Positions 1 through 40,510 of a stretch of DNA of 40,510 nt are shown here, in pieces. Below the pieces are notes generated by a model. That model was not told the origin of the DNA. It searched no databases and was given only the letters and a program-made list of their open reading frames with translations. The DNA is taken from contig JARXAF010000081.1 in the NCBI GenBank assembly GCA_029865985.1, positions 1 through 40,510 of the forward strand. Direction: 5' to 3'. This stretch comes from Verrucomicrobiota bacterium (GTDB lineage: Bacteria > Verrucomicrobiota > Verrucomicrobiia > Limisphaerales > UBA9464). Made by a program: the position numbers and the translations under genes. Position 1 is the first letter of the stretch. Each line of letters starts with the position of its first letter.

Positions 1-97
1 GGCAAGTGGGAGCCATGGTGAATTCTGGGAGGAGAATTTGCGGGCTGCCTTGAGCCGAAAAGCCGCCGAGAGAGTCCTCCAAACCTCTCCATACTAA
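1..97 (+). CDS. 3' end of a probable esterase (alpha/beta hydrolase), truncated by window edge
   Basis: The reading frame that begins at base 2 stays open from the left edge and stops with TAA at 95-97, giving a 31-residue C-terminal tail. The tail contains a Gly-Ser-His-Gly-Glu-Phe-Trp stretch followed by an amphipathic helix rich in Ala, Leu and Arg. This resembles the C-terminus of bacterial esterase-D/enterochelin-esterase-like hydrolases, where the catalytic histidine sits in a Gly-x-His context about 20 residues before the end. Only the tail is visible, so the family call is an inference. It is codirectional with the sulfatase downstream, separated by a repeat-bearing intergenic region. 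Confidence 0.4.
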   Translation, partial: ASGSHGEFWEENLRAALSRKAAERVLQTSPY

Positions 98-101
98 CCA
101 A

Positions 102-142
102 GGGGTCGGTCCCTCATATGAGTCATATGAGGGACCGACCCC
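102..142. repeat. Near-perfect long palindrome (hairpin), REP-like
   Basis: A 19-bp arm GGGGTCGGTCCCTCATATG (102-120) is followed by AGT and then by its exact reverse complement (124-142). Counting the A/T flanking the central G, the pairing is 20 bp with a single unpaired base. There is no T-tract after it, so it does not look like an intrinsic terminator. Its outer end runs directly into a 13-bp tandem repeat that shares the GACCCC core. The arrangement is reminiscent of REP/BIME-type palindromic elements, but no RAYT transposase is seen here. Confidence 0.85.
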
Positions 143-195
143 GTAGCCCGTAGCCCGACCCCGTAGCCTGACCCCGTAGCCTGACCCCGTAGCCC
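137..195. repeat. 13-bp tandem repeat, GACCCCGTAGCC(T/C)
   Basis: Four copies of GACCCCGTAGCC(C/T) lie at 137-149, 157-169, 170-182 and 183-195, with a partial GTAGCCC copy at 150-156. The first unit overlaps the outer arm of the adjacent hairpin. The array ends about 60 bp before the sulfatase start, so it may lie in that gene's leader or promoter region. No open frame uses it convincingly. Confidence 0.85.
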
Positions 196-256
196 GCCAG
201 AACAAGGTGGAGTCGGTTGGTGTTTCCGTTGGCGGTGGTTGCGACGGTTCGCTTCA

Positions 257-1729
257 ATGGCCGGCATGTTCTCTCGACGGTGGTGTGTGGTGGCGGCGCT
301 GTTGCTCGCTCTGGTTCCCGCCGGACGGGTGCGGGGTGCCACGACCACGGCGGTTCGACCCAACATCGTGTTCCTCTTTGCCGATGATCAACGGGCGGAC
401 ACGATCGGCGCCTGGGGCAATGCCCACATCCGTACGCCGCATCTGGACCGTCTGGTGGCGCGGGGTTTCAGTTTTCGGGGCAACTACTGCTTCGGAGGCA
501 ACAGCGGAGCGGTGTGCATCCCGAGTCGGGCGATGCTCATGAGTGGGCGCACTTGGTTTGGTCTGCCCCACACGCTGCAAGGTGCCCTCACGTTTCCGGA
601 ACACCTGCGTCGGCAGGGTTACGAGACTTTCGCCACCGGCAAGTGGCACAATGGCGAGGCGTCGTTCCTGCGCTGCTTCGAGCGAGGGCGATCCATTCAT
701 TTCGGAGGGATGGATGATCACACGCGGACCGCCGTCCAAGACCTCCAGCCCGACGGGAAGTTCACCCGCCGTCAGCCGGCTCTCAAGTTCTCCAGTGAGC
801 AGTTTGCTGATGAGTTGATCGAATTCCTCCGACACCCCTCGGGCGATCGACCTTTCCTCGCCTATGCCGCCTTCACAGCGCCGCATGATCCCCGCAATCC
901 GCCGGAGGCGTGGCGGGTTACCGATCCGGCCAAGCGCCCGCCGCTGCCGCGCAATTACCTACCGCAGCACCCCTTCGACAACGGCGAGTTGATTTTGCGC
1001 GACGAGAACTTGCTGCCGTGGCCTCGCTCACCGGAACAGGTGCGCGATCAATTGGGAGAATATTACGGACTCATCGAGCACTTGGATTCTCAAATCGGCC
1101 GGGTCTTGGATGCCCTCGCGAAATCCCCCCATGCGACCAACACGGTCATCGTTTATGCGGCCGATCACGGCCTCGCGATTGGCAGCCATGGGTTGCTGGG
1201 CAAGCAAAGCGTGTACGAGCACAGCATGCGATGCCCGCTCATCATTGCCGGACCCGGCATTCCGGCCGGCGGCACCACGGCGGCCTTCACCTACCTCTTC
1301 GACCTATTCCCGACGCTTTGCGGGCTCACTGGGGCTCCGGTGCCGTCCGGGTTGGCCGGATCGGACCTCCGCCCGCTGTGGACCGGCGAGGCGAAGCGCA
1401 TCCGCGACTCAGTCTTCTTGCCTTATTTGGGACTCATGCGTTCCGTGCGCGATGAACGGTGGAAGCTCATTTGCTATCCGCCGGTGAATCATCGCCAGTT
1501 GTTCGATCTGATCCACGATCCCGACGAGCGGGTGGATGTGTCGGGCGATCCCGACAACGCTCCGGTCGTGGCCCGGCTCCTGGCCAAGATGGCTGAGTGG
1601 CAAACGCGGGTGGGGGACACCCAGCCGCTCACCGTGCCGAATCCCAAACCGCTCATCCGCGATCTCACCGGTCACCCTCGAAAGCCCGACGACTGGCAAC
1701 CCCGTTGGATCGTCGAGAAATACTTCTGA
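257..1729 (+). CDS. Secreted S1-family sulfatase
   Basis: This 490-residue protein has a signal peptide (hydrophobic core about residues 12-25) and a type I sulfatase domain. Visible motifs are the paired aspartates in FADDQ (about residues 43-44), the sulfatase signature Cys-Ile-Pro-Ser-Arg with the cysteine at about 87, a TGKWH motif, and a downstream AADHG with GSHGLLGK. The Cys-x-Pro-Ser-Arg cysteine is the one converted to formylglycine in this family, which hydrolyses sulfate esters outside the cytoplasm. An anaerobic or FGE-type maturase would be needed and is not in the window. A TTG at 239 extends the frame by six residues, but ATG 257 (or 266) suits the signal peptide better. The substrate cannot be read from the sequence; a sulfated polysaccharide is likely given the other carbohydrate genes. 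Confidence 0.93.
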   Translation: MAGMFSRRWCVVAALLLALVPAGRVRGATTTAVRPNIVFLFADDQRADTIGAWGNAHIRTPHLDRLVARGFSFRGNYCFGGNSGAVCIPSRAMLMSGRTWFGLPHTLQGALTFPEHLRRQGYETFATGKWHNGEASFLRCFERGRSIHFGGMDDHTRTAVQDLQPDGKFTRRQPALKFSSEQFADELIEFLRHPSGDRPFLAYAAFTAPHDPRNPPEAWRVTDPAKRPPLPRNYLPQHPFDNGELILRDENLLPWPRSPEQVRDQLGEYYGLIEHLDSQIGRVLDALAKSPHATNTVIVYAADHGLAIGSHGLLGKQSVYEHSMRCPLIIAGPGIPAGGTTAAFTYLFDLFPTLCGLTGAPVPSGLAGSDLRPLWTGEAKRIRDSVFLPYLGLMRSVRDERWKLICYPPVNHRQLFDLIHDPDERVDVSGDPDNAPVVARLLAKMAEWQTRVGDTQPLTVPNPKPLIRDLTGHPRKPDDWQPRWIVEKYF

Positions 1730-1816
1730 CCATCCGAAGAACCTCCACCGGCCAGCACGAGGGTGAGGTGAGGGTGAGGCTTGCCGATTGGGCGAGGGCT
1801 CAGCACCGTTGGGGGC

Positions 1817-2641
1817 GTGACTCTTGAAGATTCTCTGGGGGACATCCTCCGCAAGGCTCGAACATCCACCCAGATCGAGCCAGTGGCCGCAGCGCAGGCG
1901 GCTGGTGTGTCCGTGTCGGACTATGAGCGGATGGAAGATACCGGGAAGCCGGCTGTCGGTTGCCGTTTCGCCGAACTCGGCGCGAAGCTCTCGCTCGATG
2001 GAGCCAAACTCAAGCGGATCGCCGAGGGTTGGCTACCGAAGCCCGTGGCCACCAGCGGTTGGTGCGAATTGCGCGTGATCACCACCCAGGGCGAGGGCAT
2101 GGCCGTTCATGCCTATCTGGTTTGGGACGAGGTCACCCGCGAGGCCGCTGTTTTCGACACGGGATTCGATGCGGCCCCCATTCTGTCGCTCGTCGACGAA
2201 CACGGCCTCCAGCTCAAGCACATCTTCATCACCCATTCGCACGGGGATCATGTGGCCGGACTGGCCGGTCTTCGGGAACGCTTCCCCAAGGCCCGGATCC
2301 ACACCAATTCGAAGAACGCCCCGGTGGAGCAGCGCATCCGTGCCAACGACTTCATCATGCTGGGCAGCCTGCGGGTCACCAATCGCGACACCCCCGGTCA
2401 TGCCGAAGACGGTGTCACCTACATCGTGGGCAATTGGCCCGAAGACGCGCCGCACGTGGCCATCGTGGGAGATGCCCTCTTCGCCGGATCCATGGGCGGG
2501 GCTCGGGATCAGTTGGAGTTGGCTCGTTCGAAAGTCCGCGAACAAATTTTCTCACTGCCCGCAGCCACGCTAGTGTGTCCGGGTCACGGTCCGCTCACGA
2601 CCGTGGAAGAGGAGAAAGCCAACAACCCCTGGTTCCCATGA
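1817..2641 (+). CDS. HTH (XRE-like) domain fused to a metallo-beta-lactamase-fold hydrolase
   Basis: The first 65 or so residues look like a Cro/C1-type helix-turn-helix (LRKAR, AAQAAGVSVSDYERME). Residues from about 80 to 274 form a metallo-beta-lactamase fold. The metal ligands are all visible: HSHGDH (about 140-145), the histidine of TPGH (about 195), the aspartate of VGDALF (about 219) and the histidine of CPGHGP (about 257). This set matches glyoxalase-II-like thiol-ester hydrolases, so a hydrolytic role on a thioester or similar small substrate is likely, though the substrate is unknown. I chose GTG 1817 because it begins the HTH; a TTG at 1781 would add 12 residues. The stop overlaps the next start (ATGA), so the two genes are probably translationally coupled. 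Confidence 0.8.
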   Translation: MTLEDSLGDILRKARTSTQIEPVAAAQAAGVSVSDYERMEDTGKPAVGCRFAELGAKLSLDGAKLKRIAEGWLPKPVATSGWCELRVITTQGEGMAVHAYLVWDEVTREAAVFDTGFDAAPILSLVDEHGLQLKHIFITHSHGDHVAGLAGLRERFPKARIHTNSKNAPVEQRIRANDFIMLGSLRVTNRDTPGHAEDGVTYIVGNWPEDAPHVAIVGDALFAGSMGGARDQLELARSKVREQIFSLPAATLVCPGHGPLTTVEEEKANNPWFP

Positions 2642-3180
2642 ATGCTTACAACGGTCGGATTTCAAAGCGTCTGCGGGTGATGATGCCTCTGGCGGCGTCC
2701 CTCATGGTGACCGTCGCTCAGGCTGCCGAAGACAAACCGACTGTTCCCGCTAATCCCTCGGGGCGTTCCGCCGCAGACACCGCGCCCGCGGGTTCTGCGC
2801 GGTCCGACCGACAAACTGTCCTGCTCGTGCGGGCCTCGGCGGTTCCCTTGGGCGATAACTCGGTGACTTCTGTCAGTTCTCAAGAGGCCCAGCAGGAATT
2901 GAAGGCCATCGAATCCGGTCTCTTCCGGCGGTCCCTCGTCGAGCCCAAGGTGCTCTCCGTGCCGGAGCAGGGCGGATGGGTGCGCGGTTTCTTCAAGGAA
3001 CCGAAGGCCTCGAAACTCTGGTCCTTCTTCAATCCTAAGGCTCCCCTCGACAGCGAAACCGACTTGATGCGGTCAGCCCGAATCTTCGGGATCCGCGGCG
3101 ATGCCCCCTTGCCTACATCCATGCAAGATCCGATCCGTGTCGAGCCCGTGGGCATCCGATTCTGGCAGATGAGCAAGTGA
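2638..3180 (+). CDS. Small secreted protein of unknown function
   Basis: This is a 180-residue protein. Its start ATG overlaps the stop of the HTH-MBL gene by the ATGA arrangement. The N-terminus has basic residues (KRLR), a hydrophobic stretch and an AQA-A junction near residue 29, so it is likely exported. A Pro/Ala/Ser-rich linker follows to about residue 60, and then a mixed charged domain containing a GGWVRGFFKEPKASK segment and ending in FWQMSK. I recognise no family and see no cysteine pair, lipobox or transmembrane helix after the signal. The coupling suggests a role shared with the upstream hydrolase. Confidence 0.65.
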   Translation: MNAYNGRISKRLRVMMPLAASLMVTVAQAAEDKPTVPANPSGRSAADTAPAGSARSDRQTVLLVRASAVPLGDNSVTSVSSQEAQQELKAIESGLFRRSLVEPKVLSVPEQGGWVRGFFKEPKASKLWSFFNPKAPLDSETDLMRSARIFGIRGDAPLPTSMQDPIRVEPVGIRFWQMSK

Positions 3181-3259
3181 GCGAGCACTTCGACTGAGTG
3201 CATTCCGAGGGTCATGGGTTGAGTGAAGGCGTAGGTTCGAAGTTCGAGCACTTGTGATT

Positions 3260-3285
3260 GCAGTCGGTGACCGCAGTCGGTGACC
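3260..3285. repeat. Perfect 13-bp direct repeat (two copies)
   Basis: GCAGTCGGTGACC occurs twice back to back (3260-3272 and 3273-3285) in the gap between the secreted protein and the rhomboid gene. The 172-bp gap holds no other gene that I can support. Confidence 0.7.
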
Positions 3286-3352
3286 GCAAGCCCTCGGAAA
3301 ATCTTCGGTCGGTCCGTTGATTTCCCGCCGGGCTTCCCGACATTGGTCGCTC

Positions 3353-4369
3353 ATGACACCCCTGTCTTCCGATACGGCCCCGCCGCTCTTGGCGGCTTTG
3401 ACCGCGTGGTCGGAACGGCAGGCGATGGACTGGGGTTTGGCCCTGATCAGCCAAGGAATCCCTGCGGTCATCGACCGTGAAGAGGTTCCAGCTAGGCAAT
3501 GCGATGGGGCTCCAGAAATAGCCTCTGAAAGAACCTCAGAACATTCAATCGAAGGCGACGTGGGTTATCCGTCAAATCCACCTCATCCAGATCCATCACC
3601 GCAGGGTGGTCGCCGCTACCGATGGCGTTTGCGGGTCGAGCCCGATGCACTGGACCGGGCGCGGGCCGTGGTTCTGGAATATCGCCGTGAGAACCGCCGC
3701 TTTGCCTGGCACCGCACCGCCGTCGCGGCTCGTCCCTTGTCTTGGAATCCGACAGTGCTGTCCTGGATTTTGGTATTGATCGCGCTCCATGGCTTGCTGC
3801 CACTGGCGCTTCGTTCCGCAGGTTGGGTTGAAGTCGCGGCCATTCGTCAGCAGGGACAATGGTGGCGACTGTTCACGGCCACTTGGCTGCATGCCGATGA
3901 GGCCCATCTGGCATCGAATGTGGGCACCGCCTTTTTCACGATGGGATTTGCCATGGGCCGATATGGACCCGGGACCACGTTGTGCCTGAGCTTGTTGGCC
4001 GGTGCCGCGGCCAATATACCCGGAGTACTGTTGCGTGATCCCAGCGCACGGGCCCTTGGAGCCTCGGGAGTGTTGATGGCAGCCCTCGGACTTCTGGTCG
4101 GGCATGCGGTGGTCTGGTGGCGTGTCAGTCGCCATGCCTCCAAGCCGGTGTGGATCAGCCTGGGAGCCGGAGTGTTCCTTTTCCTCAGCTTGGGGGTGAA
4201 CCCGGTCTCGGATGTGTTGGCCCATGCCGGGGGCTTTGTCGGCGGCATCTTGCTCGGAGCTCTGGCCGCCTGGTTTCGCTGGGGGCGTTTTGAGAAGCTC
4301 TGGGCCCTGGCCTATGCGGTGTTGGCTGCGGGGCCGTGGCTGTGTGCTTGGGCTGCTCGAGGTCGTTGA
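3353..4369 (+). CDS. Rhomboid-family intramembrane serine protease
   Basis: This 338-residue protein has a cytoplasmic N-terminal part of about 125 residues and then a rhomboid domain with about six hydrophobic segments. The catalytic serine is in GASG (S238 from this start) and the catalytic histidine in AHAGG (H291). The HLASN segment in the second helix supplies the usual oxyanion histidine/asparagine. The N-terminal region begins with a segment resembling a small domain found in other rhomboids (SQGIPAVI) and resumes with RWRLRVEPDALDRAR. Between them lies a 45-residue low-complexity insert (about 42-90) rich in Pro, Ser and Glu that looks foreign. ATG 3353 is preferred over a TTG at 3317. 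Rhomboids cut transmembrane segments of other membrane proteins; the substrate is not evident. It converges with the next gene. Confidence 0.9.
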   Translation: MTPLSSDTAPPLLAALTAWSERQAMDWGLALISQGIPAVIDREEVPARQCDGAPEIASERTSEHSIEGDVGYPSNPPHPDPSPQGGRRYRWRLRVEPDALDRARAVVLEYRRENRRFAWHRTAVAARPLSWNPTVLSWILVLIALHGLLPLALRSAGWVEVAAIRQQGQWWRLFTATWLHADEAHLASNVGTAFFTMGFAMGRYGPGTTLCLSLLAGAAANIPGVLLRDPSARALGASGVLMAALGLLVGHAVVWWRVSRHASKPVWISLGAGVFLFLSLGVNPVSDVLAHAGGFVGGILLGALAAWFRWGRFEKLWALAYAVLAAGPWLCAWAARGR

Positions 4370-4424
4370 TGGCCATGGATGACCGTTCAGGTTCCAAGGG
4401 CTCGTCCAACGGAATCGTTCCAGC

Positions 4425-5627
4425 TCACCCCTTCGATGGGGCCAATGGGGTCAATCGGCCTTCACGGTCCACCGAGTAGTCGATGCCTCGCCAATGGACG
4501 GTGTTGCCGAAGATGGCGGCCACCCAGACGGCGGCCCCCAGCAAGTCTTTGGCGGCGGCCATGCCGAACACGAAGGAATCCCCACGGCTGGGTCGACCCG
4601 GCACGGCCGCGAGCTGTTGGGCCAGGAGCTGCGCCATGAGCGAGCGGGCGATGATCAATCCCATGAAGAGTCCCAGCCAGGGTCCGCGTTCCCGGGAGGA
4701 CAGTGCTGGATGCCACCACACCACGGCTGCCGCCCATGCGTTCCACAGGGTGCCATTGGCGAGGATGCTGGCTATGTAGGGGGCAGGCCGGCAGACGCGG
4801 ATGGTTCGGTTCCAGCGCACTTGATGGGTCCAAATGGTCTTCCAGCCAGTGGGGGCATCGAGGCACTCGACGACCACCGGAGTCAGTTCAATGCGACCCC
4901 CGGCCGCGACAATCCGGTGACCCAGTTGGAAATCATCGGCGAGGTAATCGGCCAAAGCGCGGAAACCGCCGATGCCTTCCAGTGCGGACCGACGGAGGAG
5001 CATGGCGGCACCGAGGGCGAAATCCATCGGAGCCAGCGTCCGCGACTGCAGTACCTGACTCCAGAAGTCGGCGTTCATGGCGGTGGCCTCCCATTCCATG
5101 GCGGTGTTGGAGGGATTGGCCAACCGATAGAAACTGTGCACCAAGGACACGCCACTGTCTTGGAGCGGCACCACCATCTGCGACAGCAGGTCTGAAGGCG
5201 CCAACACGTCGGCGTCGCTCACCAGCACCAAGTCATGGGTGATCAGACCCTCGGCCTGCGCCAGTTTGGAGACCTTGGCATTGGCCCCCACGAGTTCCGG
5301 AAAAACCAGCAACTGGGCGTCGCACTGGGGATGCCCTGCGATGAGGCGTTGTACCAGAGGCACCACGGGATCGTTTGCGTCGGCCACCACGAAGAGGAAC
5401 TGCAGGGGACCCGCGTAGTCCTGCCTGAGCCAACTCGTCAGGCAACGTTCCGAGTGATCAGGATCGCAGCCCTTGAGGGGCTTGAGGAGGGTAATGCCTG
5501 GGGCGAATCCAGGATTGGGACTCCGCCGATGCAGTGGAAAACGCTGCGCCGCAATGAACTGCCAGGTGACGATGCCAAAGCTCAGGACGGCCAGAGCCGA
5601 TGGGATCCCAACGGTCAGTGGCGGCAT
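4425..5627 (-). CDS. GT21-type glycosyltransferase (ceramide glucosyltransferase / HpnI-like)
   Basis: This is a 400-residue membrane glycosyltransferase. It has an N-terminal helix (about 5-25), a GT-A catalytic domain and several C-terminal hydrophobic segments. Signature features of family GT21 are present: an aspartate in VVADAND (about 83), SDAD (137-140), a DD pair after the FRALADYLA segment (about 231-232) and the (Q/R)xxRW motif as QVRW (269-272). Relatives transfer a sugar from a UDP donor to ceramide, or an N-acetylglucosamine to bacteriohopanetetrol (HpnI). No other hopanoid or sphingolipid gene is in the window, so the acceptor is undecided. It starts 45 bp after pyrD and is probably cotranscribed with it. 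Confidence 0.8.
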   Translation of the reverse strand: MPPLTVGIPSALAVLSFGIVTWQFIAAQRFPLHRRSPNPGFAPGITLLKPLKGCDPDHSERCLTSWLRQDYAGPLQFLFVVADANDPVVPLVQRLIAGHPQCDAQLLVFPELVGANAKVSKLAQAEGLITHDLVLVSDADVLAPSDLLSQMVVPLQDSGVSLVHSFYRLANPSNTAMEWEATAMNADFWSQVLQSRTLAPMDFALGAAMLLRRSALEGIGGFRALADYLADDFQLGHRIVAAGGRIELTPVVVECLDAPTGWKTIWTHQVRWNRTIRVCRPAPYIASILANGTLWNAWAAAVVWWHPALSSRERGPWLGLFMGLIIARSLMAQLLAQQLAAVPGRPSRGDSFVFGMAAAKDLLGAAVWVAAIFGNTVHWRGIDYSVDREGRLTPLAPSKG

Positions 5628-5672
5628 CGTGATGTCCTGGGTTGCATTGGAGGCGTATTCTGTGTCGAGGCG

Positions 5673-6776
5673 TTAGCGAGCCGCGCTGCCAACGGCATCA
5701 CTCCAACAGCCGCCGCCCAGGCGCTCGGTCAATCCTTCTACCAATTCGCGCACCAGACCGGGGCCTTCGTACACCAGACCGGAGTACACTTGCACCAGTG
5801 AGGCTCCGGCCGTGACTTTTTCCCACGCGTCGGCGGCCGTGAAAATGCCACCCACTCCGATAATGGGCACGGTGCCCCGGGTTTGCCGGTAAAGATGACG
5901 CACCACTTCGGTGCTGCGCGCAGCCAAGGGGCGTCCGCTCAAACCCCCGGTTTGTCGGTAGGTCCGCTGGGCGAGGTGGTCTTGCTGTTCGGGGCGGGCG
6001 AGGGTGGTGTTGGTTGCCACCAGTCCGGCGAGCTGGCGGGGGCCGACCAGGCTGACGATTTCATCCAGCGCGTCGAAGGTCAGGTCCGGGGCCACCTTGA
6101 CCAGCACCGGCTTGGCGGGGCCGCCTCGGGACAATTCCGCATTCACCGTTTGCATCGCCGCCAGGATGTCGTCCAACGCCGTCTTGTCCTGGAGCTGTCG
6201 CAAATTGGGCGTGTTCGGCGAACTCACATTCACCACGAAGAAATCGGCCAAGTGCCACAAGGTGCGGAACGATTGGGCGTATTCGGCGGCAGCCTGGTCC
6301 AGGGGTGTGATCTTGGACTTGCCCAAATTGATGCCCACGGGATGGGAAGGCCACAGTCCTTGAGTCCGCCAAGCCGCCAAGCGTTCAGCCAAGGCGGCCG
6401 CGCCGCCATTGTTGAATCCCATGCGGTTGACCAGGGCTCCATCGGGTACGTGCCGGAACATCCGGGGCTGGGGATTGCCCGGTTGGGCGTGGCCAGTCAC
6501 ACCGCCCAGTTCGCTGAAGCCGAATCCGAGGGCCTCCCACATCGGCACGGCGACGGCCTGCTTGTCCATGCCGGCGGCCAGTCCCACCGGGTTGGGGAAG
6601 CGCAGGCCCATGGCTTCCACCGGCAGAGGGGCTGTCTCAAAGAGCGCCTGGGCCAGCTTGCGCGCCCCGGTGACGTGACTCGCCTGGGCCAGCAGCCCGA
6701 GGGTCTGGTTGTGGACCGTTTCGGAGTCTTGGGCGAAGAGGAACGGGCGGGCGATGTTGCGATACAGCCAACTCAT
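5673..6776 (-). CDS. pyrD: Dihydroorotate dehydrogenase (quinone), class 2
   Basis: This is a 367-residue class 2 PyrD, which oxidises dihydroorotate to orotate at the membrane with quinone as electron acceptor (pyrimidine synthesis, step 4). The amphipathic N-terminal helix of class 2 enzymes is present (RPFLFAQDSETVH). FMN-barrel motifs follow: NPVGLAAGMDK, NRMGFNN, and the catalytic-loop VNVSSPNTPNLRQLQ with the serine base. Later motifs are NTT, GGLSGRPL, IIGVGGI and a phosphate-binding VYSGLVY near the C-terminus. The start at 6776 (MSWLYRN) fits the family; a longer frame to 6815 is less likely. It precedes the GT21 gene in the same orientation. Confidence 0.96.
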   Translation of the reverse strand: MSWLYRNIARPFLFAQDSETVHNQTLGLLAQASHVTGARKLAQALFETAPLPVEAMGLRFPNPVGLAAGMDKQAVAVPMWEALGFGFSELGGVTGHAQPGNPQPRMFRHVPDGALVNRMGFNNGGAAALAERLAAWRTQGLWPSHPVGINLGKSKITPLDQAAAEYAQSFRTLWHLADFFVVNVSSPNTPNLRQLQDKTALDDILAAMQTVNAELSRGGPAKPVLVKVAPDLTFDALDEIVSLVGPRQLAGLVATNTTLARPEQQDHLAQRTYRQTGGLSGRPLAARSTEVVRHLYRQTRGTVPIIGVGGIFTAADAWEKVTAGASLVQVYSGLVYEGPGLVRELVEGLTERLGGGCWSDAVGSAAR

Positions 6777-7010
6777 GTGGCCGCGAGACTGCCCGGAATG
6801 CAACCGTTCGGGCAAATGGGGTTTCTGCAGGCGAAGAGGGTGTTGGCTTCGCCGCCGCCGTCCCTAACTTCGCTCCACCGCTCCGGGGAGGGCCAAAGAG
6901 GCGGGTCGGCTGGCATCGCCATGGCCCATCTTCCCGAACTAGACCCTGTGGAATCGGGCACCGGCTGTTTCGGTGCAAGAAATCGGGTGACGAGTCACTA
7001 TGGAAAACCG

Positions 7011-8063
7011 TTAGTTCTGGCGTACGGTGCCTTTGGGATGTTCGGCAATCGCCTTCATCGCCATGGCTACAGCACCTGATTTCAGAAGCAAATCATCCGC
7101 TGATATCTGCACCTTCTTAACTCGGGTAAATCTTGGATTGGTGCGTCGCGCATCGCGCCGCAGCTGCATCCTGAACCAGGGGCGCCGGATGTTTTCGAAC
7201 AGTTTCTTAAAAATCCAACCACGCCCACCGGTCCAGCGGTGAACGTTTCGAAAACTTTGATCCACAAGCCTATCAGCTTCGGATAGGGGCAAGCCCGTCG
7301 CATGCGAAAAGACCTGCGCTGTGGTCTCTCGGTAGCGCCGGTAGTCCTCCGGAAAAGCATCGTGGTCGCGCACACATGGGGTCACGCGGCTATCATTCCC
7401 AGGGTGCATTTGATACACGATAGACGGTTCTTCGAGCATCTTTTGCCGTCCCAACAACAAGGACATCTGGCCCATCAGGACTTCCGGGATGATGCGGCAT
7501 CGTTCGTAGCAGGACGCTTTGGTGGCAGCCCGCAGCATCTCCAACAGCAAGGGTGTGCGGTAAACCGCATAGAAGTTGGAATAGAAATTCTCCGACCAAC
7601 GCAGCACGCGTTCAGCAGAGGAAGATTCATCTCGGGAGGGATATGTTTCGAGAAAGACATCCGTGTCCGCCCCGTCGCGACGAACCGCCAGAAATTGCCC
7701 CATGCAGGAGCCATAATCCTCGTACTGGTCCAGATAACAGAGGCAAGATAAAAGGCCCTCGGGCAGTTGAAAATCATCGTCGGCCCAAAAGCAGCAATAG
7801 GGCGTCGTGATCGATTCCACGCTTCGGAACAGTTTCTCCATGAGCCCACAGTCGAAGTGGCAATAGCCTATGCCGAGTGCAGCCGAGTGTATGCCGACAA
7901 AGGCTTCATTTTGCTTCCGGTTTTCCTCGTTGCTTGAATCCGCAACTTGAAGCCAGAAAGGAAAATGGACTTCACAGGCAAAACCGAGCAAGCGCTCAAA
8001 AAAGGGCGCGCGATTATAAGTCGGTATAACCACGGTTAACTTTGCTGACGGGCCAACCTTCAT
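7011..8063 (-). CDS. GT-A-fold glycosyltransferase (TIGR00180-like)
   Basis: This 350-residue protein begins with a family-2-type nucleotide-sugar binding strand, LTVVIPTYNRAPFFERLL. It has an acidic metal-binding motif, FWADDDF (D95-D97), and no signal peptide or transmembrane helix. The pattern matches the TIGR00180 glycosyltransferase family, whose donors and acceptors are mostly unknown. Base composition is visibly lower in GC than the flanking genes, suggesting acquisition by transfer. It lies next to an FkbM-type methyltransferase remnant and an ABC exporter on the other strand, which hints at a former surface-polysaccharide or glycolipid cluster. The 234-bp gap after it (6777-7010) shows no gene. 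Confidence 0.78.
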   Translation of the reverse strand: MKVGPSAKLTVVIPTYNRAPFFERLLGFACEVHFPFWLQVADSSNEENRKQNEAFVGIHSAALGIGYCHFDCGLMEKLFRSVESITTPYCCFWADDDFQLPEGLLSCLCYLDQYEDYGSCMGQFLAVRRDGADTDVFLETYPSRDESSSAERVLRWSENFYSNFYAVYRTPLLLEMLRAATKASCYERCRIIPEVLMGQMSLLLGRQKMLEEPSIVYQMHPGNDSRVTPCVRDHDAFPEDYRRYRETTAQVFSHATGLPLSEADRLVDQSFRNVHRWTGGRGWIFKKLFENIRRPWFRMQLRRDARRTNPRFTRVKKVQISADDLLLKSGAVAMAMKAIAEHPKGTVRQN

Positions 8064-8191
8064 GTGGCAAACGGTTTTGCTGGTGCTTTCAAGGAGTTGA
8101 ATGAATGGGGGCTTGAGGTTTTTGAAGTCCCCGCAAGCTGGTGATTTTTCCTATGAACGACCTGAATCTTAACTCAGGGCTTTAGGTCGAA

Positions 8192-8899
8192 GTGGTCAAG
8201 TTGTTTTTGGTATGGGTCGGCGGGTGTCCGTGTGGAAACCCAGCCCGCGTAGATTCTGACAAAAGCCGCTTCCTTGACGCCGATGGGATTGGCAGCGTCT
8301 TTCGGTTGCTGTTCGTAGGCAGCGCTCCCACAAATTCGATGCCCATCGCACCCATGACCCGCACATTGCGCTGGCCTGTCCAAGGAGCCGGCCTGATCCG
8401 ATCTTTAGCTTTCGGTCGGAAGTTCCATGGGCTGCTGGGCCGGATCCATGGGACCTCCGGTCTGTTGTCCGCGACTTTCGGGTTGGGTCGTTTGGCACCT
8501 CCGGCTTCACGGACCCAGGCCGTCACCACGCTGCTGGTGGACGGGGAACACTTGTTGCCCGAGTTTGGTCTTGTTGCTCCGATGCTGAGGTCGCTGAAAC
8601 TGGGAGCCCGCGCAATTCTCCGTGGCGATCGCCCGTTGCTGCTTATTGAGGTTCATCCGCAGTTCCAGCCTCAGTTCGGTGGCAGTGTGTGTCAGGTGGT
8701 CGACTTCTTGTCTCCGATGTATGACCTCGAGGCTTGGGGTTTCAGCCCGGATCGCGATTCCTTGGGATTGTTCCGCAGTTTAACCCGGTATGCCCCGGAT
8801 CGGGGGCGGCGGTTCCCGGACATGGAAACCATGATCACCGCCGCGGCCGCGGCGCTCTTGCCCATTCAGTTTGATCTACTTTGCCGGCCCAAGGGCTGA
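8192..8899 (+). pseudogene. Decayed FkbM-type methyltransferase remnant (C-terminal part)
   Basis: An open frame spans this stretch, but only its last 125 or so codons look like a protein family. From about 8515 the translation reads TTL...LLPEFGLVAP, then LGARAILRGDRPLLLIEVHP and GGSVCQVVDFL, which fits the C-terminal third of FkbM-family SAM-dependent methyltransferases. The acidic DVEGxE motif normally found just before LRGAR is missing in this frame. A shifted frame at about 8580-8597 reads DAEVAE, as if a small indel had broken the motif. The first 320 bases (8192-8510) show no similarity I recognise, and the SAM-binding N-terminus is absent. The stop lies 10 bp before the ABC exporter start. 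It could still be expressed as a short hypothetical protein. Confidence 0.5.
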
Positions 8900-8909
8900 G
8901 CGTGATGCC

Positions 8910-10727
8910 ATGGGAGATTTTCTTCGCCAACTTTGGCCGTTTGTCGCTGCGCACAGGGGGCGTCTCCTAGCGGGCGTGCTCTCGGGTTTGGCCTATGCGC
9001 TGGGCAGTGGGCTTTTGATGTTGGCCATCAAGCTGGTGCTTGAGGCCATTTTCCCGACAGAGGGCGCCCGGGATTTGATGGGCTCCTTCGGGCGTTTGCC
9101 GGCGTTCCTGAAGGATCCTTTGTTGTCGGCTGTGAATTCACTGCGTGTCCAGGCCGACTCCAAGGCGCTGCCGTGGCTCATCGCCAGTGTTCCGTTTTTC
9201 ATGATGCTGCGCGGCGCGGGCGCCTACCTCAGTCTCTACTGCATGACTTGGGTGAGTGTGGCCACCATCCACGATCTCCGCCTGCGCCTCTTCCAGCATC
9301 TGGAAGGGCTTTCGCTCGACTATTTTTCAGAGGCTCGGACCGGCGATCTCCAGTCCCGCCTGATGAATGACACTCAGGCCATCCAAAACTGCGTTGCTCA
9401 GGGTTTTTCTACCGTGTCCCGCGAACCGGCCACGATTATCGGAATCCTGATCTTTCTCATTTCAGTGCAGCCTCAGTTGACGCTGGTGGCCCTGGTGATC
9501 TTCCCGGTGGTCGTGGTTCCGATCGTGGTCTACGGCCGCAAGGTTCGCAAATCCTGGAAAGCGACTCAGATCCACACGGCCGAGCTGAGCAACCTACTGC
9601 AGGAGGTCTTCTCCGGCATCCGCGTAGTGAAGTCTTTCAATCTGGAAAAACCCATGGCCCAACGGTTCCAAGAAACCTCGCGGCGTATCAGTGGCCAATT
9701 CATGCGCTATGTCCGCGGCAGTGATCTGCCCGGCCCGGTGATCGAAGTCTTTGGGGCTATCGGCGTGAGCTTGATGCTCTTCTATGTGATGCGACTTCCG
9801 GTGGGGCAGCGACCCAGCGCCGGCGACTTCACTTCGTTCGTTCTTTCGCTGTTCACGCTCTATCAGCCTATCAAAAATCTGAGCCGTCTCTGGGGTCAAT
9901 TGGAGCAAGGCCGGGCCGCGGGTGAGCGGTTGTTCCCGATTCTGGCCACGTCGAGTTCGGTGGTGGAACCTTCCCAGCCTCGAGCCTTGAGGGCCCAGGG
10001 AGCGACCGTCTCCTTCGAGAATGTCTCGTTCCGATACACCGACCGGCCGGTTCTCGACGGCTTCTCCTTGTCCATCCCGACCGGGTCGCTGGTGGCTCTG
10101 GTGGGGGAGAGTGGTTCTGGCAAGACCACCGTGGCCAATTTGCTGCTGCGTTTTTACGACCCGCAGCTCGGTCATATCCGAATCGGTGGCGTCGATTTGC
10201 GGGAGGTCCGTTCTTCAGACCTCCACGATCAGATGGCGGTGGTGAGTCAGGATACGATGCTCTTCAACGACACGATCCGGGCCAACATCCGCATGGGGCG
10301 TCCTGGGGCCACCGACGTCGAGATCGAGGCCGCAGCCCGGGCCGCCCATGCCGATGCCTTCATCCGCGAAAAGCCCCAGGGCTACGATACGGTGGTCGGA
10401 GAACGGGGTAATTCACTCTCGGGCGGACAGCGTCAGCGCATTGCCATTGCCAGGGCGATCTTGCGCAACTCGCCCATCCTCATTCTCGACGAGGCGACCA
10501 GCGCCCTCGATGCCGAGTCGGAGCGGGCCGTTCAAGCCGCCCTCGAAACGCTCATGGTCGGTCGTACCACCCTGTGCATCGCCCATCGGTTGTCCACCAT
10601 TCAGCGGGCCGACATCATCGTGGCCATGGAGGCTGGACGCATTGTCGAGCAGGGGGCCCACACCGAACTGCTGGCGCGGGGTGGTTTGTATGCCCGTTTG
10701 CATGCCTTGCAGTCGGGCGGTTCGTGA
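8910..10727 (+). CDS. MsbA-like ABC exporter (fused permease and ATPase)
   Basis: This is a 605-residue half-transporter. An N-terminal six-helix ABC type-1 transmembrane domain covers about residues 10-320 and an ATPase domain about 345-600. ATPase motifs are complete: Walker A GESGSGKTT, a Q-loop in VVSQDTMLF, the signature LSGGQRQR, Walker B ILILDEATSALD and the switch histidine in IAHRLST. It would function as a homodimer. The architecture is that of lipid A or lipid-linked-sugar flippases (MsbA family). Neighbouring glycosyltransferases fit such a substrate, but multidrug export cannot be excluded. ATG 8910 was chosen because the transmembrane domain begins directly after it. Confidence 0.92.
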   Translation: MGDFLRQLWPFVAAHRGRLLAGVLSGLAYALGSGLLMLAIKLVLEAIFPTEGARDLMGSFGRLPAFLKDPLLSAVNSLRVQADSKALPWLIASVPFFMMLRGAGAYLSLYCMTWVSVATIHDLRLRLFQHLEGLSLDYFSEARTGDLQSRLMNDTQAIQNCVAQGFSTVSREPATIIGILIFLISVQPQLTLVALVIFPVVVVPIVVYGRKVRKSWKATQIHTAELSNLLQEVFSGIRVVKSFNLEKPMAQRFQETSRRISGQFMRYVRGSDLPGPVIEVFGAIGVSLMLFYVMRLPVGQRPSAGDFTSFVLSLFTLYQPIKNLSRLWGQLEQGRAAGERLFPILATSSSVVEPSQPRALRAQGATVSFENVSFRYTDRPVLDGFSLSIPTGSLVALVGESGSGKTTVANLLLRFYDPQLGHIRIGGVDLREVRSSDLHDQMAVVSQDTMLFNDTIRANIRMGRPGATDVEIEAAARAAHADAFIREKPQGYDTVVGERGNSLSGGQRQRIAIARAILRNSPILILDEATSALDAESERAVQAALETLMVGRTTLCIAHRLSTIQRADIIVAMEAGRIVEQGAHTELLARGGLYARLHALQSGGS

Positions 10728-10832
10728 ATCGGGAGAAGAGGTGATCGGAGACCGACATTGAGCTGGGTCGTGTCAGGCGTTGTTTCGAGCCCTGCCAAAA
10801 TCCAACCCAACGAACCCAATTGTACCGAACCC

Positions 10833-11888
10833 TCAGCGCCGCCACCAACTCCGGCCCGAGGTGGTGGCCGCGGCAGATTCGGGAGCGTCCACCGTCGAGG
10901 TGGCGGCCGGTTCTGGATTACGCCCGGTGAGTTGACGGACCAACAGCTGACTGCGGGCTGCCGTCAGGGCCATGATGAATTCGTCGTAACTGCCGAAGCG
11001 GTCTCCCGGAGTCTTGGCCATGGCCTTGGACAACGCGTCGCTCGTGGCTCGGCTAATGGTCGAAAGGACCTCGCTGGCCGGCCGCAGCGGGATTGCGACG
11101 TGGGCCGCCACTACGTCTTCGACCGTGGGTGCCTCGAAGGGCACATGCCCCGTCAAGGCGTGGTACAAGGTTCCGGCGAGGCTGTAGATGTCGCACAGGA
11201 ATGTATCCCCCTCCTGCCGTACCCGCTCCGGAGCGATGTAATAGGGCGTGCCGAAAATCGGGGCGTAGGCGTCGGTGTCGGCGTCGGCCTTCTTGGCGAG
11301 GCCGAAGTCCACCACCTTGGGTTCGCCGTCGGCACTGAAGAGGATGTTGCCCGGCTTGATGTCGAGGTGCAGCAAACCCCGCTTCAAGGCCGCCTGTAGG
11401 GCTCCAGCCACCTTGATCCCAACGTCCAGCACGTCGAGTTCTGGGAGGGTCTTCTCGGACTCGATCCGACTGTCGAGGCTCCCGGCATCCGCGATCTCCA
11501 TCGCCAGAAAGCGAAGGCCTTCGTGGTAGTCGAAGGTGTAGATGTGGATGATGTTGGTGTGGTTGATCTGGGCGCAGGCACGAGCTTCCACGGCGAAGTT
11601 GTTCACGGCCGCCGGATCCTCGGCGAACTCCTGCTTCATCAGCTTCACGGCCACTTCGCGACCCAGAGCGGTATCCCAAGCCCGGTACACCGTGCCCATG
11701 CCGCCCGAGGCGATCTCCGAGCGTAGCTCATACTGGCGCAGCATCATGGGCATCATCACCGAGGCTTGGCACTTGGTGCAGGCCACCGTGCCCAACGGCG
11801 CGAGATCGCCGGGGATGAACTGCTTGGCCCCGCACGCCGGGCAGGAAACCATCTTCAGGGCCTTTTTCTGGGATGCCGTTTGCTCCAT
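10833..11888 (-). CDS. Soluble serine/threonine protein kinase with N-terminal zinc ribbon
   Basis: This is a 351-residue protein. Residues 16-40 hold two CPAC/CTKC cysteine pairs that would bind zinc, and a Hanks-type kinase domain runs from about 53 to 310. Kinase motifs are the glycine loop SGGMGTVYRA, the ATP-anchoring lysine in VAVKL (K82), the catalytic loop HLDIKPGN (D176), DFG (194-196) and an APE-like IAPER. The usual HRD arginine is replaced by leucine, a change that often goes with activation that does not depend on activation-loop phosphorylation. There is no transmembrane helix or extracellular sensor, unlike PknB-type kinases, so the zinc ribbon or a partner protein probably provides input. 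The tail is Ala/Thr/Ser-rich. The start at MEQTASQ (11888) is preferred to a longer one at 11915. Confidence 0.9.
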   Translation of the reverse strand: MEQTASQKKALKMVSCPACGAKQFIPGDLAPLGTVACTKCQASVMMPMMLRQYELRSEIASGGMGTVYRAWDTALGREVAVKLMKQEFAEDPAAVNNFAVEARACAQINHTNIIHIYTFDYHEGLRFLAMEIADAGSLDSRIESEKTLPELDVLDVGIKVAGALQAALKRGLLHLDIKPGNILFSADGEPKVVDFGLAKKADADTDAYAPIFGTPYYIAPERVRQEGDTFLCDIYSLAGTLYHALTGHVPFEAPTVEDVVAAHVAIPLRPASEVLSTISRATSDALSKAMAKTPGDRFGSYDEFIMALTAARSQLLVRQLTGRNPEPAATSTVDAPESAAATTSGRSWWRR

Positions 11889-11996
11889 GAGTCGCGGGCA
11901 AAGTCTATGCCCCACCGGCCCCGGGACAAGGGCGGTGAAGATTTTTCGGTCAGGTGCCTGTCTGTTGGGTGCCAGCGGCGCTGGACGCAGCGAGTT

Positions 11997-12920
11997 CTAC
12001 TTCTTGGGGTCCAGGTTGGCAGCGAGGTCGGCCTCGGTGATCGTGGATTCCACGCCGCCGGCCGGGACCTCCATTTGCGCCAGCCAGAGCAGGGCGTTGA
12101 GGAAAATCTTCCGTTGGTTCGGATCGCCCCAGTTCTTGTGGGTGTGCCCGCCGGTGAAGCCCATGCCGCGGCCGCCGTCGATACGCTCGTGCACCCACAT
12201 CATGGCCTCGCGCCGACCGGAGGCGGCGACGATGTGCGCGTAGGGTCCTGGCGGGTAGACGTAGGGTCCTTTGCGGACGGCGTCGGACGGAGCGTCTTCG
12301 AGCAACCAGGTGACCGGGCGGCCGTTCTCTGACCAGCGCATGTTGACGTACCATTCGTCACGGGTGGAGAAGGGCTTCACGCCGCGGCTCACCGGGTGGT
12401 TCGGGAAGGTGGTGAACTTCGGGCTCCACATCGGGTTGATGCTGTATTGGTGCTCATAATGCCCGCCGATCCATCGGATCATGGCATCACCGGGGTCGCC
12501 GGCGGGCACCTCGACGCCGTAGTGAGCGAAGCCGAGTCCGGCTCCGCGCGAAGACAACCGATCGATGAAGGCCATGCGCTCCGGTTTGATGGCCGGATGT
12601 CCGCCACCGCCGTCGGCGTAGATGAGCAAGGCATCCACTCGTTCCAAGGCCGCGTTGTCATCGACCGTCTTGCCGCCTTCGACCTTGGTGGGCCAGCCAT
12701 TGGAATACACCTGCACCTCCAAATTCGGCACACCGGCCAGCGCTTTCTGGAACAGCAGGCAACCAGCCCGGAACTCGTGCATGCCGGAGGGATGGCTGGG
12801 ACGTCCGGCGATGAGTGCAATACGTCGGGTCTTGGCGGCGTCCTTGGCCAGCAGGGAGGGGGTTGGCGTCAGCAACAAGGCCACCAGCGCGGCGATGGCG
12901 GCAGGCAGGAATCGATTCAT
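11997..12920 (-). CDS. Secreted ThuA-domain protein
   Basis: This is a 307-residue exported protein with a signal peptide of about 25 residues (AALVALLLTPTPSLLA). It is followed by a ThuA-like domain of the glutamine-amidotransferase-like fold: IALIAGRPSHPSGMHEF near the start, a DALLIYADGGGGHP strand-turn and a GFAHYGVEVP segment. ThuA proteins are linked to trehalose and other sugar utilisation, and in PVC bacteria they are often attached to glycoside catabolism loci; the reaction is not established. It lies 37 bp after the PQQ-dehydrogenase/cytochrome gene in the same direction, so the two are probably one operon. Confidence 0.87.
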   Translation of the reverse strand: MNRFLPAAIAALVALLLTPTPSLLAKDAAKTRRIALIAGRPSHPSGMHEFRAGCLLFQKALAGVPNLEVQVYSNGWPTKVEGGKTVDDNAALERVDALLIYADGGGGHPAIKPERMAFIDRLSSRGAGLGFAHYGVEVPAGDPGDAMIRWIGGHYEHQYSINPMWSPKFTTFPNHPVSRGVKPFSTRDEWYVNMRWSENGRPVTWLLEDAPSDAVRKGPYVYPPGPYAHIVAASGRREAMMWVHERIDGGRGMGFTGGHTHKNWGDPNQRKIFLNALLWLAQMEVPAGGVESTITEADLAANLDPKK

Positions 12921-12957
12921 GAATGTGCGATCAGGGTTTTCGGTGAACTGAATCCGG

Positions 12958-15648
12958 TCAAGGCGTTGTCCACACCACGCGATAGAATTGCACGGCCGCG
13001 TTGGTTGGCAGGGCGATGTCGAGCGAGAGTTCGTGATTGAGGAAGCCGGGTTCGTTGCCGGGGGCGTCCACGGGGCGCCACTCGGGCGAATCCAGCGAAG
13101 CGCTTCCTTCCAATCGCAGGGAGACATTCGCCGGTCGGCGCAGCCGCAGATGCGGGCCCGCAGAGCCGGTTTCCCAGAGTGGACGCCACCGGTTCGCGGC
13201 CAGCGTCGGGTCGGTGTTCCCGAGGAATTCGAGATAATCCGAATTTCCGTCGCCATCCGAGTCGTTGTCTCGCGGCGGCTCGGAGGGATAGGGGATTCCC
13301 GTGTGTTTGCTCAACCAATCGCTGAACGACACCTTGCTGCTCAGGGCTTGGATCCATTGGGTCAGCAAGGCCGCACCCAAGGGGTCGGTTTCGTTGGAAC
13401 CCAAGGGCGGCATGCGCAGGGCATCTTTGCGACTCATGCGGTGGAGGAGGACCGAACGGCCCACATCGCCCGGTGCGATCACCCGTGCTCCGGAGACTCC
13501 CGCCGAATTGAGGACCACGCCATCCACCAGGCCGGCCGCGTCGGTCGGTGTGGTGATCCGGGCGTCCCACAGGCCGCCGCCGAGTCCCCCAGGCTGGTGA
13601 CAGAAAGCGCAGTTGACGTCGAGATAGCGTCGGACTTGCCACTCAAGACTCGTCGGCGATCGGGGGCCGGCCATGGGCGAATCCGGTTCGGAATAGCGGG
13701 GTAGGGTGCGCAGGACTTCGGGCGGATTGCTGAAATAACCGGCGGCCTTCCAGGCAGCGAGTTGTGACTCGGTGCTACCTGCCGCGGTCGTTCGATCTCG
13801 ATGGAGTTGTCGGGTATTGAAGCTCAGAGATCCGCCTGCCTTAGGATTGTGGCAGGTCAGGCATTCGTTTTGGCTGGGGTAGTGCCAGATTTGGTTCCGA
13901 AGCACGTCTCCGTCCCGGATGGGGATCGACTCGTCCTCGCCCGCTTCCGCCACCAAGGTTGCAGTGGTGGGCGAAGTCCATCGGTAGGTCAGTCCGTAGA
14001 CGCCATTGGTGGTGCGTACCAGGAATCGGGTCTCCAGACGACGGCGCGATTCAGGCACGCCGCGGGTGAGTTCGAGTTCGAAATGCTTCATCCACACCGT
14101 GCCGGCCGGGGTAAGCCACGGGGAGTCCTCGGAGAAGGACACGGTCTGTCGGGGCGGCAGCGAGAACCAACGCTGCTTGACGGCGAAGTCGGACCAGAAC
14201 GGCAGATTCACCTCGTAGGCGTCGAAGGCGGGATGGGCCGTGAGACGCGCGGGATCCGTGAATGCGCCCGTCTCCGCAAGGGTCTTCGGGAAGGTCGGAT
14301 CCCCAGACGGGGTGGTCGTCAGGCGCTGGATTTGCCCAGCATTGATGGCCGCGGCCAAGAGTTCTCCATCGCGCGGATCTTCACCGAAGGCGACTCCGAC
14401 ATTCAGGGCTGTCAATCGTTCGACCTGTGGGGGGCCGGAGGGCTGTCTCCGTAGCGACCACACATGCCCTCTTACCGAGTCGGCGAAGATGTAGGCTCCG
14501 TCGAGCGCCGGGATTCGTCGGCCTCGGTAGACTCGCCCGCCGATCACCGAGTTGCCCTGGAAGTTGCCGGTGCCGTGAGCGTAGTTGTAGAGGGCTGGTG
14601 TGTATCGGTGGGCGGCATTGTTCGTGAAATCGGCCGGTGCGCCGGTGCGTGGCCCGGCGACGGGACCCTCCCGGAACGGCCAGCCATGGTTGGCGCCGCG
14701 ACCCGTGACGTGCACCATTTCCCAACGATCCTGGCCGACGTCGCCGACCCACAATTCCCCGGTGACCCGGTCGAAGGACATTCGCCACGGATTGCGCAGG
14801 CCCACCGCCCAGAACTCCGTGCGGACCTTCTTGGGATCGACCGCTTTGCCGAGGAAGTTCGTGGTGCCCACGAAGGGGTTATCGGCCGGGATGGCGTAGT
14901 TGGTGGTGATCATCCAGGCCTCGGCCGGATTGGTCTCATTGCGGTTGGGGAGCAGCGATCCGGGGCGGAAATCCACATCGAGCCGGAGGATGCCGGCGAA
15001 GAGTTCCCGGTCGATGCGCTGGCCGTTTTGGTAGCTGTCGTTGCCACCGCCCTCGTCTCCTAGAGACACATACAGGTAGCCATCGGGGCCGAAGTGCAAG
15101 TCGCCTCCGTTGTGGTTCGGGGCGTCGTCGTACTGAGCGAAGAGCCGGCGCTCCGAGGCGGGATCCGCCTTGTTTGGATCGGTCGCGGAAACCCGGAATT
15201 CACTGAGCACATCATGGGCTGCCAGTACCCCCGACGGTCCGGTACGCATCGTGCGAAAGACGAAGAACCGGCCGTTCTCGGCATACCGCGGATGGAAGGC
15301 CAAGCCCAAGACCCCTTGCTCGCTGCTGGTGAGCAGATTGGTGGTCAGCGCCAAGAACACGCTCCGCGTCGGCATGGCCAAGTTGGTGATGACGATGATT
15401 CGCCCCGTCTTCTCCACAATGAAGAGTCGGTTGGTTTCGCCCGGCGGATGGGTGATGGCCAGGGGTTGCTGGAAGGTCAGTCCCGGGAACGCATCGATAA
15501 ACGTGTAGTTGCTGCGAGGGCGTTGTGCCGGAAGACCGGTGAAAGCGACCCGATCGCCCGCGGCTTGGGCTGCTTCGAAGCCCATCCATCCGCATGCCAT
15601 CCCGAGGAGGTAGGCCCGCAGGAAAACAAACCATCCCGGGGAATTCAT
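12958..15648 (-). CDS. PQQ-type sugar dehydrogenase fused to a diheme cytochrome c region
   Basis: This is an 896-residue exported protein. After a signal peptide (about 1-30), residues 40-445 form a six-bladed beta-propeller of the glucose/sorbosone dehydrogenase type. Visible landmarks are LGLAFHP, NHNGGDLHFGPDGYLYVSLGD, GLRNPWRMSFD, GDVGQ and GANHGWP. The remainder resembles the SO2930-type c-type cytochrome region, with two CxxCH heme motifs: CLTCH (596-600) and CAFCH (680-684). The C-terminal 80 residues form a beta-rich appendage. The likely role is periplasmic oxidation of a sugar or aldose, passing electrons through the hemes to the respiratory chain. Its start is only 101 bp from that of the divergent TonB receptor. 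Confidence 0.88.
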   Translation of the reverse strand: MNSPGWFVFLRAYLLGMACGWMGFEAAQAAGDRVAFTGLPAQRPRSNYTFIDAFPGLTFQQPLAITHPPGETNRLFIVEKTGRIIVITNLAMPTRSVFLALTTNLLTSSEQGVLGLAFHPRYAENGRFFVFRTMRTGPSGVLAAHDVLSEFRVSATDPNKADPASERRLFAQYDDAPNHNGGDLHFGPDGYLYVSLGDEGGGNDSYQNGQRIDRELFAGILRLDVDFRPGSLLPNRNETNPAEAWMITTNYAIPADNPFVGTTNFLGKAVDPKKVRTEFWAVGLRNPWRMSFDRVTGELWVGDVGQDRWEMVHVTGRGANHGWPFREGPVAGPRTGAPADFTNNAAHRYTPALYNYAHGTGNFQGNSVIGGRVYRGRRIPALDGAYIFADSVRGHVWSLRRQPSGPPQVERLTALNVGVAFGEDPRDGELLAAAINAGQIQRLTTTPSGDPTFPKTLAETGAFTDPARLTAHPAFDAYEVNLPFWSDFAVKQRWFSLPPRQTVSFSEDSPWLTPAGTVWMKHFELELTRGVPESRRRLETRFLVRTTNGVYGLTYRWTSPTTATLVAEAGEDESIPIRDGDVLRNQIWHYPSQNECLTCHNPKAGGSLSFNTRQLHRDRTTAAGSTESQLAAWKAAGYFSNPPEVLRTLPRYSEPDSPMAGPRSPTSLEWQVRRYLDVNCAFCHQPGGLGGGLWDARITTPTDAAGLVDGVVLNSAGVSGARVIAPGDVGRSVLLHRMSRKDALRMPPLGSNETDPLGAALLTQWIQALSSKVSFSDWLSKHTGIPYPSEPPRDNDSDGDGNSDYLEFLGNTDPTLAANRWRPLWETGSAGPHLRLRRPANVSLRLEGSASLDSPEWRPVDAPGNEPGFLNHELSLDIALPTNAAVQFYRVVWTTP

Positions 15649-15749
15649 AACGCCAGATTCGGCCTTGGACCCCTCTGCCGCAAGCCTCCAGCAATCTTCC
15701 GCAACCCACCGGCAGCGCCATTCGGTGCCGCCTGACTAGGATTGGGCAG

Positions 15750-17915
15750 ATGAAGTGGATGTTCCAACGTGGTCTGCTGCCGGGATTCGCGCTCTTGGCG
15801 TCGGTCCAGGCCATCGCTGCCGAGTTGTCTCCTGAGGCGGGGGGCACCCTGCCGAAAGTCACCGTGGTCGGAGAATCCGACGCGGACAATGTGGTCACCC
15901 ATCCGTTCCCGGCCGAGGTCGAGGGCACCAAGGTGTATTCGGGTAAGAAGGTCACCGTCTTGGATTTCGATGCGCTCCCGCAAATTCAGAGCGACAACTA
16001 CCGTCAGGCCTTTTCGCAGATTCCCGGACTGATGGTGAGCGAATTGCCCAATGCCAGCTTGTTGAGCCTGGGATACCGGGGCATCGGCGATCCGCATGAG
16101 TCGCAGAACCTGTTGGTGCTCAAGGACGGCATGCCCTTCGTGGTCGATCTCTACGGGTATCCCACGGTGTATTTTGCACCTCCCTTCGAATCGGTGGACC
16201 GGTTGGAGTTCATCCGCGGCGGTGCGTCGCTCATGTACGGGCCGCAACCCTCGGGTGCGCTCAACTACGTGACGCACCAACCGCGCCGGGATCGGCCGTT
16301 TGCCTTGCGCACCCAGCACATCTTGGGCAGCTACGGGCTTTACACCACCCACACCCTCATCGATGGCACCGATGGAAAGCTTGGCTACCTGGTGTCGTTC
16401 GATCATCGCCAGGGCAACAGCTTCCGCCGGCAGAATGGAGATTTTGCGATCAACAGCGGCTCCATCCGCCTGGTGTACGACGCCACGGCCGAGACGCGCT
16501 GGACCTTCGACATGGATGCGACGGCCTCCGATAGCGGAGAGCCGGGCGGGCTCACGCTGAAGTCGGATGCGGGCCTGCTGAATTACTGGAACGATCGTCG
16601 GGCCACCCAGAACCTCTACGACCGGCTACGCATCGAGCGGTACATCCCAAGCGTGGGTCTGGAGCATCGGTGGAGTGATTCTACCCTGATGACCGCGCGG
16701 GCCTGGGGCGGCACCTACGAGCGCCAGTCGCTGCGCCAGCGCAATTCGGGTGGCAGCGCTTTTGGCAATACGGCGAACCTCATCGATTCCAACACCATCA
16801 ACACCCACCGCTATGCGACGTTCGGGGCCGAGACGCGTGTGCGTCACGAGTGGCAGGCGTGGAACAACGACCACACGTTGGTGGGCGGCGTGTCCACCTA
16901 TGCGTCGGATGCTCCCTATGAGGTGGATCGCGGCGCCAGTGTCACAGCGGAGACCGGGACACCCCGGCAGCGCTCTCAGCGCGAGACGGCCGCCGGGAGT
17001 GTTTTCGCCGAGAACGTTTTCCGCTTCGGTCGACTGAGCCTCACTCCGGGATTCCGCGTGGAGAACATCCACCAGTCCATCCGCGAGACGCTGAACCTCG
17101 ACAAGACCACCTCGCCCCTCCTGCGCGACAGCGGGCTGGATACGGTGCCGTTGGGTGCGTTGGGCGCGGCTTACACCTTCAGCCCGGCCGCCGAGCTCTA
17201 TGCCAACCTGAGCCAAGGCTACAAGGCCAAGAGCTACGGCGATGCTGTTCCGCTGGGCAACAACACTGCCGTGAGCAGCACCTTGGAGCCGGGACACACT
17301 TGGACGGCCGAGACCGGTGTGCGGGGGCGTCCGGGCGATTTCTGGAACTACGACCTGAGTGTCTTCCGCATCGATTACGACGACCGTTTCGGCGCCGTGA
17401 CCGCGGCTGGGATTACGCGCTATGAAAATGTCGGTCGCTCGGTGAATCAGGGCGTCGACGCCGCCACCGAACTGGATCTCATCGGCTTGTCCGACCGCTT
17501 GCATGGCACCGAGGTTGGCAAATATTGGGGGGCCTTGAGCGTTTACGGCAACGTGTCGTGGTTGGATGCCGAATTCGTCTCCGGTCCGCTCCACGGGCTG
17601 ACTCCGCAATACGCCCCGGACCACATCATTCGTACCGGGCTCATTTACCGCCTGGGTCGTCGGGTGAAGGTGGCGTGGTTGGGTACCTTCGTGGACAACC
17701 ACTTCGCCAACGACAACAACACGGCCGACTTCCGTATCCCGGGCTACACCGTGTGGGATCTCACCGCCGAGTGGGAATTCTGGCCTGACCGGGCCCGCCT
17801 GTTCGGTGGCCTGAACAATGCCTTCGATCGGCAGTACTGGTCGCGCGTCCGAGCCAACGGCATCGATCCGGCGGTGGGTCGCAACGTGTACGCCGGCCTG
17901 TCGTTGCAGTTCTGA
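15750..17915 (+). CDS. TonB-dependent outer-membrane receptor (FecA-like)
   Basis: This is a 721-residue protein with a signal peptide (about 1-23), then a plug domain and a 22-strand barrel. The plug shows the standard pattern: a QIPGLMVSE segment, YRGIGDPHESQNLLVLKDGMP, VDRLEFIRGGASLMYGP and GALNYVTH. The barrel ends with a terminal phenylalanine in LSLQF, as required for outer-membrane assembly. The plug is most like the ferric-citrate receptor type, but in this context a sugar or oligosaccharide ligand is possible. No TonB-box sequence can be assigned with confidence. It is divergently arranged with the PQQ dehydrogenase fusion, which could share a bidirectional promoter region (15649-15749). 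Confidence 0.92.
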   Translation: MKWMFQRGLLPGFALLASVQAIAAELSPEAGGTLPKVTVVGESDADNVVTHPFPAEVEGTKVYSGKKVTVLDFDALPQIQSDNYRQAFSQIPGLMVSELPNASLLSLGYRGIGDPHESQNLLVLKDGMPFVVDLYGYPTVYFAPPFESVDRLEFIRGGASLMYGPQPSGALNYVTHQPRRDRPFALRTQHILGSYGLYTTHTLIDGTDGKLGYLVSFDHRQGNSFRRQNGDFAINSGSIRLVYDATAETRWTFDMDATASDSGEPGGLTLKSDAGLLNYWNDRRATQNLYDRLRIERYIPSVGLEHRWSDSTLMTARAWGGTYERQSLRQRNSGGSAFGNTANLIDSNTINTHRYATFGAETRVRHEWQAWNNDHTLVGGVSTYASDAPYEVDRGASVTAETGTPRQRSQRETAAGSVFAENVFRFGRLSLTPGFRVENIHQSIRETLNLDKTTSPLLRDSGLDTVPLGALGAAYTFSPAAELYANLSQGYKAKSYGDAVPLGNNTAVSSTLEPGHTWTAETGVRGRPGDFWNYDLSVFRIDYDDRFGAVTAAGITRYENVGRSVNQGVDAATELDLIGLSDRLHGTEVGKYWGALSVYGNVSWLDAEFVSGPLHGLTPQYAPDHIIRTGLIYRLGRRVKVAWLGTFVDNHFANDNNTADFRIPGYTVWDLTAEWEFWPDRARLFGGLNNAFDRQYWSRVRANGIDPAVGRNVYAGLSLQF

Positions 17916-17955
17916 ATCCAGTAGGGACGGTGCCTCACCGACTGCGTACTCCGGC

Positions 17956-19113
17956 TTAGGGTGTCATTGCCGCCAACTGGCCACAGCCGGCGGCGATGTC
18001 GATGCCTCGCCGCTGGCGCACCGTGCTGGGCAGGCCGTAGCCGAGCAGGATGTCCTGGAACGCCCGTGCAGCGGTGCCACCGGTGGGTTGGCCCGCGTAG
18101 CCCTCGGTCGGATTGAGCGGAATGAGGTTCACTTGCGAGGGGATGTCCTGGAGCAACCGCCCGAGGGCGTGGGCGTGATCCGGGCCGTCATTGCGGCCTT
18201 CGATGAGTGTCCACTCGAAGAAGATCCGGCAGCCCAGCGTGGTGGTGTGTTCGCGGCAGGCGTCGATGAGTTCGTCGAGCGGCCACTTGCGGGCCACCGG
18301 GATGAGCGCGGCGCGTTCGGCTTGGGTGGCCCCGTGTAGCGAAACCGCCAGACGCACCGGTTGGCGTTCGGCCGTCAGCCGACGGATTCCCGGCACCACG
18401 CCCACGGTGGACACGGTGATCTTGTCGGCCCCGAGCGACAGCCCGGCCGAATCCCGCAAGATGGCGATGGCCTGCATCACCGCGTCGTAATTGTGAAGCG
18501 GCTCACCCATGCCCATGAAGACGACGTTCCGCAGCCGCTCGTGCCGGTGGAACACCGACGCGTGCCGTGGGTTGGCCAGGGCCGGGACTGTGGACTCCGG
18601 TTGGTCCGAGCGGGGAGCTGTCTCGCGCAACACCCGTTCCACATGGAGCAATTGGCCGACGATCTCTCCGGCGGTGAGGTGCCGGGTGTAGCCCCGTTGA
18701 CCGGTGGCGCAGAACACGCACCCCATGGCGCAGCCCACCTGTGAACTCACGCAGGCGGTCGTCCGGCCGCTGTAGCGCATGAGCACCGTTTCGATCACTT
18801 CGCCATCGGGCAGCCCGAGCAGGTATTTGCGCGTGAAGCCGTCGGAGGAACGGGTCTCCCGGATCACCGGGGGAAAGTGCAGGCGATGATCGCGCAGCAC
18901 CCGTTCCACGAAGCGCGGTGGCAGGCGATCCGACGTTTGGAACTCGCACAAGCCCGCTTGATAGAGCTGGTACCAGAGGGTGCTGGCATGCACCTCGGCG
19001 AACCCCCAGGCCTGTGCCTTGGCCTTCCACTCCGCGCGGGTGAGACCCAGTACCTCCGCCGGGGTGGCGGGCGCAGGAATCTCAGCGTTGATTGGAGCAT
19101 CGGCCTCGGACAT
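17956..19113 (-). CDS. rlmN: 23S rRNA (adenine-C2)-methyltransferase RlmN
   Basis: This is a 385-residue radical-SAM enzyme that methylates A2503 of 23S rRNA (and A37 of some tRNAs). The cluster-binding motif CAMGCVFC carries cysteines at about 128, 132 and 135, and a second conserved cysteine near the C-terminus (AAGCGQL, about 377) serves as the resolving residue. MGMGEPLHNYD, STVGVVPGI, LAVSLHG and LIPLNP motifs are all present. The start at 19113 was chosen as MSEADAP; an in-frame ATG at 19185 would add 24 residues with no recognisable function. About 15 residues between RETAPRSDQ and HERLRNVVF look like a variable insert. Confidence 0.95.
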   Translation of the reverse strand: MSEADAPINAEIPAPATPAEVLGLTRAEWKAKAQAWGFAEVHASTLWYQLYQAGLCEFQTSDRLPPRFVERVLRDHRLHFPPVIRETRSSDGFTRKYLLGLPDGEVIETVLMRYSGRTTACVSSQVGCAMGCVFCATGQRGYTRHLTAGEIVGQLLHVERVLRETAPRSDQPESTVPALANPRHASVFHRHERLRNVVFMGMGEPLHNYDAVMQAIAILRDSAGLSLGADKITVSTVGVVPGIRRLTAERQPVRLAVSLHGATQAERAALIPVARKWPLDELIDACREHTTTLGCRIFFEWTLIEGRNDGPDHAHALGRLLQDIPSQVNLIPLNPTEGYAGQPTGGTAARAFQDILLGYGLPSTVRQRRGIDIAAGCGQLAAMTP

Positions 19114-19348
19114 CGGCCCTGAGCCTAGGCCAATAGCGTGCGCGGCGGAAGGAAGGTTAGGCCACCCCATCGGTGAATCCTTCATCGGGCGGCAGGCTTC
19201 GGATTGGTCGGTCGAGGCAGCGTCGAATCGGAGCGAGGGGGCTGATGCGATTCAGTGGAGTGTCTCTGGAATCGTTCCTATGGTTTTCCAAGTTGGGAGC
19301 CTTGCAGGGTTTCCCACCGATACTTCAACCGTTCATCCATCGTTTATC

Positions 19349-19744
19349 ATGGGACTCCTCAGCAACCTGCTCGGCAACGCGTCCGAGGTCGACATCGCCA
19401 AGATCCAGGCCGAACTCGAACCGGTGCTCGTGCCCGGCGAGACCATCGGCCGCGGTTTCAAGGTGTTCCGCGACCTGTTCATCTTCACCGACCACCGGCT
19501 CATCCTGATCGACCGGCAGGGGATCACCGGCTCGAAGGTGAGTTATCACAGTGTGCTCTATCGGAACATCACCCAGTTCAGCGTGGAGACCGCCGGGTCG
19601 TTCGACGCCGATTCCGAACTCAAGATTTGGGTGTCGGGGGGCGGCCTCCCGATCACCAAGGAATTCAAGCGCGGCACCGACGTGGTGGGCATTCAAAAGT
19701 ATCTGGCCTACTGCGTGTTCGGCGGTGCCATCGAGCAGCGTTGA
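19349..19744 (+). CDS. PH-domain (bacterial bPH/DUF1696-like) protein
   Basis: This is a 131-residue cytoplasmic protein. Recognisable elements are a conserved start MGLLSNLLGNASE, a strand pattern FIFTDHRLILIDRQGI, VSYHSVLYRNITQFSVETAG and a C-terminal helix ending in IQKYLAYC. This matches the bacterial PH-like domain family (YvbH type), whose function is unknown and is presumably protein or lipid binding. It has no signal peptide. It lies 235 bp from the divergent rlmN gene and is followed by one copy of a dispersed repeat. Confidence 0.82.
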   Translation: MGLLSNLLGNASEVDIAKIQAELEPVLVPGETIGRGFKVFRDLFIFTDHRLILIDRQGITGSKVSYHSVLYRNITQFSVETAGSFDADSELKIWVSGGGLPITKEFKRGTDVVGIQKYLAYCVFGGAIEQR

Positions 19745-19797
19745 CCGCAGTGCAGGTGGCCGCGCCGACCGTTGGCAGTGATGGGCAGTTTCGCCCT

Positions 19798-19934
19798 TGG
19801 ATCGGTCGTCCTGGCTGCGTCTTCTTCCGCAAGAGCTTCGTTGGTCGCTCGGTCCGGGTCTCAACCATGGGCCGCAAGTACAGGCCTCAGCGTGGCCCGC
19901 GCCTCGCTCTCGCCTCATCTTGTGAAAGAGTCCG
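19798..19934. repeat. Dispersed repeat, copy A
   Basis: This stretch matches 34592-34714. The first 70 bases (19798-19867 against 34592-34661) are identical at 62 positions by direct comparison. A second conserved block follows, built around GCGCCTCGCTCT and extending to the AAAGA...TCCG bases. Both copies lie a short distance after a stop codon and in the same orientation relative to the upstream gene. The most similar reading is on the reverse strand (RTER...KLL..KK), but most differences there are amino-acid changing, so coding is unlikely. The rest of the gap 19745-19999 shows no gene. Confidence 0.75.
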
Positions 19935-19999
19935 CAATCCCTTGCTGCCGTGGGAGCCGGGTTGAAATCATCAGCGATGCCGGGCATATTAAAAAAACC

Positions 20000-20248
20000 A
20001 TGCGAATCCCGGGCGACGATACGGATCGGCCGTGGCGGAAATCCCGCCTCGCGGCGCGCATTCTGTTTCGCAAGGAGGCCGGCCGCATGACGGCCCGTGA
20101 CCAGCGCATCGGTCGACGGCTCGCCCAAGATCCGGAAGTCACCAACCGCTTGATCCAACAGGGGATCTATTCCATCCGATATCAGGGACGCCGCATTGGA
20201 GACCGCAAACATGAGTTCGACCAAAACCTGGGACTGGTGGCGCGGTGA
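20000..20248 (+). CDS. Small basic protein, first gene of a two-gene unit
   Basis: The 82-residue frame starts at ATG 20000 (MRIPGDD) and ends in LGLVAR. It is rich in Arg, Gln and Asp and has no signal or membrane helix. A second start is at least as likely: ATG 20087 (MTARDQR) has a strong AAGGAGG Shine-Dalgarno eight bases upstream and would give a 53-residue protein. The stop overlaps the downstream nucleotidyltransferase-like gene by 38 bp, so the two are surely cotranscribed. I recognise no family. A small antitoxin or regulator partner is an inference from the gene order alone. Confidence 0.6.
   Translation: MRIPGDDTDRPWRKSRLAARILFRKEAGRMTARDQRIGRRLAQDPEVTNRLIQQGIYSIRYQGRRIGDRKHEFDQNLGLVAR
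20072..20078 (+). promoter_or_regulatory. Strong Shine-Dalgarno for the 20087 start
   Basis: AAGGAGG lies eight bases before ATG 20087 in the frame of the small basic protein. Most other starts in this window lack such a motif, which favours initiation here over ATG 20000, where no purine-rich site is seen. Confidence 0.5.
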
Positions 20249-20915
20249 CGTGGATTGGAGCACGCCGGCCGGGCGGTTGCTTCGCGCTTTCTTCGACGGA
20301 CTGCCGACCGACCGGAAGTTCCACTTCATTCTGTTTGGCTCCGCACCGCTCCAACTCACGCTGAACCGCACATGGACCAGTGCGGATGTGAATTTTTTTT
20401 CCGACGATGACGAAGACTATCACGAGCGAATCCGACGCTTCGGTCTCGGCAAAGGGCAGGCCGACTTGTACCTGGAACCCGGCTACCGCCTCAGCTTTCG
20501 AACCACTCCGTTGATGGCCGAGCGGGCGAAGATCGTATCTTTGGGCCAGGTCACGGTGACTATCCCGCACCCTCTCGACATCCTGATCGCCAAATTGGCT
20601 CGCCTCGATGCCAAGGACCTCCTGGCCTTTCGGCGAGTCATCGACCTGACCGGGCACCCCACCCGAGAAGAACTCCTGCAGGAATTGACGAACGCCGTGG
20701 ATCTGTTCCGGCCGGCGTTCGACGACGAGTCTCCCAACTTGTATCCCGGCAATGCGGTGCGTCTGTGGCGTGAACTCTGGCAAGCACCTCTGGATGTCGG
20801 ACAGGACATCGTGGCCCCGGCCTTGGCCCGCCGTCGCGCCGGGTATGGGGATCCGCCCCCGGACTACCGGCGGTCCTTGGTCGACGGACTGGGGACTTCG
20901 GAGCCTCGAAGTTGA
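20211..20915 (+). CDS. Nucleotidyltransferase-like protein (DUF6036/AbiEii-like)
   Basis: This is a 234-residue cytoplasmic protein. The region LFGSAPLQLTL...SADVNFFS (about 41-64) resembles the hG[GS]...DhD core of DNA polymerase-beta-type nucleotidyltransferases. Here the acidic pair is Asp59-Val-Asn61, so the second carboxylate is replaced. Later IPHPLDILIAKLARLDAKDLLAFRRVIDL resembles the C-terminal helices of the DUF6036/AbiEii group, whose members include toxin-antitoxin and phage-defence enzymes. The assignment is by pattern and therefore moderate. ATG 20211 has a GGAG nine bases upstream. It overlaps the small upstream gene, so the two form an operon. Confidence 0.6.
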   Translation: MSSTKTWDWWRGDVDWSTPAGRLLRAFFDGLPTDRKFHFILFGSAPLQLTLNRTWTSADVNFFSDDDEDYHERIRRFGLGKGQADLYLEPGYRLSFRTTPLMAERAKIVSLGQVTVTIPHPLDILIAKLARLDAKDLLAFRRVIDLTGHPTREELLQELTNAVDLFRPAFDDESPNLYPGNAVRLWRELWQAPLDVGQDIVAPALARRRAGYGDPPPDYRRSLVDGLGTSEPRS

Positions 20916-21138
20916 GGCCGCGTCGGGAACCTGTTGTGATGGAAGCAAGCGGGTAGCCGGAATGCCGGCTCAATTCAGCGCATCCATTTCCGCTCCAGCG
21001 GCTGCGCCGGATGGGGGGGACGGTCGGGTCGATGATCTGCCTTCGGGCTTGGCAAGTGACCACGTCTACGTCTGCGTTCGAACGTCGTTTTCCAGCTTGT
21101 CTTCAACGACCTTGATCTTGCTGGTAGCCAAGGGCTCA

Positions 21139-21168
21139 TTGATGTCGTTTAAAAAAGACAAATAAATT
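21139..21168 (+). promoter_or_regulatory. Possible promoter of the blaI-like gene
   Basis: TTGATG (21139-21144) and TAAATT (21163-21168) with an 18-bp spacer sit in a locally AT-rich stretch just before the operator-like palindrome. The fit is approximate and no transcription start is known. The preceding gap (20916-21203) holds no gene that I can support. Confidence 0.35.
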
Positions 21169-21175
21169 TACAAAG

Positions 21176-21187
21176 CTACAAATGTAG
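21176..21187. promoter_or_regulatory. BlaI/MecI-type operator palindrome
   Basis: CTACAAATGTAG is a perfect inverted repeat with a TACA-n2-TGTA core, which is the known operator core of BlaI/MecI/CopY repressors. A further half-site-like TTACA lies at 21168-21172. It is placed directly between the promoter-like boxes and the repressor start, as expected for autoregulation. Confidence 0.65.
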
Positions 21188-21203
21188 CGATACGGTGACT
21201 CCC

Positions 21204-21620
21204 ATGATCACCAACGCCTCTCTGCCGGAACTCACGGAGTCCGAGTGGGCCGTCATCAAGGCGGTTTGGCAGCTCGAGCCGTGTCCGGCGCCGACCGTGC
21301 AAGAGCACCTGGCCGGCCAGCGCGACTGGTCGGTGTCCACCGTCCGCACGGTGATGGAGCGCATGGCGGCCAAGGGTTTGCTTACCTCCGAGAAGCTCCG
21401 CAACCTGACCCTTTACCGCTCGGCGGTGTCGCGCCAACAGGCCCAACTGGGCGAACTGCGCTATGCCCTGAAGAACGCCTTCGATGGCGCGCTCACGCCC
21501 ATGGTGCAGTGCCTGCTCGAATCCGAGCGCCTCGACTCGGGCCAGCTGGATCAGCTCGAGGCCCTCATCGCGGCCCAGCGTCAGGCCCGAGCCATCAAAA
21601 TCCGCACCCGTAAACCCTGA
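21204..21620 (+). CDS. BlaI/MecI/CopY-family transcriptional repressor
   Basis: This is a 138-residue protein. The N-terminal winged helix shows the family pattern LTESEWAVIKAVWQ, a PTVQEHLA helix, the recognition helix WSVSTVRTVMERMAAKGLL and a C-terminal dimerisation helix. Family members bind TACA/TGTA palindromes and are inactivated when a partner M56 protease responds to a signal. Such a protease is encoded 11 bp downstream. ATG 21204 was chosen; a GTG at 21195 would add three residues. The repressor very likely controls its own operon through the palindrome at 21176-21187. Confidence 0.92.
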   Translation: MITNASLPELTESEWAVIKAVWQLEPCPAPTVQEHLAGQRDWSVSTVRTVMERMAAKGLLTSEKLRNLTLYRSAVSRQQAQLGELRYALKNAFDGALTPMVQCLLESERLDSGQLDQLEALIAAQRQARAIKIRTRKP

Positions 21621-21631
21621 TCCATCCGATC

Positions 21632-23545
21632 ATGACCGATCTCTTTGTCACTTTCTTGAACGCCGCGGGCCAGACCGCGGTCGTGGCCGGACTCCGCATG
21701 ACACTCCAGGCCACCGCGCTGACGGCCCTGATGCTGGCGCTCGACCGGGCGTTGCGGGATCGCGCCCGGGCCGCCCTCCGCTGTGGGCTCTGGATGCTGG
21801 TGGTGGTGAAGTTCCTGTTGCCCACCGACCTCCTCTCTCCCACCGCGTTGGCCTATTGGATCGTACCCCAGGTGGTCTCACCCATCCGTGCCCTCGGATC
21901 GGTGGATCAGGTCGATGGGGGCAGGGCCATCGGCAGCGAGGTCCCCGATCCGGTGCCTGCCGCGACGACCGATTTCAGACCCACTCCCCCGCAGCTCCGG
22001 TGGACCGGCGGGCTGCTGCTGGTCTGGGTGGGCGGGTCGATGGGCTTCGGGCTTTGGGCATGGGCCCGGGGTCGAGCAGTGGCCCAACGGCTGCGGGCGT
22101 CGACCGAGGCCCCGGAGGCCGTGCGGGCGATGCTGGCCGAGACCGCGGCCGACCTGGGATTGCACGGGCCCTTGCCCCGGGTGCTCCTCACCGACACGCA
22201 GCAGGGTCCTGCCCTGTGTGGGCTGTTGCGGCCGGTCATCCTGTTGCCCCGAGGGCTCATCGAGCAGCTCGATTCTCAGGCGCTCCCGCTGGTGTTGCGG
22301 CATGAGTTGATCCACCTCGCACGGCGGGACCTCGGGTGGAACCTGCTCCAGGTCTGCGTCCAGATCGTGTGGTGGTGGCATCCGTTGGTGTGGTTCGCCA
22401 ACGCCCGCGTCCGGGCCTTGCGCGAGGCGGCGGTTGATGAAGCCGTGATGCTGGAGCCGGGCTCCGACGAGTACCCCGCCACGCTGGTCGCCGTGGCCCG
22501 GACGTGTGTGATCCCGTCACGAATGCCCATGGCCTTCCTGGGCATTCTGGAATCCGGCGGCCGGCTCGAGGCCCGGATCCGACGCCTGGTGGAACGGCCG
22601 CTGCCTCGCAGTGCCCGCTTGGGCTGGGTCGGCTGGGTGACCGTGCTGATGGCCGGTGCGTTGTTCCTGCCGATGGGCTTCGCTCGGCGTGTCGAGACCC
22701 CGGCTTTGGCCGCGCTGGCGGCGAAGGCACCGACGGATCCGAAAACGCTCCCGGCGGGTGGTTCGACGGCGAGTTTGAAACCCATCCCGGCCGCCGCCGC
22801 GGAATTAAACTCCGCCTCCAAGGTTGAGCCGGCTGCGCCGGACAGCCTGCGGGCCGCCGCCAGTTCCGTCGTCCCAGCCATCGATGCGCCTTTGCAAGTT
22901 GATATCCAAGGGCGATTCGTCGAGATCCGCGGCTCCCTGCCTCCGGAGTTGGTTGGCGTGCTTTCCTCGAACCGTAGTTCCGTCCGGCTTACGGCGACGG
23001 CAACCCGTGACTTGATCAAGGTCTTCAATGAACGCGATGGGATCGATTTCCTGACCGCACCGCGTGTGATGACTTTGGCGAACCGTGCGGCGGAAATCTC
23101 AGTGTCGGATGTCCGAGCGATCGACGGCAAGAACGCGGGCCCAACCCTCCAGGTCATTCCCGACGTGTCGAACCCGGCCATCGAGCTCTCCGTCTTTGCG
23201 TCCATGGTGCAAGTTCTTGGAGATGGGTCCGATTCGAACGGAGCCTCCGAAACCTTGGTCCGAACCAACCTCGTCTGGGCCAGGGAGCGGAGCTGGATCT
23301 GGGACGGACAGAGTGTGCTCATCGATGTGGGAGCGCTTACCCACCGGGTGCGGTTCGTCGACAAGACGGTCTATTTGGGAGACCTCCCGCTCATCGGCGG
23401 GTTCTTCCGCAAGGAGGAGACTCAAGACCAGGTGAGTCGACTGTTCGTCCTGGTGACCCCGACGCTCATCGACGCCACCGGCCGCCCCATCCACGATCCG
23501 GCGCATCCGCCCTTCGATCCTGCGACGTTCCCGCCGAAGCCCTAA
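21632..23545 (+). CDS. M56 (BlaR1-like) membrane metallopeptidase with C-terminal secretin-like domain
   Basis: This is a 637-residue protein. Hydrophobic segments lie at about 10-38, 48-66, 125-145 and 330-350. The zinc motif HELIH is at 224-228, followed by WWWHPLVWF and REAAVDEAV, typical of BlaR1/MecR1 proteases. After a Pro/Ala linker (about 360-415), residues 420-615 carry elements of the secretin (GspD/PilQ) domain: a LTAPRVMTL segment (about 474-482), LQVIPDVSNP, a WDGQSVLI strand and the terminal GDLPLIGGFFR...VLVTPTLID. Classical BlaR1 carries a penicillin-binding sensor at this end instead. The sensing input may therefore be something other than beta-lactam. Which face of the membrane the C-terminus occupies is not determined. 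Confidence 0.85.
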   Translation: MTDLFVTFLNAAGQTAVVAGLRMTLQATALTALMLALDRALRDRARAALRCGLWMLVVVKFLLPTDLLSPTALAYWIVPQVVSPIRALGSVDQVDGGRAIGSEVPDPVPAATTDFRPTPPQLRWTGGLLLVWVGGSMGFGLWAWARGRAVAQRLRASTEAPEAVRAMLAETAADLGLHGPLPRVLLTDTQQGPALCGLLRPVILLPRGLIEQLDSQALPLVLRHELIHLARRDLGWNLLQVCVQIVWWWHPLVWFANARVRALREAAVDEAVMLEPGSDEYPATLVAVARTCVIPSRMPMAFLGILESGGRLEARIRRLVERPLPRSARLGWVGWVTVLMAGALFLPMGFARRVETPALAALAAKAPTDPKTLPAGGSTASLKPIPAAAAELNSASKVEPAAPDSLRAAASSVVPAIDAPLQVDIQGRFVEIRGSLPPELVGVLSSNRSSVRLTATATRDLIKVFNERDGIDFLTAPRVMTLANRAAEISVSDVRAIDGKNAGPTLQVIPDVSNPAIELSVFASMVQVLGDGSDSNGASETLVRTNLVWARERSWIWDGQSVLIDVGALTHRVRFVDKTVYLGDLPLIGGFFRKEETQDQVSRLFVLVTPTLIDATGRPIHDPAHPPFDPATFPPKP

Positions 23546-23632
23546 ACAACAGCCTGCGCTGCCCGCACAGGACTCACTTCCAGGTCCAAGAGGTCCATGG
23601 GTAGGGCTCTTGCTTCCGCAAGGCCTGCCCAC

Positions 23633-23899
23633 TCATTCGTAGTGAGTCCACAGTCGGAGGATCTTGACCGTTTTGACGACGGGGAACACCTGATACACCA
23701 CTCGGTGTTGGATGTTGATCCGCCGGGAGTAGGCGCCGGCTAGGTCCCCCACCAGTTTTTCAAACGGCGGAGGGTTGCGGAAAGGGTCCTCCGCGAGGAT
23801 CTCCAAGAGTTGAATCGCCTTGGACTTGAGGCCACTGGCGGACAGCTTCTTGGCGTCTTTCTGGGCCTGTTTGGTGTAGACCAATTGCCAGACTACCAT
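23633..23899 (-). CDS. yoeB: YoeB/Txe-family mRNA-interferase toxin
   Basis: This is an 88-residue RelE-fold toxin that, in this family, cuts mRNA on the ribosome. Features are a start WQLVYTKQAQKDAKKL, LAEDPFRNPPPFEKL, then SRRINIQHRVVYQV and the terminal HY pair of LWTHYE. These include the expected Glu47, Arg66 and His86/Tyr87 equivalents. Its start ATG (23897-23899) overlaps the end of the antitoxin gene by seven bases, so the pair is translationally coupled. The protein is full length and shows no damage. Confidence 0.92.
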   Translation of the reverse strand: MVVWQLVYTKQAQKDAKKLSASGLKSKAIQLLEILAEDPFRNPPPFEKLVGDLAGAYSRRINIQHRVVYQVFPVVKTVKILRLWTHYE

Positions 23900-24135
23900 G
23901 GCAGGCGGGTGGAGCATCGGTCGACCGGCGTCTCCATGCCCGCTCGTATGGAGTCCCTCATGCCCGGAATCGATAGCAGGAACAATGTCTCCTGGATCGC
24001 GCTCCAGTCCTCTTCGGACATCAGGATCGCATTCGTGCGCTTTCCAGTGATGTGGATGGGCTCATGCGACGCGGCCGCCTGATCCATGAGCGAATACAGG
24101 GAAGCTCGTGCTTCGGTGGCCGACAGACTCAACAT
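23893..24135 (-). CDS. yefM: YefM/Phd-family antitoxin
   Basis: This is an 80-residue protein. The N-terminal YefM-type DNA-binding domain begins LSLSATEARASLYSLMDQ and continues PIHITGKRTNAILMSEEDWSAIQE. The C-terminal LFLLSIPGMRDSIRAGM is the toxin-wrapping helix typical of YoeB partners. The start at 24135 is placed at the family's usual MLSL; a longer frame to 24183 is less likely. The pair would repress its own promoter, which lies in the 24136-24314 gap shared with the divergent PSD1 gene. Confidence 0.9.
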   Translation of the reverse strand: MLSLSATEARASLYSLMDQAAASHEPIHITGKRTNAILMSEEDWSAIQETLFLLSIPGMRDSIRAGMETPVDRCSTRLPW

Positions 24136-24314
24136 GAGTGAAGAACGTACGTAAAACCGTCCGCTGATCAAGTGGCAATCCACTCACTGGGTCTCATTTG
24201 CTCGCTTTCCCACTCCCCCGATCTTGCACTCGGGGTGGCCAGAGTGGACTGGTCCTCGGTCGAATGGCGCCTAGCGCCGGATCGTCAGCTTGCCTAGACT
24301 CTTGAATAGTTCTC

Positions 24315-27300
24315 ATGAAGCCATCCCACACCGCTGCGCGTGTCCTCTTTGGGTCAGTCTCGGCCCCGGCCTGGATTCTGGCCGCGCTCCTTTCCGGAGG
24401 CCTCCTCGGTGCCTCTGCCCGCGCCGCCGAGCCGGTGGGCTTCAATCGCGACATCCGGCCCATCCTCTCCGATGCGTGCTTCCACTGCCACGGCCCAGAT
24501 CCCGGCACCCGCAAGGCGGGCCTGCGGCTGGATACGCAGGAGGGATTCTTCGCCGCCACCGCCAAGCGCGGACCGGCTGTCGTGTCCGGGGACCTCAGCA
24601 AGAGCCCCCTCTGGCAGCGCCTGGTCTCCACCGATGCCGACGAGGTCATGCCCCCGCCCGAGGCTCACAAAGACCTCACAGTGGCCCAGAAGGAGGTCGT
24701 GAAGCGGTGGATTCTCGAGGGAGCCCACTGGCAGCCTCATTGGTCGTTCCTCAAGCCCGAGAAGGCGACTCTGCCTCCGGTGAAAGACGCTGGTTGGGTT
24801 CGTGGCGGGCTCGATGCGTTCATTTTGGCCGGGCTCGAAGCGAAGGGGCTTCAGCCCAATCCCGAGGCCGACCGCCGCAGCCTGGCGCGCCGTTCCGCCC
24901 TAGACCTCACCGGCCTGCCGCCGCGGCCCGAATGGGTTGAGGAGTTCGTCCGCGACACGCGCACCGACGCCTACGAGCGCTGGGTCGATCGCCTTATGGA
25001 CACGCCGCAGTGGGGCGAGCACCGGGCACGCTATTGGCTCGATGCGGCCCGCTACGCCGACACGCACGGGCTGCACTTCGACAACTACCGGGAGATGTGG
25101 CCCTACCGCGATTGGGTCATCGGGGCCTTCAATCGTAACCTGCCCTTCGACCGCTTCACCGTGGAGCAAATCGCCGGGGACCTGCTGCCCGGAGCCAGCG
25201 AAGACCAGCAAATCGCCACCGGGTTCCACCGGTGCAACATGACCACCAACGAGGGCGGTACTATTGAAGAGGAAAACCTCGCCAACTACGCCAACGATCG
25301 GGTGACCACCACCTCGTGGGTGTGGCTGGGTCTCACCGCCAACTGCGCGGCCTGCCATGACCACAAGTTCGACCCGGTCAGCCAGAAGGACTTTTATTCG
25401 ATGGCGGCCTTCTTCCGGAACACCCAACAAGGTGGGTTCGATGGCAACGTGAAGGATTCCTCACCCAGCCTCGTCGTCGTCACCGACTCCAAAGACCGCG
25501 CCCGCTGGGATGCTTTGCCTGGGGCCCTTGAGGCCGCCAAAAAGACCGTGGAGACCCGCAAGAAGGACGCAGAAGGCGCCTTCGATCGATGGGCCAGTGG
25601 ATTGAAATTCTCTGAACTCGAGGCGGCGCTCGGGCGAGATCTCACCTTCAAGGCCCCATTGAACGAAGGCTCGGGCACCACCGTTTCCGTCACTGCTCCC
25701 TCTGGTCCGAAGACCTTCCCGGCCACTGGCGAGCCGGCGTGGAAACCTGGTGGGCCCCTCGGGGCCTCTCTGTTCACCGACTCGGGCAAGACCCTCGCCT
25801 TCGCCGAGGCGGGCGACTTCGAATTGGGCAAGCCCTTCTCGCTCGGCGGTTGGTTCTTTGTGCCCGAGAAGCCACCGGCCACCGGATCGCTGCTGGCCCG
25901 CATGGACAACACCCAGGCTTATCGCGGTTGGGATTTGTGGTACGAGAACGGTTCCTTCGGCACCCACTTGGTGAACCGCTGGCCCGAGAACGCCCTCAAG
26001 GTCCGCACGCGCAAGGCATTGGCCAAGAAGGGCCAGTGGCAGCACATCCTCCTGACCAGTGACGGATCCGGGCGTGCCGATGGCGTGCGCCTTTATGTCG
26101 ATGGCGTGGCGGCCGACCTGGAGCAGGGGCCGTCGAGCGTGAATGGCACGATCCGCACTGGTGTGCCCTTGAAACTGGGCCAGCGTCACGAGTCCGATGT
26201 GCTCGCCGGCACTTCCGTCCAAGACCTGCGAATTTACTCCCGCGCCTTGAGCGCGCCCGAAGCCCGCAGTTGGGCGGCCCCCGAAGCCTTTCGCACTCTC
26301 TTGGCTAAGCCGGTCACCGAGTGGCCCAAGGACGATCGTGCCGGCCTCCTGACGGGTTTTCAGGCGGAGTTCCTGCCCTTGAAGCAGGCCCAGTCGGCGA
26401 TCGCCGCCCTCGAGAAGGAGCGCTCCGAAATCCGCGGCCGGTATCCAGTGACCCACATCCAGCGCGAAAAGGCCGACACCATGCCCATGGCCCATGTGCT
26501 CAACCGCGGGCAATACGACCAGAAGCGCGATGCGGTCGGCGGGGCGGTCTTCAAGTCCCTGAACCCTTTGCCCGCTGGTGCGCCCACCAATCGTCTGGGT
26601 CTGGCCCAGTGGTTGGTGTCGCCTGAAAATCCGCTGCCCGCGCGCGTCACGGTCAATCGCTTTTGGTCCGAAGTCTTCGGGGCCGGCATCGTGCGCACGT
26701 CCGAAGACCTGGGCATCATGGGTGACCTGCCCTCCAATCAGGCCCTCCTCGACTGGCTGGCCGTGGACTTCATGGAGCATGGCTGGGATGTCAAACGCCT
26801 CTTCCGTCAGATGGTGCTGTCGGCCGCCTACCGCCAATCGGCCACGGCCACGAAAGACGCCCTGGAAAAGGATCCGGCCAACCGTTTGATGAGCCGGGGT
26901 CCGCGCTTTCGCATGGATGCCGAAATGGTCCGCGACAACGCCCTCGCCGCCAGCGGGCTCCTGGTCCACAAGGTGGGCGGGGCCAGCGTGAAGCCCTACC
27001 AGCCCGAGGGTGTCTGGGAGGCCGTGGCCATGCCCGAGAGCAACACCAAGCGGTATGTGCCGGACGCCGGTGAGAGTCTGTATCGGCGCTCGCTTTACAC
27101 GTTCTGGAAGCGCGCTTCACCGCCGGCCTTGATGGATCTCTTCAACGCCCCGAGTCGCGAGTCGTGCAGTGTTCGCCGAGAGCGCACCAACACGCCGCTG
27201 CAGGCGCTGGCCACGCTCAACGATCCGCAGTTCGTGGAGGCTGCGCGGTTCCTGGCCTCGCTGGCGCTGCGCGATTCCGGGAATGACCAACCCGACCGGG

Positions 27301-27539
27301 TCGTCGACTTCTTGGCCCGACGGCTTCTGGCCCGTCCGCTCGATGCTTCCGAGGCGGGTGTGGTCCGCGAGGGCTACGCGCAGGCGCTGGCATTCTACCG
27401 TCAGCATCCCGAGGACGCCGGTCGCCTCGTGCGTGTGGGCGACTCCAAGCCGGACCTCGCGGCCGGAGAACCGCTTCTGGCGGCCACGACCTTGGTGGCC
27501 AATCAGCTCCTCAACCTCGACGCCGTTCTCAACAAGTAA
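24315..27539 (+). CDS. PSD1-type protein: planctomycete cytochrome C, DUF1549, LamG and DUF1553
   Basis: This is a 1074-residue secreted protein. A signal peptide (about 1-37) is followed by a planctomycete cytochrome C domain with a single heme motif CFHCH (55-59). DUF1549 spans about 150-375 and includes WLDAARYADTHGLHFDNYR. A LamG/concanavalin-like insert occupies roughly 445-640 (GKPFSLGGWFFVP, LYVDGVAADL, GTSVQDLRIYSRAL). DUF1553 follows at about 760-1015 (TVNRFWSEVFGAGIV, FNAPSRESCSVRRERTNTPLQALATLNDP). Such proteins are abundant in Planctomycetes and Verrucomicrobia; their exact reaction is not known, though they are associated with polysaccharide and sulfatase loci. The partner DUF1501 gene starts 20 bp after the stop. 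Confidence 0.93.
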   Translation: MKPSHTAARVLFGSVSAPAWILAALLSGGLLGASARAAEPVGFNRDIRPILSDACFHCHGPDPGTRKAGLRLDTQEGFFAATAKRGPAVVSGDLSKSPLWQRLVSTDADEVMPPPEAHKDLTVAQKEVVKRWILEGAHWQPHWSFLKPEKATLPPVKDAGWVRGGLDAFILAGLEAKGLQPNPEADRRSLARRSALDLTGLPPRPEWVEEFVRDTRTDAYERWVDRLMDTPQWGEHRARYWLDAARYADTHGLHFDNYREMWPYRDWVIGAFNRNLPFDRFTVEQIAGDLLPGASEDQQIATGFHRCNMTTNEGGTIEEENLANYANDRVTTTSWVWLGLTANCAACHDHKFDPVSQKDFYSMAAFFRNTQQGGFDGNVKDSSPSLVVVTDSKDRARWDALPGALEAAKKTVETRKKDAEGAFDRWASGLKFSELEAALGRDLTFKAPLNEGSGTTVSVTAPSGPKTFPATGEPAWKPGGPLGASLFTDSGKTLAFAEAGDFELGKPFSLGGWFFVPEKPPATGSLLARMDNTQAYRGWDLWYENGSFGTHLVNRWPENALKVRTRKALAKKGQWQHILLTSDGSGRADGVRLYVDGVAADLEQGPSSVNGTIRTGVPLKLGQRHESDVLAGTSVQDLRIYSRALSAPEARSWAAPEAFRTLLAKPVTEWPKDDRAGLLTGFQAEFLPLKQAQSAIAALEKERSEIRGRYPVTHIQREKADTMPMAHVLNRGQYDQKRDAVGGAVFKSLNPLPAGAPTNRLGLAQWLVSPENPLPARVTVNRFWSEVFGAGIVRTSEDLGIMGDLPSNQALLDWLAVDFMEHGWDVKRLFRQMVLSAAYRQSATATKDALEKDPANRLMSRGPRFRMDAEMVRDNALAASGLLVHKVGGASVKPYQPEGVWEAVAMPESNTKRYVPDAGESLYRRSLYTFWKRASPPALMDLFNAPSRESCSVRRERTNTPLQALATLNDPQFVEAARFLASLALRDSGNDQPDRVVDFLARRLLARPLDASEAGVVREGYAQALAFYRQHPEDAGRLVRVGDSKPDLAAGEPLLAATTLVANQLLNLDAVLNK

Positions 27540-27559
27540 CCCCCAGAGACTTTCCTCCG

Positions 27560-29023
27560 ATGAACCTCTTCCAGGAATTCCGAGCGCTCGAGAACCGCCG
27601 ACACTTCCTCGGCCGCGGCAAGAACCTCATGGGCCATGCGGCGTTGGCCTCGTTGCTCGGTGGGGCGGCCGGACGTGGTTTGGCCGAAGTGGGTGCGGGT
27701 GCCGATCTCCGGTCTCCGCAGTTCCCGGCCAAGGCCAAGCACATCATCTACCTGCACATGGTCGGCGGGCCCTCTCAGATGGACCTCTGGGACTACAAGC
27801 CCAAGATGCAGGAGTGGTACGACAAGGACTTGCCGGAGTCGGTGCGCAACGGCCAGCGATTGACCACCATGACCGCCGGTCAGACCCGATTCCCCATCGC
27901 GCCATCGAAGTTCCGTTTCAGCCAGGTGGGCTCCAATGGTCTCTGGATGAACACGGAGATGCTGCCGTGGACGAGCAAGGTGGCCGATGACTTGTGCCTC
28001 ATCCGGTCCATGCACACCGAGGCCATCAACCACGAGCCGGCCATTTGCGCCATGCAAACGGGCAATCAGGTGTCGGGACGTCCGTGCATCGGGTCGTGGG
28101 TGAGTTATGGCCTGGGGAGCCTCAACGAAAATCTGCCCGCCTTCGTGGTTCTGGTCGCCGAACCCACCAACAAAGAGCAAATTCAGGCCATTTCTGCTCG
28201 ATTGTGGTCCAGTGGTTACTTGCCCGGCGAACATTCCGGGGTGTCCTTCCGCAGCGCCGGGGACCCCATTCTCTTCATCAACAACCCGCCGGGTATTCCC
28301 GACACGCTTCGCCGCTCGCAGCTCGATGGCTTGCGCCGCTTGAATGAACTCACCCATCGCGAAGTGGGCGATCCCGAGACGCACACCCGCATCCAGCAGT
28401 TCGAGATGGCCTTCCGCATGCAGTCCAGCGTGCCGGAGTTGACGGCCGTGGCCCAGGAGCCCGACTCCACCTACCAACTGTACGGCGATCAGGCCCGCAA
28501 GCCCGGTTCCTTTGCCTACACCGCGCTCCTGGCGCGTCGGCTCGTGGAACGGGGCGTGCGGTTCGTGCAAGTGTACCTGAACAACTGGGATCACCATGCC
28601 AACACGGCCGGACGCATGCCTTCCCAGTGCAAGGACATCGACCAGGCGTGCTACGGGCTCATCACCGACCTCAAGCAGCGTGGCCTGTTCGACGACACCC
28701 TCATCATTTGGGGCGGTGAATTCGGTCGTACCATTTACAGCCAGGGCGGAGTCTCGAAGGAGAACTACGGCCGGGATCACCATCCGCGGTGTTTTTCCAT
28801 GTGGATGGCCGGAGGCGGATCCAAAGGTGGCACGGTGTACGGAACCACCGACGAGTTCTCCTACAACATCGTCGAGAACCCGGTGCACATCCGGGATTTC
28901 CACGCCACGGTTTTGCAGCTCCTGGGCCGCGATCATCGCCGGTTTACTTACCGCCACCAGGGCCTGGACCAACGGCTTACCGGGGTTGAAGAAAGCCGCG
29001 TCATCCGCGAACTCATCGCCTGA
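27560..29023 (+). CDS. DUF1501 protein with Tat-type signal
   Basis: This is a 487-residue protein. The N-terminus carries a twin-arginine motif (NRRHFLGRG, arginines at about 13-14) followed by a short hydrophobic stretch, so export through the Tat pathway is likely. The DUF1501 fold is related to alkaline phosphatase/sulfatase enzymes, seen in IIYLHMVGGPSQMDLWDYK at the start, MHTEAINHEPA in the middle, and WGGEFGRT and DHHPRCFSMWMAGG near the end. It is the usual neighbour of DUF1553 proteins in PVC bacteria. The 20-bp spacing suggests cotranscription. The catalytic activity is not established for this family. Confidence 0.93.
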   Translation: MNLFQEFRALENRRHFLGRGKNLMGHAALASLLGGAAGRGLAEVGAGADLRSPQFPAKAKHIIYLHMVGGPSQMDLWDYKPKMQEWYDKDLPESVRNGQRLTTMTAGQTRFPIAPSKFRFSQVGSNGLWMNTEMLPWTSKVADDLCLIRSMHTEAINHEPAICAMQTGNQVSGRPCIGSWVSYGLGSLNENLPAFVVLVAEPTNKEQIQAISARLWSSGYLPGEHSGVSFRSAGDPILFINNPPGIPDTLRRSQLDGLRRLNELTHREVGDPETHTRIQQFEMAFRMQSSVPELTAVAQEPDSTYQLYGDQARKPGSFAYTALLARRLVERGVRFVQVYLNNWDHHANTAGRMPSQCKDIDQACYGLITDLKQRGLFDDTLIIWGGEFGRTIYSQGGVSKENYGRDHHPRCFSMWMAGGGSKGGTVYGTTDEFSYNIVENPVHIRDFHATVLQLLGRDHRRFTYRHQGLDQRLTGVEESRVIRELIA

Positions 29024-29188
29024 GGGGATTGGATTACCCCTTTTCCCGAGTCGGTTGCCAGAACAGATCTGGGCTTGGGCATTCGGAAACGGTTGTCAAC
29101 GGTGTTAAAATCCGGTGATATTCAGAGACCTTGTCGGGTGGTTGACCCAAACCGACCGACACCGACTGTCCGACAACATTGCTCAACT

Positions 29189-32100
29189 ATGAACGTACCC
29201 AGAAACCTCCGGGTTCTTGCGGTCTTGGCGGCGCTGCAGTCCGCCCAAGCCGGAATAACCACCAACAACCTGCCCGCTTCGGCCCAGCTTCCCGCTTCGG
29301 GATCGACCGACCGCGGGTTCATCGTCCGCACCGTGCAGGGCCCTGCTGAGCCCGCATTGTCCAACAACGGCGTTCGCGCCCTCCGCCAGCTCAATGGAAC
29401 TCTCGTGGACGCCGCAGGAGTGGCCGTTCCTGACGAAGCCTTCCCTGGCACCCTGACCTCTCCCGCCGGCGCCAATCTGGTGGATACGGTCAATTTCGAG
29501 TTGGACGGGTCCCCAGTCGATGTCACGGACATCGAGGGCAACCTCATCACCTCGTTCGCTCCTAGTGTGTTCCCGGGGATTCCGGGCAATGGTTCGCACA
29601 CCGACAACTTCGCTGTGGAAGTCGTCGGCTTCCTGAAGCTGCCGGCCGGTGTGACCACCTTCGGTGTCAGTGTGGGCGCGGACCGTACGGACGTGAACAA
29701 CGACGATTCCTACTCGGTGTTCGTCGGCACCAACCCGCGTGATTTCTTCGCGACCAAGGTGGGTGAGTTCGAGCGGAATTCCCGCGCGTTCCAGAGCAAA
29801 CAGCGCAATGAGAACCAGTTTGCGGTGAATGCCCCGGTGGCCGGCGTGTATCCGTTCCGCATGATCTACTGGCAGACCGGTCTCGGTGCGAACCTCCAGT
29901 GGTACACGGTCAACGAGGCCGGCGAGCGCATCTTGGTGAATGATCCGGCCGACACCCGTGCCATCCCGTCTTACACCGGTTCGACCGCGGCTTCCTCCTC
30001 CGGTCCTTATGTGGCAGAGGCCTCCCCGGGCCCTGGCTCCGACGGTTTGCCGGCCACTGCTCCGGTGACGGCGTTGATCCAAGACGGCACCACCACCGTG
30101 GCCACCTCTGGCGTGAAGCTGGATTTCAATGGCGTGACGGTGACCCCGCAGAAGCTGGTCAAGACCGGCAGCCGCATCGAGCTGCAGTATGATCCGAATG
30201 CCTCCCGCACCACGGCCAACAACCCGGTGAGCCTCCGCTTCACCGACTCGGCCTCGGTGACCCTGACCAACAACTGGTCCTTCGGCATCGTCGCCACCGG
30301 TGGCTCCTCCACCCGGGTGGCCGGTCAGTGGGACTTCGACAAGGGCGACCTCAGCGCCACCACCGGCAAGGCCTTGGAATATCTCGATGGGGCCGAGGGC
30401 CTCACCAAGACCGGCACCGCGTTCGGTCTGGCCAGCGAACTGGGCTTGCCGGCTCTCCCGGGTGGCGACGCCCGCGTGATGAAGGTCCCCGGTGACCTCT
30501 CCAACAAGATCGGTTACGTGATGACCCACGGCATCGCCCCCAATGGCGGCGGCACCCGGGTCAACCAGTACACTATCATCTATGACCTGTACGTCGGAAC
30601 CACTGGACCGGGTGCGGCTTCGTTGCTGCAGACCAGTTCGACCGCCAACACCGACGACGGCGACTTGTTCTGGCAGGGAAGCAACTTCGGCCAAGGCGGC
30701 GGCGGCTACAATGGCCGTGGCACCTTCACGGCCGGAGCCTGGCACCGCGTTGTTGCGGCTTATGACATGGCCGCCACCCCTCCGGTGGTGACCAAGTACG
30801 TGGACGGCATCAAGCAGGACGACTGGACCGCCAATCAAGGTCTGGACGCCGCTCGCCGCGCGATGGCCCCGACAGCCATCCTCTTCGGTGACGGTGACCA
30901 AGACGAGCGCCGTGAGATGTTCGTCAACTCCATCCAGGTCCGCTCGGGCAAGCTCAGCGACGCCGAGTGCTTTGCGCTCGGTGGACCCTCGGCCTCAGGC
31001 ATTCCGGCCTCGGTTCCGTCTAGCACGGTCACCGGTCAGTGGGACTTCGAGTTCGGTGATCTCGGTGCCTCCATCGGCGCACCGTTGGACTACTTCGACG
31101 GGGCCGAAGGCCTCACCAAGACCGGAACCGCGTTCGGTCTGGCCAGCGAGCTCGGCGTGCCGGCTCTGCCCGGTGGCGACGCCCGCGTGATGAAGGTGCC
31201 GGGCGATCTGTCCAACAAGATCGGCTACATCATGACCCACCGCATCAACCCCAACGGCGGCGGCAGCAAGGTCAACCAGTACACCATTGTGTATGACATC
31301 TTCGTGGGCACCACGGGTCCGGGTGCGGCTTCGCTGCTGCAAACCAGCTCGACGGGCAACACCGACGACGGCGACCTGTTCTGGCAGGGTAGCAACTTCG
31401 GTCAGGGCGGCGGCGGCTACAACGGCCGCGGCACCTTCACGGCCGGAGCCTGGCACCGCGTTGCAGCGGCCTACGACATGGCCGCCACGCCGCCGGTGGT
31501 GGTGAAGTACGTGGACGGCATCAAGCAGGATGACTGGACCGCCAACCAAGGTCTGGATGCCGCTCGCCGCGCGATGGCCCCGACGGCCATCCTCTTCGGT
31601 GATGGCGATCAGGATGAGCGTCGTGAGATGTTCGTGAGCTCCATCCAGGTCCGCGCCGGCCGTCTCAGCGACGCCCAGCTTGCCCTGTTGGGCACTCCGA
31701 CCGCCGCCGGTATCCCGGTGGCCTTGCCGACCAGCACGGTGACCGGTCAGTGGGACTTCGAGTTCGGTGATCTCGGTGCCTCCATCGGTGCGCCGTTGGA
31801 GTACCTCGACGGGGCCGAAGGCCTCACCAAGACCGGCACCGCGTTCGGTCTGGCCAGTGAGCTCGGCGTGCCGGCTCTCCCGGGTGGCGATGCCCGCGTG
31901 ATGAAGGTTCCGGGCGATCTGTCCAACAAGATCGGCTACACCATGGCCCACCGCATCAACCCCAACGGTGGCGGCAGCAAGGTCAATCAGTACACCATCA
32001 TCTATGACCTCTATGTTGGCACCACGGGTCCGGGTGCAGCCTCGCTGCTGCAGACCAGCTCGAGCGCCAACACCGACGACGGCGACCTGTTCTGGCAGGG

Positions 32101-33364
32101 CAACAACTTCGGTCAGGGCGGCGGTGGCTACAACGGCCGTGGCACCTTCACGGCCGGAGCCTGGCACCGCGTTGCTGCGGCCTACGACATGGCGGCCACG
32201 CCGCCGGTGGTGGTGAAGTACGTGGACGGCATCAAGCAGGATGACTGGACTGCCAACCAAGGTCTGGACGCCGCTCGCCGCGCGATGGCCCCGACGGCCA
32301 TCCTCTTCGGTGATGGCGACCAAGACGAGCGTCGCGAGATGTTCGTGAGCTCCATCCAGGTCCGTGCCGGTCGCTTGAGCGACGCTGAGCTGCTGCTCCT
32401 CGGTGCCCCGTCCGCCTCGGGCATTCCCATCGCCTTGCCGACCAGCACGGTGACCGGTCAGTGGGACTTCGAGTTCGGTGATCTCGGTGCGTCCATCGGC
32501 GCTCCGCTGGCCTACCTCGACGGTGATGCCGGCCTGACCAAGGAAGGCACCAAGTTCGGTCTCGCGAGCGAACTGGGTGTCGATCTCATCGGCGGCCAAG
32601 ACGTCCGCGTCATGCGCGTTCCGGGCGATCTCTCCAACAAGATCGGCTACGTGATGAACCACCGCATCAACCCCAACGGTGGTGGCAGCCGCGTCAATCA
32701 ATACACCTTGGCCTTCGACCTCTTCGTCGGAACCACGGGTCCGGGTGCCGCCTCGCTGTGGCAGACCAGCTCGTCGGCCAACACCGACGACGGCGACCTG
32801 TTCTGGCAAGGCAACAACTTCGGCCAGGGTGGCAACGGCTACAATGGCACGGGAGCCTTCACCGCGGGTGCTTGGCACCGCGTCGTTGCAGCCTATGACA
32901 TGGCGGCCACTCCTCCGGTGGTCACCAAGTTCGTCGATGGCATCAAGCAGGACGATTGGACTGCCAACCAGAGCCTCGACAACACCCGCCGTTCCTTGTC
33001 CACCACTGCCATCCTCTTTGGTGACGGTGACCAGGACGAGCGTCGTGAGATGTTCGTCAGCTCCGTCCAGATCCGTTCCGGCAAGCTGTCGGATGCGGAA
33101 ATGGTGGCGCTCGGTGTGCCTACCCCGGATGGCCTCCCGGTCCTCATTGGCGCGGCTGCTCCGGCCCCGACCCGTCCGGTCATCAAGCTCACCCGCAACA
33201 CGGATGGTTCCGTGACCCTCTCCTGGACGGGTTCCGAGCCGTACGTCTTGGAGTCCAAGGCCTCCCTCTCGGATGCCTCCTGGAGCCCGGTGAGCGGCGT
33301 TGCCAACAACTCCGTTACCCTCACCGTGACTTCTGCCTCGGCGTTCTACCGCTTGAAGCAGTAA
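29189..33364 (+). CDS. Giant secreted protein with four 237-residue LamG-like tandem repeats
   Basis: This is a 1391-residue exported protein. The signal peptide (about 1-22) ends in QSAQAG. Residues about 40-300 look like a PA14/beta-sandwich domain (DNFAVEVVGFLKLPAGVTTFGVSVGADRT is split across strands). From about 378 to 1325 there are four tandem copies of a concanavalin/LamG-like unit with GQWDFEFGDL, DGDLFWQG, AWHRV, YVDGIKQDDWTANQ and ILFGDGDQDERREMF. A short C-terminal beta domain (RPVIKLTRNTDGSVTLSWTG and FYRLKQ) is typical of Verrucomicrobia secreted proteins. Repeats 2 and 3 are the most alike. The ATG at 29189 suits the signal; an upstream frame to 29075 does not. Probable role: carbohydrate binding or adhesion at the cell surface. 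Confidence 0.85.
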   Translation: MNVPRNLRVLAVLAALQSAQAGITTNNLPASAQLPASGSTDRGFIVRTVQGPAEPALSNNGVRALRQLNGTLVDAAGVAVPDEAFPGTLTSPAGANLVDTVNFELDGSPVDVTDIEGNLITSFAPSVFPGIPGNGSHTDNFAVEVVGFLKLPAGVTTFGVSVGADRTDVNNDDSYSVFVGTNPRDFFATKVGEFERNSRAFQSKQRNENQFAVNAPVAGVYPFRMIYWQTGLGANLQWYTVNEAGERILVNDPADTRAIPSYTGSTAASSSGPYVAEASPGPGSDGLPATAPVTALIQDGTTTVATSGVKLDFNGVTVTPQKLVKTGSRIELQYDPNASRTTANNPVSLRFTDSASVTLTNNWSFGIVATGGSSTRVAGQWDFDKGDLSATTGKALEYLDGAEGLTKTGTAFGLASELGLPALPGGDARVMKVPGDLSNKIGYVMTHGIAPNGGGTRVNQYTIIYDLYVGTTGPGAASLLQTSSTANTDDGDLFWQGSNFGQGGGGYNGRGTFTAGAWHRVVAAYDMAATPPVVTKYVDGIKQDDWTANQGLDAARRAMAPTAILFGDGDQDERREMFVNSIQVRSGKLSDAECFALGGPSASGIPASVPSSTVTGQWDFEFGDLGASIGAPLDYFDGAEGLTKTGTAFGLASELGVPALPGGDARVMKVPGDLSNKIGYIMTHRINPNGGGSKVNQYTIVYDIFVGTTGPGAASLLQTSSTGNTDDGDLFWQGSNFGQGGGGYNGRGTFTAGAWHRVAAAYDMAATPPVVVKYVDGIKQDDWTANQGLDAARRAMAPTAILFGDGDQDERREMFVSSIQVRAGRLSDAQLALLGTPTAAGIPVALPTSTVTGQWDFEFGDLGASIGAPLEYLDGAEGLTKTGTAFGLASELGVPALPGGDARVMKVPGDLSNKIGYTMAHRINPNGGGSKVNQYTIIYDLYVGTTGPGAASLLQTSSSANTDDGDLFWQGNNFGQGGGGYNGRGTFTAGAWHRVAAAYDMAATPPVVVKYVDGIKQDDWTANQGLDAARRAMAPTAILFGDGDQDERREMFVSSIQVRAGRLSDAELLLLGAPSASGIPIALPTSTVTGQWDFEFGDLGASIGAPLAYLDGDAGLTKEGTKFGLASELGVDLIGGQDVRVMRVPGDLSNKIGYVMNHRINPNGGGSRVNQYTLAFDLFVGTTGPGAASLWQTSSSANTDDGDLFWQGNNFGQGGNGYNGTGAFTAGAWHRVVAAYDMAATPPVVTKFVDGIKQDDWTANQSLDNTRRSLSTTAILFGDGDQDERREMFVSSVQIRSGKLSDAEMVALGVPTPDGLPVLIGAAAPAPTRPVIKLTRNTDGSVTLSWTGSEPYVLESKASLSDASWSPVSGVANNSVTLTVTSASAFYRLKQ
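30321..33164 (+). repeat. Four in-frame 711-bp tandem repeats within the LamG giant gene
   Basis: The motif CCGGTCAGTGGGACTTCGA recurs with its first base at 30321, 31032, 31743 and 32454, a constant spacing of 711 bp (237 codons). Copies 2 and 3 are very similar at nucleotide level, with most differences at third codon positions. Copy 4 is the most divergent. The exact period and low divergence suggest repeated in-frame duplication with later homogenisation. Confidence 0.88.
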
Positions 33365-33385
33365 CCGGTTGATCGGTTCACACGA

Positions 33386-33416
33386 GCGGCGATCCTTCGG
33401 GATCGCCGCTTTTTTT
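33386..33416 (+). terminator. Intrinsic terminator after the LamG giant gene
   Basis: A perfect 10-bp stem GCGGCGATCC (33386-33395), a TTCG tetraloop and the complementary GGATCGCCGC (33400-33409) are followed by seven T (33410-33416). This is a classic rho-independent terminator and closes the transcription unit that begins at the PSD1 gene or at the giant gene. Confidence 0.93.
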
Positions 33417-33458
33417 ATGAATGCCACCCGGGTTTTTGCGTTATGGTTTACAGACGTA

Positions 33459-34574
33459 ATGGATGCTCTCACCAACGCCTACCATCCGCCCCGAGTCTCC
33501 CGGGCAGCCTTGGCGTTGGCAGCGGGCCTGCAGGCCAGTGGGGCTGTGGATCCGATGGCGAACGCCCCGAAGGCCATTCCTTACCCGGACCATTCCCGGT
33601 TGCTGGAAGTTCGGGATGCCTCCGGCTCCGTTCGTCCGGTGAACCATCCGGCCGACTGGGCGGAACGGGCTTCGCACATCCGGGCGGGTCTTCAGCAGGC
33701 CATGGGTCCGCTGCCCGGCGCGGCAGCCCGGGTCCCGCTCGACCTGGAGGAGTGTGGCGAGACTCCCTCGGGAAAGTACCTGCGCCGCAAAATCCGATTC
33801 ACCCCGGAACTCGGCGACCGGGTGCCTGCTTGGCTGCTCATCCCTCACGGTCTACGGCACCGGGCGCCGGCCATGCTCTGCCTGCATCAGACCACCGACA
33901 TGGGCAAGGACGAGCCCGCCGGCTTGGGTGGCCGTGCGTCGCTGCATTACGCCCATGAACTGGCTGAGCGCGGTTATGTGTGCCTCGTTCCGGATTACCC
34001 CTCCTTCGGCGAATACCCCTACGATTTCGCCAAGCAGGGGGCGCACCATGCCAGCGGCTCCATCAAGGCCGTCTGGAACAACTTGCGTGCGGTGGATCTT
34101 CTGGAGTCGTTGCCGCAGGTGGATGCCGGGCGCATGGGCGTCATCGGCCATTCCCTCGGAGGGCACAATGCGCTCTTCACCGCTGTTTTTGATTCCCGCT
34201 TGAAGGCCGTCGTGACCAGTTGTGGGTTCACTCCATTTCATCACTACTACGGCGGCAAGGTGGCCGGTTGGACCAGTGATCGGTACATGCCTCGAATCCG
34301 GACGGTCTATGGCAATGACGCCCATCGGATTCCGTTCGACTTCTACGAGGTCCTAGGAGCCATCGCTCCGCGGGGGGTGTTTTCGAACTCACCGGTCCGG
34401 GACGACAATTTCGAAATAACCGGCGTTCGCAAGGCATTCGCGGCAGCGGCTCCGGTGTTTGCTCTGCACGCGGCAGAATCACGCCTGGTGCTCAGGACGC
34501 CGGATTCCGGGCATGATTTCCCGGAGGCCGAGCGCCAGGCAGCCTATGCGTGGCTGGACAGTGTTTTGCGCTGA
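33459..34574 (+). CDS. Exported alpha/beta hydrolase (acetyl-xylan-esterase-like)
   Basis: This is a 371-residue hydrolase. The nucleophile elbow GHSLGG places the catalytic serine at about 232, an acid residue lies in the RDDNFE loop (about 315-316) and the histidine in SGHDFP (about 352). An N-terminal stretch with Arg-Val-Ser-Arg and a hydrophobic AALALAAGLQASGA run looks like a signal peptide. Family resemblance is to dienelactone-hydrolase/acetyl-xylan-esterase-type enzymes common in PVC bacteria. Start ATG 33459 was chosen over ATG 33417, because the latter begins inside the end of the terminator T-tract. The substrate is unknown. A repeat element follows the stop. Confidence 0.82.
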   Translation: MDALTNAYHPPRVSRAALALAAGLQASGAVDPMANAPKAIPYPDHSRLLEVRDASGSVRPVNHPADWAERASHIRAGLQQAMGPLPGAAARVPLDLEECGETPSGKYLRRKIRFTPELGDRVPAWLLIPHGLRHRAPAMLCLHQTTDMGKDEPAGLGGRASLHYAHELAERGYVCLVPDYPSFGEYPYDFAKQGAHHASGSIKAVWNNLRAVDLLESLPQVDAGRMGVIGHSLGGHNALFTAVFDSRLKAVVTSCGFTPFHHYYGGKVAGWTSDRYMPRIRTVYGNDAHRIPFDFYEVLGAIAPRGVFSNSPVRDDNFEITGVRKAFAAAAPVFALHAAESRLVLRTPDSGHDFPEAERQAAYAWLDSVLR

Positions 34575-34591
34575 TCGGGAATGATTGGAGA

Positions 34592-34714
34592 TGGATCGGT
34601 CGCGCTGGCTTCGCCTTCTTCTGCAAGAGCTTCGTTATTCGCTCGGTCCGGGTCGCAACCAGGGGCCTCCCATCAGCCTGCGCCTCGCTCTTGCCTCGTC
34701 TTGCCAAAGAATCC
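34592..34714. repeat. Dispersed repeat, copy B
   Basis: This is the second copy of the element at 19798-19934, with 62 of the first 70 bases identical (34592-34661). It lies 17 bp after the hydrolase stop. A shorter tail block follows (34678-34714). The sequence CCAACGGAATCGTTCCA at 34735-34751 also recurs at 4406-4422 next to the GT21 stop, which may mark a further partial copy or be chance. The gap 34575-34830 contains no gene that I can support. Confidence 0.75.
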
Positions 34715-34830
34715 GTCATGTCATCCCTTTCCTCCCAACGGAATCGTTCCAACTGAACGAGAGGATAGCCCGAGCGGGGGAAGGGAATCTTGCTTGACCC
34801 AGGGGTGGCAGATCGCCGGGGATTGTCCGC

Positions 34831-35226
34831 ATGCCGTCCACCGATGACATCGCGCGGTTCGGTCGAAGGGTTCAAGATCTCCTTCAAGAGATCGGCCCGG
34901 CGGATTTGGTGGAAATCCTCGACGCCTATCTCATCGATACCCGCGGTCGGATGGAACGGTTGCCGTGCCTTTTGAGCGATCGGGATTGCCCGCATCTGGC
35001 CCGGTGTGCCCATTCCATCCAAGGAGGTTCATCCATCTTTGGCCTGCTCGATCTCGAACGGGCCGCTCTGGAGGTGGAATTGGCCGCAGGCCTGCCGGAG
35101 AGTCCTGATCTGTTCCGACTCATCGCCGCATTGCGGGATCGGTACGCGGATTTGGAACCCACACTGCAGGCCGCCCATGCCACCCTGGTGGCGAGTCTCC
35201 GAGGATCTGGACCATCGGCGGCATGA
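34831..35226 (+). CDS. Orphan Hpt (histidine phosphotransfer) domain protein
   Basis: This is a 131-residue helical protein. The core AHSIQGGSSIFGL (H61) matches the Hpt motif HxLKGSSxxxG, with glutamine replacing the usual lysine. Helices before and after (VEILDAYLIDTRGRMERL and LERAALEVELAAGL) fit a four-helix Hpt bundle. The histidine would receive phosphate from a receiver domain of a sensor kinase and pass it to a response regulator. No partner kinase or regulator lies in the window, so it is an orphan here. It converges on typA, with a terminator hairpin just after its stop. Confidence 0.82.
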   Translation: MPSTDDIARFGRRVQDLLQEIGPADLVEILDAYLIDTRGRMERLPCLLSDRDCPHLARCAHSIQGGSSIFGLLDLERAALEVELAAGLPESPDLFRLIAALRDRYADLEPTLQAAHATLVASLRGSGPSAA

Positions 35227-35253
35227 AAAAACCCGCCCCAGAAAGGGGCGGGT
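35225..35253 (-). terminator. Intrinsic terminator of typA (convergent gap)
   Basis: The stem ACCCGCCCC (35231-35239), loop AGAAA and GGGGCGGGT (35245-35253) form a perfect 9-bp hairpin. On the minus strand it is followed by a run of T complementary to the A-tract at 35225-35231. It therefore terminates typA transcription, while on the plus strand no T-tract follows the stem. Confidence 0.9.
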
Positions 35254-35308
35254 GAGAGGGACAAATCGACGTTTCGAAGGAAACCCGGTGATCCGCTGGT
35301 GCGAAAAA

Positions 35309-37144
<1,836 letters not shown>

Positions 37145-37319
37145 AATGGCCGTTTCCCTCCAGTAGGGCCGGTCAGAATGCCGGCCGGGGGACAAACGTC
37201 AAGGTGCAGGAAGCCTCACCGAGCGTTCGTGTCGGTGACAATACGATGACGGAGGACGGTGTTCCGCCGCCGTTCGGGTGAGTTTTGATGGGTAAAATTC
37301 GGTCTACTGCGACGCGTTT

Positions 37320-38114
37320 TCAGCTGTTGTCGCCGTCGAGCAGGCCGCCCAAGCCGCCGAGAATGGAGCCTTCCTCGCGACGGCTTCCGCCTGCAGCGGG
37401 TGAGGCGGCGATGATTCGGTTGGCCAAGCGGCTCAGGGGCAGCGACTGGATCCAAATCTTGCCCGGGCCCTGCAGCGTGGCAAAAAAGAGGCCTTCTCCG
37501 CCGAAAAGGGCGGTTTTCACCTTGCCCACGTACTGGATGTCGAAGGCCACGGTGTTCTGGTAGGCCACGACGCATCCGGTGTCGACGCGCAGGGTCTCGC
37601 CTGGGGCCAGGACCTTTTCCATGAGCGTGCCGCCGGCGTGGACGAAGGCCCATCCGTCGCCTTGGAGGCGCTGCATGATGAAACCCTCACCACCAAAGAG
37701 GCCTGCCCCGAGCTTGCGTTGCAGGGCGATTCCCACGCTCACGCCCTTGGCGGCGCAGAGGAAAGAGTCCTTCTGGCAAATGAGTTCGCCACCGAGTTGA
37801 GCCAAGTTCACCGCGACGATCTTGCCCGGGTAGGGCGCTCCGAAGCCCACGCGGGACTTCCGAGGCGAGCGGTTCTGGAAGACGGTCATGAAAAGCGACT
37901 CACCGGTGAGCAGCCGCTTGCCGGCTCCGAGAAGGGCTCCCATGAATCCGCTTTGCTGGGAAGATCCGTCACCAAAGATGGTCTCCATCTCGATGCCCTC
38001 CTCCATGAACATCATGCCGCCGGCTTCGGCCACCACGGCTTCCATGGGGTCGAGTAGCACCTCGACATATTGAAGGTCATCTCCGCGGATCTCGTATTCG
38101 ATTTCGTGCATCAT
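37320..38114 (-). CDS. AIM24/TIGR00266-family protein
   Basis: This is a 264-residue cytoplasmic protein built from beta strands. It shows the family's repeated glycine-rich strands (GGMMFMEEGIEMETIFGDG, GLFGGEGFIMQRLQGDGWAFVHAGG, TALFGGEGLFFATLQGPGKIW). The C-terminus is Gly-rich (GSILGGLGGLLDGDNS), perhaps a protein-interaction tail. The function of the family is not established. Two adjacent ATG codons (38114 and 38111) could both start it. It is divergent from the aldo/keto reductase gene. Confidence 0.9.
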   Translation of the reverse strand: MMHEIEYEIRGDDLQYVEVLLDPMEAVVAEAGGMMFMEEGIEMETIFGDGSSQQSGFMGALLGAGKRLLTGESLFMTVFQNRSPRKSRVGFGAPYPGKIVAVNLAQLGGELICQKDSFLCAAKGVSVGIALQRKLGAGLFGGEGFIMQRLQGDGWAFVHAGGTLMEKVLAPGETLRVDTGCVVAYQNTVAFDIQYVGKVKTALFGGEGLFFATLQGPGKIWIQSLPLSRLANRIIAASPAAGGSRREEGSILGGLGGLLDGDNS

Positions 38115-38293
38115 GGCGTTCGGGGGGCAGGGATTGTGTCCGATTGTCCCCCTACGGAACTCCCGGTCGATCCCCGGGTCAAGTAGAGGTCCGTCACTCG
38201 GATTCCGACGGCGGGATCCGTCCGGACAAGAAGCACGGTTATCCGAGTGTCCAGGTTTGCCGTGTAAGACTGTCGAGGGCATCCTGCCCGCCC

Positions 38294-39475
38294 ATGAAGT
38301 ACCGTCGTTTTGGCCGGACCGGAATCCAGATGCCCGTCTTCTCGTGCGGTGGCATGCGCTACCAGCAGTCGTGGTCGGATATTCCGTGGGACCAGGTGCC
38401 TGCCGCCGGACAAGCCAATCTCGAGGCGACCATCGCGCGCTCCATGGAACTGGGCATCCATCACATCGAGACGGCCCGCGGCTACGGTTCTTCGGAAATG
38501 CAGCTGGGCCCCGTGCTGGCGAAGTATTCGCGCGAGTCGATGATCCTCCAGACCAAGGTCATGCCCAAGCCGACGGCGCAGGAGTTCCTCGAGACCTTCG
38601 AGACTTCCATGGCGTACTTGAAGCAAGACTACGTGGACCTGCTGTCCATCCATGGCATCAACAACCGCCAACACCTCGACGAAACGCTCCGCAAGGGCGG
38701 ATGCCTGGAGGTTTGCCGGAAGCTCCAACGCGAGGGGCGCGTGCGCCATGTGGGCTTCAGCACCCATGCGACGCCGGATGTGATCTCCGAGGCCATCCGC
38801 AGCGACGAGTTCGATTACGTCAACTTGCACTGGTACTTCGTGAACGACCTCAACCGCGTCTGCGTGGCCGAGGCGGCCCAGCGCGACATGGGAGTCTTCA
38901 TCATCAGTCCGAATGACAAGGGTGGGAAACTCTACCTCGAGTTGCCCAAGATGCGTTCGTTGTGTGCGCCATTGACGCCCATGCAGTTCAACGATCTCTA
39001 CTGCCTGGCCCGTCCGGAGGTGCATACGCTGTCGCTGGGTGCGGCCAAACCGTCCGATTTCGATGAGCACATCGCTGGCCTTCAGCACTACGAGCAGGCG
39101 GCCCAGACGGTGGAGTCCATCGACCGCCATTTGCGTGAAGAAATGGAACGCGTGCTGGGGTCGGAGTGGTGCCGCCGCTGGTGGGCCGGGCTTCCGGAAT
39201 TCGTGGCCGTGCCAGGCGAGGTCAATTTGGTGGAAATCCTCCGCATCTGGACCTATGCGAAGCCTCTGGAGCTGACCGAGTGGGCGAAGTTCCGCTACAA
39301 CATGCTGGGCAATGCCGATCACTGGTTCCCGGGCGAACACGTCGAGAAACTCGACTGGTCACGGCTCGACGAAGCGATCCGCCGCAGCCCGTTCGCTGAT
39401 CGTCTGGCTGGGATTCTTCGGGAAGCCCACGACCTGTTTCATGACGCTCCGGTCAAGCGTCTGAGCCAAAGCTGA
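38294..39475 (+). CDS. Aldo/keto reductase family protein
   Basis: This is a 393-residue (alpha/beta)8-barrel oxidoreductase with no signal peptide. Family landmarks are KYRRFGRTGIQMPVFSCGG, the catalytic tyrosine in ARGYGSSEMQLG (about Y64), a lysine at about 88 (TKVMP) and the histidine in DLLSIHGINN (about H120). The position normally held by aspartate, four to five residues before the tyrosine, is glutamate here (HIETARGY). It resembles the COG1453 group of predicted NAD(P)H oxidoreductases, but the C-terminal 4Fe-4S cysteine cluster of some members is not seen. The substrate is unknown. ATG 38294 is preferred over an upstream in-frame start at 38144. Confidence 0.87.
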   Translation: MKYRRFGRTGIQMPVFSCGGMRYQQSWSDIPWDQVPAAGQANLEATIARSMELGIHHIETARGYGSSEMQLGPVLAKYSRESMILQTKVMPKPTAQEFLETFETSMAYLKQDYVDLLSIHGINNRQHLDETLRKGGCLEVCRKLQREGRVRHVGFSTHATPDVISEAIRSDEFDYVNLHWYFVNDLNRVCVAEAAQRDMGVFIISPNDKGGKLYLELPKMRSLCAPLTPMQFNDLYCLARPEVHTLSLGAAKPSDFDEHIAGLQHYEQAAQTVESIDRHLREEMERVLGSEWCRRWWAGLPEFVAVPGEVNLVEILRIWTYAKPLELTEWAKFRYNMLGNADHWFPGEHVEKLDWSRLDEAIRRSPFADRLAGILREAHDLFHDAPVKRLSQS

Positions 39476-39497
39476 AGGGCGTCCGTATCGGTCTGCC

Positions 39498-40510
<1,013 letters not shown>

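Follow-up and report, generated by a model that had tools for sequence, protein, structure and literature searches.

A near-obligatory gene pair in Limisphaerales: a small basic protein and a divergent DUF6036 nucleotidyltransferase as a candidate toxin-antitoxin module

Introduction

Two overlapping genes in a verrucomicrobial contig raise the question of what a small basic protein and a nucleotidyltransferase-like protein do together, and of whether the latter, with FGS...DVN in its catalytic core, still works as an enzyme. The DNA analysed here (the window) is 40,510 bases long and is one whole contig (C81) of a 3.6-Mb assembly. A first-pass annotation had seen in this pair a possible toxin-antitoxin or phage-defence module with a degenerate enzyme of changed or lost mechanism.

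Results

The gene pair and its surroundings

Both genes lie on the forward strand. The small gene (20000..20248) encodes an 82-residue basic protein, a putative antitoxin with a core at about residues 9-54, and is supported by its open reading frame, by order-wide homologues beside the enzyme gene and by purifying selection. The second gene (20211..20915, with its ATG at 20211) encodes a 234-residue DUF6036-like nucleotidyltransferase, a putative toxin whose allele in the window is probably inactive, as judged from reading frame, homologues, fold and motifs. The frames share 38 bp (20211..20248; 38, 56 or 32 bp in relatives), and a Shine-Dalgarno-like GGAGA (20198..20202), found in close relatives too, lies within the small gene 8 nt 5' of the enzyme ATG, where it may serve translation of the enzyme. 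In the window protein, which reads FGSAPLQL...SADVN, motif I (Gly43-Ser44) is encoded at 20337..20342 and motif II (Asp59-Val60-Asn61) at 20385..20393, with the Asn codon AAT at 20391-20393; a stretch resembling motifs III and IV, HPxDxLxxKxxRLxxKD (residues 120-136), follows at 20568..20618. The two reading frames, their overlap and the FGS...DVN string are all present as first described. A programmed frameshift fusing both frames was considered and dropped, as the enzyme start codon is conserved within the overlap.

The neighbours of the pair are a TonB-dependent receptor, a radical SAM protein on the reverse strand, a 140-residue ORF and then a BlaI-type repressor with an M56 peptidase. The radical SAM gene, assigned by Pfam to Radical_SAM, is what we call RlmN-like. 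The 140-residue ORF (19321-19744) has no Pfam match; it adjoins the RlmN-like gene also in L011 and L152, and tblastn found none in other relatives of the window site. The M56 (BlaR1-type) protein behind the BlaI-type repressor (21632-23542) matches the Secretin family over residues 472-613, to our knowledge an unusual domain combination.

Strictness and distribution of the pairing

The small gene and the enzyme gene form a genuine, near-obligatory unit. In 293 genomes of the order, the small gene lies directly upstream of 52 of the 53 full-length enzyme genes (uninterrupted by stop codons and matching 190 model positions or more; the other 29 entries are fragments), at match distances of -43 to +94 bases, and the one unpaired gene starts at base 131 of its contig. 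To the question whether the small gene always accompanies the enzyme gene, the answer is that no full-length homologue is demonstrably without it. Of 33 distinct full-length loci, one is cut and the other 32 have overlaps of 38, 56 or 32 bp; in one of the 52 pairs (L205) the small gene matches model positions 5-40 only and abuts the enzyme frame. The arrangement is that of a closely linked two-gene unit with the small partner first, as in toxin-antitoxin modules. At one locus (L202, 262-851, G085:C65) a tandem pair of small genes stands ahead of a single enzyme gene.

In the family of the window genome, the enzyme is found in 24 of 50 genomes and the small gene in 27; order-wide, the counts are 51 and 62 of 293, with up to four places per genome. 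A phylum-wide draw of 387 genomes held the enzyme in two only, the window's own genome and one from another family of the same class (L102), where a relative of the small gene (33 bits) overlaps the enzyme gene. No relative of the enzyme was found by tblastn against phages and plasmids, nor of either protein among the 14 and 15 pattern matches that the two alignments gave in viral contigs.

Family and fold of the enzyme

The enzyme most probably belongs to DUF6036, as a divergent nucleotidyltransferase of that family. The window protein stays below the Pfam cut-offs (DUF2204 E 0.033; DUF6036 E 0.069), with 13.4 bits against a PF19502 gathering score of 23.6 bits. Among 33 family members, DUF6036 (PF19502) is matched at E<=0.1 by 29 (best 1.3e-8) and DUF2204 by 16, and the PF19502 gathering score is exceeded by L102 (24.0 bits), G017:C73 (24.4) and G032:C52 (24.4). 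Searched against PADLOC, neither protein of the window pair matched a model, and one of the 33 enzymes did so (AbiEii, E 0.027). The suggested label of a DUF6036/AbiEii-like enzyme is supported by the Pfam matches of relatives and by the fold; the window's own two proteins yielded neither a Pfam match above cut-off nor a defence model. PDB sequence searches returned nothing better than E 0.33. A Pfam match to EAD2 in 2 of the 33 members (best 0.024) was rejected as chance.

An AlphaFold2 model of the window enzyme (pLDDT 82) had MenT1, H. pylori JHP933, TglT/MenT3 and MenT4 as its top Foldseek matches (best E 5.9e-3). In the VIA comparison, rows 1-15 are nucleotidyltransferases throughout, followed in row 16 by an AbiEi antitoxin (Z 6.1). 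ANT(2'')-Ia leads this list with Z 8.0 (3.4 A over 141), and Z is 7.5 for MenT1 (4.7 A over 162), 6.9 for MenT4 (5.3 A over 180) and 6.6 for TM1012 (4.2 A over 127); Z values of 7-8 are moderate, and by the tool's own scale may mean only a common arrangement. The predicted fold is, at these moderate scores, that of a polymerase-beta-type nucleotidyltransferase, nearest to MenT and ANT enzymes, and no alternative fold, named beforehand as evidence against the assignment, appeared.

The family carries hG[G/S]x(n)DhD, with a spacing of 14 between Gly-Ser and DhD, of which the window copy lacks the second Asp. In 56 distinct full-length enzymes (those identical over the first 120 residues being merged), Ser44, Gln48, Ser57, Phe96, Arg105, Asp123, Leu125, Lys128, Arg131, Lys135, Asp136, Ala139, Phe140, Leu159, Asn181 and Trp186 are invariant. 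A C-terminal region, GHPT...VDxxRPxF...LW, is conserved in the family as well.

The small partner protein

The small protein has 70-82 residues and, in line with its description as Arg-rich, a predicted pI of 9.9-12.0 in 29 of 29 relatives (the alignment holds 29 of the 32 small proteins listed). Helices are predicted at residues 10-26, 32-42 and 49-62, and a poorly predicted one at 67-80 (mean pLDDT 78); the core reads roughly DRxWRKSRxAARxLxRxExGxxxxRDxRLAxxLAxDxxVTxRLIxQA. No credible family was found in Pfam, PADLOC, NCBIfam or PDB, the fold search reached at best a Foldseek E of 6.6 and a Z of 4.2, and six proteins gave a single PHROGs match (E 0.081). These family and fold searches returned no known antitoxin resembling the small protein. 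Four scattered matches deserve mention: an NCBIfam sigma factor (matched by 6 of 29 with a best E of 0.0024; the window protein scores 17.3 bits, far from the cut-off of 331), an NCBIfam dUTPase (4 of 29, best 0.026; window 13.8 against 130) and Pfam DUF5825 (4 of 29, best 0.041) were set aside as chance, and PADLOC PDC-M16B was weakly matched by 2 of 29 (best 0.0053).

Asn61 and other losses of catalytic residues

The first-pass annotation had called the protein with FGS...DVN degenerate and had asked whether Asn61 is conserved in homologues. The homologues refute a degenerate, Asn-bearing family, as the DxD is kept: among the 56 full-length enzymes Ser44 is present in 56, Gly43 in 53, Asp59 in 54 and Asp61 in 53; at position 61, the window has Asn, L189 has Gly and L194 has Ala instead. 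Within this set, Asn61 occurs in the window genome alone, and its codon may be an assembly error. Position 59 has changed from Asp to Asn in L200 and to Gly in L029, and position 43 from Gly to Ser in L004 and L005, probably in a single event, and to Cys in L006. In total, Gly43, Asp59 or Asp61 is missing from 8 of the 56 copies, and Asp123, Lys128, Arg131, Lys135 and Asp136 are lost in none. Motif I/II and motif III/IV columns differ in this respect, with 8 losses in 168 versus 0 in 280 (P = 0.0004, or 0.001 with the shared Ser43 counted once), in a test whose columns were picked after seeing the data and which ignores relatedness.

Broken copies of the enzyme gene show the same kind of loss more often. 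Twelve incomplete pieces cover motif II, and exclusion of the window's own piece cut by the locus end (L131) and of L033 leaves 10; Asp59 or Asp61 is lost in seven of these (L212, L137/L009, L216, L221, L215, L028 and L213) versus 5 of the 56 full-length copies (P = 0.0001, relatedness ignored), while L010, L040 and L034 keep both. L215 has Asn61, as in the window. Since motif II is lost so frequently in broken copies, loss at the metal site travels with decay.

In AbiEii, G49A, D67A, D69A, D67E and D69E each abolish toxicity (PMC3985639), and in MenT1 the same is reported for D41A (the first Asp), K137A and D152A, the second Asp not being among these mutants in the available portion of the source (PMC10435456). 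By analogy, the most economical reading of Asn61 is a loss of function, not new chemistry, and the enzyme copy of the window is probably inactive. A degenerate family with a changed mechanism finds no support, Asn61 being one private loss among several at catalytic positions.

Selection on both genes

Both frames are conserved across species beyond chance, and the rates of change indicate purifying selection on both genes between species. Outside the overlap, the small gene has a dN/dS of about 0.02-0.13 between window and relatives, and of 0.24 versus L011, where the enzyme gene is deleted; relatives with an identical small gene give no value. For the large gene, dN/dS is about 0.08-0.13 (0.13 versus L008). 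Underlying values are, for example, dN 0.006 and dS 0.35 for the small gene versus L009, and dN 0.063 and dS 0.79 for the enzyme versus L002. Because of this purifying selection, the enzyme gene is not simply junk. Codon changes in the enzyme number 6 nonsynonymous and 11 synonymous on the window branch, compared with 2 and 6 on that of L008, and 2 more are unresolved; these counts carry no clear sign of relaxation or adaptation.

The small gene is identical (0 of 249 bases differ) in the window (20000-20248), L007 (2884-3132) and L008 (765-1013). The enzyme gene of the window differs there by about 4% (28 of 667 bases versus L008, 24 of 607 aligned bases versus L007). Identical small genes beside diverged enzyme genes possibly reflect recent recombination.

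Breakage and history of the site

Within the window's genus, the window genome and G034 (L008/L156) have a full-length pair at the site between the RlmN-like and BlaI-type genes. Elsewhere the unit is broken in various ways: the enzyme has a 59-bp frame-shifting deletion in G028 (L007) and a 588-bp in-frame deletion in G021 (L011), and in G029 (L009, 4944-6542) a deletion has joined the M56 gene in frame to codons 1-133 of the enzyme. G019, G031 and G023 have a common deletion with the same ends, equivalent to window positions 20150-20989, which takes out the enzyme together with the small gene's end. The whole unit is missing from the site in G027, which is nearest to the window at these genes (96-98% DNA identity).

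A second site, judged by common flanks, carries full-length copies in G021 (L006), G023 (L005), G024 (L004), G028 (L002) and G031 (L003), and in all four of these five genomes in which the first site was found, the first site is broken. The two sites together hold seven full-length genes, and a motif I or II residue is missing from four of them (those of the window, L004, L005 and L006); the genus has one more full-length gene (L027 in G026), a distant copy whose motifs are intact. A short remnant of the enzyme gene, 43 bp from around codons 31-43, is found in L002 (7991-8033) and L003 (9353-9395), 2.3-3.7 kb past the full-length copy and near the point where the downstream flank common with L006 resumes.

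Of 24 broken loci listed, two lack a locus sequence and one (L033) is cut by a contig end; in the remaining 21 the small-gene core is intact in 15 and decayed in 6. Order-wide (293 genomes), 17 of 93 small-gene places have no enzyme match nearby, and a closer reading of six such lone small genes (L222-L227) showed enzyme remnants beside two and a contig end at one. Loci that have lost the enzyme but keep the small-gene core are frequent, and together with the lone small genes they fit the roles of toxin and antitoxin. Damage hits the small gene only at one locus versus the enzyme gene only at 15, a difference with P = 0.054 after adjustment for length (0.042 including L033) in a test that takes related genomes as independent; as strong proof this asymmetry was dropped. 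We read the pattern of breakage as repeated silencing of the toxin of a module.

Discussion

We think it fairly probable that the pair is a toxin-antitoxin module resembling MenAT and AbiE, and that the window copy is a silenced toxin beside an intact antitoxin gene. According to this model, the upstream gene would give a small basic helical antitoxin, made first, and the overlapping downstream gene a nucleotidyltransferase of a DUF6036 branch which, when free and active, would add a nucleotide to RNA and stop growth. Its RNA target would most likely be the 3' end of tRNA, by analogy with MenT1 and MenT3, and the small protein would block the enzyme by binding to it. In the window genome, replacement of the second metal-binding aspartate by Asn would have silenced the toxin with the antitoxin gene kept intact. 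Toxicity, neutralisation, the tRNA target and loss of activity by D61N are thus predictions, and phage defence is a possible role. In MenAT1, a small helical antitoxin accompanies a toxin that adds nucleotides to tRNA (PMC10435456, PMC11375011), and its antitoxin MenA1 is described, in the available part of the source, as a 68-residue helical protein with no evident DNA-binding domain (PMC10435456). According to the same source, E. coli is not poisoned by MenT1. What stands of the originally proposed toxin-antitoxin reading is the near-obligatory pairing and the nucleotidyltransferase family and fold; the degenerate motif as a family feature does not.

The pair might instead comprise a housekeeping or regulatory nucleotidyltransferase, acting on RNA, a protein or a small molecule, with a small subunit, the two being dispensable and hence often lost. 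The chromosomal setting beside RlmN-like and BlaI/M56 genes, the purifying selection on both genes, the place of ANT(2'')-Ia as top VIA row and the loss asymmetry that is non-significant once length is allowed for are all compatible with such a role. However, a patchy distribution (51 of 293 genomes), up to four places per genome, frequent breakage and catalytic losses suit a gene of conflict better than a metabolic one, and we regard this explanation as possible but rather doubtful. Reversed roles, with the small protein as toxin and the nucleotidyltransferase as an antitoxin that modifies it, would follow the HEPN/MNT (type VII) modules, in which MNT antitoxins are nucleotidyltransferases in two-gene modules (PMC7641770, PMC11586414); MNT chains do occur far down the fold lists (8xeh_E, E 2.2 in Foldseek; 8xeo_B, Z 3.4 in VIA). 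Yet these lists place the enzyme closer to MenT and ANT, and the small protein, at 70-82 residues, has no HEPN match in Pfam. R-x(4-6)-H can be read in 21 of its 29 aligned rows, but there is no conserved His column (best 18 of 29), and small genes often persist beside a broken enzyme gene, which is unexpected for a toxin; reversed roles therefore seem quite unlikely.

As to the window allele itself, a working enzyme with altered chemistry would accord with an otherwise intact protein with unchanged motif III/IV residues and a dN/dS of 0.13 versus L008. Nevertheless, Asn61 is a private change, position 61 has become Gly or Ala in other full-length copies and Asp59 or Gly43 is missing from still others, seven of ten broken copies have lost Asp59 or Asp61, one of them with the same Asn, AbiEii toxicity is abolished even by Asp-to-Glu (PMC3985639), and the branch codon changes (6 nonsynonymous and 11 synonymous in the window, 2 and 6 in L008) give no clear sign of relaxation or of adaptation, so that altered chemistry appears very improbable indeed. 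Full-length copies without Gly43, Asp59 or Asp61 keep every motif III/IV residue and may therefore be retained as catalytically dead proteins. One may speculate that inactivation is selected specifically at the metal site and that dead copies, still binding nucleotide or the small partner, serve as decoy, anti-addiction module or repressor, the small protein then being a new antitoxin family; we consider this bolder version unlikely.

The toxin-antitoxin reading, which we prefer, makes the pair a compact, strictly paired and experimentally tractable example of DUF6036, a family of which open-licence PubMed Central literature yielded no mention, and would allow a direct test of the enzyme's role and target. 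The sister species carry natural alleles for this purpose, some active-looking and some probably inactive.

Among known systems, MenAT1 of M. tuberculosis (Rv0078B-Rv0078A) is similar in that a small helical partner of 68 residues is encoded with a nucleotidyltransferase toxin, and MenT1 is the best Foldseek match to the window enzyme, with a Z of 7.5 in VIA. It differs in that identity in the fold alignment is about 14%, that sequence and fold searches detected no similarity of the small proteins, and that toxicity and an RNA target, reported for MenAT1, are predicted for the pair here. The HEPN/MNT type VII modules are likewise two-gene units including a nucleotidyltransferase; here, by contrast, the partner has no HEPN match, the Pfam search and the 29 small proteins reveal no HEPN partner with a conserved R-x(4-6)-H, and the enzyme is nearer to MenT and ANT in the fold lists.

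With AbiE (AbiEi-AbiEii, DUF1814), the pair shares a bicistronic order with the antitoxin gene first and overlapping genes (4 nt in S. agalactiae; PMC3985639). As the available text of that source has it, AbiEii also has hG[G/S]x(n)DhD with a long spacing (x15 in AbiEii, x14 here, classically 9-13), and a Lys/Arg motif III-like stretch is present in both (PMC3985639). In contrast, AbiEi has two domains and contains a winged helix-turn-helix (PMC3985639), while the partner here has 70-82 residues and four predicted helices, and its best Pfam match (E 0.041) points to no AbiEi-type antitoxin upstream of the enzyme. Moreover, the motif II Arg described for AbiEii (PMC3985639) is not conserved before Asp59 here, and in place of the second Asp of the motif IV +DxxD there is an invariant Ala139, in KDxxAF; the enzyme family thus lacks both the motif II Arg and the +DxxD of AbiEii/MenT (DUF1814) proteins.

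A further comparison is with DUF6036 (PF19502) itself, of which the enzyme and its relatives form a divergent branch, marked by their conserved C-terminal region. Within the taxonomic family of the window genome, short ORFs precede several further DUF6036 genes as well; most of these ORFs overlap the gene that follows, and by eye they fall into about four recurring types (L158, L165, L167; L168, L174; L171, L179; L159, L160, L164, L166). Of 19 such loci viewed by eye, at least six are without one. The small partner described here differs, by eye, from these ORFs, which are possibly further partner families. Their lack of mutual relatedness would echo the diversity of MenA antitoxins (PMC11375011, PMC10435456). 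The small protein is a probable new antitoxin family, which the pair would add to the nucleotidyltransferase modules, where antitoxins are already diverse.

Follow-up and report, generated by a model that had tools for sequence, protein, structure and literature searches.

A two-gene locus in a verrucomicrobial bacterium (assembly GCA_029865985.1, contig JARXAF010000081.1) raises the question of what a BlaR1-type membrane protease senses when a domain resembling a secretin stands where the penicillin-binding sensor is normally found. An earlier note on the 40,510-nucleotide stretch of DNA analysed here (the window), made from the sequence alone, had described such a protein together with a BlaI repressor encoded just upstream, and had proposed a secretin-like interaction rather than a beta-lactam as its input. 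We find that the gene product is neither BlaR1 nor a functional secretin; it represents a variant form of BlaR1-BlaI signalling in which the ectodomain is unusual and the regulon apparently limited to the operon itself. In our judgement the pair quite likely forms a proteolytic, self-inducing circuit of the BlaR1 type with a dedicated BlaI, its ligand being left unnamed. The features of the locus are collected in Table 1.

Table 1. Features of the BlaI-fusion gene locus, numbered from the first base of the window.
Feature	Position	Strand	Basis or remark
-35-like hexamer TTTACA (putative)	21167..21172	+	Directly upstream of operator; TTGACA there in genus mates
Candidate BlaI operator, perfect palindrome GCTACAAATGTAGC	21175..21188	.	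15 bp upstream of blaI ATG
BlaI/MecI-family repressor, 138 aa	21204..21620	+	PF03965, E 2.1e-25; ORF open from GTG at 21195
M56 protease-secretin fusion protein	21632..23545	+	Single open frame, 637 aa
M56 (BlaR1-type) membrane metalloprotease core, residues 21-275	21692..22456	+	PF05569, E 1.6e-32
HELIH zinc/catalytic motif, residues 224-228	22301..22315	+	H224, E225 and H228 invariant; aligned to BlaR1 HEYAH (H201, E202, H205)
REAAVDE, second gluzincin motif E265XXXD269	22421..22441	+	Invariant; E265 aligned to BlaR1 E242
GILES, residues 304-308	22541..22555	+	I305, E307 and S308 invariant, 14 homologues
Low-confidence Ala/Pro-rich linker, residues 347-418	22670..22885	+	pLDDT <50
Secretin-derived domain, residues 421-613	22892..23470	+	PF00263, Foldseek, VIA-align
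Secretin signature GDLPLIGGFFR, residues 583-593	23378..23410	+	Aligned to GspD LGDIPLLGQLFR (phmmer)

The fusion protein consists, in order, of a complete M56 (BlaR1-type) membrane protease, the low-confidence linker and the secretin domain, and Pfam finds Peptidase_M56 and Secretin alone. Both assignments are reached alike with Pfam, with searches of PDB sequences and with AlphaFold/Foldseek. The AlphaFold model of the whole protein (24 homologues, mean pLDDT 69) matches secretins (E 2.5e-8) as well as BlaR1 cryo-EM structures (E 3.3e-5). Since only two segments of the protein pass a strict hydropathy threshold, its four predicted membrane helices rest on the model and on homology.

The protease half belongs to MEROPS M56 (Pfam Peptidase_M56), scoring 113 bits against a curated cut-off of 31, and an N-terminal profile of the fusion family matches Staphylococcus aureus BlaR1 (8exp, E 7.9e-10). 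BlaR1 is defined by H201EXXH and E242XXXD, with D210 and Y261 critical as well (PMC9834060). In a profile alignment the essential BlaR1 residues map to H224, E225, H228, E265, D269, D233 and Y281, which are invariant among 14 homologues, and the first histidine is separated from the glutamate of the second motif (E265, or E242 in BlaR1) by 41 residues in both proteins. The BlaR1 core described in the earlier note is borne out. If the alignment is extrapolated, the BlaR1 autocleavage site Ser283-Phe284 would fall near GILES. The NCBIfam equivalog blaR1_generic reaches 70 bits against a cut-off of 400, and a Pfam search of the fusion finds no penicillin-binding (class-D beta-lactamase-like) sensor domain.

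The assignment of a secretin fold to the C-terminal domain rests jointly on sequence and structure. Pfam Secretin (PF00263) covers residues 472-613 with E 2.6e-11 (43.8 bits, cut-off 27.5) and the C-terminal part alone gives E 1.6e-12, both above the curated cut-offs, so that a secretin core is present. Searched against PDB sequences, the C-terminal part matches secretins only (GspD, RcpA, PilQ, pIV and others; best E 2.7e-7). A model of the secretin part alone (29 homologues, pLDDT 74, pTM 0.70) was compared with known structures: the 40 best PDB matches in Foldseek are all secretins and are the sole ones with E <0.001 (E up to 1.4e-6), and the first 28 rows from VIA-align are likewise all secretins (Z 8.2-11.8, the highest being pIV), the next row having Z 7.0. 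The rmsd of the structural superposition is large (7-10 Å) because the relative placement of strands is uncertain in a monomer model. The earlier note had suggested residues 415-620 as the decisive region; there, Pfam, phmmer, Foldseek and VIA-align all matched secretins alone, and its reading of a secretin-like domain instead of a penicillin-binding sensor holds. The motifs that it named lie where it had placed them, LTAPRVMTL (474-482) and VLVTP (606-610) as well as HELIH and GDLPLIGGFFR. Pfam detects no Secretin_N domain in the window protein, and the first part of its secretin core is shortened. Every NCBIfam cut-off for the named equivalogs GspD, PilQ, SctC and Amuc_1098 is missed, the best scores being 37 bits for GspD (cut-off 351) and 42 bits for Amuc_1098 (cut-off 750). 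Anchoring by the M56 membrane part argues against an outer-membrane location of the domain.

The fusion recurs across the order. Strong matches to the M56 half of a related protein (P0007) occur in about 55 of its 293 genomes, and M56 is joined to a secretin domain (E <1e-10) in 38 further ORFs from 12 families, among 52 loci examined. This recurrence in independent assemblies rules out a frame error or misassembly. Nearly all complete M56-secretin loci have BlaI as a neighbour. Other genomes thus carry the fusion too, and its BlaI linkage is conserved; these are the two points on which the earlier note had asked for a wider search. Eight proteins, the window protein included, went into the secretin profile, and detection in those eight is thus by construction; Pfam independently finds the domain in them and, above its cut-off, in seven further ORFs. 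A DNA scan of genome contigs returned three loci only. Outside the order, our profile detects no secretin domain in 20 M56 loci with long genes; a profile search across the phylum scored only two candidates per genome, too few to show that the fusion is absent from other classes. As two M56 subtypes exist, the two halves may have been brought together, or the fusion transferred, on more than one occasion.

The secretin half shares 88-90% of its residues with four genus mates (pS 0.16-0.21) and has a dN/dS of 0.22-0.33 against them, which indicates selection for retention of the domain. Over the first 120 residues identity falls to 43-44% (pS about 0.6). This mosaic divergence of 21632-23545 from L044-L047, in which synonymous distance steps along the gene, suggests intragenic recombination within the fusion gene.

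Related and neighbouring genes show further arrangements. One M56 protein, P0009 (L053, 5927-9616), has two secretin-like domains in a single chain. At 20986-21149 of the window, on the reverse strand, a second and divergent M56 protein (P0012 of G006) has left a remnant of its C-terminal end in two frames; an intact divergent BlaI-M56 pair is kept beside the fusion in genus mates and has been lost here. The C-terminal part of P0012 (L044, 10048-11661) bears a weak resemblance to a polysaccharide chain-length determinant (TIGR03007, E 0.005), a further case of an M56 core joined to a part from envelope export. A YoeB/ParE-type toxin and a Phd/YefM antitoxin are encoded at 23633-24183 on the reverse strand, convergently to the fusion gene.

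The repressor gene ends 11 bp before the fusion gene, the order being blaI then M56. Its product matches MecI structures (E 3e-11) with a gap-free alignment over 113 residues. The scissile bond of MecI, which we take to be N101-F102, aligns to Cys-Leu here, a different residue pair, which is a point against the proteolytic circuit. Upstream of blaI, TACAAATGTA at 21177-21186 is the sole TACANNTGTA in the window (0.01 expected), in agreement with the linked BlaI and operator of the earlier note, whose start at 21176 falls within the palindrome. Genus mates, and members of the order more widely, have the same kind of site ahead of BlaI. Among 55 BlaI-M56 pairs, 42 upstream regions, spanning many families, contain TACANNTGTA, where Markov copies of these regions would give 0.09; these are not 42 independent events, because the pairs are related and four divergent pairs share one site. 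Variants such as GCGACAACTGTAGC occur in G003, G013, G014 and G015. TTGACA starts 10-11 bp upstream of the operator core in 14 cases, and lies 20 bp downstream of the start of an upstream operator copy in 13 cases. The -35-like hexamer of the locus itself is a putative assignment, since a sigma-70 promoter scan scored nothing there.

The operator is found at few other places. A search of 20 whole genomes for TYTACANNTGTARA places it almost exclusively at the promoter of the module, with one extra site, in G632; by this stricter pattern three of the 20, the genome of the window included, have no exact copy. A relaxed search (18-base pattern, two mismatches allowed, reversed-pattern control) gave a second match in many genomes that is a second dyad 30-33 bp away in the same promoter, the other sites being scattered at about the frequency of the control. 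No downstream gene common across families was found. With a private operator and no shared downstream gene, the circuit appears to control itself alone. Judged from these patterns, the repressor appears to regulate its own operon only, unlike its bla and mec counterparts, and neither the operator nor the downstream genes point to control of a beta-lactamase or PBP2a gene. The fusion is not BlaR1, because neither the sensor domain nor a resistance target was found. The private operator, and hence the apparently self-only circuit, goes beyond what the earlier note could see. The second M56 subtype has a separate operator, ACTACNNNGGTARTA, in seven of eight genomes and at one place per genome; at L054, L055, L157, L159 and L160 this subtype carries a secretin domain, and the near-unique operator is ACTACNNNGGTARTA or a close variant.

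Collectively, the sequence comparisons support the architecture, the intact catalytic residues, the secretin origin, the BlaI linkage, the private conserved operator and the order-wide distribution. Given its homologous domains, intact protease and linked BlaI, the module likely works by proteolytic derepression. In the resting state a BlaI dimer would occupy the operator just behind the -35 element of its own promoter and keep the two-gene operon low. The secretin-derived domain, following TM4 and the flexible linker, would be periplasmic and meet a partner there; this contact would cause a change through the membrane helices, upon which the cytosolic zinc protease would cleave BlaI and the operon would be induced. 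As no further operator site is detectable in the majority of the genomes searched, the product that rises would be the protease-secretin protein itself, which could be sensor and effector at once, or whose amount the loop could set. In this scheme we infer the cleavage of BlaI, the topology, the direction of signalling and the ligand.

As partner we tentatively prefer a misassembled secretin, or one mislocalised to the inner membrane, for example that of a type IV pilus, through contacts between like domains; that such a secretin is the signal is a possibility that we hold with some doubt. The genome has three other secretin genes (C19, C91 and C190), and PspA and PspC gave no match in it (92% complete). 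PspBC forms a complex with mislocalised secretin multimers and is both regulator and effector (PMC5596341), and this precedent, taken with the undetected PspA and PspC, strengthens the guess a little. It is rather unlikely, although conceivable, that the locus carries out secretin surveillance and does the work of Psp, in which case the borrowed secretin domain would recognise a misassembled secretin, the private repressor would be cleaved, and more of the fusion would bind and neutralise the threat. That sensor and effector would then be one polypeptide, in a self-contained verrucomicrobial system, is just as speculative.

The main rival, to which we give odds similar to those of a secretin ligand, is that the secretin fold is a reused scaffold for some other periplasmic or envelope ligand (a peptide, glycan, lipid or drug), the link to secretins having been lost and signalling proceeding as in BlaR1. 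The sensor domains evolve fast, have long branches and fall outside the true secretins in the tree, a split that is weakly supported (72/53); a recent descent of the domain from a single true secretin was rejected on the same weak separation. Recognisable secretin signatures have been lost in some relatives (the domain is degenerate or unrecognisable in P0008, L129 and L133), so that not every member of the family needs a ligand of strictly secretin shape. The shortened core and missing N-domains of the window protein also favour a reused fold, as do the CarboxypepD_reg, Big_1 or SecDF_P1_head ectodomains of M56 proteins from other classes, which imply that ectodomain swapping is common. Retention of the core signature GDxPLxGxxFR...VTPTxID in most members speaks against this rival, and so do the N-domain-like stretches kept in the longer relatives, which have TPR motifs as well and some of which give weak Secretin_N matches.

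We consider it improbable that the unit acts mainly as an effector and less as a sensor, being a membrane protease aimed at secretins by its secretin domain for quality control, while BlaI would do no more than set its amount. The protease itself is the only known output, the operator being private and other targets unseen, and the undetected PspA and PspC would suit such a role; however, the M56 active site is cytosolic by homology (PMC9834060), on the other side of the membrane from periplasmic secretins, and BlaI, the known M56 substrate, is a conserved neighbour, which favours signalling.

A classical regulator, in which BlaI also represses outside genes through sites missed by the consensus, has a comparably small chance of being correct. 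Known bla and mec systems do have outside targets, and TACANATGTA has three copies in the 3.6-Mb genome of the window: the operator at 21177-21186, a site near a SUMF1-like gene (C55) and one between prolyl-oligopeptidase-like and VCBS-repeat-like genes (C191), these gene names being putative and read from sequence. The C55 and C191 sites were rejected as operator targets because flanking symmetry is absent, and extra targets elsewhere were rejected because the additional sites of genus mates differ, several lying inside long open frames; weaker sites are about as common as in the control. Weaker BlaI targets could escape the patterns used in this genome of 216 contigs. Finally, although a bla-type pair does consist of BlaI and an M56 protein, an ordinary beta-lactam sensor, or an artefact of chance, frame or assembly, is so improbable that we set it aside, given that Pfam finds no penicillin-binding domain, that the fusion recurs in the 38 other ORFs and that a conserved downstream operon partner is absent.

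The unit is conserved in many verrucomicrobial families as a two-gene, apparently self-regulating pair, and is probably an envelope sensor that has not been described before. The earlier note knew of no described system of this design, and our literature search, outside which most subscription papers lay, likewise found no paper joining BlaR1 or M56 with a secretin in these bacteria. If our reading is true, the locus is a candidate secretin or pilus stress response for poorly studied bacteria, and its closed loop predicts that the responding genes are those of the sensor's own operon only.

Other M56 proteins of Verrucomicrobiota share the BlaI neighbour, the M56 core and a long C-terminal part, but their ectodomains are of the other kinds named above and, in the 20 loci outside the order, our profile found no secretin domain. 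One BlaI-linked M56 protein (L227, 1116-5225) carries a SecDF P1-head domain (E 5.4e-20), another part of an export machine. With secretins (GspD, PilQ, RcpA, pIV and the Amuc_1098 type IV pilus family) the window protein shares the core fold and signature motifs; unlike them, it places the domain on an inner-membrane protease, without N-domains and with the first part of the core shortened. The Psp response would be alike, if the guess at the ligand is right, in being an inner-membrane system specific for mislocalised secretins, but here a protease and BlaI would signal in place of PspA-PspF, and PspA and PspC were not found in the genome. The closest likeness is to BlaR1-BlaI and MecR1-MecI of Staphylococcus aureus, with which the locus shares an M56 gluzincin having all key catalytic residues, a model that matches BlaR1 cryo-EM structures, and an adjacent BlaI/MecI-family repressor with a TACA-N2-TGTA operator. 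It differs from them in that a secretin-derived domain replaces the class-D beta-lactamase-like sensor, no resistance gene is seen, the operator is limited to its own promoter and blaI precedes the M56 gene. BlaR1-BlaI is known almost solely as a penicillin-resistance switch; a conserved branch whose ectodomain derives from secretins and whose operator is private and self-only would, if true, mean that the same switch also reports the state of the envelope.
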